This document shows positions 1-64,000 of a DNA stretch of 64,000 nucleotides, piece by piece. The stretch lies in NCBI RefSeq assembly GCF_023806085.1, contig NZ_JAMSLX010000001.1, positions 124,001 to 188,000 of the forward strand, written 5' to 3'. How positions within the stretch are numbered: position 1 is the first letter of the stretch; the number at the start of each line of letters is the position of its first letter. The notes under the pieces were generated by a model. It searched no databases and was not told where the DNA came from. It saw nothing but the letters and a program-made list of their open reading frames with translations. This stretch comes from Hephaestia sp. MAHUQ-44 (GTDB taxonomy: Bacteria; Pseudomonadota; Alphaproteobacteria; Sphingomonadales; Sphingomonadaceae). The position numbers were made by a program, and so were the translations under genes.

Positions 1-2
1 CC

Positions 3-935
3 GCGATCGCGGGATCGGGCAAGATCATCGAGACCCAGCTCGGCTTCGTCGACATCGCCGGGCTGGTGCGCGGCGCGAGCAAGGGCGAAGGCCTCGGCAA
101 CCAGTTTCTGGGCAACATCCGCGAGGTCGACGCGATCGTCCACGTGCTGCGCTGCTTCGAGAATGACGACATCCAGCATGTCGACAACCATGTCGATCCG
201 ATCGCCGATGCCGAGACGGTCGAAACCGAACTGATGCTCGCCGATCTCGAAAGCCTCGAAAAGCGCGTGCCCAATCTGGTCAAGAAGGGCCAGCAAGGTG
301 ACAAGGAGGCCAAGGCCGCCGCGAGCGTGCTGGGGCAGGCGCTCGATCTGCTGCGCGAGGGCAAGCCCGCGCGCCTCGTCGAGCCCAGGGACCCCGAGGA
401 AGAACGGCTGTTCGCGCAAGCCCAATTGCTCACCGCCAAGCCGGTGCTCTACGTCTGCAACGTCAACGAAGACGACGCGGCGCGCGGCAACGCCTATTCG
501 GCGCGCGTGTTCGACAAGGCCAAGGCCGAGGGCGCCGAGGCAGTGGTGGTCTCGGCCGCGATCGAGGCCGAGATCGCGACCATGCCCGCCGATGAGCGCG
601 GCGACTTCCTGGCCGAGCTGGGCTTGAGCGAAACCGGTCTCGCGCGCGTGATCCGCGCCGGCTACACGCTGCTCCGCCTCCAGACCTTCTTCACCGTCGG
701 CCCCAAGGAAGCGCGCGCCTGGACGGTCCCGACCGGCGCTCGCGCCCCGCAGGCGGCGGGCGAAATCCACACCGATTTCGAACGCGGCTTCATCCGCGCC
801 GAGACGATCGCCTTCGACGATTACGTTACATTGGGCGGCGAGGCGGGCGCGCGCGAGGCGGGCAAGCTGCGTCAGGAAGGCAAGGACTATGTCGTCCATG
901 ACGGCGACGTGATGCTGTTCCGCTTCAACGTCTGA
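3..935 (+). CDS. ychF: Redox-regulated ATPase YchF (5' end cut by window)
   Basis: Obg-related P-loop ATPase of the YchF/OLA1 family, a ribosome-associated protein that prefers ATP to GTP. The reading frame is open from base 3 and encodes about 310 residues, so roughly 50 N-terminal residues including the Walker A loop lie outside the window. Visible are the G3 region IAGLVRGASKGEGLGNQF, the altered G4 motif NVNE typical of ATP-preferring YchF (around nt 460), and a C-terminal TGS domain ending GDVMLFRFNV. The GTG near nt 66 is an internal Val codon, not the start. Length and C-terminus match the family. Confidence 0.97.
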   Translation, partial: AIAGSGKIIETQLGFVDIAGLVRGASKGEGLGNQFLGNIREVDAIVHVLRCFENDDIQHVDNHVDPIADAETVETELMLADLESLEKRVPNLVKKGQQGDKEAKAAASVLGQALDLLREGKPARLVEPRDPEEERLFAQAQLLTAKPVLYVCNVNEDDAARGNAYSARVFDKAKAEGAEAVVVSAAIEAEIATMPADERGDFLAELGLSETGLARVIRAGYTLLRLQTFFTVGPKEARAWTVPTGARAPQAAGEIHTDFERGFIRAETIAFDDYVTLGGEAGAREAGKLRQEGKDYVVHDGDVMLFRFNV

Positions 936-1060
936 TCGCCTGATCTGGTCGGTGCGCGGCGCGGTTCACGGTGTTACCTCCACCCGCCGCCCGTTCGCCA
1001 AATTGTCACGAACGCCATAGAAGGACGAGCCACAGGTCCACGGCTACCCGGGAGACGCCG

Positions 1061-2356
1061 ATGAATCGATTACGCGCCGTTCTTGCCGCGATGCTGGCCA
1101 TCGGCCTCTCGGGCTGCATCGTTGCCGCACCGCCGCCGCCGCTGTCGGCGCTGCTCGCTTCGGCCGAGGCGACTCCCAAGCCGGTGGTGACGATCCTCGT
1201 GTCGATCGACGGCTTTCGCCCCGATTATCTGAACCGCGGGGTGACACCGCGGCTGAACGCGCTTGCCGCCGCCGGCGTCTCCGCGCCGATGACGCCGTCC
1301 TTCCCCTCCAAGACCTTCCCCAACCATTGGTCGCTGGTGACCGGCGAGGTGCCCGATCGCCACGGCATCGTCGCCAACCGGATGGAGGACCCCGCGCGCC
1401 CCGGCGAAACCTTCACCATGGCCAGCGACGATCCCTTCTGGTGGAACGCGGCCTCACCGATCTGGGTCGATGCCGAAAAAGCAGGCATCCGCACCGCGAC
1501 GATGTTCTGGCCCGGCGCCAATGTCGCGTGGGGCGGCACGCGCGCCACGGCCTGGCCGCACGACATCAGCGGCGGCACCCGACCCGAGGACTGGCAGCAG
1601 TTCAATCAGGTGATTGCCAATCCGCAGCGTGTCAACGCGGTGCTCGATTGGCTGCGGCGCCCGGCCGCGATCCGGCCGCGCTTCGTGACGCTGTATGTCG
1701 ATACCGTCGATACCGCCGGGCATATCTACGGCCCCGACGATGCCCGTACCACCGCCGCGATCGCCGATGCCGACGCCGCGATCGGGATGCTCGTCGATGG
1801 CCTCGCCACGCTGCGCCAGCCCGCCAATCTCGTCATCGTCTCGGATCACGGCATGGCCGCCACCTCGAGCGACCGCGTGATCGCGCTCGATGGCGTGGCC
1901 GATCCCGGCCTTTATCGCATCGTCGAAAGCGGCCCCTATGCCGCGCTCGTGCCGACCGAGGGCAACGACGCGACACTCGCCGTCGCATTGCTTGCCCCCC
2001 ACGAACACATGCAATGCTGGCGCAAGGCCGCGATTCCGGCGCGATTCCAATACGGCGCCAATCCCCGCGTCCCGCCGTTCCTTTGCCTCGCCGAGACCGG
2101 CTGGTCGATCCTGCCGACCACGCCGGCCACCCCGTTCACCGGCGGTAATCACGGCTATGACAATCAAGCACCCGATATGGCGGCGCTGTTCGTCGCACAC
2201 GGACCCGCCTTCGCACGCGGCCAGACGCTGCCCGCTTTCCCCAATGTCGATGTCGAGCCGTTGCTGCGCGATCTGCTGGCGATGCCGCTCGATGCCGCCG
2301 TCGACGGCACCGATACCCCGTTCACATCGATCCTGATCCAGTCCAAGGAGCGCTGA
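1061..2356 (+). CDS. Secreted lipoprotein phosphodiesterase/nucleotide pyrophosphatase (NPP, alkaline phosphatase superfamily)
   Basis: Predicted 431-residue lipoprotein: a hydrophobic leader ending in the lipobox LSGC is followed by a Pro-rich linker. The metal-dependent NPP core is clear: SIDGFRPDYL near residue 47, the catalytic-Thr segment PSKTFPNHW near 84, DTVDTAGHIYGP near 214, SDHGM near 261 and GGNHGYDN near 361. The family hydrolyses nucleotide or phospholipid phosphodiester bonds outside the cytoplasm. The ATG at 1061 was chosen because it starts the signal peptide and follows GGGAG; the open frame extends further upstream without signal features. Substrate cannot be told from sequence. 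Confidence 0.88.
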   Translation: MNRLRAVLAAMLAIGLSGCIVAAPPPPLSALLASAEATPKPVVTILVSIDGFRPDYLNRGVTPRLNALAAAGVSAPMTPSFPSKTFPNHWSLVTGEVPDRHGIVANRMEDPARPGETFTMASDDPFWWNAASPIWVDAEKAGIRTATMFWPGANVAWGGTRATAWPHDISGGTRPEDWQQFNQVIANPQRVNAVLDWLRRPAAIRPRFVTLYVDTVDTAGHIYGPDDARTTAAIADADAAIGMLVDGLATLRQPANLVIVSDHGMAATSSDRVIALDGVADPGLYRIVESGPYAALVPTEGNDATLAVALLAPHEHMQCWRKAAIPARFQYGANPRVPPFLCLAETGWSILPTTPATPFTGGNHGYDNQAPDMAALFVAHGPAFARGQTLPAFPNVDVEPLLRDLLAMPLDAAVDGTDTPFTSILIQSKER

Positions 2357-2359
2357 ACC

Positions 2360-2806
2360 ATGCAATATTTCGAGGATATCGAGGTCGGCCGCAAACAGCG
2401 GTTCGGGCGATATGAAGTAACCCGCGACGAGGTGCTGGCATTCGCCGGCAAATTCGATCCCCAGCCATTCCATCTTTCCGACGAGGCCGCGGCGGAAACC
2501 CATTTCGGGCGGCTGTCGGCCAGCGGCTGGCACACCTGCGCGATGACGATGTCGATGGTGGTCGAGAATCTGAAGGACAACCGGCAGGCGGGGCTCGGTT
2601 CGCCCGGAATCGATGAGTTGCGCTGGCTCAGGCCGGTCTATCCCGGCGACACGCTGTCGTGCGCCACCGAGGTTCTCGACAAGCGCGTGTCACGCAGCCG
2701 CCCCGAAATGGGCAGCTTCCGCAGCCGCATGACGGTGTTCAACCAGCACGACCAGCCGGTCCTGAGCTTCATCTCGATCGGGCTGGTCCGGACGCGACCC
2801 GCCTAG
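2360..2806 (+). CDS. MaoC-like hot-dog-fold dehydratase
   Basis: 148-residue MaoC/(R)-specific enoyl-CoA hydratase family protein. The hydratase motif region reads FDPQPFHLSDEAA followed by ASGWHT, consistent with the D-x(n)-H catalytic arrangement of the family. It starts four bases after the phosphodiesterase stop and has AAGGAG upstream at about 2345, so the two are probably cotranscribed. Its TAG stop (2804-2806) is the first three bases of a dispersed 60-bp hairpin repeat. The acyl-CoA substrate is unknown. Confidence 0.88.
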   Translation: MQYFEDIEVGRKQRFGRYEVTRDEVLAFAGKFDPQPFHLSDEAAAETHFGRLSASGWHTCAMTMSMVVENLKDNRQAGLGSPGIDELRWLRPVYPGDTLSCATEVLDKRVSRSRPEMGSFRSRMTVFNQHDQPVLSFISIGLVRTRPA

Positions 2807-2863
2807 AGCGATATCGAGCCAGATGGAATCATCTGGCGACTCGGAAATAACGGCAAACAAAAG
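2804..2863 (+). repeat. 60-bp dispersed hairpin repeat, family B, copy 1
   Basis: Begins TAGAGCGATATCGAGCCAG and contains the stem CCAGATG-GAAT-CATCTGG followed by GGCGACTCGGAAAT and ACGGCAAACAAAAG. Near-identical 60-bp copies lie at 16630-16689 and 53211-53270. In this copy the outer stem (GTGATTTC/GAAATCAC in copy 3) is degraded. Sits in the convergent gap between maoC and a minus-strand lipoprotein gene. Confidence 0.85.
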
Positions 2864-2964
2864 CCGATCCAGAGTCGCGCAGCGCGGGGCGGAGCCCCAT
2901 CCCCGCCCCCGGCGCCCGCGTCCTTATGCTGCGCAGGGGCTGGAGCGGAGCATGGCCCGGTCGA

Positions 2965-3612
2965 TCACCGCTGCTGACGGTCGCGCCCGCCGCGCGATGG
3001 CGTGGTACCGCGCTGGCCGTTGACACGCGGCGAATGCGCGCGCGGATTGCCGGCGCGCGGTGACTGGGCACGCGGCGGGCGCCCCTGGGGAGCCTGCGCG
3101 CCGGGGGCGGAAGGGCGCGGTGTCGAGGTGGTAGGACGCCGCCCGTCGCCACGGTTCCAGTTCCCATCGCCCCGCGGACGATCGCCGCGATTCCAGTTAC
3201 CGTCTCCGCGCGGGCGATCGCCGCGATTCGCGTTGTCGGGCCTGCGATTTCCGCCGTTCCAGTTGCTCCAATTGCCGTTGCGGTCGCCACGCCAGTCGCG
3301 ATTGTCGCGGCGATATTGCGCGGCGCGGCGGTTCCAATAGGCGCGCTGGCTGCTCGTCCAGCGATGCGGACGGCGATAGCGATCGTATACATAGATGCCG
3401 GTGCCGGGATAATAATAATCGCCGTACCAACCGTAATAAGACGGGGCATAGCCATAGCCGTAACCGCCGTAATAATCGTCATAATAGGGGTCGCCGTAAT
3501 AGCCCCCATAGCCCATCGATACGCCGCCGTAATAACCGTCGGACGCACAAGCCGACAGGCCGATTCCCGCCGCGAGAACGAGGCCGATAACGCCGAAACG
3601 TGACATAGCCAT
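2965..3612 (-). CDS. Tyr/Gly-rich lipoprotein with Arg-Gly-Asp-Asn repeats
   Basis: 215-residue predicted lipoprotein; I do not recognise a named family. The leader ends in LSACAS (lipobox). Residues about 22-70 are extremely rich in Gly and Tyr (GGYYGDPYYDDYYGG), followed by a short conserved-looking RxYWNRRAAQYRRDN segment and then repeats of about 12 residues (NRGDRPRGDGNW), ending in a basic Pro/Arg tail. The start at 3612 was chosen because AGGAGA lies 7 nt upstream and the leader starts there; the open frame extends 47 codons further. The composition suggests an envelope-exposed low-complexity protein; function unknown. Confidence 0.75.
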   Translation of the reverse strand: MAMSRFGVIGLVLAAGIGLSACASDGYYGGVSMGYGGYYGDPYYDDYYGGYGYGYAPSYYGWYGDYYYPGTGIYVYDRYRRPHRWTSSQRAYWNRRAAQYRRDNRDWRGDRNGNWSNWNGGNRRPDNANRGDRPRGDGNWNRGDRPRGDGNWNRGDGRRPTTSTPRPSAPGAQAPQGRPPRAQSPRAGNPRAHSPRVNGQRGTTPSRGGRDRQQR

Positions 3613-3749
3613 GAGGGTTTCTCCTGATACGCGGAACACTGATGTTGCTCTGGAAATAACACAGGAACGATGAGCGGCGGCTGAACCGCGACGAGACGAG
3701 AACGCGCCCCGTTTCCGGCCGGTTCCGCATCCGCCCGCCCTCCGACGCC

Positions 3750-4283
3750 TCAATGCCCCGCGAATGACACCAGCGCCGACACATGGATCCCGTCGGCACG
3801 CAGTGCCTCGGCCCCGCCCAGATCGGGCAGATCGACCACGAAGCGCGCCTGGGTGACGACCGCGCCCGCCTTGCGGAGCAACCGGATCGCGGCGCGGGCG
3901 GTGCCCCCGGTCGCGATCAGATCGTCGATCAGCAACACCCGCGCGCCGGCCGCGCAGGCGTCGGCGTGCATCGCGATTCTGTCGGTGCCGTATTCAAGCG
4001 CATATTCTTCGGCGATCGTGGCGCCGGGCAACTTTCCGTCCTTGCGGATCAGCAGTACGCCAGCCCCAAGCGGCACGGCAAGCGCAGCGGCGAACAGGAA
4101 GCCACGCGCCTCGATCCCCGCGACCAGATCGACCGGCCCGTCGACCGCGGCAACCATGCGGTCGACCGTCTCGCGAAGCCCATCGGCATCGAGCAACAAG
4201 GTGGTGATGTCGCGAAACTGGATACCGGGCTTGGGAAAATCGGGGATCGTGCGGATCTTCGCCTTCAGATCGTCATTGGCCAT
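3750..4283 (-). CDS. apt: Adenine phosphoribosyltransferase
   Basis: 177 residues, the usual length. Converts adenine and PRPP to AMP (purine salvage, cytosolic). The 13-residue PRPP-binding motif VLLIDDLIATGGTA is at about 117-130, and the N-terminus IRTIPDFPKPGIQFRDITTLL is characteristic of Apt. It lies downstream of petC on the same strand, separated by a 90-bp gap with a strong hairpin (4301-4332), so it may be transcribed separately or by read-through. Confidence 0.96.
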   Translation of the reverse strand: MANDDLKAKIRTIPDFPKPGIQFRDITTLLLDADGLRETVDRMVAAVDGPVDLVAGIEARGFLFAAALAVPLGAGVLLIRKDGKLPGATIAEEYALEYGTDRIAMHADACAAGARVLLIDDLIATGGTARAAIRLLRKAGAVVTQARFVVDLPDLGGAEALRADGIHVSALVSFAGH

Positions 4284-4300
4284 GGCATGCTCCAGACGAC

Positions 4301-4332
4301 AACGCCGGGCGAGGGAGACCCCACCCGGCGTT
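4301..4332 (-). terminator. Hairpin between petC and apt
   Basis: Perfect 9-bp stem AACGCCGGG / CCCGGCGTT with a 14-nt loop, placed directly after petC on its coding strand. No T-run follows on the minus strand, so it could be a weak terminator, an attenuator or an mRNA 3'-end stabiliser. Confidence 0.5.
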
Positions 4333-4373
4333 GAATTTCGAATCGCCCCCCACGCATCGCGCGCGGGCTGCGA

Positions 4374-5216
4374 TCAATGCTCGATGTTGCGCCAGACGTT
4401 CTTATAGGCGCCCCACGCGAGGAAGCAGAACACCAGCAGGAACAGCACCGTCGCAAAACCGGCGGCATGGCGCCGTTCGAGATTGGGTTCGGCGGTCCAC
4501 ACCAGGAAGGCCGTCACGTCGGTCGACATCTGGTCGATCGTCGGGCGGGTGCCGTCCAGATACTGGACCTGGCCTTCGCTGTTGATCTGCTGCGCCATCG
4601 CGGTGGCAAGAGACGGGAAATACGGGTTGAAATGCAGCCCTTCGAGCACCTCGAAATCGGGATATTTCTTCGCGATCTCGGGATCGGGCGTTTCATAGCC
4701 GGTCAGCAGCGAATGAAGGTACGGCGCCCCGCCTTCGCGTGCCTTGACGATCAGCGAGAGATCGGGCGGCAACGCGTTGTTGTTCGCCGCACGCGCCGCG
4801 ATGTCGTTCGCGAACGGCTTGGGGAACGGATCGGACGGCACGTTCTTGCGCGTCGTCGCCTCGCCGGTATCCGGGTTGATCGTCGGCTGCTCGATCACCC
4901 ACTGGCTGGCGATCGCCTTCACTTCGGCCTCGTTATACCCGATCTTCTGGAGATCGCGGAAATGGACGAGATCGATCGAGTGGCACGCCGCACAGACTTC
5001 CTTGTAGACAAGGAAGCCGCGCTGGAGCTGCTGGTTGTCGAACTTGCCGAACGGCCCGTCCGACGCCAGCTTGAACGGCTTGGGCTCCTTGTGGAACTCC
5101 TCGGTCACCGTCGGCTGCGGCGGCTCGGTGATAAGGCCCTTGATCGTGCCGCCGAGCGCAAACACCAGCGCCCCGACAAAGGCGGCGCCGACGAGCCATG
5201 AAAAGAAACGAACCAT
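4374..5216 (-). CDS. petC: Cytochrome c1 of the bc1 complex
   Basis: 280 residues. Carries the heme-c motif CAACH (Cys75, Cys78, His79), an N-terminal hydrophobic segment (about 5-25) and a C-terminal membrane anchor FATVLFLLVFCFLAWGAY before the basic tail. The region NPYFPSLATAM carries the likely axial Met. Transfers electrons from the Rieske protein to cytochrome c in the periplasm. Third gene of petA-petB-petC, 15 nt downstream of petB. Confidence 0.97.
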   Translation of the reverse strand: MVRFFSWLVGAAFVGALVFALGGTIKGLITEPPQPTVTEEFHKEPKPFKLASDGPFGKFDNQQLQRGFLVYKEVCAACHSIDLVHFRDLQKIGYNEAEVKAIASQWVIEQPTINPDTGEATTRKNVPSDPFPKPFANDIAARAANNNALPPDLSLIVKAREGGAPYLHSLLTGYETPDPEIAKKYPDFEVLEGLHFNPYFPSLATAMAQQINSEGQVQYLDGTRPTIDQMSTDVTAFLVWTAEPNLERRHAAGFATVLFLLVFCFLAWGAYKNVWRNIEH

Positions 5217-5231
5217 TGTTCTGATAGCCCC

Positions 5232-6539
5232 TTATTCGGACGCCGCCGCGCCACCGCTTGTCGCGGATTCGCTCGGCTGGATTCCGCCCTTCTTCGCCAA
5301 CACCGCCTCTGTGATCGAGTTCGGCAACGGTCGGGGCCGCTCGGTGCGCGCGATAATCGGCAGAATGATCAGGAAGTGCGCGAAATAATAGATCGACGCG
5401 ATCTGGCCCATGATCACATAGCCCGGCGTCGCCGCCGATCCGCCGCACCATGCCAGCACTAGGATATCGACCAGCAGGATGCCGAAGAAGATGCGGAAGG
5501 TGGGGCGATAATTGCCCGAGCGCACCGGCGAATTGTCGATCCACGGCAGGAAGAACAGCAGCAGGATCGAGGCGAACATCGCCAGCACGCCCCACAGCTT
5601 CGCCGGGATCCACAGGAAGTTGAAGGTGAAGGCGCGCAGGATCGCGTAGAACGGCCAGAAATACCATTCGGGCACGATATGCGCGGGCGTCGAAAGCGGG
5701 TTGGCCGGAATGTAATTGTCCGAATGACCCAGATAATTGGGTGCAAAGAACACCAGCACCGCGAACACCAGCAGGAACACGCCGACGCCGACGCCGTCCT
5801 TGGCGGTGTAATAGGGATGGAACGGCACCGTATCCTGCTTGCCCTTCACATCGACCCCGGTCGGGTTCGACGAACCCGGAATGTGCAGCGCCCAGATGTG
5901 GAGGATGACGACCCCTGCAATCACGAACGGCAGCAGATAATGGAGCGAGAAGAAGCGGTTGAGCGTCGCGTCGCCGGGCGCAAAGCCGCCGAGCAACCAC
6001 ACGCGCACCGATTCGCCGACCACCGGGATCGCCGAGAAGAAGCCGGTGATCACCTGCGCGCCCCAGAAGCTCATCTGCCCCCAGGGAAGCACATAGCCCA
6101 TGAACGCGGTCGCCATCATCAGCAGGAAGATGACGAGGCCGAGCAGCCACACCATTTCGCGCGGGGCCTTGTACGATCCGTAATAAAGCCCGCGGAACAG
6201 GTGGATATAGACGACGATGAAGAACATGCTGGCGCCGGTCGCGTGGACATAGCGCAGCAGCCAGCCCGCATTGACGTCGCGCATCAGATGCTCGACCGAC
6301 AGGAAGGCGATATCGGCATCGGCGGCGTAATGCATCGCCAGCACGATCCCGGTGACGATCTGGATCGCCAGCGCGAGCCCGGCGAGAACGCCGAAGTTCC
6401 AGAAATAGTTGAGGTTGCGCGGCACGGGATAGCCCGCGCCGACAGCATTATAGGCGAGGCGGGGAAGCGGCAGGCGCTCGTCCAGCCAACGCATGACCGG
6501 GTTTTTCGGCTGGTACTGGTTTGCCCAGGGAAAGCTCAT
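5232..6539 (-). CDS. petB: Cytochrome b of the bc1 complex
   Basis: 435-residue polytopic membrane protein that binds hemes bL and bH and contains the quinol oxidation and reduction sites. Diagnostic features include [18 protein letters not shown], the heme-ligand His in [10 protein letters not shown], and the Qo-site PEWY motif in [15 protein letters not shown]. The length matches full-length bacterial cytochrome b rather than the split b6/IV form. Starts 2 nt after petA, so translation is likely coupled. Confidence 0.97.
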
Positions 6540-6541
6540 TG

Positions 6542-7129
6542 TTACGCCCCCACCTTGATCGTCGTATCGGACGTGAATGCGTAGTCGGGCACCGGCAGGT
6601 TGGTCGGTGCCGGACCTTTACGAATCCGCGCGGCCGTATCGTAGGACGAACCGTGGCAGGGGCAGAAATAGCCCCCGTATTCGCCGCGCTGCTCGCCTTC
6701 CTTGTTGCCCAGCGGCACGCAACCCAGATGGGTGCACACGCCGATCGTGATCAGCCAGTTCTTCTTGCCTTCCTTGGTCCGCTGCTCGAGCGTCTCAGGG
6801 TCGCGCAGGTCGGACATCGGCACCGCATCGGCCTCGGCGATCTCTTTCGCCGTCAGATTGCGCACGAACAGCGGTTGCGACCGGAAGGTCGTCGTCACGG
6901 CCTGGCCTTCGGCGATCTTGGACAGATCGACCTCGGTGGTCGACATCGCGAGCACATCGGCCGACGGACTCATCTGGTTGACGAGCGGCAGCACGGCAAC
7001 GCCCGCACCAACGCCGGCAAACGTCACCGCAGCGATATTGATGAAATCCCGACGGCGGGGATCGTGCGCTTCCTCCAGAAACGGTTCGGGCGATTCGCCC
7101 GGCGGAATCGCATTGTCAGCACTTGCCAT
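6542..7129 (-). CDS. petA: Ubiquinol-cytochrome c reductase Rieske iron-sulfur subunit
   Basis: 195 residues. The N-terminal [13 protein letters not shown] is a twin-arginine-type membrane anchor that exports the folded protein. The 2Fe-2S ligands are in CTHLGC (Cys132, His134) and CPCHG (Cys156, His159), with Cys137 and Cys158 forming the family disulfide. First gene of petABC; AAGGGCAG lies upstream of the ATG at 7129. It is divergent from trmL across a 181-bp gap that must hold the operon promoter; I could not assign -35/-10 boxes there with confidence. Confidence 0.97.
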
Positions 7130-7310
7130 TCATCTGCCCTTGCACTTCGAAATTCCCGACGTGGCCCCATGCGAGACGTGACCGCGACGAACCGGCGGAT
7201 CGCCCCGTCCCCACGGGGGTCGGCGGCCTGATAGCGCCCGTAGCGCCGCTTTGCCAATGGCTTTTGTGGTCTCTTGCCGCGGCGACGACCGAAGCGCTAG
7301 GCAAGAACCC

Positions 7311-7772
7311 ATGCGTCTGGCGCTTTATCAACCCGATATCGCGGGCAATGTCGGCACGATCCTGCGGCTTGCGGCGTGCCTTGGGGTGCCCGTCGATCTG
7401 ATCGAGCCGATGGGTTTTGCCTTTTCGACCCGCGCGCTGGCCCGCGCCGGCATGGATTATGCCGCGCAGGCCGACGTGACGCGACACGTCGATTGGGCGG
7501 CGTTCGAAGCCGGCGCAGGGCGGATCGTGCTGCTGACGACGGTGGGCGGCGTGCGGCTCGATCAGGCGCGGTTCGCGCCCGGCGATACCTTGCTGCTCGG
7601 CAGCGAAGGCGCAGGCGTGCCGGCTGCGGTCCACGATCGCGCCGATTGCGCCCTACGCATCCCGATGCGTCCGGGCTTTCGCTCGCTCAACGTCGCGGTC
7701 GCGGGCGCAATGGCGCTGGGCGAGGCGCTGCGTCAGATCGATGGCTGGCCGCACGCGACCGAGACACAATGA
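7311..7772 (+). CDS. trmL: tRNA (cytidine/uridine 34-2'-O)-methyltransferase TrmL
   Basis: 153-residue minimal SPOUT methyltransferase. Motif 1 is in ALYQPDIAGNVGTILR (residues 4-19), motif 2 LLLGSEGAG at about 95-102 and motif 3 IPMRPGFRSLNVAVA at 117-131. It methylates the ribose of the wobble base of tRNA-Leu isoacceptors, using SAM. The ATG at 7311 gives the family's normal N-terminus; a longer open frame starts at 7251. Stop overlaps the hemF start as ATGA. Confidence 0.93.
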   Translation: MRLALYQPDIAGNVGTILRLAACLGVPVDLIEPMGFAFSTRALARAGMDYAAQADVTRHVDWAAFEAGAGRIVLLTTVGGVRLDQARFAPGDTLLLGSEGAGVPAAVHDRADCALRIPMRPGFRSLNVAVAGAMALGEALRQIDGWPHATETQ

Positions 7773-8653
7773 CCCCTTCCCTGCCCCCGCGCGCGATGGC
7801 TATGGACAGCGGCATGGAGCTCGATCCCCAACAACAAGCCACCCGCCTCTGGTTCGAGGCGCTTCGTGACCGCATCTGCGCAGCCTTCGAGAAGATCGAG
7901 GCCGAGGCCGGATCGGGCGCGACCTTTGTCTACACCCCCTGGGATCGCACCGATCCCTCGGGCGCGCCCGGCGGCGGCGGGGTGCGCGGGGTGATGAAGG
8001 GTACGATCTTCGAGAAGGTCGGCGTCAACGTGTCGACCGTCGGCGGCACGTTCGAGGGCGATTTCGCCAAATCGATCCATGGCGCCAGCGAAGATCCGCG
8101 ATTCTTCGCCACCGGCATCAGCCTCGTCGCGCATATGGCCAACCCGCACGTGCCCGCGGTCCATATGAACACGCGCTTCCTCGTCACCACCAGGCGCTGG
8201 TTCGGCGGCGGCGCCGATCTCAACCCGCCGATTCCCTATGATGACGACACCGCCGATTTCCACGCCGCGATGAAGGCGGCGTGCGACGCGCACGATCCCG
8301 CGCATTATCCGCGCTTCAAGCAATGGGCGGACGATTATTTCTACATTCCCCACCGCAAGGTGCATCGCGGTGTCGGTGGTATTTTCTACGATCATCTCGA
8401 AGGCGATTTCGACGCCGATTTCGCGTTCACCAAGGATGTGGGGCTCGCGTTTCTCGATATCTTTCCAGCCCTCGTGCGGCGACGCATGGGGCTGGAATGG
8501 AGCGCGGCGGACAAGGCACGCCAGCTCGAATGGCGCGGGCGCTACGCCGAATTCAACCTCGTCTACGATCGCGGCACATTGTTCGGGCTCAAGACCGGCG
8601 GCAATATCGACGCGATCCTGATGAGCCTGCCGCCCCACGCGACCTGGGACTGA
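7769..8653 (+). CDS. hemF: Oxygen-dependent coproporphyrinogen III oxidase
   Basis: About 294 residues; converts coproporphyrinogen III to protoporphyrinogen IX with O2 (heme synthesis). HemF hallmarks are present: PAVHMNTRF, WFGGGADLNP, HRGVGGIFYDHLEGDF and the C-terminal GLKTGGNIDAILMSLPP. The ATG at 7769 overlaps the trmL stop (ATGA). In-frame ATGs at 7796, 7802 and 7814 are also possible because no strong ribosome-binding site favours one. Probably cotranscribed with trmL and the following acetyltransferase. Confidence 0.95.
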   Translation: MTPSLPPRAMAMDSGMELDPQQQATRLWFEALRDRICAAFEKIEAEAGSGATFVYTPWDRTDPSGAPGGGGVRGVMKGTIFEKVGVNVSTVGGTFEGDFAKSIHGASEDPRFFATGISLVAHMANPHVPAVHMNTRFLVTTRRWFGGGADLNPPIPYDDDTADFHAAMKAACDAHDPAHYPRFKQWADDYFYIPHRKVHRGVGGIFYDHLEGDFDADFAFTKDVGLAFLDIFPALVRRRMGLEWSAADKARQLEWRGRYAEFNLVYDRGTLFGLKTGGNIDAILMSLPPHATWD

Positions 8654-8687
8654 GGATGACTGGCGCCGGCTCATCGAAAGGCCTGCG

Positions 8688-9299
8688 ATGGGGCTGATCG
8701 CTGTCCCCCACGACCAGTTGGCGACGATCGTCACCACGCTGGAGATGATCCGGCGTCCCCCGCTCAGGCCGATTCCCGAATCACCCCTGCAACTGGTGCG
8801 CTGGGAACGGCCCGATGCGGACAAATATCGCACGCTGTTCCGCCGCGTCGGCGCGCCGTGGCTGTGGTTTTCGCGGCTGGTGATGGCCGACGCCACTCTG
8901 CTTGCGATCATTCACGATCCCGAGGTCGCGGTGTTCGCGGTCGTCGATCGCGGCGGCGTCGAGGTCGGGATGCTCGAACTCGATTATCGCTACGCGGCGC
9001 AGTGTGAGCTTTCCTACGTCGGCCTCGTGCCCGAACTGGCAGGGCACGGCCATGGCCGCTGGCTGATGGCGCAGGCGCTGGCGCTGGCGTGGCGCAGGGG
9101 GATCACGCGGGTCTGGGTGCATACCTGCTCGCTCGACCACCCCAGCGCGCTCGGCTTCTACCGCGCCAGCGGATTCACGCCGATCCGGCGCACGATCGAG
9201 ACCTTCGCCGATCCGCGCGCGACCGGCGTGCTACCCGTCAATTCAGCGCCGCAAATCCCTTATTTGGCCGGAGCCTGCCCCGCCGACAGCCGGCGGTAG
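8688..9299 (+). CDS. GNAT-family N-acetyltransferase
   Basis: 203 residues. The acetyl-CoA-binding core is visible: LSYVGLVPELAGHGHGRWLMAQAL (motif A with GHGHGRW) and LGFYRASGF near the C-terminus (motif B). Substrate unknown. It follows hemF by 34 bp in the same orientation. Its last about 13 codons overlap, tail to tail, the 3' end of the minus-strand membrane gene ending at 9260. Confidence 0.85.
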   Translation: MGLIAVPHDQLATIVTTLEMIRRPPLRPIPESPLQLVRWERPDADKYRTLFRRVGAPWLWFSRLVMADATLLAIIHDPEVAVFAVVDRGGVEVGMLELDYRYAAQCELSYVGLVPELAGHGHGRWLMAQALALAWRRGITRVWVHTCSLDHPSALGFYRASGFTPIRRTIETFADPRATGVLPVNSAPQIPYLAGACPADSRR

Positions 9300-10045
9300 A
9301 ATTCCACCTGGATCAGCACGAGCAGCAACGCGGCGGTCGCCTGGACGATCGCCGCCAGCCCGTCGACCAGTGCCATCGCGATCGGGTTGGCCGCGTCCGC
9401 CGCGGTCATCAGCGCGCCGAGGCTGACGAAGATCTGCGCGACCAGCTCGCCGGCAAAGGTGACGAACGCGATCAGCGCGGCGAGCACGAGCCCGTGCCCG
9501 CGCGTGAGCGCAAGGCTGCGCCTGACCGCCGGCGCCGCCCCGATCGGTCGCTCGGCAACGATCACCGCACCGGCCAGCATCGTGCGCACGATCCAGTAGA
9601 AAGCGGGCACCAGCAGGATCACCATCGCCGCGCCCAGCACCGGGCCCAGCAAGCCGATCCCCAGCCCCACCGGCAACCCGACCAGCACCACCGACAGCAG
9701 ATAGCGCGGCAGCAACCGCCCCGCATGGCCCAGCGCGGTCTTGAGATCGGGGCGCCGTCGATCGAGATAGAGCGACAGGATCACGAGTACGCCGTAAAAG
9801 GCGCACAAATAGGCCGCCAGATACCAGCCGCTGTTCTTGACCGCCCAGTCGAGCACCACCTGCGCCTGCGCCGCGGTCGCCGCCGTCGAACCGTCGCCCT
9901 TTTCGAGCGTCGGCGCCTCGACCAGCAGCAGCAAGCCGAACTGGGGCAGGAACATCGTCAGCCCCGCCATCGGCAGCAGCAGGACGTGGTCGGCGCGCAG
10001 CCGCGCCCAGGCGCTGCGCAGGATTGCAACAAGATCGAGCGTCAT
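9260..10045 (-). CDS. Polytopic membrane protein, paralogue of its upstream neighbour
   Basis: 261-residue integral membrane protein with about six hydrophobic helices. No catalytic motif recognised. A central cytoplasmic segment VIVAERPIGAAPAVRRSLAL followed by LTRGHG matches VVVAERRGVGAIARAFGLTKG in the adjacent upstream gene, so the two are tandem paralogues. The layout resembles glycerophosphodiester-phosphodiesterase membrane-domain or YciC-like proteins, but that is inference. The start overlaps the upstream stop as ATGA. Confidence 0.8.
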   Translation of the reverse strand: MTLDLVAILRSAWARLRADHVLLLPMAGLTMFLPQFGLLLLVEAPTLEKGDGSTAATAAQAQVVLDWAVKNSGWYLAAYLCAFYGVLVILSLYLDRRRPDLKTALGHAGRLLPRYLLSVVLVGLPVGLGIGLLGPVLGAAMVILLVPAFYWIVRTMLAGAVIVAERPIGAAPAVRRSLALTRGHGLVLAALIAFVTFAGELVAQIFVSLGALMTAADAANPIAMALVDGLAAIVQATAALLLVLIQVEFYRRLSAGQAPAK

Positions 10046-10866
10046 GCGGCCTCGGCTGGAATGTCCCGGGCGGTCCGCACGGCGAGATAGAGTTGCGCTG
10101 CGAATGCGGCGGCAAGAAGCGTGAAGCCGGTCGTCACCACGGCGCTGACGATTCCCGTGAGCACAGTCGCCAGCGTCATCGCCCCCGTTCCCCCGAAGGC
10201 GAGCTGGAAAACCGATCCCAGCACGGTCGTTGCCGCCATCGCGCACACACCCCACACAACGAAAAACAGAATGACGACGCCGACGATCCTGAGCGCCAGC
10301 CCCTTGGTAAGCCCGAACGCACGTGCGATCGCGCCGACGCCGCGCCGCTCGGCAACGACCACCGAATTGAGCGGCAGCAGGCGCGCCATACCCCACAGCA
10401 CGACGATCACCAGCGCCACCGAATAGAGCCCCACGAACAGCTTGAGCCCCGACGACAGCGGCGTCGCCGGTTGCCATTGCCCCGGCGCGATCGCGACCCA
10501 TTCGACGCCCGAAGCAAGAAACGCGATGCCCAGCGGCGCCGCGAGCACCGCCACGATCAGCGCGACCAGCAGGCCGATGCCGATCGCGGGCAGCAACCGC
10601 CGCGCGCCCATCTGCATCGCTGCCGAGACGTTCGCCGCCGGCTCGACCGCGAGCGCGACCACCGCAAGCTGGCCCCACGCCATCACCACCGCGAGCACGA
10701 TTCCGACCAGCGCAACCATCACGCCAACCCCGACCAGCGCCGGTTCCGCAATATTCTGAAGGCAGGTCGGGACGAAGATCAACAAGCCGACGATCGGCAG
10801 CAATGCCGCCGCGCGGTCGCCGAGAAACGTCGTCGTCCGGTCCCAGACCGTGCCCATCGTGACCAT
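10042..10866 (-). CDS. Polytopic membrane protein, first of a tandem paralogous pair
   Basis: 274 residues with about six membrane helices and the shared motif VVVAERRGVGAIARAFGLTKG. The ATG at 10866 was chosen because GGGAG lies 8 nt upstream; the open frame runs further upstream without a signal. Translationally coupled to 9260-10045. It is divergent from lipB, 77 bp away. Possibly an envelope or lipid-related function; nothing in the sequence fixes it. Confidence 0.8.
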   Translation of the reverse strand: MVTMGTVWDRTTTFLGDRAAALLPIVGLLIFVPTCLQNIAEPALVGVGVMVALVGIVLAVVMAWGQLAVVALAVEPAANVSAAMQMGARRLLPAIGIGLLVALIVAVLAAPLGIAFLASGVEWVAIAPGQWQPATPLSSGLKLFVGLYSVALVIVVLWGMARLLPLNSVVVAERRGVGAIARAFGLTKGLALRIVGVVILFFVVWGVCAMAATTVLGSVFQLAFGGTGAMTLATVLTGIVSAVVTTGFTLLAAAFAAQLYLAVRTARDIPAEAA

Positions 10867-10943
10867 GATCGCCGCTCCCGTATCGTGCCGCTGATGTGCT
10901 CTAGCGATTGATCCTCGCGCGTGGAAGCGGCAAGGAGCATCAC

Positions 10944-11609
10944 GTGACATCACCGCTTGCCGACATCGAATGGCGCGTCTCGGATGCGCCAATTCCGTAC
11001 GAAGAAGCCGTCGCGACGATGGAGGCGCGCGCCGCCGCCGTCCTGACGGGCGAGGCGCGCGAATTGATCTGGCTGCTCGAACACCCGCCGATCTACACCG
11101 CGGGCACCAGCGCCAACCCCGCCGACCTGCTCGATCCGCGCTTTCCGATCCATAAGACGGGGCGCGGCGGCAAATACACCTATCACGGGCCGGGTCAGCG
11201 GATCGGCTATGTCGTGCTCGATCTCGGACGGCGCGGGCGCGACGTGCGCGCCTATGTCCACGCGCTCGAAAGCTGGGTGATCGCCGCTTTGTCCCACCTC
11301 GGGATTCAAGCCTTTCCGGTGCCCGAACGGATCGGAATCTGGACCCGCGACGGCGGCGACGAGGCCAAGATCGGCGCGATCGGCGTGCGCGTCCGCAAAT
11401 GGATCACCTTGCACGGTTTCGCGGTCAATATTGCTCCCGATCTTACGCATTTCGGCGGAATCGTGCCGTGCGGCCTTGCCGAATATCCCGTCACGAGCGT
11501 CGAAAAATTAGGAAAAACGGCCGATTTTGCAACTTTCGACGCCGCTCTGGCGTTGCACACCGGCACATTCGTCGAGACTCTCGGATTACCGCGCGAAAAC
11601 GAGGCTTGA
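10944..11609 (+). CDS. lipB: Lipoyl(octanoyl) transferase
   Basis: 221 residues. Transfers octanoate from ACP to lipoyl domains of E2 subunits and GcvH, the first step of lipoate synthesis. Family signatures are GRGGKYTYHGPGQRIGYVVL, the catalytic Lys in KIGAIGVRVRKW and the catalytic Cys in GGIVPCGLAEYPVTS. The start is the GTG at 10944, preceded at a good distance by AAGGAG; a TTG at 10908 in the same frame is a poorer choice. Confidence 0.95.
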   Translation: MTSPLADIEWRVSDAPIPYEEAVATMEARAAAVLTGEARELIWLLEHPPIYTAGTSANPADLLDPRFPIHKTGRGGKYTYHGPGQRIGYVVLDLGRRGRDVRAYVHALESWVIAALSHLGIQAFPVPERIGIWTRDGGDEAKIGAIGVRVRKWITLHGFAVNIAPDLTHFGGIVPCGLAEYPVTSVEKLGKTADFATFDAALALHTGTFVETLGLPRENEA

Positions 11610-11698
11610 GAGGCGCCCCATATCCGACTAATGTCCACGCCGGTTTGGGTATTAAGGGCCGCCACGGTCGTCCAAATCCACTAATTAGGGAGCTACAA

Positions 11699-11980
11699 AT
11701 GCGTGCAATCATTTCCAAGCTGGTTATCGGTACGTTTGTCGCCGGTGCCGCGCTCGCGGTGTCGGCTTGCGGTGACAAGACCGAGACGGCCACTGACAAC
11801 ACCCTCGTCACCGACATGAATGTCACCGACGACATGGGCACCATGACCGACAACATGACCGCGGTTGATGGCGCGCTTGCCAACGACGCTGCGCTCGCCA
11901 ACGACGCCGCGCTCACCAACGAAGCGGCCGCCACCGACGCTGCAGCGAACGCGGCCGACGCCACCGCCAACGCGATGTAA
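11699..11980 (+). CDS. Small Ala/Asp/Thr-rich lipoprotein with ANDAAL repeats
   Basis: 93-residue predicted lipoprotein with leader ending LAVSACGDK (lipobox LSAC-like). The mature part is acidic and low-complexity, with three 18-bp tandem units encoding ALANDA/ALTNEA-type hexapeptides and no Cys beyond the lipidation site. AGGGAG lies 7 nt before the ATG. A strong rho-independent-type hairpin follows (12028-12056), so this is probably a monocistronic, well-expressed gene. Function unknown. Confidence 0.72.
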   Translation: MRAIISKLVIGTFVAGAALAVSACGDKTETATDNTLVTDMNVTDDMGTMTDNMTAVDGALANDAALANDAALTNEAAATDAAANAADATANAM

Positions 11981-12027
11981 GCATCGCGATCGCACCGGCG
12001 GCCGCGGTTGCGGCGCCACGCGATTGA

Positions 12028-12056
12028 GGGGCCGTCCGAGCGATCGGGCGGCCCTT
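12028..12056 (+). terminator. Rho-independent-type terminator after the small lipoprotein gene
   Basis: Hairpin GGGCCG-T-CCG / CGG-G-CGGCCC with a 6-nt loop, followed by TTTCGATTCGATTT. Lies 48 bp after the lipoprotein stop. Confidence 0.7.
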
Positions 12057-12190
12057 TCGATTCGATTTGGAAGGAAAAAGCCAGGCGCGCCATCGAAACG
12101 ATCCCCGGTATTTCGAGGCGGGGAAGAAAGGACTTGGGCCGCGTGCCCGATTCTTCTAGATTCGCGCGCAACGGCCAGGACGAGGATAGG

Positions 12191-12880
12191 ATGAGCATGT
12201 TACGGATACTGACCGCGGCGGTTGCAGCGATCACGATCTTCTCAGCCGCGCCCGCATCGGCGCAATTCTTCTTCCAGTCGCGCGATCTGAGCGGTCCGCG
12301 CGTGGTGGGCGACGAACCCGGTATCGGCCAGGCGCTGCCGGGGGCGACGCCCGCCGAATTGCGCGCCGAAATGGTCTGGACGCTGCGCGCCGCGATGAAC
12401 GTCGCCGCGCTGCAGTGCGAGTTCGAGCCCACGCTGCTGACGCGCCCGAACTACAATGCCATGCTCAAGGATCACAAAGCCGAACTGGCGGCGGCGATGA
12501 CCACGCTGGAAGCCTATTTCACGCGCGTGAACGGCAAGAACAAGCGCCAGGGGCAAGCCAAGCTCGATCATTTCAACACCGTGATCTATTCGAGCTTCTC
12601 GACCGTCTCGGCGCAGTTCATCTTCTGCCAGACGATGTCGTCGATCGGCCGCGACGTCATTTATGCACCGCGCGGCGAGATGGGCGATGTCGCGCTCAAT
12701 CGGATGCGCGAACTGCACAACAGCCTGGTCCCGTGGGGCGAACAGCGCTTCCCCAGCCGGATTTTCGTCGGCCAACCGCGCCTCCCGCGCTTCGACAAGG
12801 AATGCTGGGACAAAAAGGATCTGTGGAACGCCAAGCGCTGCGGCGCGCCCTATCCTGCCGTCGCCCTGGCGCAGCGGTAA
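12191..12880 (+). CDS. Secreted protein of unknown function
   Basis: 229 residues with a cleavable signal peptide (cleavage likely after ASA in FSAAPASAQFFF). The mature part is mostly alpha-helical in composition, carries Cys at about 78 and 141 and a C-terminal Cys pair (KECWDKKDLWNAKRCG). I do not recognise the family. The ATG at 12191 starts the signal peptide; the frame is open further upstream. A 145-bp inverted-repeat element begins 30 bp after its stop. Confidence 0.75.
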   Translation: MSMLRILTAAVAAITIFSAAPASAQFFFQSRDLSGPRVVGDEPGIGQALPGATPAELRAEMVWTLRAAMNVAALQCEFEPTLLTRPNYNAMLKDHKAELAAAMTTLEAYFTRVNGKNKRQGQAKLDHFNTVIYSSFSTVSAQFIFCQTMSSIGRDVIYAPRGEMGDVALNRMRELHNSLVPWGEQRFPSRIFVGQPRLPRFDKECWDKKDLWNAKRCGAPYPAVALAQR

Positions 12881-12909
12881 ACCTGCGCAAGCAGGGCCAC
12901 GCCATACTC

Positions 12910-13054
12910 AGGGCCGATCGACATTCAGCATAGGCGTCGCCGAAAATAGTGGTTTTTCGTGACCCGGCGCGCAGCGTACTTCAGGTACGTGAGCACCGGA
13001 AGCACGGAAAATCGCTATTTGCAGGCCCGCATAGGGTGAATGTCGCTCGGCCCT
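12910..13054. repeat. 145-bp terminal-inverted-repeat element, family A, copy 1
   Basis: Same length and almost the same sequence as 18144-18288. The ends are AGGGCCGATCGACATTCA and TGAATGTCGCTCGGCCCT (two end bases differ from copy 2, weakening the terminal pairing). The interior is itself an imperfect palindrome (AAATAGTGGTTTTTCGTG pairing with CACGGAAAATCGCTATTT) around a CGTAC/GTACG centre. It contains no ORF of note. Its right end contributes most of the TAG stop codon of queE. Confidence 0.85.
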
Positions 13055-13685
13055 AGCGCAGCCCGAGCATCTTGTGCGTCTGCGTCGACAGCCGCCAGCG
13101 CGGGCGATCGAGCACCAACGCGATCGCGGCCGCGCGATTGGCCGCGGCCTCGGGATCGTCCATCGGCTGGATCAGGAAATGGCGGAAGTCCCAGCCTTCG
13201 AGCATCGCGGGGTCGATTCCCGCCTGCGGCCACACCAGCTTGAGCTCATCGCCGGTACGCTGGACGACCTCGCTGCCCGCCTTGGGGCTGACGCACACCC
13301 AGTCGATCGCGGGATGCGTGGGCAAGGTGCCGTTGGTTTCGATCGCGATCTCGAAGCCGCGCGCGTGCAGCGCCGCGATCAGCGCCTCATCGACCTGCAA
13401 CATCGGCTCGCCCCCGGTGAGCACGACGAAGCGATACGCGTCCGCCGCGCCCCAGAAGCCCTCGACCGCCTCGACCAGCGCGGTCGCGTCGGCGAACTTG
13501 CCCCCGCCCGCGCCATCGGTGCCGACGAAATCGGTATCGCAGAAACGGCAGATCGCGGTCGCGCGGTCCTGCTCGCGCCCCGACCACAGATTGCACCCGG
13601 CAAAGCGCACGAACACCGCGCGGCGCCCGCATTGCACGCCCTCGCCCTGAAGCGTCAGGAACATTTCCTTGACGGCATAGGTCAT
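13053..13685 (-). CDS. queE: 7-carboxy-7-deazaguanine synthase QueE
   Basis: 210-residue radical SAM enzyme that contracts 6-carboxytetrahydropterin to CDG in queuosine/preQ0 synthesis. The cluster-binding cysteines are Cys31, Cys46 and Cys49, i.e. CX14CX2C, the expanded form seen in many proteobacterial QueE proteins rather than CX3CX2C. The motif VVLTGGEPML follows. The start at 13685 gives the standard N-terminus (TYAVKEMFLTLQGEG). It is 10 bp downstream of queC. Its stop codon lies in the end of the 145-bp element, so the native 3' end may have been altered by that element. Confidence 0.93.
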   Translation of the reverse strand: MTYAVKEMFLTLQGEGVQCGRRAVFVRFAGCNLWSGREQDRATAICRFCDTDFVGTDGAGGGKFADATALVEAVEGFWGAADAYRFVVLTGGEPMLQVDEALIAALHARGFEIAIETNGTLPTHPAIDWVCVSPKAGSEVVQRTGDELKLVWPQAGIDPAMLEGWDFRHFLIQPMDDPEAAANRAAAIALVLDRPRWRLSTQTHKMLGLR

Positions 13686-13695
13686 CGATTCAGCC

Positions 13696-14385
13696 TCAGG
13701 GCGTGACCGCATAGACGGTGGGATCGGGCAGGCCGGCCTCCGCAAAGCCCTTGGCGCGCAGCCGGCAGCTATCGCACAGTCCGCAATGCCTGCCGTCCGG
13801 CGTCGGATCGTAGCACGACCAACTCAGCCCCGCATCGAGCCCCAGCCGCGCCGCCTCGCGGGCGATGTCGGCCTTGGTCAGGTGCTGGAGCGGCGCGTGG
13901 ACCACGAAGCGATCGCCTTCGACCCCGGCCTTGGTGGCCAGCGCGGCCATGTCCTCGAACGCGGTGACGAATTCGGCCCGGCAGTCGGGATAGCCCGAAT
14001 AATCGAGCGCGTTGACGCCGATATAGAGGTCGCGCGCGCCCGCTGCCTCGGCCCAGCCCAGCGCGAGGCTGAGGAAGATCGTGTTGCGCGCGGGCACATA
14101 GGTGATCGGAATGTCGTCGCCCACGCCCGCCTTGGGCACCGCGATATCGGCGGTGAGCGCCGAGCCGCCGAATGCCGACAGATCGATCGACAGCACGACA
14201 TGGCGTTCGGCGCCGAGCATGGTCGCGATCCGGCGCGCGGCGGCCAGTTCGACCTGATGCCGCTGGTTATAATCGATCGACAGCGCGAGCAGGCGGTAAC
14301 CGTCTTCGCGCGCGCGCGCGGCGGCGACCATCGAATCGAGCCCGCCCGAGACCAGCGCGACCGCAAAAGGAGAATCTGTTGCCAT
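13696..14385 (-). CDS. queC: 7-cyano-7-deazaguanine synthase QueC
   Basis: 229 residues. An ATP-dependent enzyme converting CDG to preQ0. The PP-loop SGGLDS is at residues 13-18, and the zinc-binding cysteines form the C-terminal cluster SCYDP...[11 protein letters not shown]. It shares a transcript with queE; together they cover two consecutive steps. The ATG at 14385 gives a normal N-terminus. Confidence 0.96.
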
Positions 14386-14451
14386 GACCCGCTTCGCTAG
14401 GAGCAGACCGCCTCGCGCGCAATCCCGATACGGGACGCACCATCGCCGCCA

Positions 14452-14482
14452 CCAAAAAGAGGGCCGCCTGAAAAAGCGGCCC
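14452..14482 (-). terminator. Rho-independent terminator downstream of hslO
   Basis: Read on the minus strand: perfect 7-bp stem GGGCCGC / GCGGCCC, 8-nt loop, then TCTTTTTGG. It lies between the hslO stop and the queC start and should end argD-argF-hslO transcripts. The rest of the 14386-14618 gap shows no ORF or recognisable element. Confidence 0.8.
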
Positions 14483-14618
14483 AGTCCAGTCCTTGCGGAC
14501 CATCTAGGGAGAAAAGCGTGCCCACAAATGACACCCTTATGCCTCTAGCACCGCCAGGGTAAACGCACGGTTAACGGCTGGTGTTTGGTCTGCTTCGCAA
14601 GAGCGGCACCGGCTTGAG

Positions 14619-15521
14619 TCAAACCGCCGCGACCGGGAAGCTGCGCGCGCAAAACGCACAATCGACGCTGATCACGCCGCGCTCGTCGGCCATCTCGCGC
14701 TGTTCCTCGGCCGGGAATTTGGCGAGCACCTGCGCGATATAATCGGGCGAGCAGCGGCAGCCGCGCACCAGCGGCGTCGACGCAAGCACGCGGACCTCGT
14801 CCTCTTCGTTGAACAGCCGCCAGATCAGCGTTTCGAGCGGCACGCCCGCATCGGCAAGCTCGTCCCCCCCCATCGTCTGCGCCAACGCGACGACATGCTC
14901 CCATTCGGGATGGTCGAGCCGAGCATGGAGGCGCTCGCGCCCCACCTCGCCCTCGGGCAGATATTGGAGGAACAGCCCGCCCGCGCGGCATTGCCCGTCG
15001 GCGCCGCGGCCCATCCCGGTCCGCACCAGCGTCGGAATCTGCTCGGACTGGACGAAATAGCGCTCCACCGCATCGGCGAGCGAATCGCCATCGAGCGGCA
15101 CGATCCCCTGATAGCGCTCGCCGGTCAGCGCCTGATCGAAGGTAACCGCGAGATAGCCCGCGCCGAACAGCGCGAACAGAGTCGGGTCGGCGGGCATCTC
15201 GGCCAGCCGATCGGCATCGTACTGGACATAGCCGCGCACCTCGCCGCCGCGATAATCGCACACCAGCAATTGCACCGGGCCGCTGTCCGACTGCGCCTGC
15301 ATCGTCAATTGCCCACCCGCATCCTTGAGCGTCGAGCCGATCAGCGCGGCCAGCGTCAACGCTTCGGCAAGCAGCGCCTCGATCGCCGGTGGATAAGCGT
15401 GCGCGGCCAGCACCGCGTCGAGCACCGGCCCCAGCCGCACCAGCCGCCCGCGCGCCTGCCGCGCCGGAATCGTGAAGCCCAGCGCGCGGTCGAGATCGGG
15501 AATTGTCGTGCTCTCATGCAT
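14619..15521 (-). CDS. hslO: Redox-regulated 33-kDa chaperone (Hsp33)
   Basis: 300 residues, usual length. Oxidation-activated holdase in the cytosol. The zinc/redox switch is intact: Cys255 and Cys257 (GCRC) and Cys288 and Cys291 (CAFC). Follows argF on the same strand. A palindromic repeat (15531-15617) ends 9 bp before its start codon, and no clear Shine-Dalgarno remains in the short spacer, so the repeat may affect its translation. Confidence 0.94.
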   Translation of the reverse strand: MHESTTIPDLDRALGFTIPARQARGRLVRLGPVLDAVLAAHAYPPAIEALLAEALTLAALIGSTLKDAGGQLTMQAQSDSGPVQLLVCDYRGGEVRGYVQYDADRLAEMPADPTLFALFGAGYLAVTFDQALTGERYQGIVPLDGDSLADAVERYFVQSEQIPTLVRTGMGRGADGQCRAGGLFLQYLPEGEVGRERLHARLDHPEWEHVVALAQTMGGDELADAGVPLETLIWRLFNEEDEVRVLASTPLVRGCRCSPDYIAQVLAKFPAEEQREMADERGVISVDCAFCARSFPVAAV

Positions 15522-15530
15522 CAGGAAATA

Positions 15531-15617
15531 CCGTTCGGGCTGAGCGTGTCGAAGCCCCGCTCTGTCTACGCCGGCCGGACGAAAAACAGCCCTTCGACAA
15601 GCGCAGGGCGAACGGGG
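15531..15617. repeat. Palindromic intergenic repeat, family D, copy 1
   Basis: Arms CCGTTCGGGCTGAGCGTGTC... and ...CTTCGACAAGCGCAGGGCGA form a stem with about 20 of 24 positions paired. A second copy, with a different interior, is at 24733-24821. Inserted between argF and hslO. Confidence 0.8.
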
Positions 15618-15664
15618 TTATGGGGCAAGGCCGGGAGATAGGAACGCGCCCCTCGCGCCGCAAC

Positions 15665-16588
15665 TCACCCCAATTGCCCGAAGCACCAGCGCAACACCGA
15701 TTTCTGCGCGTGCAGCCGGTTCTCGGCCTCGGGCCAGATCAAGGATTGCGCGCCGTCGATCACCTCGGCCGCCACTTCCTCGCCGCGATGCGCGGGCAGG
15801 CAGTGGAGGAATTTCGCCTGCGGGCTGGCCGCCGCCATCAACGCGGGCGTGACCTGAAACGGCATCATCGCCGCGAGTTTGGTCTCGGCATGCGCCTGCC
15901 CCATCGAGATCCACGTATCGGTCACCACCACATCGGCGCCCTCGACCGCCTCGCGCGCAGTGCCGACGCAGCGCGCGCGGCCCTGCCCCAGCGCGAGATC
16001 GGCATCGGACGGCTGATAGCCCTGCGGGCATGCCGCCACCACGTCGAACTGCATCAGCCCGGCGGCTTCCATGATCGAGGCAAGCACATTGTTGCCGTCG
16101 CCGAGCCACGCGACCTTGAGCCCCGGCAGCGCCTTGCCGCTTTCGATGATCGTCAGCAGATCGGCCATGATCTGGCATGGATGCGAGGCGTCGGTCAGCC
16201 CGTTGATGACCGGCACCGAGGCGTAATGCGCCATTTCCTCGATCTTGGCGTGATCGTCGGTGCGCACCATGATCGCGTCGCAATAGCCCGAGAGCACGCG
16301 CGCGGTATCGGCCACCGTCTCGCCGCGCCCAAGCTGGCTGGTCGCCGCGTCGAGCACCAGTGCCGAGCCGCCCAACTGGCGCATCGCCATGTCGAAGCTG
16401 ACGCGCGTACGGGTCGAGTTCTTCTCGAACACCATCGCCAGCACATGGCCGGCAAGCGGCGCATCCGCATCGGCCTTGCCCTTGGGCCAGCCCGCCCGCG
16501 CCGCCTTGCGATCGAGCGCATCGGCCAGCATCGCGGCGATACCGTCCGCCCCGGCGTCGGCAAGAGACAGGAAATTCTTGTAGCTCAT
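15665..16588 (-). CDS. argF: Ornithine carbamoyltransferase
   Basis: 307 residues; carbamoyl phosphate plus ornithine to citrulline. The carbamoyl-phosphate site STRTR is at about 58-62, with HPCQIMADL in mid-protein and the ornithine-site [10 protein letters not shown] near the C-terminus. The ATG at 16588 is preferred over the TTG two codons upstream. Second gene of argD-argF-hslO. Confidence 0.97.
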
Positions 16589-16629
16589 CGTCAAACCCCC
16601 GCCGGTACGCCTCGGGCGACCGGCGCATT

Positions 16630-16689
16630 TAGAGTGATTTCGAGCCAGTTGGAATTATCTGGCGACTCGGAAATCACGGTAAACAAAGA
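16630..16689 (+). repeat. 60-bp dispersed hairpin repeat, family B, copy 2
   Basis: TAGAGTGATTTCGAGCCAG... with CCAGTTG-GAAT-TATCTGG in place of the perfect inner stem and outer arms GTGATTTC / GAAATCAC intact. It lies in the argD-argF gap, reversed relative to transcription, and does not overlap a stop codon here. Confidence 0.85.
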
Positions 16690-16704
16690 TCATCCAGCGC
16701 AGGA

Positions 16705-17895
16705 TCAATCGTCGCTGGGCGGCACGAAGCTGCGCGCGCCCTCGGACAATTTGGTCATCGCTTCGGCGATATGTGCTTCCTCGATCACATAAGGCGGCAG
16801 CAGGCGGACGGTGTTGTCCCCCGCCGCAACCGTCAGCAGCCCGTGATGGTCGCGCAGATGCGCCACGAAATCACGGCTCGGATGCTTGATCTTCAGCCCT
16901 TGCATCAACCCGCGCCCGCGCACGCTCTCGAACAGCGAATCGTGGTTGGGGATGAGTTGCTCGAGGCTCGCGCGCAGCCGCTCGCCCATCGCCACGACAT
17001 GGTCGAGGAAGCCGGGTTCGAGGATCACGTCGAGCACCGCCTCGCCCGCCGCCATCGCCAGCGGGTTGCCGCCATAGGTCGAGCCGTGGGTGCCGAACAC
17101 CATGCCCTTGGCCGCTTCCTCGGTCGCGAGGCACGCGCCCAGCGGGAAACCGCCGCCGATCCCCTTGGCGACCGCCATGATATCGGGGGTGAGCCCGTAC
17201 AATTCGTGCGCGAAGAACTTGCCGGTGCGGCCATAGCCGCATTGCACTTCGTCGAGCACGAGCAGCAGGCCGTGCTCGTCGCAGGCCGTGCGCAGCCCCT
17301 TCAGGAACGCGTCGGTCGCGGGGCGAATCCCGCCTTCGCCCTGGATCGGCTCGACGAGGAAACCGGCGGTATGCTCGTCGATCAGCGCCAGCGCGCCCTC
17401 GAGATCGTTGAACGCGCCATATTTGAAGCCCGGCAGCAACGGATCGAAGCCATCGCGCATCTTGGCCTGGTTGGTCGCCGAGATCGTCCCCAGCGTGCGG
17501 CCGTGGAAGGCATTGTTGAAGGTGATGAGATCGTGCCGCTGCGGATTGCCGTTGGCATAATGATAGCGCCGCGCGGTCTTGATCGCGCACTCGACGGCCT
17601 CGGCCCCCGAATTGGTGAAGAACACGGTGTCGGCAAAGGTCGCGTCGACCAGCCGCTGCGCCAGATGCTCGCCCTGCGGGCTGCCGTACATGTTCGAGAC
17701 ATGCATCAGCGTTTCGGCCTGGCGCTGGATCGCGCCGATCAGGTGCGGGTGGCTGTGGCCCAGCGCGTTGACCGCGATCCCGCTCGCGAAATCGAGGAAC
17801 CGGCGGCCGTCATCGGAAATCAGATAGACGCCCTCGCCTCGCACCGGCCGCACATCGCACCGCGGGTAAACGGGCATCAGCGCAGGTGTAGGCAT
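16705..17895 (-). CDS. argD: Acetylornithine/succinyldiaminopimelate-type aminotransferase
   Basis: 396-residue class III PLP aminotransferase. Makes N-acetylornithine from N-acetylglutamate semialdehyde. Visible are the substrate/PLP segments FTNSGAEAVECAIKTAR, FHGRTLGTISAT, VEPIQGEGG, LVLDEVQCGYGRTGK and the PLP lysine region MAVAKGIGGGFPLGA. The ATG at 17895 has AGGAG 8 nt upstream. First gene of argD-argF-hslO; the same enzyme may serve lysine synthesis. Confidence 0.95.
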   Translation of the reverse strand: MPTPALMPVYPRCDVRPVRGEGVYLISDDGRRFLDFASGIAVNALGHSHPHLIGAIQRQAETLMHVSNMYGSPQGEHLAQRLVDATFADTVFFTNSGAEAVECAIKTARRYHYANGNPQRHDLITFNNAFHGRTLGTISATNQAKMRDGFDPLLPGFKYGAFNDLEGALALIDEHTAGFLVEPIQGEGGIRPATDAFLKGLRTACDEHGLLLVLDEVQCGYGRTGKFFAHELYGLTPDIMAVAKGIGGGFPLGACLATEEAAKGMVFGTHGSTYGGNPLAMAAGEAVLDVILEPGFLDHVVAMGERLRASLEQLIPNHDSLFESVRGRGLMQGLKIKHPSRDFVAHLRDHHGLLTVAAGDNTVRLLPPYVIEEAHIAEAMTKLSEGARSFVPPSDD

Positions 17896-18035
17896 CGAAC
17901 GGCTCCTGATTTCAAAAAGCAAAGGGCAGCCCGGACGGCCGCCCTGCCGCGCTTCTAGAACTGCGGCCCGACCGACGCAACACCACGTCCGCTCACCGCG
18001 ATCGCGCCGCAAGCGTGCTCACCGCCCATTCATTT

Positions 18036-18123
18036 CGTCACCCCGGACTTGTTCCGGGGTCCAACGCGCCTCAAGCGCAGCCGCTCGTCGTGGGTTGGAT
18101 GCCGGAACGAGTCCGGCATGACG
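18036..18123. repeat. 88-bp palindromic repeat, family C, copy 1
   Basis: Ends CGTCACCCCGGACTTGTTCC and GGAACGAGTCCGGCATGACG pair almost fully; an inner GTCCAAC / GTTGGAT pairs as well. Same length as 26165-26252; a 29-bp deleted form is at 32785-32813. It occupies part of the 391-bp gap between the argD start and the ABC permease; the gap otherwise contains only the family A element and about 140 bp next to argD where a promoter is expected. Confidence 0.85.
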
Positions 18124-18143
18124 GAAAGCTATCGACTCAGCCC

Positions 18144-18288
18144 AGGGCCGATCGACATTCAGCATAGGCGTCGCCGAAAATAGTGGTTTTTCGTGACCCG
18201 GCGCGCAGCGTACTTCAGGTACGTGAGCACCGGAAGCACGGAAAATCGCTATTTGCAGGCCCGCATAGGCTGAATGTCGATCGGCCCT
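18144..18288. repeat. 145-bp terminal-inverted-repeat element, family A, copy 2
   Basis: Perfect 20-bp terminal inverted repeats (AGGGCCGATCGACATTCAGC at the left, its complement at the right). The interior is near-identical to copy 1 at 12910-13054 and imperfectly palindromic. The right end supplies most of the TAG stop codon of the ABC permease gene. No flanking duplication could be seen by eye. It resembles a MITE or large REP-type element; no transposase in the window shares these ends. Confidence 0.87.
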
Positions 18289-19132
18289 AGCTCTTGAGCT
18301 TCCACCCGCGCTTGAGCAACGCATAGCACAGCAAGCCGAGCGCGACGTTGATCGCGAGCACCACCGCCGAGCCGATCACGATCGGCGAATCGGCGACGCC
18401 GATAAAGCCGTAACGGAAACCCGAGATGACGTAGAAGAACGGGTTGAGGTGGCTGATCGCGCGAAACGCCGGCGCCAGCCGATCGACCGAATAAAAGGTG
18501 CCCGACAGCAAGGCGAGCGGCGCGACGACGAAGTTGGTCACCGCCGCGGCGTGATCGAACTTCTCCGCCCAGATCGAGGTCAGCACACCGAGGAACGACA
18601 GGAACAGCGAGCCGAGAAAGCCAAACCACAATATCGCCCACAGATGGTGGGGGGTCACGTCGATGCCGGGCCACAGCGCCATCGCCAGCCACACCGTCGC
18701 GCCGACGCAGAACGCCCGCGTCACCGCGCCGGCCGCGATTCCCGCCAGCAATTCGGCAGTCGAAAGCGGCGGCTGGAGGTAATCGACGATCGTCCCCTGG
18801 ATCTTGCCGACCAGCAGCGAGAAGCTCGCATTGGCGAACGCATTCTGGAGCATCCCCATCACGATCAGCCCCGGCGCGATGAAATCGGCGAACGGCACGC
18901 CCATCACCTCGGCACGCCCGCGCCCGCCCAAAGCGACGGTGAAAATGATGAGATACAGCAGCGTCGTGATCGCCGGCGCCCAGATCGTCTGGAGCTGGAC
19001 CTTGAAGAACCGCCGCACCTCCTTCACATAGAGCGTGCGAAGCCCGCCCCAATTGACGTTCCTGATGACGGGGACGCCGGGGGCATTCGCCACCGCTGAC
19101 TGGATCTCGCCGAAAGGGGGCTGGCTGCTCAT
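18287..19132 (-). CDS. ABC-2 type transporter permease
   Basis: 281 residues with six membrane helices in the ABC-2 arrangement; the segment LNPFFYVISGFRYGFIGVAD near the end is typical of the YadH/NodJ-like permease family. No ATP-binding partner is adjacent, so the ATPase must be encoded elsewhere. The start codon at 19132 is 63 bp from the divergent gcrA start. The stop codon lies in the end of the 145-bp element, so the C-terminus (KRGWKLKS) may have been trimmed or changed. Confidence 0.88.
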   Translation of the reverse strand: MSSQPPFGEIQSAVANAPGVPVIRNVNWGGLRTLYVKEVRRFFKVQLQTIWAPAITTLLYLIIFTVALGGRGRAEVMGVPFADFIAPGLIVMGMLQNAFANASFSLLVGKIQGTIVDYLQPPLSTAELLAGIAAGAVTRAFCVGATVWLAMALWPGIDVTPHHLWAILWFGFLGSLFLSFLGVLTSIWAEKFDHAAAVTNFVVAPLALLSGTFYSVDRLAPAFRAISHLNPFFYVISGFRYGFIGVADSPIVIGSAVVLAINVALGLLCYALLKRGWKLKS

Positions 19133-19195
19133 GCTGCGATCGCGTAATCGCTGCCGCAGCCGCCCGCAACCCGGCAAAGCACTTTGAGGACTTCC

Positions 19196-19903
19196 ATGGC
19201 CTGGACCGACGAACGCATCGACACGCTCAAGACGATGTGGGAAAAGGGAATGACCGCGAGCCAGATCGCCGAGATTCTCGGCGGGGTGAGCCGCAATGCC
19301 GTGATCGGCAAGGCGCACCGGCTGGGCCTGCAATCGCGCCCGTCGCCCGTCAAATCGAATGATGCGGCGGCACCCAAGGCGGCCAAGCCCGCCCCCAAGC
19401 CACCGGCCGAATCGAAGCCCGCCAGGGCCGCCGCGCCGGCCCCTGCGCCCGCCCCGGCCCCCAAGCCCGCTCCCAAGCCCGCGCCTGTCGCCCCTATCGC
19501 TGCTGCGGCGCCCGATCCTCAGGCGGCCGCCGCCGCGCGGGCACCGGCCGCCGTTGAGGAGCCCAAGGTCGTGCTGCGCTCGATCGGCCCCGGCGGTTTC
19601 GTCCGTCAGTCGCCGGGCGAACAACAGCCGCCCGCGACACCCGCCCCGCCGCGCCGTCTCGTGCCGGCGCGCCCGAGCCCCGAGATCGCGGGCAAGACGA
19701 CCCTGCTCGATCTCAACGACCGGATCTGCAAATGGCCGCTCGGGCACCCCGGCGAGCCGGATTTCCACTTTTGCGGCGAAGCGGTGAACCCCGGTTTCCC
19801 TTATTGCGTCGAACATTGCGGCCATGCCTATCAGGCGCAGTTGCCGCGCCGCGATCGCCGCCCGCCGCCGCCGCTGCCGTTCGGCGGCCCCCGCGCGCGC
19901 TGA
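19196..19903 (+). CDS. gcrA: Cell cycle regulator GcrA
   Basis: 235 residues. In Alphaproteobacteria GcrA binds sigma70-RNA polymerase and activates promoters carrying m6A-methylated GANTC sites. The N-terminal helix-turn-helix is textbook: MAWTDERIDTLKTMW, then TASQIAEILGGVSRNAVIGK. A long Ala/Pro/Lys linker (about 55-140) precedes the C-terminal sigma-binding domain with WPLGHPGEPDFHFCG and PYCVEHC. The ATG at 19196 follows GAGGA; a TTG 4 codons upstream is unlikely. Divergent from the ABC permease. Confidence 0.96.
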   Translation: MAWTDERIDTLKTMWEKGMTASQIAEILGGVSRNAVIGKAHRLGLQSRPSPVKSNDAAAPKAAKPAPKPPAESKPARAAAPAPAPAPAPKPAPKPAPVAPIAAAAPDPQAAAAARAPAAVEEPKVVLRSIGPGGFVRQSPGEQQPPATPAPPRRLVPARPSPEIAGKTTLLDLNDRICKWPLGHPGEPDFHFCGEAVNPGFPYCVEHCGHAYQAQLPRRDRRPPPPLPFGGPRAR

Positions 19904-20138
19904 ATCCGGGAGGCCGTTCGGGAAATCGCGGCAGCGCGCTTTTCCGAAGCGGCACCGGCCCGCATCAATCACCGGCCCACGTCAAGCAACGTAAATTGCG
20001 CGGTCCCGCCTGTCCGCAACGGCGGTCTTTCCCGTCATAGGCCGTGGCGGCCGCGCATAATGCGTAAATCCGCGTAACGCCGGCTTGTCTCGACTCTAAG
20101 CACACGCCGCCATGATGCGCCTCTACGGGAGGCATATC

Positions 20139-20558
20139 ATGCAACATCCTGCGCGTTTTCTGGCCGCCGACCGGCGCGGCGTCGCGATCGTCGAGATGGC
20201 GCTGGTGCTGCCGCTGCTCATCACGCTGCTGCTCGGGCTCGTCTGCTACGGCCAGTATTTCCTGATCGCGCACAGCGTGCAGCAGATCGCCAACGATGCC
20301 GCGCGCGCCGCGATCGCCGGGCTCAGCCCCGACGAGCGCAGCCGGCTCGCGATCGACGCCGCCGGGGCCGCCGCGGCTGCCAATCCCGAAATCGACGCGG
20401 GCGCGATGCAGGTCGCGGTCAGCCAGCAGGGGGCAATGATCGCGGTGCGCATCACTGTCGACGCGGACGCACGGCTGATCCGGTTTCCGCTGGTGCCGAT
20501 GCCGTCGCCGCAGATCGCCCGCAACGCCGCGGTGCTCGTGCCGGGGGCCGGGGCATGA
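20139..20558 (+). CDS. TadE-like pilus assembly/pseudopilin-related protein
   Basis: 139 residues. N-terminal DRRGVAIVEMALVLPLLITL is the TadE-type prepilin-like membrane segment with the conserved Glu in IVEMAL. The ATG at 20139 has GGGAGG just upstream; an in-frame ATG 9 codons earlier lacks one. Its stop overlaps the next start as ATGA. No tad secretion ATPase or prepilin peptidase is nearby, so this is a detached TadE/TadG pair. Confidence 0.82.
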   Translation: MQHPARFLAADRRGVAIVEMALVLPLLITLLLGLVCYGQYFLIAHSVQQIANDAARAAIAGLSPDERSRLAIDAAGAAAAANPEIDAGAMQVAVSQQGAMIAVRITVDADARLIRFPLVPMPSPQIARNAAVLVPGAGA

Positions 20559-22192
20559 TCCGCGCCGCCGCCACCGATCGGCACGCCGGGATCGGCGTGA
20601 TCGTCGCGCTGGCGATGCCGATCGCGATCGGCGCCGCCGCGCTCGCGGTCGATGTCGGCAGCGCGACGCTCGCCACCCGGCGGCTTCAGGGCGTGGCCGA
20701 CGCCGCCGCGCTTGCCGCCGCCACCGATCCCGCGCACGCTGATGCCGCCGCCCGGCGCGCGGTAACCGCGGCCAATCTGGGCGGCGCGGTCACTGTCACC
20801 GCCTCCACCGGCCAGTATCGCGCCGATGCCGCGCTGCCCGTCGCCGATCGCTACACCGCCGACGCAACCCCGGCCGATGCCGCGCGAATCACGCTCCATG
20901 CCGCCACACCGACCTATTTCGGTGCGATCTTCGGGCATCGCACGATTCCGATCGCGCGCTCGGCCACCGCGGCGCAAACGCGCATGGCGAGCTTCGCGAT
21001 CGGCAGCCGACTGGCCTCGCTCGACGGCGGCGTGCTCAATGCCCTGCTGTCGGGGCTCACCGGATCGAGCATCTCGCTCAAGGCGCTCGATTATCGCGCG
21101 CTCGCCAGCGCCGATATCGATCTGTTCGCCTGGCTCGATGCGCTGCGCACGCAGGCGCACGTCTCGGCGGACAGTTATGACGAGTTACTCGGCACCTCGG
21201 TCTCGGTCGGCGATGCGCTCATCGCCGCCGCGACCGTCAGCCCCGATTCGGCCACCGCCGACGCGCTGCGGGCGCTCGCCGCACAGGTCGGCAACGCGAC
21301 GATGCCGCTCGACCGCCTGATCGATCTCGGCCCGCTCGGCGATGCCCAGGCCGGGCCCGAGGGGCTCGCGCGGCTCAACGTGCTGTCACTGGTCACGTCG
21401 TTGCTCCAGCGATCGAGCAACACGCGCCGGATCCGGCTCGATCTCGGCGGCGCGATCGCAGGGCTCGCCAGCACCAGGGTGACGATCGCGCTCGGCGAAC
21501 CCGAAGAGCAGTCGCCATGGATCGCGATCGGCGACACCGGTGCGCCGATCGTCCGCACCGCGCAGGCCCGGATCTATCTCGAGGCGACGACGGGCACTAC
21601 CGCGCTGCCGGGGCTGGCCGGGCTCGCCACGCTCCGTCTGCCGCTGTTCATCGAACTGGCGAGCGCCGAAGCGCGGCTCGATGCGATCGATTGCCCGATG
21701 CCCAATGCGCGCACCGTGACGCTGGCCGCGCGCACCAACCCCGGCCGCGCCGCGATCGCGCGCATCGATCCCGCGCGGCTCGACGATTTCACCACGCCCG
21801 TGGCGCTTCATCCGGCCAAGGTGCTCGATACTTTGCTGCTCGATATCGAGGCGCGCGCCTATCTCAGCCTGGGCGCGGCCGAACACTGGCAATCGGTACG
21901 CTTCGAGGAAAATGACATCACCGCCGGCACCCCCAAATCGGTCGCCAGCAGCAGCGCGGTCGGCGGCGTCGCGCAGTCGCTCGCTCAGCAGATGACGCTG
22001 ACGCCGGTATTCGCCGGGATTCCGCTGCCGGTGGGGCCGCTGCTCGGCGCGATCGGCGGCCAGCTCACGCTGCTCGCCCCCGGTGTCGACGGGCTGGTCA
22101 ACCTCGTCACCGGCGCCGCGGGCGTAAAATATGGCGAGGCCGACCTCCGCGTCACCGGCGCCAAATGCGGCATGGCGCGACTGGTGGCGTGA
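20555..22192 (+). CDS. TadG-like membrane-anchored surface protein
   Basis: 545 residues. Starts with a Flp/TadG-type transmembrane segment (IGVIVALAMPIAIGAAALAVDVGSA) and LATRRLQGVADAAALAAA, the usual TadG N-terminus. The long remainder is extracytoplasmic, Ala/Thr-rich, with two cysteines (near DCPM and the C-terminal KCGMARL). No VWA motif recognised. Coupled to the TadE-like gene by ATGA and ends 2 bp from a convergent small gene. Confidence 0.8.
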   Translation: MIRAAATDRHAGIGVIVALAMPIAIGAAALAVDVGSATLATRRLQGVADAAALAAATDPAHADAAARRAVTAANLGGAVTVTASTGQYRADAALPVADRYTADATPADAARITLHAATPTYFGAIFGHRTIPIARSATAAQTRMASFAIGSRLASLDGGVLNALLSGLTGSSISLKALDYRALASADIDLFAWLDALRTQAHVSADSYDELLGTSVSVGDALIAAATVSPDSATADALRALAAQVGNATMPLDRLIDLGPLGDAQAGPEGLARLNVLSLVTSLLQRSSNTRRIRLDLGGAIAGLASTRVTIALGEPEEQSPWIAIGDTGAPIVRTAQARIYLEATTGTTALPGLAGLATLRLPLFIELASAEARLDAIDCPMPNARTVTLAARTNPGRAAIARIDPARLDDFTTPVALHPAKVLDTLLLDIEARAYLSLGAAEHWQSVRFEENDITAGTPKSVASSSAVGGVAQSLAQQMTLTPVFAGIPLPVGPLLGAIGGQLTLLAPGVDGLVNLVTGAAGVKYGEADLRVTGAKCGMARLVA

Positions 22193-22194
22193 GC

Positions 22195-22416
22195 CTAAGC
22201 GTCGGCGAGGTCGAGACGGCGTTTGATGCGCGACACGTCGTCGCGGATCGCATCCAGCTCGACATTGATCCGGGCAATATCGCCGGCGATCGTCACCTGC
22301 TGCTGCTCCACTGAGCTGAGGCGCATCTTGATCGACGCGAGGTCGCGCCGGAAGTCGCCAAACTCGGCGTGCATCCGCTTGAGCAGCTCGTAGGTCAGAT
22401 CGGACGCCTCTGCCAT
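22195..22416 (-). CDS. Small coiled-coil protein
   Basis: 73 residues, charged and helical throughout, with heptad-like spacing in SVEQQQVTIAGDIARINVEL and RDDVSRIKRRLDL. No signal peptide. The ATG at 22416 follows a weak GAG; a longer start near 22451 is possible. Divergent from parE and convergent with the TadG-like gene. Function unknown; such proteins may oligomerise. Confidence 0.65.
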   Translation of the reverse strand: MAEASDLTYELLKRMHAEFGDFRRDLASIKMRLSSVEQQQVTIAGDIARINVELDAIRDDVSRIKRRLDLADA

Positions 22417-22446
22417 CGCTCGAATGTATGCGCGCCGCCTTGATAA

Positions 22447-24480
<2,034 letters not shown>

Positions 24481-24491
24481 GATGTGGTTCG

Positions 24492-24640
24492 ATGCACCTT
24501 TCGGTGCATTGCGGCACCGGCCCGCTCCCCCACCCCACCTCCCATTCAGTATACTGCCGTTGGGAGGTGGGGTGGGGGAGCGGGCCGGTGCCGCCTCGGA
24601 AATCGCGCTTCCGCGATTTCTCAAACAGACTCCGAGAGTC
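24492..24640. repeat. Cluster of four consecutive hairpins downstream of parE
   Basis: (1) ATGCACC-TTTC-GGTGCAT at 24492-24509. (2) A perfect 34-bp inverted repeat, 24511-24544 against 24561-24594, loop 16 nt, starting GCGGCACCGGCCCGCTCCCC. (3) GAAATCGCG-CTTC-CGCGATTTC at 24599-24620. (4) GACTC-CGA-GAGTC at 24628-24640. No T-run follows the large stem. It may work as a transcription terminator or mRNA stabiliser, or it may be a composite palindromic element. Confidence 0.8.
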
Positions 24641-24668
24641 GGTTGATACGTCGTGACGGCCGGATAAG

Positions 24669-26150
24669 ATGCGTCCGATGACCCCGCTGCCGCCAGCATA
24701 TCGTGCCGAAAATCAGCACCGCCACCCACACCCCGTTCGTGCTGAGCTTGTCGAAGCACCGTTCTTCATTTTCCCATCGCGCCGGAAAGAACGGCTCTTC
24801 GACAAGCGCAGGGCGAACGGGTTTCGTTCAGGGCGCGTCGTTCTGGCGGCTGCGCTGGCCGCGATGCTGGCCCCCGCCATCGCGACCGCGCAACAGGCCG
24901 CCCCGCCCCCCGCCGCCGCGGATGATGCGGCGCTCAAACACCGCGCCGACGATCTCGTCGCACTGCTCAACGGCGGCGGCGACGTGGCCGCGGCGTTCGC
25001 GCCCGAATTTCTGGCGCAGGTCAACGAAGCCCAGTTGCGCGCGACGATCGCGCAGGTGACGCAGATGCTCGGCCGCGCGGAAACAGTCGCCACGCTGACC
25101 CCGATCTCGGCGCACGCCGCCGACGCCACGATCGCTTACGAAAAGGGATCGCTAAGCCTCAAATTCGCGGTTCAGCCCGAGGCCCCGCACCGCTTCGTCG
25201 GGCTGCGGCTGACGGGCACCCAGAGCGGCGAACAATCGATCGCCGAGGTCGCCGCCGCGGTCCGCGCGCTGCCCGGCAAGACCGGCTTCATCCTCACCCG
25301 GCTCGACGCCCCCGACGCATCCCCGATCGCCGCGATCGACCCCGATCGCCCGCTCGCGATCGGCTCGGCGTTCAAACTCGTGATCCTTGCCGAACTGGTG
25401 CGGGCAATCGAGGCGGGCGAGCGCGATTGGGACGAGGCGATCACGCTCGACGGCAGCGACCTTCCCGGCGGTTTCTATGCCGACAAGGCCAAGGGCACGA
25501 TCGCCACGCTCCGCGATCTCGCGACCAGAATGATCTCGGTGAGCGACAATAGCGCCACCGACATCCTGCTCGCGACGCTCGGCCGCGCGAAGGTCGAGGC
25601 GATGCTCCCCGTGATCGGGGTCAAGGACCCGGCCGGGATGCGGCCGTTCCTCTCGACGCTCGAGATGTTCAAACTGAAGGGCGTCGACGGCGGCAAACTC
25701 GGCGACCAATGGCTGACGCTCGACGAGAAAGGCCGCCGCACCTTGCTCGCCGACAAGGTCGGCCCCGCGCCGATTTCCGCTATCCCTGCGGGGCTGTTCC
25801 AGGACAACAAGCCCAACCGGCTCGGCATCGAATGGTATGCGAGCCCCGCCGATCTCGCGCGGATGATGGATTGGCTGCGGCGCCACACCGACTCCGGCCC
25901 CGCCGCCGAGGCACGCCGCATCCTGGGGCTCAATCCCGGCATCCCGCCCGATGCCGCGTCGGCGTGGCGTTATGTCGGCTACAAGGGCGGGTCGGAGCCC
26001 GGCGTGCTCGATATGACGCTGCTGCTCGAAGCCAAAGCGGGCGGCTGGTACGTGCTCAGCGGCACGTGGAACAACCCCGATGCCGCGCTCGCCGAAGGCC
26101 GCCTGATCGGCCTCATCGCCCGCGCGGCAACCCTGGCGGCAGCGCCCTAA
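24669..26150 (+). CDS. Class A beta-lactamase-like serine hydrolase with repeat-derived N-terminal extension
   Basis: 493 codons. The catalytic domain has S-x-x-K as SAFK, the SDN loop in VSDNSATDILL and a KGG triad in YKGGSEPG, i.e. the penicillin-binding/beta-lactamase fold; whether it hydrolyses beta-lactams is unknown. A signal peptide (VVLAAALAAMLAPAIATAQQ) begins only at about residue 57. Residues about 22-51 are translated from a family D repeat (24733-24821). No ATG, GTG or TTG lies between the repeat and the hydrophobic core, so either translation starts at 24669/24678 with a long extension, or the native start was lost. Confidence 0.8.
   Translation: MRPMTPLPPAYRAENQHRHPHPVRAELVEAPFFIFPSRRKERLFDKRRANGFRSGRVVLAAALAAMLAPAIATAQQAAPPPAAADDAALKHRADDLVALLNGGGDVAAAFAPEFLAQVNEAQLRATIAQVTQMLGRAETVATLTPISAHAADATIAYEKGSLSLKFAVQPEAPHRFVGLRLTGTQSGEQSIAEVAAAVRALPGKTGFILTRLDAPDASPIAAIDPDRPLAIGSAFKLVILAELVRAIEAGERDWDEAITLDGSDLPGGFYADKAKGTIATLRDLATRMISVSDNSATDILLATLGRAKVEAMLPVIGVKDPAGMRPFLSTLEMFKLKGVDGGKLGDQWLTLDEKGRRTLLADKVGPAPISAIPAGLFQDNKPNRLGIEWYASPADLARMMDWLRRHTDSGPAAEARRILGLNPGIPPDAASAWRYVGYKGGSEPGVLDMTLLLEAKAGGWYVLSGTWNNPDAALAEGRLIGLIARAATLAAAP
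24733..24821. repeat. Palindromic repeat, family D, copy 2, inside an ORF
   Basis: Arms CCGTTCGTGCTGAGCTTGTC... and ...CTTCGACAAGCGCAGGGCGA, like copy 1 at 15531-15617, with an inner CCGTTCTT / AAGAACGG pair. Read in frame it encodes VRAELVEAPFF...LFDKRRANG directly ahead of the signal peptide of the serine hydrolase. Confidence 0.85.
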
Positions 26151-26164
26151 TTTCCGACGTTACC

Positions 26165-26252
26165 CGTCACCCCGGACTTGTTCCGGGGTCCAACGTGCCG
26201 CAAGCGCTGGCGCTCGAGGAGGGTTGGATGCCGGAACAAGTCCGGCATGACG
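26165..26252. repeat. 88-bp palindromic repeat, family C, copy 2
   Basis: CGTCACCCCGGACTTGTTCC... to ...GGAACAAGTCCGGCATGACG; 20 of the 22 terminal positions pair, plus an inner TCCAAC / GTTGGA. Fills the convergent gap between the serine hydrolase and tamB and could end transcription from both sides. Confidence 0.85.
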
Positions 26253-26298
26253 GGAGAAATTCGACCCCCCTCTCAAAACCCCTTCAGGCACCCCGCCC

Positions 26299-29200
26299 TC
26301 AATAGTCCTTCGACACCCGCACGTTGGCGCTCTGCCGCCCCAGCGTCGAGATGCTCGACAAGAGCGACAGCCAGCGCGTCATCTGGAACTCGACCTGCGT
26401 CGCCGAATAGCCCTGCCCGTCGGTGATGATCTCGGCGAACAGCCGCCGGGTGATATATTTGCCCGCCGCCACCGACGTCCCCTGCCCGGTCTGCGGATCG
26501 GCGGGCAGGATGCGTAGCCGATCGAGCCCGACCGCGCGGCGGAAGGCGTTGATCGGGTTGATGCCCGTGCCGCCGTCCTGCAACGCCGCCACCGCAGCGG
26601 CGAGCTGGAGCGCCTCGGGCGCCGACAGATTGGTGATCGAGGTGCCGAACAGCAGCCGTGACATCAATTCGTCCTCGGGCAGCGCGGGCACCGAGGTGAA
26701 CGAGATTTCGGGCTTCTGCGCGTTGCCGGTGACGTGGATCGTCGCGTTGAGCCCGGTTTCGCTGGCGTTGGCCGAAATATCGAGCGCGGGGTTGGCGGGC
26801 ACCTCGCCGGCAAAGCGGATGATCCCACGGTCGAGCTCGAACTCGCGCCCGGCGAATTCGTAATCGCCGCGGATCAGGTCGGCCCGCCCGGTGATCGCCG
26901 GATTGTCGGGCGCGCCGCCGATATTGAGATCGGCGCTCCATTCGCTGCTCAGCCCCAACCCGGTCACCATCAGCCGGTTCTTCATCTTCGCATGGACCGC
27001 AAGCGTCCAGGGCTTGGCCGGGATCTCGTCTTCCTCGCCGCCGCCGGGCAGGTTGATCTCCTTGATGTTGAGCCGGGGCACCGCCGTCGCGGCGGTCGCG
27101 CGGCCGAGCTGATAACGGCTTTCGTTGACCGCAACGTCGCCCGAGATCGTGCCGCCCGATCCGGTCGAGACGAACCGCAGCGGCCCGGTGACGGTGGCGC
27201 CGATATCGTCGCGATCGATCAGCACGGCATGATCGGCGGCGAGCTTCAGATCGATGCCGAACCCGTTGGCCGCGGCGAAATCGAACGCGCCCGATCCCGA
27301 CACGCTGCCCTTGCCCGCCTGCCCGGTGAATTGGGTGAGCACCAGCCGCGAGCCGTTGAACGCGCCGTGTGCGCGCAAATTGGTGATGACGGTGCCCGTG
27401 GTCCCGCTTTCGAGCCGCGCGCCATTGGCATCGACCACGCCTTGAATCCGCGGATCGGCCAGTCGTCCGGTCGCATCGGCCGCGATCGCCACCGGCCCCG
27501 ACAGATCGAACAATTCGACCCCGGTCAGCCGCCACAAGGTATCGGCGGGGCCGCTGTAGCGCAGCTGCGCGAACAACGGCGCGTTGAGCAGCCGCTCGGC
27601 CACACCACCGCCACCCAGCGGCGACAGCCGTACCTGCGCGCGCCCGATCGTGCGGCCACCGCTGGCAACCACCGCGCGCGCGGCGGCGGTGTTGGCATCG
27701 AGCACGCCCGCGATCCCGAGATCGACCGGCCGCGAAGTCAGCACCAGTCCCGATCGGCTCAGCCCGCGCACCGTCAGGTTGATCCGGCCGGTGGGCGCGC
27801 CGCCGTCGGTCGCGGCATAGCTGAGCGTGCCCGAGCTGCTGCCGCCAAGGCCAAGCCCCGGAAAGCCGATGTCGAGGATCGACAGCGGCAGCCGCGCGAG
27901 GCGCGCGTTGAACGCCACCGCGCCGCCCCCGAACCGCCCGTCGACTTCCGCCTCGCCGCCCGCGAACGCGAGCTTGGTCGCCGCCAGCCGCCAGCCCGTG
28001 CCCGCGCGCGTCAGCACCGCCGGGGTCAGCAGCGTGAGGTCGCGTTGATCGACCTTGCCCTTCGCGCGCACGACATAGCGATCGGCATCGACCTCGGTGA
28101 CGGTCTGAATCGCGAACGCGCGCCCGCGCGATCCCGAAATCGACGCGCGCACCTCGCCCACGCCGCCCCGCAGATTGGCCTCGGCGGCAAACCGCCCGAT
28201 CGTGAGCGGCCCTTGCCTGAGGCCGATGCCGGTCGCGGTGGCGTCGATCGTCGCCCCCGCGGGATCGAGCACGGTCGTGAAATCGAGCTTGCCGCGCTGG
28301 AGCGTCGCCGCATCGAGCCGCGCGCGGGTGAAATCGAGATGCCCCTCGATCCGCTGGTTGCCGCCTTGGGGCCGGAACCGCAGCACGCCCGCAAAGCCGC
28401 CGCCGCCCACGTCGAGCGCGCCCGCAAACCCGCCCGTCACGATATCGAGCGCGCCCGACGCGTGCGCCCCGCTGACATCGAGTGCCGCGATCGCGATCCG
28501 GCCCTGCCCGCCGGGCGGTAGCAGGATCGCGCCATGGCTCGTGAACGGCCCCAGCCGCGACTGCCCCTTGGCGGTATAATCATACCCTTGAGCGGTCGGA
28601 TCGAGATGCGCGGTCACATCGCCAAGCCCCAGCGTCGCGTTGGGGGCGTCGAAATGGAGATCGAGCGTCGGGTGATCGATCTTCCCGTCGAGGACGATGC
28701 TGAACGCGCCATAGGTCCGCTGCACCCCGCGGCCCTCGAAATGGAAGCTGCCGTCGCGCCGCCGGATACCATTGCCGGTGATGCGGATGTCGGGCGCGGT
28801 CAGCACCAGATCGGTGAAATGGAGCACCAGATCGGTCCCGCGCTCGAGCCGCGTCACGATATGCGGCAGTCCGCCGGCAAGGCTGGCGAAAAACGCGTTG
28901 TCGAGCCGCACCATCTGCGCGGTCCCGGTGCCCACCAGTCGCGTGCCGCGCCCGCCCGGCCCCGGCACCGCCTGCAACCGCGAGGTCACATCGACCACGC
29001 CCAGCCCCGGAATCAGATACCGCCGGAGCCCGCCATTGAGGTTGACCTCATAGCGCCCGGTCCTGAGATCGAGCAGCAGGTCGATCCGCCCGTTGAGTTT
29101 GTCCGAGCCGAGCTTGAGATCGTTGCCGGTCACGAACGCGCTCGTCACCTTGAGCGCGCCCGACAGCGACAAATTGCGCAAGATGCCCCCAGCGACATCG

Positions 29201-30456
29201 CCCACCCCGGTCACGCGCGCGGCGGAAAACGCCACCGGCACGGTGATCGGCGCCCTGGACAACCGCCCCTTGCCCGCCGCCCGCGCGCCCTCGAACCCGG
29301 TATCGTCGAACGCGAAGCGATCGGCGGTCAGCCGATAATCGAAGCTCGCGGTGCCGAACGCGCCGTCGAGGATCGCGCGCAGCTCCAGATTGCGCGCGGT
29401 CATGTTGGGAAACAGCGCGGGCGGCTTGAGCAGCCGCGCGCGCAGCCGCACGTTGCGATAGGCACTGCGCGCGAGATCGATCGTCCCCGTCGTATCCACC
29501 GCCAGCGCCGACGAGCGCAGCGACACGGCACCCTCGACACGGCGATGGGCATAGGTCGCGTCGCCGTTGATCTCGACCTGCGGATCGGTCAGCCGTTGCA
29601 GCTTGCCCTTGGTGATCAGGTGCGGCGCGATCGTCCCCGACAGCGTATAATGCCCGCTGCGGTTGGTGAGCGCGAGATCGAGCACGCGCGTGTCGCGCGC
29701 GCGGGCGGTCGCGGTGCCGCGCCACATCGCCCAGCGCCCGTCGCCGGTCACCGACAAGGCCAGCGGATGGCGGATGCCGCTCAGCCGCGCGAGCACGCCG
29801 TCGGCGCTGCCCTCGGCCTGCACGTCGAGATCGAACTGGTCGCGTGCCGGCTCGGCATCGAGCCGCATCGAGAACCGGTCGCTGCCCTCGATCACCGCCG
29901 CAATGCCAACGCGCGCGCGGCCCGCGGCGATGTCGGCCCGCGCCTGCACCCGGCCGCCGCGCGCGATTCCCGTCACCGCCGGCGCCACCGCCAGCCGATC
30001 GATCCGAAGTTCGCCGATATGCAGATCGAACCCCGGCAGGATCGGCTTGTTCTCCCCCGACGGCCGCGTTTTCGGCAGCTTGGCGAGCGTCGCGGACGGC
30101 ACGATCAGCCGGTTGATGACCAGCCGGTTGGAAAGCCACGCGAGCGGCCGCCAATCGAGTTCGGCGCGCGGTGCGGCGAACACCAGCCCTTCGGGGTCGT
30201 ACACCCGCACGTCGACCAGCGTTGCCCTGGTATAGATCGACCCGTCGATCCGCCCGATCGTGAACCTCAGCCCGCTTTTGGGGCGCAATTCGCCCACCTT
30301 GTCGGTGATCAGCCGGTGCCCGACATCGGTATCGACCATCCAGGCGACCGCGCCCACCAGCACCAGCAGCGCCGCGAATGCCGCCGCCAGCCACCGCACC
30401 CAGCGCCGCCGGGCGCGCGGCGCCGCCGTCTCGGGCAAATCGGCGGCGTCGTTCAA
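26299..30456 (-). CDS. tamB: Translocation and assembly module inner-membrane protein TamB
   Basis: 1385 residues. AsmA/TamB-type protein with an N-terminal signal anchor (RWLAAAFAALLVLVGAVAWM), a very long periplasmic beta-rich body and the conserved C-terminal TamB (DUF490) domain in the last about 350 residues, ending QMTRWLSLLSSIS and RVSKDY. Spans the periplasm and works with TamA in outer-membrane protein assembly or lipid transfer. The start is a TTG at 30456 overlapping the tamA TGA stop; no ATG lies ahead of the membrane anchor. Confidence 0.92.
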   Translation of the reverse strand: MNDAADLPETAAPRARRRWVRWLAAAFAALLVLVGAVAWMVDTDVGHRLITDKVGELRPKSGLRFTIGRIDGSIYTRATLVDVRVYDPEGLVFAAPRAELDWRPLAWLSNRLVINRLIVPSATLAKLPKTRPSGENKPILPGFDLHIGELRIDRLAVAPAVTGIARGGRVQARADIAAGRARVGIAAVIEGSDRFSMRLDAEPARDQFDLDVQAEGSADGVLARLSGIRHPLALSVTGDGRWAMWRGTATARARDTRVLDLALTNRSGHYTLSGTIAPHLITKGKLQRLTDPQVEINGDATYAHRRVEGAVSLRSSALAVDTTGTIDLARSAYRNVRLRARLLKPPALFPNMTARNLELRAILDGAFGTASFDYRLTADRFAFDDTGFEGARAAGKGRLSRAPITVPVAFSAARVTGVGDVAGGILRNLSLSGALKVTSAFVTGNDLKLGSDKLNGRIDLLLDLRTGRYEVNLNGGLRRYLIPGLGVVDVTSRLQAVPGPGGRGTRLVGTGTAQMVRLDNAFFASLAGGLPHIVTRLERGTDLVLHFTDLVLTAPDIRITGNGIRRRDGSFHFEGRGVQRTYGAFSIVLDGKIDHPTLDLHFDAPNATLGLGDVTAHLDPTAQGYDYTAKGQSRLGPFTSHGAILLPPGGQGRIAIAALDVSGAHASGALDIVTGGFAGALDVGGGGFAGVLRFRPQGGNQRIEGHLDFTRARLDAATLQRGKLDFTTVLDPAGATIDATATGIGLRQGPLTIGRFAAEANLRGGVGEVRASISGSRGRAFAIQTVTEVDADRYVVRAKGKVDQRDLTLLTPAVLTRAGTGWRLAATKLAFAGGEAEVDGRFGGGAVAFNARLARLPLSILDIGFPGLGLGGSSSGTLSYAATDGGAPTGRINLTVRGLSRSGLVLTSRPVDLGIAGVLDANTAAARAVVASGGRTIGRAQVRLSPLGGGGVAERLLNAPLFAQLRYSGPADTLWRLTGVELFDLSGPVAIAADATGRLADPRIQGVVDANGARLESGTTGTVITNLRAHGAFNGSRLVLTQFTGQAGKGSVSGSGAFDFAAANGFGIDLKLAADHAVLIDRDDIGATVTGPLRFVSTGSGGTISGDVAVNESRYQLGRATAATAVPRLNIKEINLPGGGEEDEIPAKPWTLAVHAKMKNRLMVTGLGLSSEWSADLNIGGAPDNPAITGRADLIRGDYEFAGREFELDRGIIRFAGEVPANPALDISANASETGLNATIHVTGNAQKPEISFTSVPALPEDELMSRLLFGTSITNLSAPEALQLAAAVAALQDGGTGINPINAFRRAVGLDRLRILPADPQTGQGTSVAAGKYITRRLFAEIITDGQGYSATQVEFQMTRWLSLLSSISTLGRQSANVRVSKDY

Positions 30457-32432
30457 AACGCCTGCCCCAGCGAGACATAGACCGCGATCCGCGGATCGCC
30501 CTTTTGCGGATTGATCGGGGTGCCGACATCGACACGGATCGGCCCGAAGCTCGAATAATAGCGCACGCCGATCCCGGTCCCGAAGCGCAGATCGGACAGT
30601 TTGGGCAGCGGCGAGGTGTAGATGTTGCCGGCATCGAGGAACGGCACGATTCCGAAATTGCCGAACGCCTTCACCCGCGCCTCGATCGAGAATTCGGTCA
30701 GGCTGCGCCCGCCGATCGGATCGTTATTGGGGTCGCGCGGGCCGATATCCTGATAGCCATAGCCGCGCACCGATCCGCCGCCGCCCGCATAGAAACGCCG
30801 CGACGGCGCGATCGCATCGCGCGGCGCGCCCAGGATCGTCCCCAGCCGCACCCGCCCCGCGAGCACCACCGAATCGCTGACCGGCTGGTAGGCGCTGGCG
30901 TCCACTTGCGTGCGGGCATAGCCAAAGACCTGCCCCGACAGCGAAAGCTCGGGCGAGAGCCGGCCCGAAATACGAAAGCCCCGCGTCGGATTGAGCAGAT
31001 CGTCCGATCCGTCATACCCCAGCGTCCCCGGCAGCGCACCGATGAAATAGGTCCGCCGCCGGGGGGCGCCGGTCGACAGGATCACGTCGCGCTCGTCGGT
31101 CGCGACCAGTTCGGCGCCGACCGACCAGGTCCAGTCCTTCTGGTAGAAGATCGTGCTCTGCCGCTCGAGCGTGCCCGATACCGAAAAGGTCCGCGCGTCA
31201 TAGGCATTGCGGTTGATATGCGCGAGCGCGACCTGCCCGGTGAGCACGCGATCGCGCGCATGGTAATTGTTGCGGCGGAAGATGATATTGCCCAATTGCT
31301 CGCGCGTCCCCAGCACCCCGCGCAGCGTGAGCGCGCCTTCGGGCGGGAACATGTTGCGATGTGTCCAGCTCACCTCGGTCCGCACGCCTTCGCCGGTGCC
31401 GTAGCCGAGTTCGCCCGCGATCGTGCGCGGCGGCGCGGGCGCCATCGTGATCGCCAGATCGACCGTGTCGGGGGTGCTGCCCTGCACCGGGGTGATATCG
31501 GCGGAAGAAACCAGCCCGGTCTGGATCAGCGCGCGGCGCAAATCCTCCACCTCGGCCGCGTCATAGCGGTCGCCGGGTTCGAATCGCGCGATATCCTGAA
31601 TGTGCTCGCCGTCGAAAATGCTGCCCTCGGGGGTGGTGATGGCACCGAAATGCCGCGCCCCGCCGGGGATGACCGACAAATCGAGCGTCGCCGTGCGGGT
31701 CGCGTGATCGACGACGATCTCGGGCTCGTCGACCTGCGCGAAGGGAAAGCCCTCGCGGCCGATCGCGGTGCGCAACCCCGTGGTGCCGGCCGCGATCGCA
31801 TCGGCATCGACCGGATCGCCCTGTTTCACCCCGAAGGCGTGGCGCAGCGCCTCGGCCTTGCCGCCCGCCGCCAGCACGCCGTCGAGCGACACCTCCGCGA
31901 AATGATAGCGCCCGCCCGGATCGGCGGTCAGCGTGACGAGCGGCCGGCCGTCGCGCCGGCCGATCCCGGTCGTCACCCGCGCATCGTAATAGCCCTCGCC
32001 GCGCAGCAGCGTGGTGAGCAATTCGGCATCCTCGCGCGCGCGCCGTTCGAGCTGCGCGGCGTTGGCAGGATCGCCATCGTGCGCCTTCAGCGTCGAGAGT
32101 TCGTCGAAGCGCTGGCGTAGCAGCGGCGTCTCGGCACCGTTCAACCCCTCGATCGCGAAGCCGTAGCGCGTCTCGCTGGCAATATCGCTCGTCTGGCCGG
32201 TATCGACGGCCACTTCGTCGGGCGCCAGCGACAGATCGGGCCAGTCGACGCCAAGGCCGGGCAGCGGCGCGAGCGGCGTCTCGGGATTGAGCGGCACCGC
32301 CTCGGGGGCCGTCTGGGGATCGGCGGCGGCGCTGTCGCCGCTGCTCTGCGCGCGCGCCGGCGACGCCAGGACGACGCACAACAAGGTAGCAGCGCCCAAC
32401 ACCGCGCCGTGTCGCCCGGACCCGCATTTCAT
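30453..32432 (-). CDS. tamA: Outer membrane assembly protein TamA (BamA/Omp85 superfamily)
   Basis: 659 residues. Signal peptide ending SPARAQ, a Pro-rich linker, POTRA domains over about 80-330, then the Omp85 16-strand barrel with the signature RRFYAGGGGSVRGYGYQDIGP (split here by the diagnostic VRGY) and a C-terminal aromatic residue (VSLGQAF). First gene of the tamA-tamB operon; it overlaps tamB by 4 nt. Confidence 0.94.
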   Translation of the reverse strand: MKCGSGRHGAVLGAATLLCVVLASPARAQSSGDSAAADPQTAPEAVPLNPETPLAPLPGLGVDWPDLSLAPDEVAVDTGQTSDIASETRYGFAIEGLNGAETPLLRQRFDELSTLKAHDGDPANAAQLERRAREDAELLTTLLRGEGYYDARVTTGIGRRDGRPLVTLTADPGGRYHFAEVSLDGVLAAGGKAEALRHAFGVKQGDPVDADAIAAGTTGLRTAIGREGFPFAQVDEPEIVVDHATRTATLDLSVIPGGARHFGAITTPEGSIFDGEHIQDIARFEPGDRYDAAEVEDLRRALIQTGLVSSADITPVQGSTPDTVDLAITMAPAPPRTIAGELGYGTGEGVRTEVSWTHRNMFPPEGALTLRGVLGTREQLGNIIFRRNNYHARDRVLTGQVALAHINRNAYDARTFSVSGTLERQSTIFYQKDWTWSVGAELVATDERDVILSTGAPRRRTYFIGALPGTLGYDGSDDLLNPTRGFRISGRLSPELSLSGQVFGYARTQVDASAYQPVSDSVVLAGRVRLGTILGAPRDAIAPSRRFYAGGGGSVRGYGYQDIGPRDPNNDPIGGRSLTEFSIEARVKAFGNFGIVPFLDAGNIYTSPLPKLSDLRFGTGIGVRYYSSFGPIRVDVGTPINPQKGDPRIAVYVSLGQAF

Positions 32433-32604
32433 GGCCCCGTCCTAGCCGGGTGCGATCGCGAGTGACAGCGCTTTGGCGCGGCATCGCGCAATTCCGGCGC
32501 GGCGTTGCCTCAATGCACCGTGCCGGCCGCACGCCCTGCCGCCATCGACCCGCACCGCAACACAAGGCTGGCGCGCCGGCGCGCGGCGTGGCAGGGCGGC
32601 GCGC

Positions 32605-32778
32605 ATGGCGAGTCCTTCAAAATCTCCCGTCGCGGGCGGCGCGCTGATCGCGCTCAGCCTCTTCATCGGCATCATCGGCGGCCTCGCCCTCGATCAACCG
32701 ACGCAGGGTTTTCTCGTCGGCCTCGCCGCCGGGATCGCGATGGCGGTCGTGGTCTGGCTGATCGACCGCAAGCGGTAG
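32605..32778 (+). CDS. Small two-helix membrane protein
   Basis: 57 residues: ALIALSLFIGIIGGLALDQ and FLVGLAAGIAMAVVVWLI are two membrane helices separated by a short loop, with a basic C-terminus (DRKR). No family recognised. The ATG at 32605 follows GGCAGGGCGG. It is divergent from tamA and convergent with the S24 repressor gene. Possibly a small stress or envelope protein. Confidence 0.6.
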   Translation: MASPSKSPVAGGALIALSLFIGIIGGLALDQPTQGFLVGLAAGIAMAVVVWLIDRKR

Positions 32779-32784
32779 GCCATC

Positions 32785-32813
32785 CGTCACCCCGGACGTG
32801 TTCCGGCATGACG
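32785..32813. repeat. 29-bp internal-deletion derivative of repeat family C
   Basis: CGTCACCCCGGACGTGTTCC joined directly to GGCATGACG: only the two outer ends of the 88-bp element remain, fused at the shared CCGG. Located in a convergent gap. Confidence 0.75.
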
Positions 32814-32820
32814 CCGCAAT

Positions 32821-33450
32821 CTATTCCAGCGCCCGTCCCAGCCACACCACGCGCCCCACCAGTTCGGCCCGCCGCGCCGTCTCATCCTCGATCGGCGGAT
32901 AAGCGGGATTATCGCTCCGGATCGCCAGCCCCAGCCCAGCGCGCGCGACACGCTTGACCAGCAGCACACCGTCCAACCGGATGACAAAGATGCGCCCGCG
33001 CGAGGTCACCCGCCGGTCATGGGTATCGACCATGATCTCGTCGCCATCGGCAATCGTCGGCATCATCGACTCGCCCTGCGCGCGGATCAGCGACAATCCC
33101 CCCGGATCGACGCCGAGCGCGCGGATCAGCGCCGGATCGAACACGGTGCCCGCCAGCGCGCGCTCGCCATCGACGATCCCGCCCGGCCCCGCCGAGGCCG
33201 CGACGTCGAGTCGCGGCACCATCACCGCCAGCGGCGCGCGCGCGGGGCCGCCGAGCACCGCCTCATCGACCCGGAACCACGCCGCGAGCGTCGCGCGGTC
33301 GCGCTCGGCCAGCGCGCGCGGCGAACCGCGTGTCACATATTGCTGGAGATAGGCCGGGTTGCGGCCGAGCCGCTGCGATAGCGCCGCATAACTCTCGCCA
33401 TGCAGCGCGATCAGCCGCGCCAGCGCGGCCCGCGGATCGTCCGATTCCAT
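32821..33450 (-). CDS. S24-family (LexA/CI-like) transcriptional repressor
   Basis: 209 residues. The N-terminal helix-turn-helix is over about 10-45 (YAALSQRLGRNPAYLQQYVT). The C-terminal S24 peptidase domain has the catalytic Ser in AQGESMMPTI and Lys in VLLVKRVAR, so it can probably self-cleave on RecA-ssDNA like LexA or CI. Not LexA itself: the HTH and spacing differ. Divergent from two small genes across a 98-bp gap with a LexA-type box and a TAGGA/TCCTA palindrome. Prophage-like repressor or SOS co-regulator. Confidence 0.85.
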   Translation of the reverse strand: MESDDPRAALARLIALHGESYAALSQRLGRNPAYLQQYVTRGSPRALAERDRATLAAWFRVDEAVLGGPARAPLAVMVPRLDVAASAGPGGIVDGERALAGTVFDPALIRALGVDPGGLSLIRAQGESMMPTIADGDEIMVDTHDRRVTSRGRIFVIRLDGVLLVKRVARAGLGLAIRSDNPAYPPIEDETARRAELVGRVVWLGRALE

Positions 33451-33466
33451 GCCGCGATCATAGTCA

Positions 33467-33480
33467 TAGGATTTTTCCTA
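33467..33480. promoter_or_regulatory. TAGGA-TTTT-TCCTA palindrome, candidate operator
   Basis: Inverted repeat 17 bp upstream of the S24 repressor start. Its position suits autoregulation. Inference from symmetry and place only. Confidence 0.45.
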
Positions 33481-33498
33481 GACAAGTTGGAAATGTGA

Positions 33499-33513
33499 GA
33501 ACAAATTGAGAAC
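33499..33513 (+). promoter_or_regulatory. Candidate LexA (SOS) box, GAAC-N7-GAAC
   Basis: GAACAAATTGAGAAC is a perfect GAAC-N7-GAAC direct repeat, equal to GTTC-N7-GTTC on the other strand, the known LexA box of Alphaproteobacteria. The repeat extends to TGAGAACA-N3-TGAGAACA. It sits 36 bp before the small gene at 33549 and 49 bp before the divergent S24 repressor, where it could control both. Confidence 0.65.
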
Positions 33514-33548
33514 ATATGGCGAGTCGGAACGGGGTCTGAAGGATGATG

Positions 33549-33728
33549 ATGCTGAGCAAGATCGAACGGTTTCTGCGGCAAACGGCGATGCCGCCGACCA
33601 AATTCGGGCGGATCGCGGTCAACGATCCGCGGCTGGTCGGCGATATGCGGCGCGGGCGCGAACCGGGGCCGCGCACCATTGCCCGGATCGAAGCCGCGCT
33701 CGATCTGCTGACGGGCGCCGACCAATGA
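33549..33728 (+). CDS. Small basic helix-turn-helix-like protein
   Basis: 59 residues starting LSKIERFLRQTAMPPTKFGR. The arrangement of helices around TKFGRIAVNDPRLVGDMRRG and PGPRTIARIEAAL looks like a compact XRE-type DNA-binding fold, but lacks a clear family match. Three consecutive ATGs occur at 33543, 33546 and 33549; AAGGA favours the last. Its stop overlaps the next start (ATGA). Divergent from the S24 repressor, downstream of the LexA-type box. Confidence 0.65.
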   Translation: MLSKIERFLRQTAMPPTKFGRIAVNDPRLVGDMRRGREPGPRTIARIEAALDLLTGADQ

Positions 33729-34039
33729 GCCGCGGGCCTGACGCAGCGACGCTGCTTACCCGCGCGCTGGCCGCAGCGGCCGCCGCCGATAACGTCGCCT
33801 GCGCGATCACCGGTTCGGACTGGAACCGCTGGGCGAGCGCGACCTTCACCGGCGTGCAGCATCGGCTGACGCTGGCGGGCGCGTTCACTCCCGCGCTCGA
33901 CGATTGGCTGACCACATTGCCCGAGCGCGACTTCGTGCTGCCGGGGCATCTCGTCGCCGATCTCACGATCGTGGCGATGCGCGCTTCCCCCGATCGGATC
34001 GAGGCCGATCTTCAGGCGCTGACGGTCGAGGACTGGTGA
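33725..34039 (+). CDS. Hypothetical protein of a LexA-box operon
   Basis: 104 residues, Ala-rich; contains ITGSDWNRWASATFTGVQHR and a LPERDFVLPGHLVADLTI segment. No signal peptide, membrane helix or recognised motif. Coupled by ATGA to the preceding HTH-like gene, so the two probably act together. Function unknown. Confidence 0.65.
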   Translation: MSRGPDAATLLTRALAAAAAADNVACAITGSDWNRWASATFTGVQHRLTLAGAFTPALDDWLTTLPERDFVLPGHLVADLTIVAMRASPDRIEADLQALTVEDW

Positions 34040-34111
34040 GCAGGGGCGGGGGCGCGATACCCCCTCCAGCGTGTCAACTTTGTCAACTTGGCCGGGCGTG
34101 CCGGTCTGGTG

Positions 34112-34879
34112 TCACCGCGCCGAGGCGAGCCGGCGAAGCGCGCCCAACGCGTCATCGACGCGGTCGTCGGTGGCGATCGTGCACAGCGCGGGCAGCGGCT
34201 GGTCGCGCCGCGACATGCCCTGTTCGAGCCGGTCGAGCAGCGCATGGATCGTCGCTTCGGGGCGCGGGCGCACGGGTGGTGCCGACACGACCTGCGGCGC
34301 GAGGACGAACGTATCGAACCGATCGCCGGGATCGAACACCTGCGGCCGCTTGATATGGGCCAGCGCCGCCACCGGCCGCACCGGCTCGGCGGGCACGGCG
34401 AGAATCGCCTGCGGATCGAACGCGGCCAGCGGCTGATCGAGATCGTCGGGAAGATCGCGTCCGGCGGGCTCGTCCACAATCGTCGGTTCGCCAAGATCGC
34501 GCGCCGCCGAAATCGGGCGGCGTGCGGGCGCGTCGGGATGCGCATCGGCGCGGCGCAGCACGGGCAATTCATCGCGCTCGGGGCAGTCGCCGCCAAAGGT
34601 CAGCGCCAGAACGCGCGTGCCGATCGCAAGGTACAGCCCCGCCCAGAGCAGCGCGGTAACCCCCGCCCCACCGGCGAGGATCAGCCCCATCCGCGCGGTG
34701 ATGCCAAGCGGCGGTGCCGCGGCCGGCAGCACGCCCGCAAGCCCGCTTGCGATCGCGCCCTGCTCGATCACGCCGATCGGCAGCACCGCAAATGCCAGCG
34801 CGGTGAGGAGGCCAAGCGCCCCCGACACCACCGGCGCAAGCGGCAGGATCAGGCGTTGACGGCGGAAGGATGCGACCAT
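34112..34879 (-). CDS. Membrane protein of unknown function
   Basis: 255 residues. The first about 90 residues form three hydrophobic helices (LAPVVSGALGLLTALAFAVL; GAIASGLAGVLPAAA; MGLILAGGAGVTALLWAGLY); the rest is a Pro/Asp-rich soluble tail. Its start overlaps the 3' end of the glycosyltransferase gene by 31 bp, so it belongs to the same minus-strand transcript. Possibly tied to polysaccharide export; no homologue recognised. Confidence 0.65.
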   Translation of the reverse strand: MVASFRRQRLILPLAPVVSGALGLLTALAFAVLPIGVIEQGAIASGLAGVLPAAAPPLGITARMGLILAGGAGVTALLWAGLYLAIGTRVLALTFGGDCPERDELPVLRRADAHPDAPARRPISAARDLGEPTIVDEPAGRDLPDDLDQPLAAFDPQAILAVPAEPVRPVAALAHIKRPQVFDPGDRFDTFVLAPQVVSAPPVRPRPEATIHALLDRLEQGMSRRDQPLPALCTIATDDRVDDALGALRRLASAR

Positions 34880-36090
34880 GTTCTACTCGAGACTGCGGCT
34901 TCGACGAGGCGTCGGTACACCGGCTCGTACCGCGAAATGTTTGATGACCAGTTACGCTCGCGCTCGACGAAATCGCGTGCCCGCGCCTTGCGCTCGGCCC
35001 ATGCGTCACGCTGGGCGAGCAGCCCGGCCAGCGCCTCGGCGATGGCAGGCGGCGCATCGGCGGCGAACAGCGTCCCCGTCTCGCCGTCGCGGATCAGCTC
35101 GCGGTGCCCGCCGACGTCCGACGCCGCAACCAATTTGCCCTGCGCCATCGCTTCGAGCGGTTTGAGCGGGGTGACGAGATCGGTCAGCCGCATCTTCTTG
35201 CGCGGATAGGCAAGCACATCGACCAGGCTGTAATAACGCTCGACCTCGGTGTGCGGTACGCGCCCGACGAAACGGATCGCATCGGCCACCGGCGACGCCG
35301 CGGCCTGCGCGCGCAACCCCGCCTCCATCGGCCCGCCGCCGACCAGCAGCAGCCGCGCCGTCGGTCGTGCGGCGACCAGCGCGGGCATCGCCGCGATCAG
35401 ATCGTCGAGCCCCTCATAATCGTAGAAGCTGCCGATGAACCCGATCACCTCCGCCCCGTCGAGCCCCAATTCGGCAGCAAGCGCGGCGTCGCGCGGCGGC
35501 GGATCGCCGAACAGGGTCAGATCGACCCCGTTGGGCGAGACCAGGATCTTGCCCGGATCGATTCCGCGCCCGATCAGATCGTCGCGCAACCCGTCGCAGA
35601 TCACCGCAACCGCATCGGCGCGGCGCACCGCCCATGTTTCAAGCGCCCTGGTCGCCCGATAGCGCAGCGAGCCTGCGCGCCCGGTGCCGTTGCCCACCGC
35701 CGCATCCTCCCAGAAGGCGCGGATCTCGTAGAGCAAGGGCAAGCCCCGCCGCCGCGCCACCCGCAACGCGGCGAGCGCATCGAGCACCGGCGAATGCGCG
35801 TGGAGCAGATCGGGCTTAAACGCGTCGATCGCGCCGTCGATTCGCGCGGCGAATGCGGCGATTTCACGCACCTCACCGATCGGGCTCGGGGTCTTGGGCG
35901 GCGGCAATGTACGGAAGAAATCGAGCCCGTCGACCGTCTCGCGCGGCGCCGGCGCGGCGCCGTGGCGCGGCCCGGTGACCGCCGCGACCGTCCAGCCCGT
36001 CGCTTCCTGCGCCTTGAGGATCGCACGGGTCCGAAAGGTATAGCCGCTCTGGAGCGGCAAGCCGTGATCGAGGACATGGAGAATGCGCAT
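34849..36090 (-). CDS. Exosortase A-associated glycosyltransferase (GT4 type)
   Basis: 413-residue GT-B glycosyltransferase. The N-terminus RILHVLDHGLPLQSGYTFRT is the hallmark of the PEP-CTERM/exosortase A-associated glycosyltransferase subfamily. The C-terminal domain has GFIGSFYDYEGLD, LLLVGGGP and the nucleotide-sugar-binding P-KPLEAMA-GK-VAASDVGG with Glu in the E-x7-E region. The start at 36090 follows GGAAG; two upstream ATGs are possible. Acts in exopolysaccharide assembly at the cytoplasmic face. Confidence 0.88.
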   Translation of the reverse strand: MRILHVLDHGLPLQSGYTFRTRAILKAQEATGWTVAAVTGPRHGAAPAPRETVDGLDFFRTLPPPKTPSPIGEVREIAAFAARIDGAIDAFKPDLLHAHSPVLDALAALRVARRRGLPLLYEIRAFWEDAAVGNGTGRAGSLRYRATRALETWAVRRADAVAVICDGLRDDLIGRGIDPGKILVSPNGVDLTLFGDPPPRDAALAAELGLDGAEVIGFIGSFYDYEGLDDLIAAMPALVAARPTARLLLVGGGPMEAGLRAQAAASPVADAIRFVGRVPHTEVERYYSLVDVLAYPRKKMRLTDLVTPLKPLEAMAQGKLVAASDVGGHRELIRDGETGTLFAADAPPAIAEALAGLLAQRDAWAERKARARDFVERERNWSSNISRYEPVYRRLVEAAVSSRTWSHPSAVNA

Positions 36091-36190
36091 GCCCGCTTCC
36101 ATGCACCCCAAGGTTTAACGGCGCGTCAACCCCAACCGCCTAGAGCAGGCCTGTACCCCTTTTTCGTCGGGCAACGAGGCTGCGCGCATC

Positions 36191-36319
36191 ATGATCGACA
36201 AATTCGCGCTCGCCGTATCGCACGGGCTGATGCTGCTGGTGATCTGGCGATTGCTCCGGCGGCCCGATCTCGATCACGAGACAAGCGCTCGGCCCCCCAA
36301 GGGAAAGCGTGATGCTTGA
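36191..36319 (+). CDS. Very small membrane ORF ahead of the O-glycosylation ligase
   Basis: 42 residues with one membrane helix (LAVSHGLMLLVIWRLLRRP) followed by a charged tail. It runs through the ligase start and stops 8 bp into that gene (stop 36317-36319, ligase ATG 36312), an overlap typical of translational coupling. Codon positions are GC-rich at the third base like its neighbours. Too short to be sure. Confidence 0.5.
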   Translation: MIDKFALAVSHGLMLLVIWRLLRRPDLDHETSARPPKGKRDA

Positions 36320-37676
36320 TCTCGCCTTTCTCGGTTTCCTCGCGGCGCTGATCGCGGCGGGGTTTCGCAAGCCGTTCCTGTTCATCCTCGCTTATGTCTA
36401 TATCGACGTCGTCTCGCCCCAGCGGTTGAGCTATTTTCTGCTCAATGCGATTCCGGTGTCGCTGATCGCCGTGGCGCTCGCGGTCGCCGGCTGGGCGATC
36501 GCCGACGACAAGAAGGACGTCCGCGTCGCCCCGCGACAATTCCTGATCCTGCTGCTGCTGCTCTATTGCTGGGCTACCACGCTGGGCGCCGATTTCCCCA
36601 CGGAAGCGCTCGATAAATGGGATTGGGTGTGGAAGGCGCTGGCGTTCGCGATCTTCCTGCCGCTCACCTTGCGCACCAAATTGCGAATCGAAGCCCTGCT
36701 CGGCTTCATGATCCTCGCCGCCTCGACGATCATCATCGTCGGCGGGTTGAAGACGCTCGCAAGCGGCGGCGGCTATGGCGAACTCAACCTGATGGTGACC
36801 AACAACAGCGGCCTCTACGAAGGCAGCACGATCTCGACGGTCGCGATCGCGATCATCCCGACGATCCTGTGGTTCACCCGCTTCGGCACGATCTTCCCGC
36901 CCGATTGGCGCGTCAAAACCTTCTGCTACGCGCTCGTCTTCGCGTGTCTGCTGATCCCGATCGGCACCTCGACGCGCACCGGCCTCTTGTGCATCGTCTT
37001 GCTCGCCTTGCTGATGCTGCGCGACGTCAAACGGCGCGTGCTCTACCTTACCGCGCTCGGCGTCATCGGGCTCGCGGCAGTGCCGATGCTCCCGAACACG
37101 TTCACCGAGCGGATGGGCACCATCAAGACCTACCAGGCCGACGAATCGGCCTCGACCCGGCTCGCGGTGTGGAAATGGACGATCGATTTCGCCAAGCAAA
37201 ACCCGTTTGGCGGCGGGTTCGAGGCGTATCGCCAGAACCAGATTCGCTATGACACGGTGAAGCTCGAAGGCGACGGCCCGATCCAGACCGTCGACAAGAC
37301 GCTCGCGGTCGATTCGGCACGCGCCTATCACAGCGCCTATTTCGAGATGCTGGGCGAACAGGGTTATCCCGGCCTTGCACTGTGGCTCGCGATCAACCTG
37401 ATCGGGCTGTTCCGCATGGAGGTGCTGCGCCGCCGCTACGGCCGCGCCGAGGGTGATGAGGCATGGATCGCGCCGCTCGCCAGCGCGCTCCAGTACGGCC
37501 ACATCATCTATCTGCTCGGCGCCGCGTTCATCGCGATCGCGTTCCAGCCCTTCATCTACATGCTGATCGGCGCGCAGATCGGGCTCGACACCTACCTCGC
37601 CCGCAAGCGTCGCGAATCGGCCTGGCGCCCGATCCCGCGCGGCCCCCGATCGGGCCGACCGGCGGCGACCGCATGA
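36312..37676 (+). CDS. Putative exosortase A-associated O-glycosylation ligase (O-antigen ligase-like)
   Basis: 454 residues, polytopic. The N-terminus DLAFLGFLAALIAAGFRKP and FILAYVYIDVVSPQRLSY is characteristic of the exosortase-A-system O-glycosylation ligase (DUF5935 plus Wzy/WaaL core). The large periplasmic loop contains FGGGFEAYRQNQ and RAYHSAYFEMLGEQGYPGLAL, the usual WaaL-like His region. Predicted to transfer a polysaccharide or oligosaccharide to an acceptor in the periplasm. An alternative GTG start is one codon upstream. Coupled by ATGA to the acyltransferase gene. Confidence 0.88.
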   Translation: MLDLAFLGFLAALIAAGFRKPFLFILAYVYIDVVSPQRLSYFLLNAIPVSLIAVALAVAGWAIADDKKDVRVAPRQFLILLLLLYCWATTLGADFPTEALDKWDWVWKALAFAIFLPLTLRTKLRIEALLGFMILAASTIIIVGGLKTLASGGGYGELNLMVTNNSGLYEGSTISTVAIAIIPTILWFTRFGTIFPPDWRVKTFCYALVFACLLIPIGTSTRTGLLCIVLLALLMLRDVKRRVLYLTALGVIGLAAVPMLPNTFTERMGTIKTYQADESASTRLAVWKWTIDFAKQNPFGGGFEAYRQNQIRYDTVKLEGDGPIQTVDKTLAVDSARAYHSAYFEMLGEQGYPGLALWLAINLIGLFRMEVLRRRYGRAEGDEAWIAPLASALQYGHIIYLLGAAFIAIAFQPFIYMLIGAQIGLDTYLARKRRESAWRPIPRGPRSGRPAATA

Positions 37677-38809
37677 GCGCCCGGCCCGAACTGCGTGCGC
37701 TCACCAGCGTCCGCGGGCTCGCGGCGTGGATGGTGGTGCTTTACCATATCCGTCTGTCGATCGCCGGACTGCCGCAGGCCTGGGTCGACGTCTTCGCCAA
37801 GGGCTATCTCGCGGTCGATTTCTTCTTCCTGCTCTCGGGCTTCGTCATCTGGCTGACCTATGGCGCGCGGCTGCGGGAGGGCGGCACCGGCGTGGTCGCC
37901 TTCTGGCAGCGCCGGATCGCACGCATCTATCCGCTCCATCTGCTCATGCTGATCTCGGCGATGTTGCTCGCGCTCGCGCTGGCGGCCACGGGGCGGCACG
38001 ATCCGGTCGAATTCCCGTTCGCGGCGCTCCCGCTCCACCTGCTGCTGGTACAGGATTGGGGGGTGACCGAGGCGCTCGCCTGGAACGATCCCGCCTGGTC
38101 GATCAGCGCTGAATTCGCCGCCTATCTGCTGTTTCCGCTCCTCGCGCGCGCAATCGACTGGCGCCGCGTATCGACGTTCGCGCTGATCGCGGCGATCGCG
38201 GCGTTCCTCGCGATCCTCGGCGGGGTGATGGCGCGTGCCGGCGCGCCTGGGCTGGGCTGGGAAATCTCGACCTTCGGGCTGCTGCGCTGCCTCACCGAAT
38301 TCAGCGCCGGCACCGCCTTATGCGCGCTCTGGCTGCGCTGGGCCGAGCGGCCGCTGATCCCGGCGATCGGCAGCGCGATCGTGGCAATGTTGTTGCTAGG
38401 CGGCTGGGCAATGGGATCGCTGTCCGAATTGTTTGCCGTGCCCATGGGGATGGCGGCATTGTTGTTGCTGCTCGCGCTCACCGCCGGGCGTGCACGCAAT
38501 CCGCTCGAATGGGCGCCGCTCCATTATCTCGGCGAGATCAGCTACGCGACCTATCTCTCGCATTTCCTGCTGTTCGTCGTCTTCAAGCTGCTGCTGGTCA
38601 GCGACGCCAGCGCCATCCCCCCGCTCCTGATCGCGCTCTATCTGCTGCTCGTCCTCGCCGCGTCGGTCGCGCTCTACCATCTGGTCGAGCGTCCAGCGCA
38701 GAAATGGCTCAACGCGGTTGCGCTGCCCGGAACGAAGCGATCGCCTGCGCATTGGGAGACACCACGGCCACGAGAGGAACCCCTTGCCGAGGATCGCTTA
38801 TTCCGGTGA
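37673..38809 (+). CDS. Acyltransferase 3 family (OafA/YrhL-like) membrane protein
   Basis: 378 residues with about ten membrane helices. Signature: RGLAAWMVVLYHIRLS with the catalytic His in helix 1, GYLAVDFFFLLSGFVIWL, and RRIARIYPLHLLML. O-acetylates sugars of surface polysaccharides, which fits its coupling to the O-glycosylation ligase (ATGA overlap). No C-terminal SGNH domain. A 102-bp gap with a hairpin separates it from the next gene. Confidence 0.9.
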   Translation: MSARPELRALTSVRGLAAWMVVLYHIRLSIAGLPQAWVDVFAKGYLAVDFFFLLSGFVIWLTYGARLREGGTGVVAFWQRRIARIYPLHLLMLISAMLLALALAATGRHDPVEFPFAALPLHLLLVQDWGVTEALAWNDPAWSISAEFAAYLLFPLLARAIDWRRVSTFALIAAIAAFLAILGGVMARAGAPGLGWEISTFGLLRCLTEFSAGTALCALWLRWAERPLIPAIGSAIVAMLLLGGWAMGSLSELFAVPMGMAALLLLLALTAGRARNPLEWAPLHYLGEISYATYLSHFLLFVVFKLLLVSDASAIPPLLIALYLLLVLAASVALYHLVERPAQKWLNAVALPGTKRSPAHWETPRPREEPLAEDRLFR

Positions 38810-38869
38810 CAGCGCCCCCGGCATTCCACGCCGGGAAAGGCGACACGGCCGGGAAGATTGGGATATTGC

Positions 38870-38893
38870 CTGGCTGATCGACGAATCAGCCAG
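38870..38893 (+). terminator. Hairpin between acyltransferase and mechanosensitive channel genes
   Basis: Perfect 9-bp stem CTGGCTGAT / ATCAGCCAG with a 6-nt loop, 18 bp before the channel's start codon and just ahead of its AAGAGAG. No T-run. Could be a weak terminator of the exopolysaccharide transcript or a 5'-leader structure. Confidence 0.45.
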
Positions 38894-38911
38894 CAACCTG
38901 AAGAGAGATCA

Positions 38912-40102
38912 ATGATCGCCGACACTGCAGCCGCCATCACGCTCTCGGCCGGCGACACCGATGCCCAACTCCGCAGCCTGACCGGCTACACCTGGGCGTG
39001 GGTCCAGGAACACTGGTTCCAGATTCTGATCGCGGCGGGCGCCGCCGCCGTCATCGTCGCCGCGCTCTATGCCCTGCGCGGCCTCGGCAGCAAATTGTGC
39101 AATCCCGACCGCCCGACCGGAAGCTGGATCTCGATTATCGGCAAGGCGGTTTCGAAAACGACCGGCTTCTTCATCGTCATGGTCGCGGTGCAACTGGTCG
39201 ACGGCTATGCCCAGACGCCGCCGGTGCTCGACCAGATCGTCACCTTTCTGTTCACCGTCGCGGCGGTGTTTCAGGGGGCGATCTGGGCGCGCGAGATCAT
39301 CCTCGGCTTCGTCGAGCATCGCACCTCGGCCGACCATTATCGCGGCGAAGCGATCGTCAACGCGATGGGGCTGATCCGCCTGCTGGTGAGCGTGGTGGTG
39401 TTCGCGATCGCGATCGTCGTGCTGCTCGACAATCTCGGCGTCAACGTGACCGGGCTCGTCGCCGGGCTCGGCGTCGGCGGCATCGCGATCGGCCTCGCCG
39501 CGCAGGGCATCTTCGCCGATCTGTTCGCCGCGCTCGCGATCATCTTCGACAAGCCGTTCAGCAAGGGCGATCAGGTCAGCTACGACAATAGCTCTGGAAC
39601 GATCGAGGCGATCGGGCTCAAGTCGACGCGCATCCGCGCCTATACCGGCGAACTGCGGATCATCGCCAACAAGAATCTGCTCGACAAGGAAATCCTCAAC
39701 GTCTCCGGGCGCGATCATATCCGCCTGCCGTTCACGATCGGCGTCGCCTACGAGACCCCGCCCGAAACGCTGGCCCGCATCCCCGCAATCCTCACCGAAC
39801 TGGTCGAGGCCGAGGGGGCGACGGCCGCGCGCGCAGGCTTCGAAGCGTTCGATCCCAGTGCGCTCAAATTCACGCTGCTGGTCGACGTACGCGGCAACGA
39901 TTGGGCGGTGGCGCATCCGCTTCGCGATCGGCTGCTGGTCGCGATCCTCACGCGCTTCGCCGCCGAGGGCATTGCGATCCCCTACCCCACGCAAACAACC
40001 TTCACTGCCGCCCCTGACGGTACGCTGATCATGCCCTATGCCGACCCGGTCGTCAGACGGACAACACCAAAGGATCCTCCCCCGGCCGTGCCCGAGGGCT
40101 GA
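38912..40102 (+). CDS. MscS-family mechanosensitive ion channel
   Basis: 396 residues. Three or four N-terminal membrane helices end in the pore helix VAGLGVGGIAIGLAAQGIFA (Gly/Ala-rich TM3), followed by the cytoplasmic beta domain starting DLFAALAIIFDKPFSKGDQV and a C-terminal mixed domain. Opens on hypo-osmotic shock in the inner membrane. The ATG at 38912 has AAGAGAG upstream. Confidence 0.93.
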   Translation: MIADTAAAITLSAGDTDAQLRSLTGYTWAWVQEHWFQILIAAGAAAVIVAALYALRGLGSKLCNPDRPTGSWISIIGKAVSKTTGFFIVMVAVQLVDGYAQTPPVLDQIVTFLFTVAAVFQGAIWAREIILGFVEHRTSADHYRGEAIVNAMGLIRLLVSVVVFAIAIVVLLDNLGVNVTGLVAGLGVGGIAIGLAAQGIFADLFAALAIIFDKPFSKGDQVSYDNSSGTIEAIGLKSTRIRAYTGELRIIANKNLLDKEILNVSGRDHIRLPFTIGVAYETPPETLARIPAILTELVEAEGATAARAGFEAFDPSALKFTLLVDVRGNDWAVAHPLRDRLLVAILTRFAAEGIAIPYPTQTTFTAAPDGTLIMPYADPVVRRTTPKDPPPAVPEG

Positions 40103-40147
40103 GGCGCGCAGCTTGCTGAAGGGCAACGCCATGCCCACATTCGCGTG

Positions 40148-40918
40148 ATGGCCGTTGCCGAGCCCAGTACGCGTACCCGGCTGTCGTCGGCGGGCCTTTC
40201 CGCCGCGATCGTGGCCTTGACGGGGTATGCCTTGCTCACCGGGCTCGATGTACCGCTGCCGCACGTGGTCGATTCGACGCTCAAGGTGTTCGGCGTCGCG
40301 CCATCGCCTCCACCACCGCCACCGCCACCCGAGACGTCGACCGTTCAGCCCAGACTCAGCCCCAAGGCGGAGGGCAAAGCCGCGCCGCCCAACCTCACCT
40401 CGCGCGCCACCCCGATTGCCGCCCCCACGCCGATCATCCGGCTACCGGTGCCGCCGCTGGTGATAACCTCGGTCAAGCCGTTCGAAGGCCCCGATCCGAC
40501 GCAGGGCAATGCCGACATCCGCGGCCCCGGCACCGGCGCGGGCGGGATCGGCGATGGCACCGGCAGCGGCGGGCGTGGCGATGGCGGCGGTGCCGGCGGC
40601 AATTCGCCCCCGCGTCACATCGGCGGGCGCATCCGCAATTCGGACTATCCCGCATCGGCAGGCGCCGAGGGCGCAGGCGGGATCGTTTCGGTCGAATATT
40701 ACGTCCTGCCCAACGGCCGCGTGTCGGACTGCAAGATCACCGAATCGAGCGGCAACCCGGCGCTCGACGAGACGACGTGCCGGCTCATCACCGAGCGCTA
40801 TCGCTACGAACCGTCACGCACCGCGAACGGCACCCCCGTCCGCTCGATCATCGTTGCCGACCACGAGTGGATCATCGACGATTCGATGCTCAGGGCGCTC
40901 CGCAAACGGGCGCGCTAG
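40148..40918 (+). CDS. TonB-family C-terminal domain protein
   Basis: About 256 residues. One N-terminal membrane helix (AGLSAAIVALTGYALLTG), a Pro-rich linker (PPPPPPPP) and a Gly-rich stretch, then a TonB C-terminal domain with NSDYPASAGAEGAGGIVSVEYYVLPNG and ITESSGNPALDETTCRLI. Could energise a TonB-dependent transporter or be an orphan TonB-like protein; no ExbB/ExbD is adjacent. A GTG one codon upstream is an alternative start. Ends 9 bp from the convergent putA stop. Confidence 0.82.
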   Translation: MAVAEPSTRTRLSSAGLSAAIVALTGYALLTGLDVPLPHVVDSTLKVFGVAPSPPPPPPPPETSTVQPRLSPKAEGKAAPPNLTSRATPIAAPTPIIRLPVPPLVITSVKPFEGPDPTQGNADIRGPGTGAGGIGDGTGSGGRGDGGGAGGNSPPRHIGGRIRNSDYPASAGAEGAGGIVSVEYYVLPNGRVSDCKITESSGNPALDETTCRLITERYRYEPSRTANGTPVRSIIVADHEWIIDDSMLRALRKRAR

Positions 40919-40927
40919 CGCGCCCGC

Positions 40928-43918
40928 TCAAATCCCACCCTCATCGAGGCTGAGCAGGCTCGCATTGCCGCCTGCGCTGGTGGTGTCGATCGAGACCGCG
41001 CGTTCGGCGACGAAGCGGAACAGATAATGCGGCCCGCCCGCCTTCGGCCCGGTGCCCGACAGCCGTTCGCCGCCGAACGGCTGCGATCCCACCACCGCGC
41101 CGATCATCGCACGGTTGACGTAGAGGTTGCCGACATGCGCGTGCGCCTCGGTCACCTCGGCAGCGCGGGCGATGCGGCTGTGCAGCCCCATCGTCAGCCC
41201 GAAACCCTTCTCGTTCACGCGCCGGATCGTCTCGATCAATTTGCCCGACGGCCAGGTGGTATAGTGCAGCACGGGGCCGAACCATTCCTGCTTGAGATCC
41301 TCGATCGCATCGATCTCGATCAGCGTCGGCGGCACGAACAGCTCGTCCTCGGGCACCGGCACGGTCTTGAGCCATTTTTCGTGTGCGCCATCGCGATACG
41401 ACATCAATTTGTCATACGCTGCCTGATCGATCACCGGCCCGACGTCGGTCGCGGGATCGCCGGGATCGCCGACCGTGAGCAAGTCCATCGCGCCTTTCAA
41501 CATCGCGATCATGCCCGGCGCGACATCCTCTTGGATCAGCAGCAACCGCAGCGCCGAGCAACGCTGCCCCGCCGAGCGGAACGCCGAGGTGATGACGTCC
41601 TGCACGACCTGTTCGGGCAGCGCGGTCGAATCGACGATCATCGCGTTGATCCCGCCCGTTTCGGCAATCAGCGGCAGGATCGCGCGTTCCTCGGCGGCGA
41701 GCAGCGATTGCGCGATGCGCCGCGCGGTGCCGGTCGAGCCGGTGAAGGCGACCCCCTGGATGCGCAGGTCGGCGGTGATCGCCGCGCCCACTTCGGGGCC
41801 GCCGGGAACGAGGATCAGCACGTCGTCTGGCACCCCCGCTTCGTGCGCGAGTTCAACCGCGCGCGCGGCGATGCGCGGCGTCTGCGGCGCGGGCTTGGCG
41901 ACGACGGTATTGCCCGTGACCAGCGCGGCCACCGTCTGCCCGAGAAAGATCGCGAGCGGGAAATTCCACGGCGCGATCGTCGCCCACACCCCACGCCCGT
42001 CGAGGTGCATCATGTTGCGCTCGCCAGTCGGGCCGGGCAGCTCGACCGATTGCAGGTCGGCACGCGCGCGGGCGGCATAATAGCGACAGAAATCGACCGC
42101 TTCGCGCACCTCGGCAAGCGCATCGGGAATCGATTTGCGCGCTTCCTGGATGCACAGCGCCATCAGTTCGTTGCGATGTTCCTCGAGCAGCGCGCCCAGT
42201 TTTTCGAGCATTCCCGCACGCTCATCGACGGCGCGCGCGGTCCAGCCCGGAAACGCCGCATGCGCGCGATCAATTGCTTCGGAGGCATGAACCGCGTCAT
42301 ACGCCGCCATCGCCCCCTCGGCCATCAGCGGATGCGGCGTGTTGACCGCCTGCCGGACCGCCTCGAGCACGACACGATTGCCGAGATCGAGCCCGGCGCT
42401 GTTGATCCGCTCGGGTTGATAAAGATCGCGCGGCAACGGGATCGACGGGTGCCGTGTGCCGCCCACCGCTTTCACCTTCTCAACCGGGTCAGCGAGCAGA
42501 TCCTCATCCGATTTATGTTCATCGGCGAGCTGGTGGACAAAGCTCGAATTAGCCCCGTTTTCGAGCAAACGGCGAACCAGATAGGCGAGAAGGTCCTTGT
42601 GCCCACCCACCGGCGCATAGATGCGGCACCGATAATCGTGTTCGCGCACCAGCCGTTCGTACAGCCCGTCGCCCATGCCATGGAGCCGCTGGAATTCGAA
42701 ATCGCGCGCATTGCCCGCCCATTCGACGATCGTCGCGACGGTCAGCGCGTTGTGGCTGGCGAAGGCCGGGCGGATATTCCCGGCGTCGAGCATATCGCGC
42801 GCGCAGGCGAGGTAGCAGACGTCGGTCGCGGCCTTGCGCGTGAAAAGCGAATAGTTTTCCAGCCCCTCGACCTGATCGCGCTTGATCTCACTATCCCAAT
42901 AGGCGCCCTTCACAAGCCGTACATTCATCACCCGATCGAGCGCGTTCGCCCAGGCGATCACCGGTCGCGCGCGCTTACCATAAGCCTGCACCGCCATCCC
43001 GAACCCGTCCCAGCCGGCGAGCGCAGGCAACCCCGCCACCGCGCCGATGATGTCGAGACTCATGTCGAGCCGGTCCTGCTCCTCGGCATCGACCGTGAGC
43101 GCGATGCCGCGCGCCGCCGCCTGCACGGCCAGCGCTTCGAGCATCTCGATCAGCGCCGGCACGCACGCGTCATATTGCGCGACTTCATAGCGCGGGTGCA
43201 GCGCCGAAAGCTTGACCGAGATCGAATGCCCCGCCTCGGCAGCACGGCCCACCGCATCGATCGCACGCGTATAGGCCTCAAAATAATGCGCGGCATCGGC
43301 GGCTGTCCGCGCCGCTTCGCCGAGCATGTCGAAGCTGGCGGTAAAGCCCTGATGCTCGGGCCTGGTCATCCGCTTCAGCGCTTCGTCGATGGTGCGGCCC
43401 ATCACGAAAATCTCGCCCATCATCCGCATCGCGGCGCCCACCGCCTGGCGCACGAACGGCTCGCCCGCGCGCGCGATCAGGCGCCGCAGCGGTCCTGAAT
43501 GCCCCTCCCCCACCAGCGCGCGGCCGACAACAAGACCCCAGGTCGCCGAATTGACCAGCCGCGAATTGGATTTGCCGGTATGCGCGCGCCAGTCGGCATC
43601 ACCGAGCTTGTCGGCGATCAGGAAATCGGCGGTCGCCGGATCGGGGACGCGCAGGAACGCCTCGGCGAGGCTGAGCAGCGCGATGCCTTCGGACGAATTG
43701 AGCTGATATTGCTGGAGGAACTGGTTCACCCAGCCGCGATTCTGCGCCGCGCGCAGGTCCGCGAGCAGCCCGCCGGCCTCTCCCATGATCTTCGATCGCG
43801 TTTCCGAATCGCTGTCAGCGCGCTGAATGAGCGCCTTTAGAATGTCGGGTTCGGGTTCCCGGCGAAGCTTCTCCATGCTTTTTCGCGCGTTAGACCTGGC
43901 ATCATCGGTCATATTCAT
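40928..43918 (-). CDS. putA: Bifunctional proline dehydrogenase / glutamate-semialdehyde dehydrogenase
   Basis: 996 residues. An FAD proline dehydrogenase barrel occupies about 130-440 (NVRLVKGAYWDSEIKRDQVEGL; VTIVEWAGNARDFEFQRLHG) and an NAD aldehyde dehydrogenase about 520-990 with LIAETGGINAMIVDSTALP and the catalytic Cys in FRSAGQRCSALRLL. Oxidises proline to glutamate. It lacks the N-terminal ribbon-helix-helix DNA-binding domain of E. coli PutA, so it is an enzyme only, of the shorter PutA type. The MaoC gene is divergent. Confidence 0.95.
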   Translation of the reverse strand: MNMTDDARSNARKSMEKLRREPEPDILKALIQRADSDSETRSKIMGEAGGLLADLRAAQNRGWVNQFLQQYQLNSSEGIALLSLAEAFLRVPDPATADFLIADKLGDADWRAHTGKSNSRLVNSATWGLVVGRALVGEGHSGPLRRLIARAGEPFVRQAVGAAMRMMGEIFVMGRTIDEALKRMTRPEHQGFTASFDMLGEAARTAADAAHYFEAYTRAIDAVGRAAEAGHSISVKLSALHPRYEVAQYDACVPALIEMLEALAVQAAARGIALTVDAEEQDRLDMSLDIIGAVAGLPALAGWDGFGMAVQAYGKRARPVIAWANALDRVMNVRLVKGAYWDSEIKRDQVEGLENYSLFTRKAATDVCYLACARDMLDAGNIRPAFASHNALTVATIVEWAGNARDFEFQRLHGMGDGLYERLVREHDYRCRIYAPVGGHKDLLAYLVRRLLENGANSSFVHQLADEHKSDEDLLADPVEKVKAVGGTRHPSIPLPRDLYQPERINSAGLDLGNRVVLEAVRQAVNTPHPLMAEGAMAAYDAVHASEAIDRAHAAFPGWTARAVDERAGMLEKLGALLEEHRNELMALCIQEARKSIPDALAEVREAVDFCRYYAARARADLQSVELPGPTGERNMMHLDGRGVWATIAPWNFPLAIFLGQTVAALVTGNTVVAKPAPQTPRIAARAVELAHEAGVPDDVLILVPGGPEVGAAITADLRIQGVAFTGSTGTARRIAQSLLAAEERAILPLIAETGGINAMIVDSTALPEQVVQDVITSAFRSAGQRCSALRLLLIQEDVAPGMIAMLKGAMDLLTVGDPGDPATDVGPVIDQAAYDKLMSYRDGAHEKWLKTVPVPEDELFVPPTLIEIDAIEDLKQEWFGPVLHYTTWPSGKLIETIRRVNEKGFGLTMGLHSRIARAAEVTEAHAHVGNLYVNRAMIGAVVGSQPFGGERLSGTGPKAGGPHYLFRFVAERAVSIDTTSAGGNASLLSLDEGGI

Positions 43919-44007
43919 GCTTCCGGTTCGGCAATGCTTGCCCAGTGGATAGGTCTGATACTATCTCTCGGCCCGCGCTACGCCCAACTGAAACCGAAAG
44001 GAAAGCC

Positions 44008-44466
44008 GTGCCGGAAATTTCGCCGCAGGAGATGGCCCAACGCATCGGCACCGAAACCGTCTCCGACTGGGTTGAGGTGACGCAGGAAATGATCGACCAG
44101 TTCGCCGATGCGACCGGCGACCACCAGTTCATTCACGTCGATCCCGAGCGCGCGAAACTGACCCCGTTCGGCGGCACGATCGCGCATGGCTTCCTCACGC
44201 TGTCGCTAATGCCGCAACTCGCCGCCAAGGTGCCTGACGCGCCGAGGGTCGCGGGCATCAAAATGGGCGTCAACTACGGGGGCAACAAGGTTCGCTTCCT
44301 GCAACCCGTCCGCTCGGGCAAGCGCGTCCGCGGCCGCTTCACGCTGCGGGCTTTTGACGAGAAACGCCCCGGCCAATGGCAACAGACAATCGAGTTCACC
44401 GTCGAGATCGAGGGCGAGGACAAGCCCGCGATGGTCGCCGAATGGATCAGTCAGCTTTTCGTTTGA
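44008..44466 (+). CDS. MaoC-family enoyl-CoA hydratase
   Basis: 152 residues. The hydratase signature is complete: FADATGDHQFIHVDPERA with the catalytic Asp and His, followed by FGGTIAHGFLTLSL. Hydrates trans-2-enoyl-CoA to (R)-3-hydroxyacyl-CoA. The start is GTG at 44008 with AAAGGAAA upstream. Followed by a thiolase gene, which suggests joint use in fatty-acid or polyhydroxyalkanoate metabolism. Confidence 0.92.
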   Translation: MPEISPQEMAQRIGTETVSDWVEVTQEMIDQFADATGDHQFIHVDPERAKLTPFGGTIAHGFLTLSLMPQLAAKVPDAPRVAGIKMGVNYGGNKVRFLQPVRSGKRVRGRFTLRAFDEKRPGQWQQTIEFTVEIEGEDKPAMVAEWISQLFV

Positions 44467-44475
44467 ACACCCACG

Positions 44476-44536
44476 GTCACGCCGGCGAAAGCTGGCACCT
44501 CTCGCCACTTGAGGCCCCAGCCTTCGCTGGGGTGAC
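44476..44536. repeat. Palindromic intergenic repeat, family E
   Basis: 61 bp; arms GTCACGCCGGCGAAAGCTGG and CCAGCCTTCGCTGGGGTGAC pair at 17 of 20 positions. Single copy in this window. Lies between the MaoC and thiolase genes, so it may attenuate or stabilise the transcript. Confidence 0.65.
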
Positions 44537-44560
44537 GCCCCGAAGAAAGGATATCACCCA

Positions 44561-45739
44561 ATGCGTTCCGCCGTCATCGTCTCCACCGCCCGCACACCCA
44601 TCGGCCGCGCCTATCGCGGCGCGTTCAACGCGTTGCCGGCACCGACCCTCGCCGCCAAATCGATCGAAGCCGCGGTCGCGCGTGCCGGGATCGACGGCGC
44701 CGAAGTACAGGACGTCGTGTTCGGCGCCGCGCTCCAGCAGGGCAGCCAGGCGACCAATATCGCCCGCCAGGCGTTGCTGCGCGCCGGGCTGCCCGTGACG
44801 GTCGGCGGCATGTCGGTCGACCGCCAATGCGCCTCGGGGCTGATGGCGATCGCCACCGCCGCCAAGGAGATCATCGACGATCGCATGGACGTGACGATCG
44901 GCGGCGGGGTCGAATCGATCAGCCTCGTCCAGACCCCGCAGATGCGCGTCGCCCCCGATCCCGAATTGCTGGCGATGCATGACGATATTTACATGCCGAT
45001 GCTCCAGACCGCCGAGGTCGTCGCCAAGCGCTACAATATCAGTCGCGAGACAATGGACGCATATGCGCTGCAATCGCAGCAACGCACCGCCGCCGCGCAG
45101 GCCGCGGGCAAGTTCGACGACGAGATCATCCCCGTCACCGCGACGATGAACGTGACCAACAAGGAGACCAAGGAGGTCACGCAAAAGCAAGTCACGCTCG
45201 CCAAGGACGAGGGCAACCGGCCCGAGACCAGCATCGAGGGGCTGCGCGCGCTCCAGCCCGTGCTCGGCCCCGACATGACCATCACCGCGGGCAATGCCAG
45301 CCAGCTCTCCGATGGCTCGTCGGCGGCCGTGCTGATGGAGGAGAAGCTCGCCGAAAAGCGCGGTCTCCAGCCGCTCGGCCGCTATGTCGGCATGGCGGTT
45401 GCGGGCACCAAGCCCGACGAGATGGGCATCGGCCCGGTGTTCGCGATCCCCAAGCTGCTCGAACGCTTCAGCCTCAAGATGGACGACATCGGGCTGTGGG
45501 AACTGAACGAGGCGTTCGCGGTGCAGGTGCTCTATTGCCGTGATAAGCTGGGTATTCCGAACGAACTGCTCAACGTCAACGGCGGGGCGATCTCGATCGG
45601 CCATCCGTACGGCATGTCGGGCGCCCGCATGACTGGTCATGCGCTCATCGAGGGCAAGCGGCGCGGCGCGAAATACGTCGTCGTCACGATGTGCATCGGC
45701 GGCGGGCAGGGTGCGGCGGGGCTGTTTGAAGTCCTCTGA
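44561..45739 (+). CDS. Acetyl-CoA C-acyltransferase (thiolase)
   Basis: 392 residues. Catalytic residues are visible: nucleophile Cys in [28 protein letters not shown] (His) and the second Cys in [10 protein letters not shown]. Condenses two acyl-CoA or cleaves 3-ketoacyl-CoA. The sequence is closer to the degradative/acetyl-CoA acetyltransferase type than to PhaA, but this was judged by eye. Follows a MaoC hydratase. Confidence 0.94.
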
Positions 45740-45763
45740 CCGACGCGGTGACCGGTCGTAAAC

Positions 45764-45799
45764 GGGGGCTTCGGCGAAGGCCGGGGCCCCTTCTTTTTG
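45764..45799 (+). terminator. Terminator-like hairpin after the thiolase
   Basis: GGGGGCTTCGGCGAAGG followed by CCGGGGCCCC and TTCTTTTTG. CTTCG-G-CGAAG inside a G/C-rich outer stem with a bulge, then a T-rich tail, 25 bp after the thiolase stop. Confidence 0.6.
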
Positions 45800-45909
45800 T
45801 GAAAACGCCCCGGCGCGCGGCAAAGCGAGTTGCGCATTAATCCTGGGATGGTAGCGTTCTCTCTTGCGAGAGCCATCGACGACAGATGGCCTCGAACGAG
45901 GAGAGCGGG

Positions 45910-46857
45910 ATGGGGGCCGACGAAACGGGGCTGGTAGCCGATATCGGCCGCCAATCGGTGCGCTTTGGGCTGAGCGGCGGCGCTTGCGGACTCGCGCCGC
46001 GCGCCGTCCAGCATTTCAATACTGCCGACCATCCCACCTTTACCAGCGCGCTCGTCGCCTATCTGCGCCAGATGGGACTGGAAAACCGGACGTTGCCGAG
46101 TGCGCTGGCGATCGCGGGCGCGGTGCGCGGCGACGTCGTCAACATGACCGGCAGCCGCTGGTATATCTCGCTCACCGGGGTCGAAGCCGTGTTGCGCGCG
46201 CGTCCTACCGCGCTCAACGAATGCGCGGCCGTCGCGCTCGCCTTGACCCAGCTTCCCGACAGCGTCTTCATGCCGCTTCCCGGCCCAACAATGCGCCCGG
46301 CACGCCCCGGGGGCACCTTCCTGCTGGTCGGCCCCGGCACCGGGCTCGGCGTCTCGGCGCTTGTGACCGCCGGCGACCGGTTCGTACCGGTACAAAGCGA
46401 GGCCGCGCATATGACGTTCGCCGCGCGCACCCCCGAAGAAGCGCGGATCGTCGATTATCTCGCACGCAAGGCACGCCCGGCGAGCAACGAAGCGCTGCTG
46501 AGCGGCGCCGGGCTCGTCACCGCCTATGAGGCATTGAGCGACGGCAACACGCTGGCACCCGAGGAAATCACCCGCAGCGCCGCACGCGATCCCATCGCGC
46601 ACGCCGCGCTTACCACCTTCATCGGCGCGCTCGGATCGGTGATCGGCGATCTCGTGCTTGCTTTCGGCGCATGGGACGGGGTGTTTCTGACCGGCGCCAT
46701 CTCGCGCGCATTGCATCATCAACTCGCCGACCCGCTGTTACGCCGTCGAATGACCGACAAGGCTGCTTTCGGCCGCCAGCTCGCCGAGGTTCCGATCACC
46801 GTGGTCAATCGCAACGATCTCGAACTGCTGGGCGCCGCTGCCGCGCTGGCGGGGTAG
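45910..46857 (+). CDS. glk: Glucokinase (Glk family)
   Basis: 315 residues. ATP-dependent glucose phosphorylation. ADIGRQSVRFGL is the N-terminal phosphate-binding loop (usually D-GGTN-R, here altered), and FLLVGPGTGLGVSALV matches the Glk nucleotide-binding signature. VQSEAAHMTFAA is the glucose-binding Glu/His segment. The ATG at 45910 follows GAGGAG. Assignment to Glk is good, but the degenerate first motif (GRQSV in place of GGTN) is noted. Confidence 0.85.
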   Translation: MGADETGLVADIGRQSVRFGLSGGACGLAPRAVQHFNTADHPTFTSALVAYLRQMGLENRTLPSALAIAGAVRGDVVNMTGSRWYISLTGVEAVLRARPTALNECAAVALALTQLPDSVFMPLPGPTMRPARPGGTFLLVGPGTGLGVSALVTAGDRFVPVQSEAAHMTFAARTPEEARIVDYLARKARPASNEALLSGAGLVTAYEALSDGNTLAPEEITRSAARDPIAHAALTTFIGALGSVIGDLVLAFGAWDGVFLTGAISRALHHQLADPLLRRRMTDKAAFGRQLAEVPITVVNRNDLELLGAAAALAG

Positions 46858-46868
46858 CGCCCGCACAC

Positions 46869-46903
46869 GAAAAAGGGGCCGGCGGATATGATCCACCGGC
46901 CCC
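46869..46903 (-). terminator. Rho-independent terminator of the outer-membrane barrel gene
   Basis: Perfect 8-bp stem GGGGCCGG / CCGGCCCC with a 13-nt loop, followed on the minus strand by TTTTTCGTG. Lies between glk and the minus-strand barrel gene and could also stop glk transcripts. Confidence 0.8.
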
Positions 46904-46923
46904 TTGCCGTAGCAATGTCGCGA

Positions 46924-47493
46924 TCAGAACGCCGCGATCAACCCCGCCATCGGGCGGAAGCTGTGCGCATTGCCATAGGTGTCGACCTCGAGCCGAACGC
47001 GGACGTTGCTCTTGCCACCGCTCATCGCGGCAGGCGCGAACTCGGTGCCGACGCCGTAGACCATCTCGCCGTAATCGCCGCTGTTCTTGCCGAGCGCGTC
47101 GAAATTGACCCAGCGATAGCCGACCTTGCCGTAGAACAGCCCGCTATCCCCCGAACGGACGCCGAAGCGGCCCGCGGCGCCATATTCCCAATCGATATCG
47201 CCGGTGAAACCCTTGGCAACGCTGCCTTCGGCGCCGACGAACAGCGGGCCGACGGGCACGTTCACACCCACGACGCCCTCGACGAGACCGCCCTTGTAGC
47301 TGCCGCTCGCAGGCATCGGGATACCCGAATGGGTGGCTTCGTTGTCGAAGCGCTCATAGCCGCCCAGGATGCCGACATAGGGCTGGATGGCGCGCGTGTT
47401 GCCCGACGATTCGACCGCATCGCCATCCTGCGCCATCGCCGGAACGGCGACGAACACGGCCGCCGCAGCAGCCGTCCAGAAAATCTTACGCAT
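46924..47493 (-). CDS. Small outer-membrane beta-barrel protein
   Basis: 189 residues. Signal peptide with cleavage after VPAMAQ. The mature part has alternating-residue strands and Gly/aromatic turns (YVGILGGYERFDN; VGVNVPVGPLFVGAEGSVA; GAAGRFGVRSG; LFYGKVGYRWVNF) and a C-terminal Phe (GLIAAF), as in 8-strand OmpA/OmpW-like barrels. AGAGGAA precedes the ATG. Followed by a strong terminator, so it is probably transcribed alone. The 201-bp gap upstream shows no ORF. Confidence 0.82.
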   Translation of the reverse strand: MRKIFWTAAAAAVFVAVPAMAQDGDAVESSGNTRAIQPYVGILGGYERFDNEATHSGIPMPASGSYKGGLVEGVVGVNVPVGPLFVGAEGSVAKGFTGDIDWEYGAAGRFGVRSGDSGLFYGKVGYRWVNFDALGKNSGDYGEMVYGVGTEFAPAAMSGGKSNVRVRLEVDTYGNAHSFRPMAGLIAAF

Positions 47494-47694
47494 GGGGAAA
47501 TTCCTCTTGTTGTACCCGTTACATCAGCCGGCGCCCGAGAGGGTCGCGGGTCGGCCACGGTCATCCTAACAGGCCACGCCCCGAATTGTTGCATTGCAGT
47601 GACAGAAAATACACAGATTTCGTCGACTGTTGCGTCCAAGACACGCTTTCTTTCGCTGCGATGAACAAATCATGCCGCAGCGCAAACAAAGCCG

Positions 47695-48375
47695 TCAGGA
47701 TTGGGGGTCGATCACCGCCTTGACGATGTGCCAGCTCTTATCCTCGGCGCTCGCGCCCGGAATTTCAGCGGTGCGGTGGAGTGTGATCGAGCCGCGCATA
47801 TTGAAAGGCCGCTCGCCATCCTTGAGCGTGCCATAAATCTGCACAGGCACCTCGACATAACGCTGCCCGGCCCCCGCATCGACGCGGCCCGGCGCACCGA
47901 TATTGGCGTGATAGGCGTGATATTGGCCAAAGCCCGCCGCAAACGCGTCGGCGCTCATCCCCGAGGCCTTGCCGCCGTCGCTCCAGAGCTGCCACGCCGC
48001 GCGATACTTCCTTTGTTCGAGCAAGGCGTAATAGGTCTGAACGACACTCGCTGCGCCTTGCGCGCTTTCAGGCGTGAAGGGCGCTTCGGCAACCGGCGTG
48101 CGATCGTCGGGCAGGCCGCCGGGTTCGCCCGGTGCCGGCGGAGTGGCAAGCGGACTTGGCGCGGGCAGCGGCCGCATCCGCGGCGCGGGCATTGGCTGAT
48201 TCTCAAGCGCGTTGGCGGCATAAGTGTCGATATCGCCCTGCGCCTCGGTCGCTGCCGCATTGATATCGATCGCATTGAGTGCTTCACGCGCGCCGTTGCC
48301 GATCGTGGTTGGCTCGTTTTCCCCACACGCGGCCAACGCCAGCGACAGAACCACGACGCTCAAACTGCGATGCAC
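47695..48375 (-). CDS. Lipoprotein of unknown function
   Basis: 226 residues. Leader ends LALAACGE (lipobox). A Pro-rich linker (about 62-90) leads to a domain starting SAQGAASVVQTYYALLEQRK and ending KSWHIVKAVIDPQS, which looks like a NTF2-like/DUF4019-type fold; that is a weak judgement. The start codon is GTG at 48375. No clear operon partner. Confidence 0.72.
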   Translation of the reverse strand: MHRSLSVVVLSLALAACGENEPTTIGNGAREALNAIDINAAATEAQGDIDTYAANALENQPMPAPRMRPLPAPSPLATPPAPGEPGGLPDDRTPVAEAPFTPESAQGAASVVQTYYALLEQRKYRAAWQLWSDGGKASGMSADAFAAGFGQYHAYHANIGAPGRVDAGAGQRYVEVPVQIYGTLKDGERPFNMRGSITLHRTAEIPGASAEDKSWHIVKAVIDPQS

Positions 48376-48454
48376 GATCCGTATCCCGATCCACGATAAT
48401 GAGAAGACGCCCCAGAGCCGGGCACCGTAAATCTAACGACCCGATCCGGCCGGC

Positions 48455-48823
<369 letters not shown>

Positions 48824-48917
48824 CGTCCGTCTCCACGCGCCGCGCATGTGCCTGCCAAGTCTCTCGCGAACGGCAAAGGAGGGATGACGGTTCCCGTAAC
48901 CTGCGGTGAAATGACGG

Positions 48918-50147
48918 TCAGGCGGGTTTAAACAGGCGGCCGCGCTCGACCACGGCAACGATCGCCAGCGACACCAGCCCGGCGATAAAGAAGCCGAGCG
49001 AGAGCGGGATCGTCGTGCCGTCGAACGCCTGGCCGATCACGGCGCCGATCAGCGCCCCGAACGTGACCGTGACGAAGCCCTGCACGCTCGAAGCGGTACC
49101 CGCGATCGCGCCCATATTCTCCATCGCCATCGCCGAGAAATTTGACGTGGCGAGCCCGAAGCACCCCATCGTCAGCGCCTGGATGACAGCAAAAGTGACG
49201 AGCGTCTCCCACCCCGCCAGCGTAACGACGAGGTGCAGCCCCGAACACAGGATGAGCCCAACCAGCGCCGAATGCGAGATCCGCCGCGTGCCCACCGCCA
49301 TCACGATCCGTGAATTGAGGAAGTTCGCGATCGCCATCGTCGAAGCGACGGCTGCAAACACCGCCACCAGCAGCCCCGGCGCCTCGAACACGTCGAAGAT
49401 GATCTGCTGCACCGAATTGATGAAGCCGTACAGCGCACCAAGCAAGGCGGTCGAGGCCAGCGTATAGCCCAATGACCAGCGCTCGGTAACGGTCATCCGC
49501 CAGCCGCCGACCAGGCGCCGGAGCGAGAGTGGCATCCGATCGATCGGATGCAGCGTCTCGGGCATCCGCCACCAGAACCACAGCATCACCCCCGCCGAGA
49601 TCACACCGATCATGGCAAAGATCAGCCGCCACGATCCGAACAGCAGGATCGCCTGCCCCACCGTCGGCGCAAGCACCGGCGCGGCCATGAAAACGATGAA
49701 GGCAAGGCTCATCACGCGCGCCATCGCGCGACCCGAATAGCAATCGCGCACCAGCGCCACCGTCACCACGCGCGACGCCGCGATCGCGGTGCCGCCGATA
49801 AAGCGCGCGATCAGAAGCAGTTCGAAGCTTGCCGAAAACGCCGCGACGAAATTGGCAATCACATAGGCTGCCAACGCCGCCCCGAGCACGGGCCTGCGCC
49901 CGAAACGATCGGCGAGTGGTCCATGTGCCAATTGCGCGACACCGAAGCCGATCAGGAAAGCGGTGATGACGAGTTGGCGCTCGTTCGCGGTCTTGACCCC
50001 CAACGCCTCGCCGATCGCCGGCAGCGCGGGCAGCATCGAATCGATCCCGAGCGCGGTCAGCGCCATCAGCGCCGCCACGAGCGCCACGAACTCGCGAAAG
50101 CCGAGCGGTGGCGCGTTGGGCGTGATCCTGGCGGGCTGGGTGCTCAT
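48918..50147 (-). CDS. MFS drug-resistance exporter, Bcr/CflA family
   Basis: 409 residues with 12 membrane helices. Motifs GIDSMLPALPAIGEAL, FLIGFGVAQLAHGPLADRFGRRPVL (motif A) and LIARFIGGTAIAASRVVTVALVRD are typical of the Bcr/CflA subfamily. Exports drugs such as bicyclomycin, or other small compounds, in exchange for protons. The ATG at 50147 was chosen; an in-frame ATG at 50162 is also possible, with neither having a strong Shine-Dalgarno. Confidence 0.9.
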   Translation of the reverse strand: MSTQPARITPNAPPLGFREFVALVAALMALTALGIDSMLPALPAIGEALGVKTANERQLVITAFLIGFGVAQLAHGPLADRFGRRPVLGAALAAYVIANFVAAFSASFELLLIARFIGGTAIAASRVVTVALVRDCYSGRAMARVMSLAFIVFMAAPVLAPTVGQAILLFGSWRLIFAMIGVISAGVMLWFWWRMPETLHPIDRMPLSLRRLVGGWRMTVTERWSLGYTLASTALLGALYGFINSVQQIIFDVFEAPGLLVAVFAAVASTMAIANFLNSRIVMAVGTRRISHSALVGLILCSGLHLVVTLAGWETLVTFAVIQALTMGCFGLATSNFSAMAMENMGAIAGTASSVQGFVTVTFGALIGAVIGQAFDGTTIPLSLGFFIAGLVSLAIVAVVERGRLFKPA

Positions 50148-50253
50148 GCTGCGCTGCGTCATGCCCGAAAGCCGATGCCGCGTCACCCCGTCTTGACGCG
50201 TGCCGCGGATGACCCTAGTGTATTGCTCAAGCAACACACGAAGGAGCCATCGC

Positions 50254-50757
50254 ATGTGGCGCTCGCTGATCCTCCTCACCGCCGTCGCGCCGCTGGCGGC
50301 GTGCGGCTCGAACGACGGGCCGGGCACAACGATCTCGATCAATGGCACCGATGGTGACGGCGGCGGCAATGTCACCGCACGCGCCGATGGCGTGTCGGGC
50401 AAGGTATCGGTCGCGCTGCCGGGGTTTTCGGGCGAACTCAAGCTGCCCAAAATGCACCTGGATGCGAAGGATTTCGACCTGAACGGGGTGCCGCTCTATC
50501 CCGGATCGCAGATCGCCAACATCGCGGTCGATGCCAAAAACGGGAACGGCGGCGTGGTGACGGTCGATTTCGACAGCCCGGCCGCGCCCGCAACGGTCCG
50601 CGACTGGTTCAAGCAGAGACTCGAGGCCGCGGGCTTCGCGTTGACTGCGACAGGCGACAACCTGGTCGGCACCACCGACGAGGGCAAACCCTTCCGGCTC
50701 ACGCTCGCCCCGGCGGCGAGCGACCATGCGACCGGCAAGATCGTCGTCAGCGGCTAA
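50254..50757 (+). CDS. Lipoprotein of unknown function
   Basis: 167 residues. Leader ends APLAACGSN. After a Gly/Asp linker there is a domain with LKLPKMHLDAKDFDLNGVPLYPGS and AAPATVRDWFKQRLEAAGFALT that resembles small periplasmic ligand-binding lipoproteins; I do not recognise the family. The ATG at 50254 has AAGGAG 7 nt upstream. Divergent from the MFS exporter with a 106-bp gap. Confidence 0.75.
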   Translation: MWRSLILLTAVAPLAACGSNDGPGTTISINGTDGDGGGNVTARADGVSGKVSVALPGFSGELKLPKMHLDAKDFDLNGVPLYPGSQIANIAVDAKNGNGGVVTVDFDSPAAPATVRDWFKQRLEAAGFALTATGDNLVGTTDEGKPFRLTLAPAASDHATGKIVVSG

Positions 50758-50835
50758 CCGGTTGTTCGGGGCGGCATCAGAGTTCTATATTGATCGTTTC
50801 CACGGCTTCACCGAATGCACATGGGTTCGATCGTT

Positions 50836-51789
50836 ATGCTGGATACGCCCGCCGCTCAGGTTCCAACGCTCAGTCTCGCCGATCAGGCACGCGATCCCGA
50901 CGGTTTCGCGACGGCATTCGGCGGCTCGTTCGAGCGATTCGGCTTCGCGATCGTCGCCGATCACGGCATCGATCCACAATTGATCTCGCGCGCCTGGGCG
51001 CTCACCGAAGCATTGTTCGATCGTCCCGACGAAGAAAAGCGCGGCTATCACATTCCCGGCGGCGGCGGCGCGCGCGGCTACACGCCGTTCAAGACCGAGA
51101 TCGCCAAGGGCGCGACGGCGGTCGACCTCAAGGAATTCTGGCACGTCGGCCGCGATCTGGCCGCGGGCCACAAATATGCCCATGCGATGGCGCCCAATGT
51201 CTGGCCCGACCAGCCCGAGGGCTTCCGCGACACTTTCATCGACCTGTTCGCCGCGTTCGACACCGCAGGCGACAGACTTCTCTCGGCCATCGCGCGCCAC
51301 CTCGGGCTCGCCCCCGACTGGTTCGATCACGCGGTCCACGACGGCAATTCGGTGCTGCGCCTGCTCCATTATCCGCCGATCCCCGCCGATGCCGAGGGCG
51401 TGCGTGCGGGCGCGCATGAAGACATCAACCTCATCACGCTGCTGCTCGGCGCCGAGGAAGCCGGACTCGAACTGCTCGACAAGGACGGCCGCTGGCTGGC
51501 GATCCGGCCGCCCGAAGGCGCAATGGTGGTAAACGTCGGCGATATGTTGCAGCGGCTGACCAACCATGTTCTGCCCTCGACCACGCACCGCGTCGTCAAC
51601 CCGCCGCCCGAACGGCGCGGCCATTCGCGCTACTCGATGCCCTTCTTCCTCCATCCCGCACCCGATTTCCTGATTAGGACACTGCCGGGCTGCATCACCG
51701 CCGACCGTCCCGATCAATATCCCGCGCCGATCACCGCGCACGATTACCTGCACGAACGGCTGGTCGAAATCGGGCTGGTGACAAAATAA
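50836..51789 (+). CDS. 2-oxoglutarate/Fe(II)-dependent oxygenase, isopenicillin N synthase family
   Basis: 317 residues. The N-terminal DIOX_N domain has GFAIVADHGIDPQLI. The double-stranded beta-helix has the metal triad in AHEDINLITLL (His, Asp) and STTHRVVNP (distal His), and the 2OG-binding Arg-x-Ser in HSRYSMPFF. Couples oxidation of an unknown substrate to 2-oxoglutarate decarboxylation. In-frame ATGs at 50815 and 50821 are also possible starts. Confidence 0.9.
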   Translation: MLDTPAAQVPTLSLADQARDPDGFATAFGGSFERFGFAIVADHGIDPQLISRAWALTEALFDRPDEEKRGYHIPGGGGARGYTPFKTEIAKGATAVDLKEFWHVGRDLAAGHKYAHAMAPNVWPDQPEGFRDTFIDLFAAFDTAGDRLLSAIARHLGLAPDWFDHAVHDGNSVLRLLHYPPIPADAEGVRAGAHEDINLITLLLGAEEAGLELLDKDGRWLAIRPPEGAMVVNVGDMLQRLTNHVLPSTTHRVVNPPPERRGHSRYSMPFFLHPAPDFLIRTLPGCITADRPDQYPAPITAHDYLHERLVEIGLVTK

Positions 51790-51923
51790 GCCGGCGCCGC
51801 CAAATTCGTCTGCCACGCTGACCTTGTTTCGAAGCCCAAAGTGCCGCTAGAGCGGCCCTGTGGCGCGGGCCGTACGGCCAATGCTGAAACGAGTTCTCCA
51901 CGACAGATGAAAAAGGGACTTGC

Positions 51924-53213
51924 ATGACCGACCCCTTGCGCGTTGCGATCGCCGGCCTCGGCACGGTGGGCGCCGGCGTGATCAAGCTGCTCGACGCCAA
52001 TGGCGCGCTGATCGCGCGCCGCGCTGGTCGTCCAATCGAGATCGTCGCGGTCTCCGCGCGCGACCGCGCCAAGGATCGCGGCGTCGATATCACCCGTTTC
52101 GAATGGGTCGATGATACCGGCGCGCTGGCGCGACACGTCGGCGCCGACGTGGTCGTCGAACTGATCGGCGGGTCGGACGGCCCTGCGCTCACGCTCGCCC
52201 GCGAAACGCTCAAAGCGGGTCGCCATTTCGTCACCGCCAACAAGGCGATGATCGCGCATCACGGGCTCGAACTCGCGCGTGCCGCCGAAACCACCAACGC
52301 CGCGCTCAAGTTCGAGGCCGCGGTCGCGGGCGGTATCCCGGTGATCAAGGGCTTGCGCGAAGGCGCCGCCGCGAACGAGATCGCACGCGTCTACGGCGTG
52401 CTCAACGGCACCTGCAATTTCATCCTCACCAAGATGGAAAGCGAAGGCCGCGATTTCGGTGACGTGCTCGCCGAGGCGCAGGCGCTGGGCTATGCCGAGG
52501 CCGATCCGAGCTTCGACATCGACGGCGTCGACGCCGCGCACAAGCTCGCGATCCTCGCCAGCCTTGCCTTCGGCACGCGGCCCGCATTCGATCAGGTCGC
52601 GATCACCGGCATCCGCAACGTCATCGCCGCCGACATCGCCGAGGCCGCCTCGCTCGGTTATCGCATCCGTCTGGTCGGGGTCGCCGAGGCGAACGGCACC
52701 GGGATGTTCCAGCGCGTCCATCCGCACCTCGTCCCGCTCGATCATCCGCTGGCGCATGTCGCGGGCTCGCTCAACGCCGTCGTCGCCGAGGGCAATTTCG
52801 TCGGCCGGCTGTTCTTCGAAGGTGCAGGCGCGGGCGATGGCCCGACCGCGAGCGCGGTGGTCGCCGATCTGATCGACATCGCGCGCGGCGAATTCGGCCC
52901 CGCCTTTGCGATGCCCGCCGATGCGCTTTCGGCTGAAGCCGGGGCCGATACCGGCGACCGCCGCAGCCGCGCCTATCTGCGCTTCACGGTTGCCGACAAG
53001 CTGGGCGTGCTCGCCGAGATCGCCGCGGCAATGCGCGATGCCGGCGTCTCGATCGAGAGCCTGATCCAGCGCGGCGCGATGCCCGACGGCAGCGTGGTGG
53101 TCGCGATCGTCACCCACGAAGGCCCCGAACGCAGCGTCGCGGCCGCCCTCGATCAGCTCAGCGGCTCGTCGAGCCTCGCGGGCGCGCCGATGTGGATGCC
53201 GATTCTGGGCTAG
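51924..53213 (+). CDS. hom: Homoserine dehydrogenase
   Basis: 429 residues. Reduces aspartate semialdehyde to homoserine, the branch point to threonine and methionine. The NAD(P) loop is GLGTVGAGVI (residues about 11-20); ANKAMIAHHG and AAVAGGIPVIKGLREG are the dehydrogenase signatures; a C-terminal ACT regulatory domain (LRFTVADKLGVLAEIAAAM) gives threonine feedback in the family. AAAGGGA lies before the ATG. Its TAG stop is the first three bases of repeat family B. Confidence 0.96.
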   Translation: MTDPLRVAIAGLGTVGAGVIKLLDANGALIARRAGRPIEIVAVSARDRAKDRGVDITRFEWVDDTGALARHVGADVVVELIGGSDGPALTLARETLKAGRHFVTANKAMIAHHGLELARAAETTNAALKFEAAVAGGIPVIKGLREGAAANEIARVYGVLNGTCNFILTKMESEGRDFGDVLAEAQALGYAEADPSFDIDGVDAAHKLAILASLAFGTRPAFDQVAITGIRNVIAADIAEAASLGYRIRLVGVAEANGTGMFQRVHPHLVPLDHPLAHVAGSLNAVVAEGNFVGRLFFEGAGAGDGPTASAVVADLIDIARGEFGPAFAMPADALSAEAGADTGDRRSRAYLRFTVADKLGVLAEIAAAMRDAGVSIESLIQRGAMPDGSVVVAIVTHEGPERSVAAALDQLSGSSSLAGAPMWMPILG

Positions 53214-53270
53214 AGTGATTTCGAACCAGATGGAATCATCTGGCGACTCGGAAATCACGGCAAACAAAAG
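53211..53270 (+). repeat. 60-bp dispersed hairpin repeat, family B, copy 3
   Basis: The best-preserved copy: outer stem GTGATTTC / GAAATCAC encloses inner stem CCAGATG-GAAT-CATCTGG. Begins exactly at the hom stop codon (TAG). Other copies at 2804-2863 and 16630-16689. Confidence 0.88.
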
Positions 53271-53275
53271 ATAAT

Positions 53276-53316
53276 CTAGGGACGATCTGGTTCGATTAGA
53301 ACCGAATCGTCCCTAG
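53276..53316. terminator. Bidirectional hairpin between hom and the PMT gene
   Basis: 11-bp stem CTAGGGACGAT / ATCGTCCCTAG with an inner GGTTC / GAACC pair. It is flush with the minus-strand gene end: the stop codon of the PMT gene is the CTA of its right arm (53313-53315). Without a T-run; probably works for both converging transcripts. Confidence 0.65.
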
Positions 53317-54557
53317 ATCCAGCGCGCGAACCACGTCCAGCGTTGGAACGCATCGGGCCCGGCAAGCGGCATCGCGGCAATGATCGGGTAGAAATAGACG
53401 AACAGGGCGCCGGCGAGGATCACGAATCCCGCCTGCCGCCCTTTGCTCGCATGAAGATCGAGCGCGGCCGCGAGCGCGGGGCACAGAAACAGGCTGGGCA
53501 GGAAATAATAATAAAAGAAACCCAGGGATTTGGGGATCACGATCCACGGCAGATAGGCGCCCACCCATAGAGCCGCGATCGTCAGCAGCGGCGCCGATCG
53601 GTCGCGCACCCCCGCCCACAGGCACGCCGCCAATGCGACCAGCCCGCCCCACAGGATCACCGGGTTGCCGATCATCAGGATGCCGCGCATCGCGCCGTCG
53701 GCGGGTTCGTAGAAATACCAGATCGGCCGCAGCATCAGCGGCCAGCTCCACCATGCCGACTGATAGGGATGCGGCGGCAGCACGTGCGTCTGCTCGGCGT
53801 AGATGGTGAGCTGGAACGGCAAGAGCGCCGCCAGCGTCAGCGGATCGCGCGCATAGAAAAAGGCCGGCAGGAAAGTGAGCAAATACGCCACCGCCGCCCC
53901 CAGCGTGAGCGCGAGCAACAGTGGCAGAGTGCCCACCCCAGCCCAATGCACGCGCCCGCCCACCCCGCGCCGGCGCAGAATGAGGATCGCAACCCCGGCA
54001 TAGCCAAGGAACGGCACCGCCGCCCATTTGCATCCGATCGCCAGCCCGATCAGGGCACCGCCCAGCGTGACCCCGGCGAACGCGCGGCCTCCCGCCGCGC
54101 GCATCGACGCCAGCAGCACCACGATGCCACTGACCACGAACGCGGCCATGAACCCGTCGAGCATCGCGATCCGCGCCTGAACGAACAAGGTGATGTTGAG
54201 CATCGCGAACAGCGCGGCGAGCACCGCCGGGCGCATCCGGCCCAGCACCTGCCAGGTGATCGCGAACAGCGCGACGACGGTGACGGCCCCCGCGACGGTC
54301 GAAAAGAACCGCCAGCCGAGGCTATTGTCCCCGAACAGCGCGATTCCCGCCGCGATGATCGCCTTGCCGAGCAGCGGATGTTCGGTGTTCACGGGGGTCG
54401 CCAGCGCCAGCAGCGTCCGCGCGGCCGGGACATAATGAACCTCGTCGAACACGAGGATATGCGGCATAGCGACGCGGAACAGGAACAGCGCTTCGGCGAC
54501 CAGCCCCAGCAGCGCGGCGACCAGCATCGGACGGAGGCGAGGGCGCGCGGCAATCAT
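53313..54557 (-). CDS. PMT-family (GT39-like) dolichyl/polyprenyl-phosphate mannosyltransferase
   Basis: 414 residues, polytopic, about ten membrane helices. Opening DEVHYVPAARTLL with the acidic catalytic pair (FDEVHY) in the first periplasmic loop, EHPLLGKAIIAAG and later GDNSLGWRFFS are classic for bacterial protein O-mannosyltransferase-like (PMT) enzymes. Uses a lipid-linked sugar on the outer leaflet and transfers it to protein or envelope glycan. The ATG at 54557 was taken because the upstream extension is not hydrophobic. The gene is divergent from metZ. Confidence 0.87.
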   Translation of the reverse strand: MIAARPRLRPMLVAALLGLVAEALFLFRVAMPHILVFDEVHYVPAARTLLALATPVNTEHPLLGKAIIAAGIALFGDNSLGWRFFSTVAGAVTVVALFAITWQVLGRMRPAVLAALFAMLNITLFVQARIAMLDGFMAAFVVSGIVVLLASMRAAGGRAFAGVTLGGALIGLAIGCKWAAVPFLGYAGVAILILRRRGVGGRVHWAGVGTLPLLLALTLGAAVAYLLTFLPAFFYARDPLTLAALLPFQLTIYAEQTHVLPPHPYQSAWWSWPLMLRPIWYFYEPADGAMRGILMIGNPVILWGGLVALAACLWAGVRDRSAPLLTIAALWVGAYLPWIVIPKSLGFFYYYFLPSLFLCPALAAALDLHASKGRQAGFVILAGALFVYFYPIIAAMPLAGPDAFQRWTWFARWI

Positions 54558-54660
54558 CGCCCAGCGGCATAGCGCGGTGCCCGAGGTGCAGGAAGGCTTG
54601 GGGCTTGCCAAAAGGAAAGAGCGTTGACGCGCGGGTATCGCCGCTTGCAAAGCGAGGGTC

Positions 54661-55866
54661 ATGAAGAAAGACACCGGTCAGAACCGCGCGATCACCCAGC
54701 ATTGGCGCCCCGCAACCCAGGCGATCCGCGGCGGCACGGCGCGTTCCGAATGGGGCGAAACGTCCGAAGCGATCTTCCTCACCTCGGGTTATTCGTACGA
54801 TTGCGCGGGCGATGCCGCGGCACGGTTCGCGCGCACGCAAGACGGCATGACCTATTCGCGCCTCCAGAATCCCACCGTGCAGATGCTAGAGGAACGGATC
54901 GCGTTGCTCGAAGGCGCCGAGGCGTGTCGGACGATGGCATCGGGAATGGCGGCGATGACCGCCGCGTTGCTGTGCCAGCTCAGCCAGGGCGACCATGTCG
55001 TCGCGGGCCGCGCCGCGTTCGGATCGTGCCGCTGGCTGATCGATACGCTGCTGCCGCGCTTCGGGATCGAGACCACCACGGTCGATGCTCGCGACCCGCA
55101 GGCCTTTGCCGATGCGCTGCGCCCCAATACCAAGGTGTTCTTCTTCGAAACCCCCGCCAACCCGACGATGGATGTGGTCGATATCGCGGCGGTGTGTGCC
55201 ATCGCGCGCGCCAACAATATCGTGTCGGTGGTCGATAATGCCTTTGCCACCCCCGCGCTCCAGCGGCCGCTCGAATTCGGCGCCGATGTGGTCGCCTATT
55301 CGGCCACCAAGCTGATGGACGGTCAGGGCCGTGTGCTCGCGGGCGCCGTCACCGGCAGCAAATCGTTCATCGAGGACACCTTGCTCGCCTTCACGCGCAA
55401 CACCGGGCCGACTCTGAGCGCGTTCAACGCCTGGGTGGTGCTCAAGGGCATGGAGACGCTCGATCTGCGCGCGCGGCGACAGAGCGAGGCGGCGCTCGAG
55501 GTCGGCCGCTTCCTCGAAGGCCGCGTGCCGCGCGTGCTCCACCCCGGCCTGCCCAGCCACCCGCAGCACGCGCTGGCGACCAGGCAGATGGACGCCGCCG
55601 GGCCGATCTTCGCGTTCGAGGTCGCGGACCGCGCGCAGGCGCATGGGCTGCTCGACGCGCTCGCGCTGATCGACATCTCGAACAATATCGGCGACGCGCG
55701 CTCGCTGATGACACACCCCGCCTCGACCACGCACGCCGGCGTCAGCGAGGACGTGCGCCGCGATATGGGCGTCGGCGAAGGTATGTTGCGGCTCAATGTC
55801 GGGCTCGAAGACGTTCGCGACCTGATCGACGATCTCGATCAGGCGCTCCGCCAGGTCGGATTGTGA
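54661..55866 (+). CDS. metZ: O-succinylhomoserine sulfhydrylase
   Basis: 401 residues, Cys/Met-metabolism PLP family. Makes homocysteine from an activated homoserine and sulfide, the step that follows hom. The PLP lysine is in YSATKLMDGQGR, and ETPANPTMDVVDIAAV and RYSRLQNPT-like TYSRLQNPTVQMLEERI are diagnostic. The leader has a short stem CGCTT-GCA-AAGCG adjacent to the ribosome-binding region. Its stop overlaps the GTG start of apaG (GTGA). Confidence 0.93.
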   Translation: MKKDTGQNRAITQHWRPATQAIRGGTARSEWGETSEAIFLTSGYSYDCAGDAAARFARTQDGMTYSRLQNPTVQMLEERIALLEGAEACRTMASGMAAMTAALLCQLSQGDHVVAGRAAFGSCRWLIDTLLPRFGIETTTVDARDPQAFADALRPNTKVFFFETPANPTMDVVDIAAVCAIARANNIVSVVDNAFATPALQRPLEFGADVVAYSATKLMDGQGRVLAGAVTGSKSFIEDTLLAFTRNTGPTLSAFNAWVVLKGMETLDLRARRQSEAALEVGRFLEGRVPRVLHPGLPSHPQHALATRQMDAAGPIFAFEVADRAQAHGLLDALALIDISNNIGDARSLMTHPASTTHAGVSEDVRRDMGVGEGMLRLNVGLEDVRDLIDDLDQALRQVGL

Positions 55867-56261
55867 AGGCGCTGTTCCCCAATGTGGCCCAGACCCGCGG
55901 CGTCATCGTCCGCGTGTCGGTGAGCTATCTGCCCGAACAGTCCGAGCCCGATCGTGGTCGCTGGTTCTGGGCCTATCACATCCGTATCGAGAATGAGGGC
56001 AAGCAGACGGTCCAGTTGCTGACTCGCCACTGGGTGATCACCGATGGCCGCGGCGCGCGCCATTCGGTCGAGGGCGAAGGCGTGATCGGCGAGCAGCCGA
56101 TGATCGAACCCGGCGGCAGTTTCGATTATGTCTCGGGCTGCCCGCTCGCGACGCCGACCGGGCAGATGCAGGGCACATATCATATGACCGCCGAAGACGG
56201 ATCGAGCTTCGACGTCGAGATCCCCCGCTTCGCGCTGATCGCGCCGGTGGCGGCGGAATGA
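55863..56261 (+). CDS. apaG: Co2+/Mg2+ efflux-associated protein ApaG
   Basis: 132 residues, single ApaG (FN3-like) domain. GRWFWAYHIRIENEGKQTVQ, TRHWVITDGRG and GEGVIGEQPMIEPGGSF are the family's most conserved stretches. Biochemical role unsettled. Start is GTG overlapping the metZ stop; its product is probably made by coupled translation. Confidence 0.93.
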   Translation: MKALFPNVAQTRGVIVRVSVSYLPEQSEPDRGRWFWAYHIRIENEGKQTVQLLTRHWVITDGRGARHSVEGEGVIGEQPMIEPGGSFDYVSGCPLATPTGQMQGTYHMTAEDGSSFDVEIPRFALIAPVAAE

Positions 56262-56271
56262 AGGGGTAGGC

Positions 56272-57060
56272 ATGAAGCGAACGCATCTTCCGCTGAACGG
56301 GCTGCGCGTGCTCGATGCCGCCGCGCGTCATCTGTCGTTCACCCGCGCCGCCGACGAACTCGCGGTGACGCCCGCCGCCGTCGGTCAGCAAATCCGCGCG
56401 CTTGAAGACACATTGGGCGTCGTCCTGTTCCGCCGCACCACGCGCGGGCTCGAACTGACGCCAGAGGCCGCGGCCGGGCTCGAGGCGCTGCGCCATGGCT
56501 TCCTTCAGTTCGAGGAGGCGGTGCGTGCGATGCAGGCCGGGCAATCGTCGCGCTCGCTGACGATCGCGGCGCCGCGCGCGGTGATCGTCAAATGGCTGAT
56601 GCCGCGCCTCGCCGAGATCGCGTCCAACGTCGACCAGCGCATCGTGCTCGTCACCGCCGACGACGATGTCGATTTCACCGAGGCCAATCTCGATCTCGCG
56701 ATCCGCTGGGGCACCGGGCCCGGCGAACATGAAGGCGAAGCGATCGAATCGGACGGCATGGTCACGGTCGAGCGTACCGGTGGCGGCGCCGATGGCGCGA
56801 TCGCCTGGCCCGGCTGCGCGACCGAAGACAGCAATGCGGCGGTACAGGTTGGCGATGCGGGGCTCGCGATCGATGCCGCCGCGCAAGGCCTGGGCCGCGC
56901 CACCGTGCCCGAATTGCTCGCCGCCCGTGACATCGCCGCCGGGCGCATCGCGCTGGTGGGCGACCCGCAACCCTCGACAGTGGGCTATTGGCTGGTCGCG
57001 CCGCTGCCGCAATGGCGCCAGCAGAAGGTGCGCACGCTGGTTGACGCGCTCGTGCTATGA
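56272..57060 (+). CDS. LysR-type transcriptional regulator (GcvA-like)
   Basis: 262 residues. The winged HTH is in LNGLRVLDAAARHLSFTRAA and AVGQQIRALEDTLG, as in the GcvA/AmpR subgroup. The effector domain (about 95-262) is shortened relative to the usual ~300-residue total; the middle part (ERTGGGADGAIAWPG) looks abbreviated. 10 bp after apaG and overlapping the next gene by ATGA. Target genes unknown; may regulate this operon. Confidence 0.88.
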   Translation: MKRTHLPLNGLRVLDAAARHLSFTRAADELAVTPAAVGQQIRALEDTLGVVLFRRTTRGLELTPEAAAGLEALRHGFLQFEEAVRAMQAGQSSRSLTIAAPRAVIVKWLMPRLAEIASNVDQRIVLVTADDDVDFTEANLDLAIRWGTGPGEHEGEAIESDGMVTVERTGGGADGAIAWPGCATEDSNAAVQVGDAGLAIDAAAQGLGRATVPELLAARDIAAGRIALVGDPQPSTVGYWLVAPLPQWRQQKVRTLVDALVL

Positions 57061-57590
57061 CCGCGGCCACGCCACCACTGGCGACCGCGCGGCTGCGGCT
57101 ACGCGCGCTGCGGGTGGACGATGCCGAAGCGATGTTCCCGTCGCTGTCCGACCCCGACCTGATGACCTGGTGGTCGCGGCCGCCGTTCGACACCGTCGCG
57201 GAGGTGCGCGACTATTTCGGGCCGCGACCCGATATGGAGGGATGGCGCTGCTGGGCCATCACGCTGGCGGGCGACGATCAGGCGATCGGCTGGGTCGCGA
57301 CGGGCGAAAAGCGGCAGGGCGGCGTCTCTGAGATCGGCTATCTCCTGGCACGCGCGCATTGGGGCAGCGGGATCGCGCGCGAGGCGGTATCGGCGGTCAT
57401 CACGCAGATTTTCGCCGAGGGGAAGCGCCGTATCTTCGCCGATACCGATCCTGAAAACACCGCCTCGAACGCGCTGCTCGAACGGCTCGGTTTTCGGCGC
57501 GAGGGGCTGTTGCGGGGCGAGTGGGAAACCCATATCGGAATCCGCGACAGCGTGATCTGGGGGCTGCTCGCCACCGAGTGGAAAGACTGA
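57057..57590 (+). CDS. RimJ/RimL-type GNAT acetyltransferase
   Basis: 177 residues. EIGYLLARAHWGSGIAREAV is the acetyl-CoA-binding motif A; NTASNALLERLGFRREGLLR is the motif-B region typical of RimJ/RimL proteins. Probably acetylates a protein N-terminus or small amine. Overlaps the LysR stop (ATGA). Confidence 0.88.
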   Translation: MTAATPPLATARLRLRALRVDDAEAMFPSLSDPDLMTWWSRPPFDTVAEVRDYFGPRPDMEGWRCWAITLAGDDQAIGWVATGEKRQGGVSEIGYLLARAHWGSGIAREAVSAVITQIFAEGKRRIFADTDPENTASNALLERLGFRREGLLRGEWETHIGIRDSVIWGLLATEWKD

Positions 57591-57591
57591 C

Positions 57592-57849
57592 ATGACCGCA
57601 CCCGACCTTGGTGATCCCGAACAGCGCCGCGCCTATCGCCGCGAGTTGATGCAGGTCGCCCGCACCCAGCGTTATTGGGGCATCTTTCTTGCCCTGGTCG
57701 GCATCGCAACGCTGTGGATGCGCCGTTCGGGCTGGTCCGATTATCCCGCATGGCTGCCCCCGGTCCTGATCGGCGCGGGCATCGTGCTGATGCTGTTCGG
57801 TATCGTCCGCCGCACCCGCTACCATCGGCGCCGGATGCGCGGTGAATAG
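57592..57849 (+). CDS. Small two-helix membrane protein
   Basis: 85 residues. YWGIFLALVGIATLWM and LPPVLIGAGIVLMLFGIV are two membrane helices, flanked by basic ends (RRTRYHRRRMRG). Starts 1 nt after the acetyltransferase stop, so it is the last member of the metZ-apaG-lysR-GNAT chain. No family recognised. Confidence 0.7.
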   Translation: MTAPDLGDPEQRRAYRRELMQVARTQRYWGIFLALVGIATLWMRRSGWSDYPAWLPPVLIGAGIVLMLFGIVRRTRYHRRRMRGE

Positions 57850-57858
57850 GGTCGCACT

Positions 57859-57908
57859 GTAAAGTCTCCTTGACTATCAAGTTTACTTGACTGTAAAGCT
57901 CCCTTTAC
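57859..57908. promoter_or_regulatory. Palindrome-dense promoter/operator ahead of the membrane/XRE pair
   Basis: Three overlapping inverted repeats within 50 bp: CTTGA-CTA-TCAAG (57869-57881), CAAGT-TT-ACTTG (57878-57889) and GTAAAG-CTCC-CTTTAC (57893-57908), plus TTGAC boxes. Directly upstream of 57931. A likely autoregulatory site for the XRE protein; promoter boxes not fixed. Confidence 0.55.
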
Positions 57909-57930
57909 CGAGTCGAAGGGAGCTCTTTCC

Positions 57931-58347
57931 ATGAACAAGCATTCGCAAGCCGGCCGACGCTATCTGCGGCGCTTCTACCCGACGATGGTGGCGTATGTCG
58001 TCGCGCTCGGCGGGGCGAATTGGGCGATCAACGCGTGGCACCCGACCGGGGCGGCGCTGGTCGCGCTTGCGATCCTGCCCGCGCTGCCGATCATTGCGGT
58101 GATCGGGGTGATGGGGCTCTATCTGATCGAGGAAACCGACGAATATGTCCGCCAGCGCGCCGTTACCGCGATGCTGGTAGGGCTGGCGATCATGCTGTCG
58201 ATCGCAAGCGCCTGGGGCTTTCTCGAGGAAGGTGGCGTCGTGCCGCACGTCCCCGCTTACTGGGCCTTCATCGTCTGGTGCGCCGCCTGGGGCCTCGCGC
58301 AATGCGTGCGCGGGCTGCAAGAGCGGTTCGCCGGGAAGGCGGCATGA
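57931..58347 (+). CDS. Membrane protein partner of an XRE regulator
   Basis: 138 residues with about four membrane helices (MVAYVVALGGANWAI; LVALAILPALPIIAVIGVMG; AMLVGLAIMLSIASAWGF; YWAFIVWCAAWGLAQC). GGGAG precedes the ATG. Its stop overlaps the XRE start as ATGA. Such membrane protein/XRE pairs are common in bacteria; the signal sensed is unknown. Confidence 0.78.
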   Translation: MNKHSQAGRRYLRRFYPTMVAYVVALGGANWAINAWHPTGAALVALAILPALPIIAVIGVMGLYLIEETDEYVRQRAVTAMLVGLAIMLSIASAWGFLEEGGVVPHVPAYWAFIVWCAAWGLAQCVRGLQERFAGKAA

Positions 58348-58550
58348 ACAACCACCTCAAGCTGCTGCGCGCCGAACGAAACTGGAGCCAGCAGGATCTG
58401 GCCGCGCGGCTCGCCGTCTCGCGCCAGAGCGTCAACGCGATCGAGACCGGGCGCTACGACCCCTCGCTCCCGCTCGCTTTCAGGATCGCCGATCTGTTCG
58501 GGCTGACGATCGAAGAGATTTTCATCAACCCAAGTGAGAGCGAGCAATGA
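58344..58550 (+). CDS. Small XRE-family transcriptional regulator
   Basis: 68 residues, only a helix-turn-helix: LKLLRAERNWSQQDLAARLA, SRQSVNAIETGRYDPSLPLA and IADLFGLTIEEIF. The fold matches the Cro/CI-like domain common in stand-alone regulators. Coupled to the upstream membrane protein. Probably binds the palindromes at 57859-57908. A 34-codon ORF overlaps its stop (58547-58651) but looks like no gene. The rest of the 58551-58827 gap holds nothing recognisable. Confidence 0.88.
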   Translation: MNNHLKLLRAERNWSQQDLAARLAVSRQSVNAIETGRYDPSLPLAFRIADLFGLTIEEIFINPSESEQ

Positions 58551-58827
58551 TGCCGCGTATCGCGCATCGCCTGTTCGTCGCTGCGGTCGCGCCACGCACC
58601 ATCCTCCTGCCCGCAACATTCGCCGCGGCGGCGGGGTCGTTGCCGAAATAGGCGCCGGGGCTCCGCCTTGTCCCGGAGGCGACCTGCCTCGGGCGCTGGT
58701 GGTTGTGGATAATCGGATACCCGGATCGGGCCCGAGGGTCGATGGGCCGGTGTGTGGCTGCGCTCGGCGCGGGGCGCGGCGCGGTCCATCGCTTCCCATG
58801 CTTGCCGCGTGCCCCTAGACATGCCCC

Positions 58828-59562
58828 ATGTCTGACGCCGTCCCCGATGCCGCCCCCCGCCCCGCCCTCGCCTATCATCTGACCGAAGGCGCCGGCCCGA
58901 CCGTGATCTTTCTGCCCGGCTATGCCTCGGACATGGCGGGCAGCAAGGCGATCGCGCTCGAGGCATGGGCGAAAGCACGCGGCCAGGCCTATCTGCGCTT
59001 CGATTATGCCGGGTGCGGCCGCAGCGAGGGCGCGTTTGCCGATCAGACGCTCGCCGGATGGCGCGATGATGTGCTGACGATGATCGATCGCGCGGTGACC
59101 GGCCCGGTGGTGCTGGTCGGCTCGTCGATGGGCGGGTGGATCATGCTGCTCGCCGCGCTTGCCCGGCCCGATCGCGTGGCCGGGTTGGTCGGCATCGCCG
59201 CCGCGCCCGATTTCACCGACTGGGGCTTCACGATCGACGAGAAGATGGCGATCCTCAATACCGGCAAGCTCGAACAGCCGAGCGTCTATTCGGATCAACC
59301 GACGCTCACCACGCGCGCCTTCTGGTCGTCGGGCGAGGCCAACCGGCTGATGCACGGCGAGATCGCGATCGACGTGCCCGTCCGGCTGATCCACGGCCAG
59401 GCCGATGCCGACGTCCCGTTCGAGATCGCGCTCAGGCTCGCCAAGCGCCTGCGTTCAGCCGACGTCCAGACGTGGATGATAAAGGACGGCGAACACCGCC
59501 TGTCGCGCGATGGAGACATTGCGTTGATCCTCCGGGCGGTCGAGGATGTGATCATCGAGTGA
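58828..59562 (+). CDS. Alpha/beta hydrolase
   Basis: 244 residues. The nucleophile elbow is GSSMGGW (about 91-97), after VIFLPGYASDMAGSKA and LRFDYAGCGRSEG. The acid and His parts of the triad are in HGQADADVPFEIA and DGEHRLSRDGD. Substrate unknown; related to esterase/thioesterase-like hydrolases such as YbfF. Stop overlaps the next start (GTGA). Confidence 0.88.
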   Translation: MSDAVPDAAPRPALAYHLTEGAGPTVIFLPGYASDMAGSKAIALEAWAKARGQAYLRFDYAGCGRSEGAFADQTLAGWRDDVLTMIDRAVTGPVVLVGSSMGGWIMLLAALARPDRVAGLVGIAAAPDFTDWGFTIDEKMAILNTGKLEQPSVYSDQPTLTTRAFWSSGEANRLMHGEIAIDVPVRLIHGQADADVPFEIALRLAKRLRSADVQTWMIKDGEHRLSRDGDIALILRAVEDVIIE

Positions 59563-60311
59563 TAATACCCATCGTCTTCGCCGCCGCCTTGCAGGCCGTT
59601 GCGGGCCCGCCCGCCCCCGCCGGCGACCGCTATCACCGCTGTCTCGCCGCCGCGACGCAGCGCCCCGCCGAGGGCGAGAGCGAGGCGACGCGCTGGAAGG
59701 CGGTGGGCGGCGGCGTGCAGGCGCGACAATGCCTCGGCGTCGCCCTCGCCAACCAGCAACACTGGATGAGTGCCGCCGAAGAATTCGAGGGCGCCGCCAG
59801 CGACGCACACGCCGCGCGCGATCCCGATGTCGGCAGCTATTGGGCGCAGGCGGGCAATGCCTGGCTCGCTGCCGGCGAGGCGGTCAAGGCGCAGCACGCA
59901 CTCGACGCCGCGCTCGCCAGCGGCACGCTGAGCGGGCTCCACCTGGGCGAAGCGCATCTCGACCGCGCCCGCGCGCTGGTCGCTGCGGGGGCATTGGCGC
60001 CGGCGCGCACCGATATCGATGCCGCGCTGGCCGATGCGGGCGACGATCCGCTCGCCTGGCTGCTCTCCGCAACGCTGGCGCGGCGGATGAACGATTGGCC
60101 GCGCGCCAAGCACGACATTGGTGAGGCGCTCAGCCGTGCCGCCGACGACGCCTCTGTGCAGCTTGAAGCGGGCAATATCGCCGCCGCCACCGGCGACGAG
60201 GAGGCCGCGAAGGGCGCATGGGATCAAGCGATGCGTATCGGCCCCGAAACCGCCGCCGGCCGCGCGGCAGGCGTGGCGCTCCAGCAATTCACTCCCACGC
60301 CGCAGCGCTGA
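59559..60311 (+). CDS. Tetratricopeptide-repeat protein, exported
   Basis: 250 residues. Short hydrophobic leader (IPIVFAAALQAVAG), then TPR-like helical repeats (WMSAAEEFEGAASDA; AGNAWLAAGEAVKAQHALDAAL; LAWLLSATLARRMNDWPRAK; VQLEAGNIAAATGDEEAAK). The start is GTG at 59559, overlapping the hydrolase stop. Coupling with the hydrolase suggests joint expression; role unknown, probably a scaffold in the periplasm. Confidence 0.78.
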   Translation: MIIPIVFAAALQAVAGPPAPAGDRYHRCLAAATQRPAEGESEATRWKAVGGGVQARQCLGVALANQQHWMSAAEEFEGAASDAHAARDPDVGSYWAQAGNAWLAAGEAVKAQHALDAALASGTLSGLHLGEAHLDRARALVAAGALAPARTDIDAALADAGDDPLAWLLSATLARRMNDWPRAKHDIGEALSRAADDASVQLEAGNIAAATGDEEAAKGAWDQAMRIGPETAAGRAAGVALQQFTPTPQR

Positions 60312-60377
60312 ACGGCTGGCGCCCCGCGCCGCGGGGCCCTATCTTGTTCGACGCCACGACATCGGGAGTTGCCGTCG

Positions 60378-60833
60378 ATGAACTATCTGCACACCATGAT
60401 CCGCGTCACCGATCCCGACGCGACGATCCGCTTCTTCGACCTGCTGGGCCTGAGGGAAGTTCGCCGGATGGAGAGCGAGCAGGGCCGCTTCACGCTGATC
60501 TTCCTCGCCGCGCCGGGCGACATGGCCGGCCCCGGCGAGCGCGCCCACGCTGAGGTCGAGCTGACCTACAATTGGCCCGCCGAGGACGGCAGCGCCCCCG
60601 AAACTTATACAAGCGGGCGCAATTTCGGTCATCTCGCCTATCGCGTCGATAATATCTACGCATCCTGCCAACGGCTGATGGAAGGCGGCGTGACGATCAA
60701 CCGCCCGCCGCGCGACGGCTATATGGCGTTCGTCAAAACCCCCGATAACATCTCGATCGAACTGCTTCAGGATGGCGAACCGCTCGCCCCCGCCGAGCCC
60801 TGGGCGTCGATGGCCAACAGCGGGAGTTGGTGA
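60378..60833 (+). CDS. gloA: Lactoylglutathione lyase (glyoxalase I)
   Basis: 151 residues, two paired beta-alpha-beta-beta-beta motifs. Forms S-D-lactoylglutathione from methylglyoxal-GSH. The metal ligand His in MNYLHTMIRVTD, Glu in VELTYNW, His in RNFGHLAYRVD and Glu in SIELLQ are in their expected positions. The start at 60378 follows CGGGAG. Overlaps nothing and precedes gloB by 2 bp. Confidence 0.94.
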   Translation: MNYLHTMIRVTDPDATIRFFDLLGLREVRRMESEQGRFTLIFLAAPGDMAGPGERAHAEVELTYNWPAEDGSAPETYTSGRNFGHLAYRVDNIYASCQRLMEGGVTINRPPRDGYMAFVKTPDNISIELLQDGEPLAPAEPWASMANSGSW

Positions 60834-60835
60834 CG

Positions 60836-61570
60836 ATGAGCGGCCTCGAGATCGTCCGCATCCCCGCCCTCAGCGACAATTACATTTGGCTGGTGCACGA
60901 TCCCGCCAGCACCGAGACGATCGTGGTCGATCCTGCCGAGGCCGCGCCGGTGCTTGCTGCCGCGCAGGCGCGCGGCTGGCGGATCGACGCGATCTGGAAC
61001 ACGCATTGGCACCCCGACCACACCGGCGGCAATCAGGCGATCAAGGACGCGACCGGCGCACAGGTTTACGCCCCGGCGGCCGAAGCCGCGAAAATCCCGA
61101 CGCTCGATCATGGCCTGCGCGAGGGCGATACCGTCACCATCGGCCGCCACGTCGCGATCGTGATCGAAACCCCGGCGCACACGGCAGGACACATCAGCTT
61201 CCACCTCGCGGGCGACCACATCGTCTTCGTCGGCGACACCCTGTTCGCGATGGGTTGCGGGCGCTTGTTCGAAGGCGATGCCGATCAGATGTTCGCCAAT
61301 ATGCAGCGGTTGAAGGCGCTTCCCGACGACACGATCGTCTATTGCGCGCATGAATATACGCAATCGAACGGCCGCTACGCGCTGGTGGCGGAACCAGACA
61401 ACGTTTCGATCGTCGAACGGATGGCGGACGTCGATGCGGCGCGGGCGCGCGGTGAACCGACGGTGCCGACGACGATCGGCGCGGAGAAGGCGACCAACCC
61501 CTTCCTCCGCGCGACCTCGGCAGCGGAATTGAAGGCGCGCCGCGCGGCAAAGGATGGTTTCCGCGGCTGA
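60836..61570 (+). CDS. gloB: Hydroxyacylglutathione hydrolase (glyoxalase II)
   Basis: 244 residues, metallo-beta-lactamase fold. The metal-binding motif is THWHPDHTGG, with later His in HTAGHISF, Asp in GDTLFAMGCGRLFEGD and His in CAHEYTQSN, and the glutathione-binding Arg/Lys region at the C-terminus (KATNPFLRA). Hydrolyses S-lactoylglutathione to D-lactate and GSH. Coupled to gloA, completing the pathway. The ATG at 60836 gives the usual N-terminus. Confidence 0.96.
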   Translation: MSGLEIVRIPALSDNYIWLVHDPASTETIVVDPAEAAPVLAAAQARGWRIDAIWNTHWHPDHTGGNQAIKDATGAQVYAPAAEAAKIPTLDHGLREGDTVTIGRHVAIVIETPAHTAGHISFHLAGDHIVFVGDTLFAMGCGRLFEGDADQMFANMQRLKALPDDTIVYCAHEYTQSNGRYALVAEPDNVSIVERMADVDAARARGEPTVPTTIGAEKATNPFLRATSAAELKARRAAKDGFRG

Positions 61571-61625
61571 CTCCGTCATAGCAAGGGAGGCAGCATCCCC
61601 CCGGGGGGACTGAAATGGAGGTTTT

Positions 61626-62027
61626 ATGATCCGCACGTCCCTGATCGCCCTGGTGCTGCTTGGCGGCTGCGCCACCACCGCGCAGGATCAGGCCGCCAAC
61701 GCCGATCGCCAAGCCAAGACCGAAGCCGAGATCGCCGACACGCTCAAGGGCCTCACTCCGGGCGAACCCAAGAGCTGTATCGACCAGACCCGCGTCCAGA
61801 ACGTCCGTAAATATGCGGGCGCCATCATCTACGAATATTCGCCGCGCGAGAAATATCGCAACAACGTTTCCGACGGCTGTTTCGGGCTGAGCCGGGGCGA
61901 TATCATCGTCACCAAGACGCCCACGTCGCAGCTTTGCCGCGGCGAGATCATCACCATGGTTTCCCCCGGATCGCGCATGCCCAGCGGCTCGTGCGGGCTC
62001 GGCGATTTCGTGCCCTACAAGAAATGA
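61626..62027 (+). CDS. Cysteine-rich lipoprotein, first of a tandem pair
   Basis: 133 residues. Leader ends LLGGCATT. The mature part has four cysteines (KSCIDQ; DGCFGL; QLCRGE; GSCGLGDF) that align with the next gene's. It includes PREKYRNNVSDGC and SPGSRMPSGSCGLGDFVPYK. A strong GGAGG (61616-61620) lies 6 nt upstream. Overlaps the next gene's open frame at ATGA. Function unknown. Confidence 0.75.
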   Translation: MIRTSLIALVLLGGCATTAQDQAANADRQAKTEAEIADTLKGLTPGEPKSCIDQTRVQNVRKYAGAIIYEYSPREKYRNNVSDGCFGLSRGDIIVTKTPTSQLCRGEIITMVSPGSRMPSGSCGLGDFVPYKK

Positions 62028-62035
62028 GGTCCGCG

Positions 62036-62449
62036 ATGCGCATGTCATTCCCGCTCCTGATCGCCGCCGCCGCGGCGCTATCGAGCTGTGCCAACGGCCA
62101 ATATGACGAGAAGGTGCGAGCCGAGGGACAGAAAGACCTGGCCCAAGCGCTCGACGGCTATGCCGCGACCGGCAAGTCGAGCGACTGCGTCAACCCCCGC
62201 ACCGTCAGCGGGCCGCAGATCATCGGCAACACCACCTTGCTCTATCGCGAGACCGGCGGGCGCATCTGGCGCAACGATGTGATCGGCAATTGCCCGTCGC
62301 TGCGCGAAGGCCAGACATTGATCACCGAGATCAAGAGCGGCCAATTGTGCCGGAACGACATGTTCCGCACGATCGAACCCGGCACCTCGATCCCTTCAGC
62401 CTTCTGCCGGCTCAACAGCTTCACCGAATATAAGCGCGTGAGGAACTGA
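62036..62449 (+). CDS. Cysteine-rich lipoprotein, second of a tandem pair
   Basis: 137 residues. Leader ends AALSSCANG. Four cysteines in SDCVNPRTV, GNCPSLREG, QLCRNDMF and AFCRLNSF match those of the gene upstream, as does the order of motifs (IIGNTTLLYRETGGRIWRND; EPGTSIPSAFCRLNSFTEYK). The start at 62036 follows GAGG; ATGs at 62024 and 62042 are alternatives. A short stem loop follows before convergent hslU. Confidence 0.75.
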   Translation: MRMSFPLLIAAAAALSSCANGQYDEKVRAEGQKDLAQALDGYAATGKSSDCVNPRTVSGPQIIGNTTLLYRETGGRIWRNDVIGNCPSLREGQTLITEIKSGQLCRNDMFRTIEPGTSIPSAFCRLNSFTEYKRVRN

Positions 62450-62463
62450 TCGGTCCCGTCGCG

Positions 62464-62485
62464 CTCCCGCTCAAGCGAGCGGGAG
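62464..62485. terminator. Hairpin between the lipoprotein pair and hslU
   Basis: CTCCCGCT-CAAGCG-AGCGGGAG, 8-bp perfect stem, in the convergent gap. No T-run on either side; likely a weak bidirectional terminator. Confidence 0.5.
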
Positions 62486-62501
62486 AACGAAGGGGCCAGA
62501 T

Positions 62502-63800
62502 CTAGAGCACGAAGCGACTGAGATCGGTGTTGCGGGCGATGCTCGCGAGCTGCTGGTCGACATAAGCGCCGTCGATCGTCAGCGTGGTGCCGGCGCGATT
62601 CTCCGCCTCGTAACTGATGTCCTCGAGCAGTTTCTCGAGCACCGTCTGCAACCGGCGGGCGCCGATATTCTCGACTTGCGCGTTTACCTCGGCCGCGATC
62701 CGCGCGATCGCCTTGATCCCATCCTCGGCGAATTCCACGCCCACGCCCTCGGTGCCGAGCAGCGCCTTATATTGCTGCGGCAGCGATGCCTTGGTGTCGG
62801 AGAGGATCGCGACGAAATCGTCCTCGGTCAGCGCCGTCAGTTCGACGCGGATCGGCAACCGCCCCTGTAGCTCGGGCAGCAGATCGCTGGGCTTGGCGAT
62901 ATGGAACGCGCCCGACGCGATGAACAGGATATGGTCGGTCTTCATCGGGCCGTATTTGGTCGAGACCGTGGTGCCCTCGATCAGCGGCAGCAGATCGCGC
63001 TGAACGCCCTCGCGGCTGACCGAACCGCCGCGCACATCCGAGACCGCGATCTTGTCGATCTCGTCGAGAAAAACGATGCCATTCTCTTCGGCGTCGGACA
63101 GCGCGACACGGCTGACCTCGTCCTGATCAAGCCGCGCATCGGCTTCCTCCTCGACCAGTTTCTCCCACGCCGCGGCGACGGTGAGCTTGCGGCGCTTCTT
63201 CTGGCCACCACCGAACGCCTTGCCCATCATGTCCGACAGGTTGATCATCCCGACCGAGCCGCCGCCGGGCATCTCGAACGGCATCTGCGGCGTCACGTCG
63301 AGCTCAAGCTCGATTTCCTTGTCGTTCAGATGGCCGTCGAAAAAACGCTGGCGAAACGCCTCGCGCGTCGCGGCGGAGGCATCCTTGCCGGTCAGCGCGT
63401 CGAGCAGGCGGCCGACCGCCGCCTCCTCGGCCTTGTCCTTGACCACGGCACGGCGGCGCTCCTTTTCGAGCCGGATCGCTTCCTCGACCAGATCGCGCGC
63501 GATCTGCTCGACGTCGCGGCCGACATAGCCGACCTCGGTGAATTTGGTCGCCTCGACCTTGACGAACGGCGCATCGGCGAGCTTCGCCAACCGCCGCGAA
63601 ATCTCGGTCTTGCCGCAGCCCGTGGGGCCGATCATCAGGATGTTCTTGGGCGTCACCTCGTCGCGCAGATCGGCGTCGAGTTGCTGCCGGCGCCAGCGAT
63701 TCCTGAGCGCGACGGCAACCGCACGCTTGGCATCGCGCTGGCCGATAATGTGTTCGTCGAGCGCGGCGACGATCGTCTTGGGGGTGAGCTTGTCGTTCAT
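62502..63800 (-). CDS. hslU: ATP-dependent protease ATPase subunit HslU
   Basis: 432 residues. AAA+ unfoldase; Walker A is GPTGCGKTE (residues about 57-65), the pore loop [14 protein letters not shown] follows (about 91), Walker B is [11 protein letters not shown], and the C-terminus RFVL docks into HslV. The I domain between Walker motifs is present. The start at 63800 follows GAGAAGAGA. Downstream of hslV in the same operon. Confidence 0.96.
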
Positions 63801-63837
63801 TCTCTTCTCAGGGGAAAACATGGAATTGCGGTGGCGA

Positions 63838-64000
63838 TCACGCATCGCTGGCGAGCGTCTCGATCGTGAGATTGTCGTTGGTGTAGACGCAGATCTCGGC
63901 GGCGATCTTCATCGCGCGGCGGGCGAGCGTTTCGGCATCGGGCTCGTATTCGGCGAGCGCCCGCGCGGCGGCCAGCGCATAATTGCCGCCCGATCCGATC
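63838..64000 (-). CDS. hslV: ATP-dependent protease subunit HslV (3' end only)
   Basis: The last 54 codons of Hsl[24 protein letters not shown]... to [22 protein letters not shown] and the C-terminal TNDNLTIE are conserved in HslV. Threonine peptidase forming the dodecameric core of HslUV. The N-terminal catalytic Thr lies outside the window. 37 bp upstream of hslU. Confidence 0.95.

Follow-up and report, generated by a model that had tools for sequence, protein, structure and literature searches.

The closest described systems to the locus reported here are the lysogeny switches of phages, the tail terminators of phages and GTAs, the RogA-GafYZ regulators, the alphaproteobacterial LexA regulon and the defences that block tail assembly. 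The accessible text of one SOS account gives the Caulobacter LexA motif as GTTCN7GTTC (PMC12700426). In the available portions of a second report, Caulobacter RogA is described as an HTH-S24 protein that represses GTA activators; its S24-like domain is without cleavage residues, it represses gafYZ elsewhere, and GafY is related to DnaA domain IV (PMC9632790). The accessible part of PMC11409702 mentions a terminator gene solely as a member of phage and GTA clusters. Blocking of tail assembly is an established principle of defence, represented, in the portions available to us, by Tab, a prophage gene whose product recognizes the tape measure protein (PMC10884400), and by Tai (PMC11364771).

We analyzed a 64-kb stretch of DNA, called the window throughout, that contains a divergent trio of genes: an S24 repressor on the minus strand and, facing it on the plus strand, a two-gene operon encoding the proteins P0002 and P0003. 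The features of the locus are as follows.

32821-33450, minus strand: S24 (CI/LexA-like) repressor gene, 209 aa, with A87-G88, S128 and K166
33451-33548: intergenic gap of 98 bp between the S24 and HTH genes
33457-33485, minus strand: promoter-like site TTGTCT-17-TATGAT of the S24 gene, by consensus match only
33467-33480, no strand: TAGGA-N4-TCCTA palindrome TAGGATTTTTCCTA, candidate S24 operator
33479-33484, operon side: conserved TAGACA, overlapped by the palindrome
33499-33513, plus strand: LexA-type box GAACAAATTGAGAAC, GAAC-N7-GAAC
33521-33525, no strand: GANTC site (CcrM-type methylation sequence), its central base free
33549-33728, plus strand: P0002, a Cro/lambda-repressor-like HTH protein of 59 aa, by modelled fold
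33725-34039, plus strand: P0003, a 104-aa orphan tail-terminator homologue, by fold model, profile links and tree

A first-pass annotation of this DNA had described a perfect GAAC-N7-GAAC box in the 98-bp gap, a separate TAGGA/TCCTA palindrome near the repressor and a coupled pair of 59- and 104-residue proteins on the plus strand. All three are present in the sequence, and the P0002 stop and P0003 start overlap as ATGA. The conserved GANTC site and the kinship of the 104-residue protein go beyond that annotation. The P0002 frame encodes 59 aa from the ATG at 33549, and 61 aa if the ATG at 33543 is used. Adjoining the S24 gene, at 32605-32778 of the window, lies a frame for a 57-aa small membrane-type protein that has a match in many genus loci and a weak likeness to DUF5957, under the DUF5957 cut-off.

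The trio is widely conserved. By tblastn, P0003 is present in 59 of the 61 genomes of the genus, counting this one, and in 0 of 39 others. A profile search finds it in 108 of 113 family genomes and in 13 of 83 further genomes within the order; of these 13 other-family matches, one (G126) is doubtful, with a stop and an E value of 4.7e-4, and may be spurious. The sampled family is taken as Sphingomonadaceae, judged from the named loci. The P0002 HTH profile matched 106 of the 113 family genomes. Among 80 loci from named genomes (mostly Sphingomonas, also Hephaestia, Sphingobium, Sphingopyxis and Stakelama; 16 of the 80 repeat earlier loci), 77 contain the full divergent trio. The exceptions to the pattern include one locus where the frame has a stop (L042) and two without an HTH match (L257, L274). 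The dN/dS ratios are far under 1 for all three genes: 0.09-0.35 for P0003 (14 of 16 close pairs), 0.12-0.32 for P0002 (14 of 36 pairs) and 0.04-0.41 for the S24 gene (14 of 39 pairs). Alignments A1 to A3 kept 49 of 61, 50 of 59 and 48 of 58 frames, after removal of broken or odd-length frames and some near-duplicates. To judge from these sequences, the trio is a fixed locus of the whole family under purifying selection.

The S24 protein matches Peptidase_S24 (E 2.6e-16), PHROG 4 (transcriptional repressor; 1.6e-31, residues 12-207) and LexA chains in the PDB; at its N-terminus, HTH_38 appears at E 0.09 only, under the cut-off. Among phage records, its best matches are c repressors of Pseudomonas phages at 32.6% identity. 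The A87-G88 bond and the S128/K166 dyad are unchanged in all 48 aligned orthologues, and the earlier description of the repressor as self-cleaving in type is right as far as these residues tell. Elsewhere in the class, six of 26 S24 relatives (L337-L340, L356, L357) lie opposite one or two P0002-like HTH matches, and two of these six have TraL-family conjugation genes downstream of the HTH match. Because six S24 relatives elsewhere face HTH matches, two of them with TraL-family genes, a mobile-element switch may be the origin of the S24-HTH pair. A scan of all 26 loci (L334-L359) detected no terminator beside the S24 relatives, and the seven of them that were read for open reading frames have other neighbours, with TraL-family conjugation genes in two. 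Separately, the HTH gene opposite the S24 relative is a fused double P0002-like gene in L337 and L340, followed there by the TraL-family genes.

The candidate operator is rare in the genome. The TAGGA-N4-TCCTA palindrome occupies the spacer of the S24 gene's promoter-like TTGTCT-17-TATGAT, itself found once against 0.1 expected in shuffles. The perfect palindrome has one copy in the 3.5-Mb genome and none in shuffles, and one-mismatch forms occur at four further genome places. We then counted sites in the gaps of 68 of 69 genus loci (L078, without S24 and HTH, was left out) and 88 of 94 other-genus loci (L171, L231, L257, L268, L274 and L275 lack an S24 or HTH match); L169, L172, L090 and L091 were set aside as second copies or contig edges. 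The exact palindrome is present in 40 of the 68 genus and 44 of the 88 other-genus gaps, a looser form in 61 and 56, and CCTAGACAAG in 57 and 76, respectively.

A second conserved element lies downstream of the operator. GANTC is found there in 66 of 68 genus and 87 of 88 other-genus gaps, as compared with 4-26 of 68 and 7-29 of 88 for control words of like make-up. All four bases occur at its N, and the base after the site is usually G. Within the window, GANTC is depleted about 2.7-fold (122 sites versus 324 expected from shuffles). GANTC is the methylation sequence of CcrM, which is known, with GcrA, from Alphaproteobacteria, and the site sits in the promoter region, as in CcrM-regulated promoters. 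Its conservation points to possible CcrM methylation, or else to the operator of an unnamed factor.

P0003 has no accepted Pfam (PF11367 included), NCBIfam or PHROG match, and no match to phage records at E 0.01. Structure prediction of the 104-residue protein had been proposed in the first-pass annotation as a check, and its AlphaFold2 model (pLDDT 93.8), with an alpha-beta-beta-alpha-beta-beta order, has a terminator fold. Its top VIA match is the R. capsulatus GTA terminator (6tba_4A; Z 11.2, rmsd 2.5, 98 residues, 19% identity); ranks 2-10 are all occupied by chains from phage tails, necks or tail caps, the next matches being Listeria antigen B, the monocin cap, the NF5 neck, the T5 terminator and the DT57C neck, and the first row that is not a phage tail protein is PilO (Z 8.4). 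Foldseek alone returned no clear match for the model.

Profile comparisons add sequence kinship to the fold. Alignment A1 is linked to A4 (E 1.6e-12), A4 to A5 (2.6e-20) and A4 to Rcc01690 (3.6e-8), and the direct link from A1 to A5 is weak (probability 34%, E 4e-4). Comparing P0003 directly with the genome's own GTA terminator revealed no sequence match. Two family orthologues approach PF11367 closely, G112 at 3.9e-5 (over the cut-off) and G164 at 9.4e-5 (just under it), while the four other-family homologues tested match PF11367 at E 1e-7 to 7e-21 and two of those four also match PHROG 176 'tail terminator'. A tree was built from 49 proteins: 12 orphans from the family, 10 from other families and 27 further PF11367 copies. 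It places the 22 orphans together in a single clade (100/100), set among further PF11367 copies of Sphingomonadales; two long branches, one of them the genome's own GTA terminator, come together in this tree, and the placement of both is unsure. Relative to the terminators it was compared with, P0003 is shorter by about 30 residues. It shares their fold in the model and, by these links, their descent, but does not match PF11367 directly. On this modelling and comparative evidence, P0003 is a shortened tail-terminator homologue, which might still form a hexameric, tail-capping ring despite its shorter chain. The identity of the locus is well supported, and we hold it, together with the control architecture, with high confidence.

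Ten of the 13 other-family matches were examined at the level of the locus (L279-L288), G126 being among the three left out. In all ten, an S24 relative is transcribed away from the P0003 homologue at a distance of 526-956 bases, with open frames of unclear standing between the two genes in some. The exact palindrome is present in three and a one-base variant in four more, 50-92 bases upstream of the S24 gene. This pairing of P0003 with the S24 gene across many genera and other families, its translational coupling to the HTH gene and its shortened fold would all suit a regulatory ligand, that is, an antirepressor or co-repressor of the S24 or HTH protein in a self-contained sensor, perhaps with distant targets. 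However, none of the ten other-family pairs has a recognizable HTH gene, and with one perfect operator in the genome no distant S24 target is visible. We consider a ligand role unlikely.

The genome also carries its own GTA-like cluster, at about C37:368-382 kb (read within L297, G000 C37:364001-384000), with a terminase, portal, capsid, connector, its own PF11367 gene, tail tube and Rcc01698_C. P0003 could be a GTA accessory, a damage-specific alternative terminator for that GTA, and the S24 protein would then regulate the GTA in the manner of RogA. The RcGTA terminator is the nearest structural relative of P0003, the clade of orphans sits within further PF11367 copies of Sphingomonadales, and RogA offers a precedent for HTH-S24 control of GTA activators. 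But the GTA-like cluster has a terminator already, and the genome's only perfect operator is at the S24 locus itself. RogA is reported to be without the cleavage residues that are invariant here. Moreover, at least 13 family genomes retain P0003 with no match to either GTA marker (PF11367, PF23666), although diverged GTA genes could escape both profiles; PF13547 (GTA_TIM) matched 0 of 192 and could not serve as a marker. Because it is kept in these genomes, P0003 is not simply a GTA part, and the accessory reading seems to us quite improbable. Outright identity with RogA/GafYZ was also considered and dropped, as both the dyad and the Ala-Gly bond are present here, in contrast to RogA as described. 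Neither P0002 nor P0003 has a Pfam match to a DnaA domain.

We next considered the LexA-type box. GAACAAATTGAGAAC is the sole exact GAAC-N7-GAAC in the window, where shuffles give 1.29 per 64 kb; genome-wide, the pattern has 73 matches as compared with 42 for the reversed pattern. The single box is without statistical weight alone, and its significance comes from position and conservation. The exact box is present in 60 of 68 genus gaps, where eleven scrambled half-sites occur in 0-2 of 68, and in 65 of the 77 full-trio loci from named genomes. The eight genus loci without it (L152 among them) keep GAACA with a degenerate second half. A chance occurrence, which the single site alone would allow, is ruled out by this conservation. 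As positive controls, the same motif lies upstream of the genus lexA in 30 of 30 loci and recA in 27 of 30 (each search matched 61 genomes, with 30 loci each examined). Two overlapping boxes, 11 bases apart, are present at 22 of the 30 genus lexA loci (L092-L120). Within the genome, one LexA-like box, GAACATAGCGAGAAC, occurs three times in identical form (C5:58-72, C17:9754-9768 and C27:5489-5503), one copy being at a contig end, and is possibly part of a repeated SOS-linked element.

In other genera the box changes its place. It lies in the gap in 33 of 88 loci, within the HTH gene, ahead of the terminator gene, in 32 and in neither in 23, and none of the 156 gaps examined combines the two positions; six of the 88 loci have a match on the opposite strand. 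Lack of conservation in orthologous loci had been named in the first-pass annotation as one finding that would refute the proposal. The box withstood this check, although 23 of the 88 other-genus loci are without an exact box. Where the HTH protein contains the peptide EHFMN (33 of 83 loci scanned), all 33 encode it with the identical 15 bases GAACATTTCATGAAC. Given the codon use of the same genes, this choice has a probability of 0.07 per genome, a figure that is not multiplied across lineages, which are not independent; the flanking bases vary. We read GAACATTTCATGAAC as a likely LexA box kept in coding sequence. In the ten other-family loci, the S24-terminator interval has no exact box (0 of 10). 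LexA control was therefore probably added within the family, and by these comparisons it is not universal and does not belong to the ancestral state of the S24-terminator pair.

These positions also bear on whether GAAC-N7-GAAC serves instead as an operator for the S24 or the HTH protein. The box starts 20-25 bases from CCTAGACAAG or its variants in 44 of 58 genus loci scored and is missing from some genomes, both of which would fit an operator of a local protein. However, the same motif marks the genus lexA and recA genes, it resembles the motif given for Caulobacter LexA, and the 32 other-genus boxes far downstream in the HTH gene and the six opposite-strand matches fit poorly with a local operator. 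We judge this reading very unlikely. LexA control of the promoter, by a GTTC/GAAC-N7 direct repeat of the kind that defines the regulon, is the reading we keep.

P0002 is modelled with similar certainty to P0003 (AlphaFold2 pLDDT 93.7). In the PDB its fold is matched by P22 c2 and C proteins (TM about 0.7) and by HigA and HipB; the TM values span about 0.6-0.7, with none of the matches at E <0.001, and we read it as a minimal lambda-repressor-like HTH protein. A P0002-like HTH segment also begins a 457-aa open frame elsewhere in the genome (L298:1569-2942, G000 C38), and G105 and G242 have open frames of the same size. The HigA and HipB antitoxins among these matches, with the gene sizes and the coupling, could suggest an SOS-controlled toxin-antitoxin pair of HTH antitoxin and small toxin; against this, P0003 is a tail-terminator homologue, no toxin family matched, and PADLOC matched no known defence system at the locus. 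We find such a pair hardly credible, and the 'toxin-like' module of the first-pass annotation receives no support. Least probable of all is a decaying prophage remnant kept by chance, to which the phage-type parts and the few loci with a broken frame or missing gene (L042; L257, L274) lend some colour, but which is at odds with P0003 in 108 of 113 family genomes, its dN/dS values and the conserved regulatory sites. Of the earlier term 'prophage remnant', phage ancestry stands, while a local decaying prophage does not, given a locus that is fixed across the family and under purifying selection.

Our preferred reading, which we consider probable though well short of certain, is a domesticated, vertically inherited phage-type switch that carries a lone tail terminator as its cargo, most likely acting on assembling tails. 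In the undamaged cell, LexA on GAAC-N7-GAAC and the S24 repressor on TAGGA-N4-TCCTA would jointly silence the two-gene operon, and the S24 repressor's site would also lie within its own promoter. The two potential layers of DNA-damage control that had been proposed over this small operon are thus supported in sequence, by the LexA box and by a repressor of self-cleaving type. After DNA damage, activated RecA would remove LexA and probably trigger self-cleavage of the S24 repressor. The operon would fire only with both repressors lost, giving a strict damage gate, because LexA and the S24 repressor are both of the RecA-triggered type and would act on one promoter. The Cro-like P0002 would then probably hold the repressor promoter down or limit the burst. 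P0003 would most likely cap or poison tails under assembly, whether of invading phages, of GTAs or of prophages induced at the same time. That a lone terminator is the cargo suggests a target among foreign or prophage tails after SOS induction, when prophages assemble. Conservation, the box, the catalytic residues, the modelled folds, the homology and the single clade of orphans are what the analysis establishes; we infer the pairings of proteins with sites, the RecA-triggered cleavage, the Cro role and the tail interference.

Tail-assembly interference is our favourite function for P0003, but we advance it tentatively. It is possible, if speculative, that the locus as a whole is an SOS-gated anti-phage or anti-GTA device, present family-wide, with a decoy or premature terminator as effector and a box that relocates while the control logic is kept. 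Each part of the locus is of a known kind; what is new to us is their combination, its retention across the family and the box that relocates. Within the literature searched, mostly outside subscription journals and in its accessible text, we found neither an orphan terminator under LexA nor this locus named, and the accessible parts of PMC11150451 and PMC10688885 name neither; the earlier statement that the small operon has not been described by name holds to that extent. If the preferred reading is true, bacteria have retained a single virion-assembly protein, away from its usual context, as a host gene induced by damage, and the locus would provide a host-encoded case of tail-assembly interference that can be put to the test. 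The LexA box, which lies in the promoter in some genera and in exact codons of the gene upstream in others, is a clean natural experiment in how regulatory sites turn over. A caution applies, as orphan tail-gene matches outside prophages can be conserved host functions.

Compared to the known systems, the locus shares some features with each. It has the GAAC-N7-GAAC box in common with the alphaproteobacterial LexA regulon; the accessible text of the SOS account does not mention the P0002-P0003 operon (PMC12700426), and, unlike in the known regulon, the box shifts between promoter and coding sequence. RogA-GafYZ, like this locus, joins an S24-type repressor, of HTH-S24 build in RogA, to a two-gene operon tied to phage-like particles, but the protein here has the Ser/Lys dyad and its candidate operator lies at the locus itself. 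Tab and Tai would act like P0003 if P0003 disturbs tail assembly; in the accessible portions of their reports they are not described as terminator homologues (PMC10884400, PMC11364771), and we claim no kinship with them.

The tail terminators, RcGTA Rcc01690, PF11367 and SPP1 gp17, resemble the modelled P0003 fold over 98 of its 104 residues and are linked to it in sequence via intermediates. Unlike them, P0003 is stand-alone, shorter, outside the tail clusters seen and apparently under LexA and S24 control. The phage lysogeny switches (CI-Cro, and the c repressor and Cro/Ner of transposable phages) have the same divergent arrangement of an S24-type repressor and a small HTH protein with a palindrome in the shared gap, and the c repressors of Pseudomonas phages are the S24 protein's best phage matches. 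Unlike those switches, this locus is a fixed chromosomal one, retained family-wide, with no phage genome seen in its flanks, and it has added a LexA box and carries a single tail gene as its cargo.
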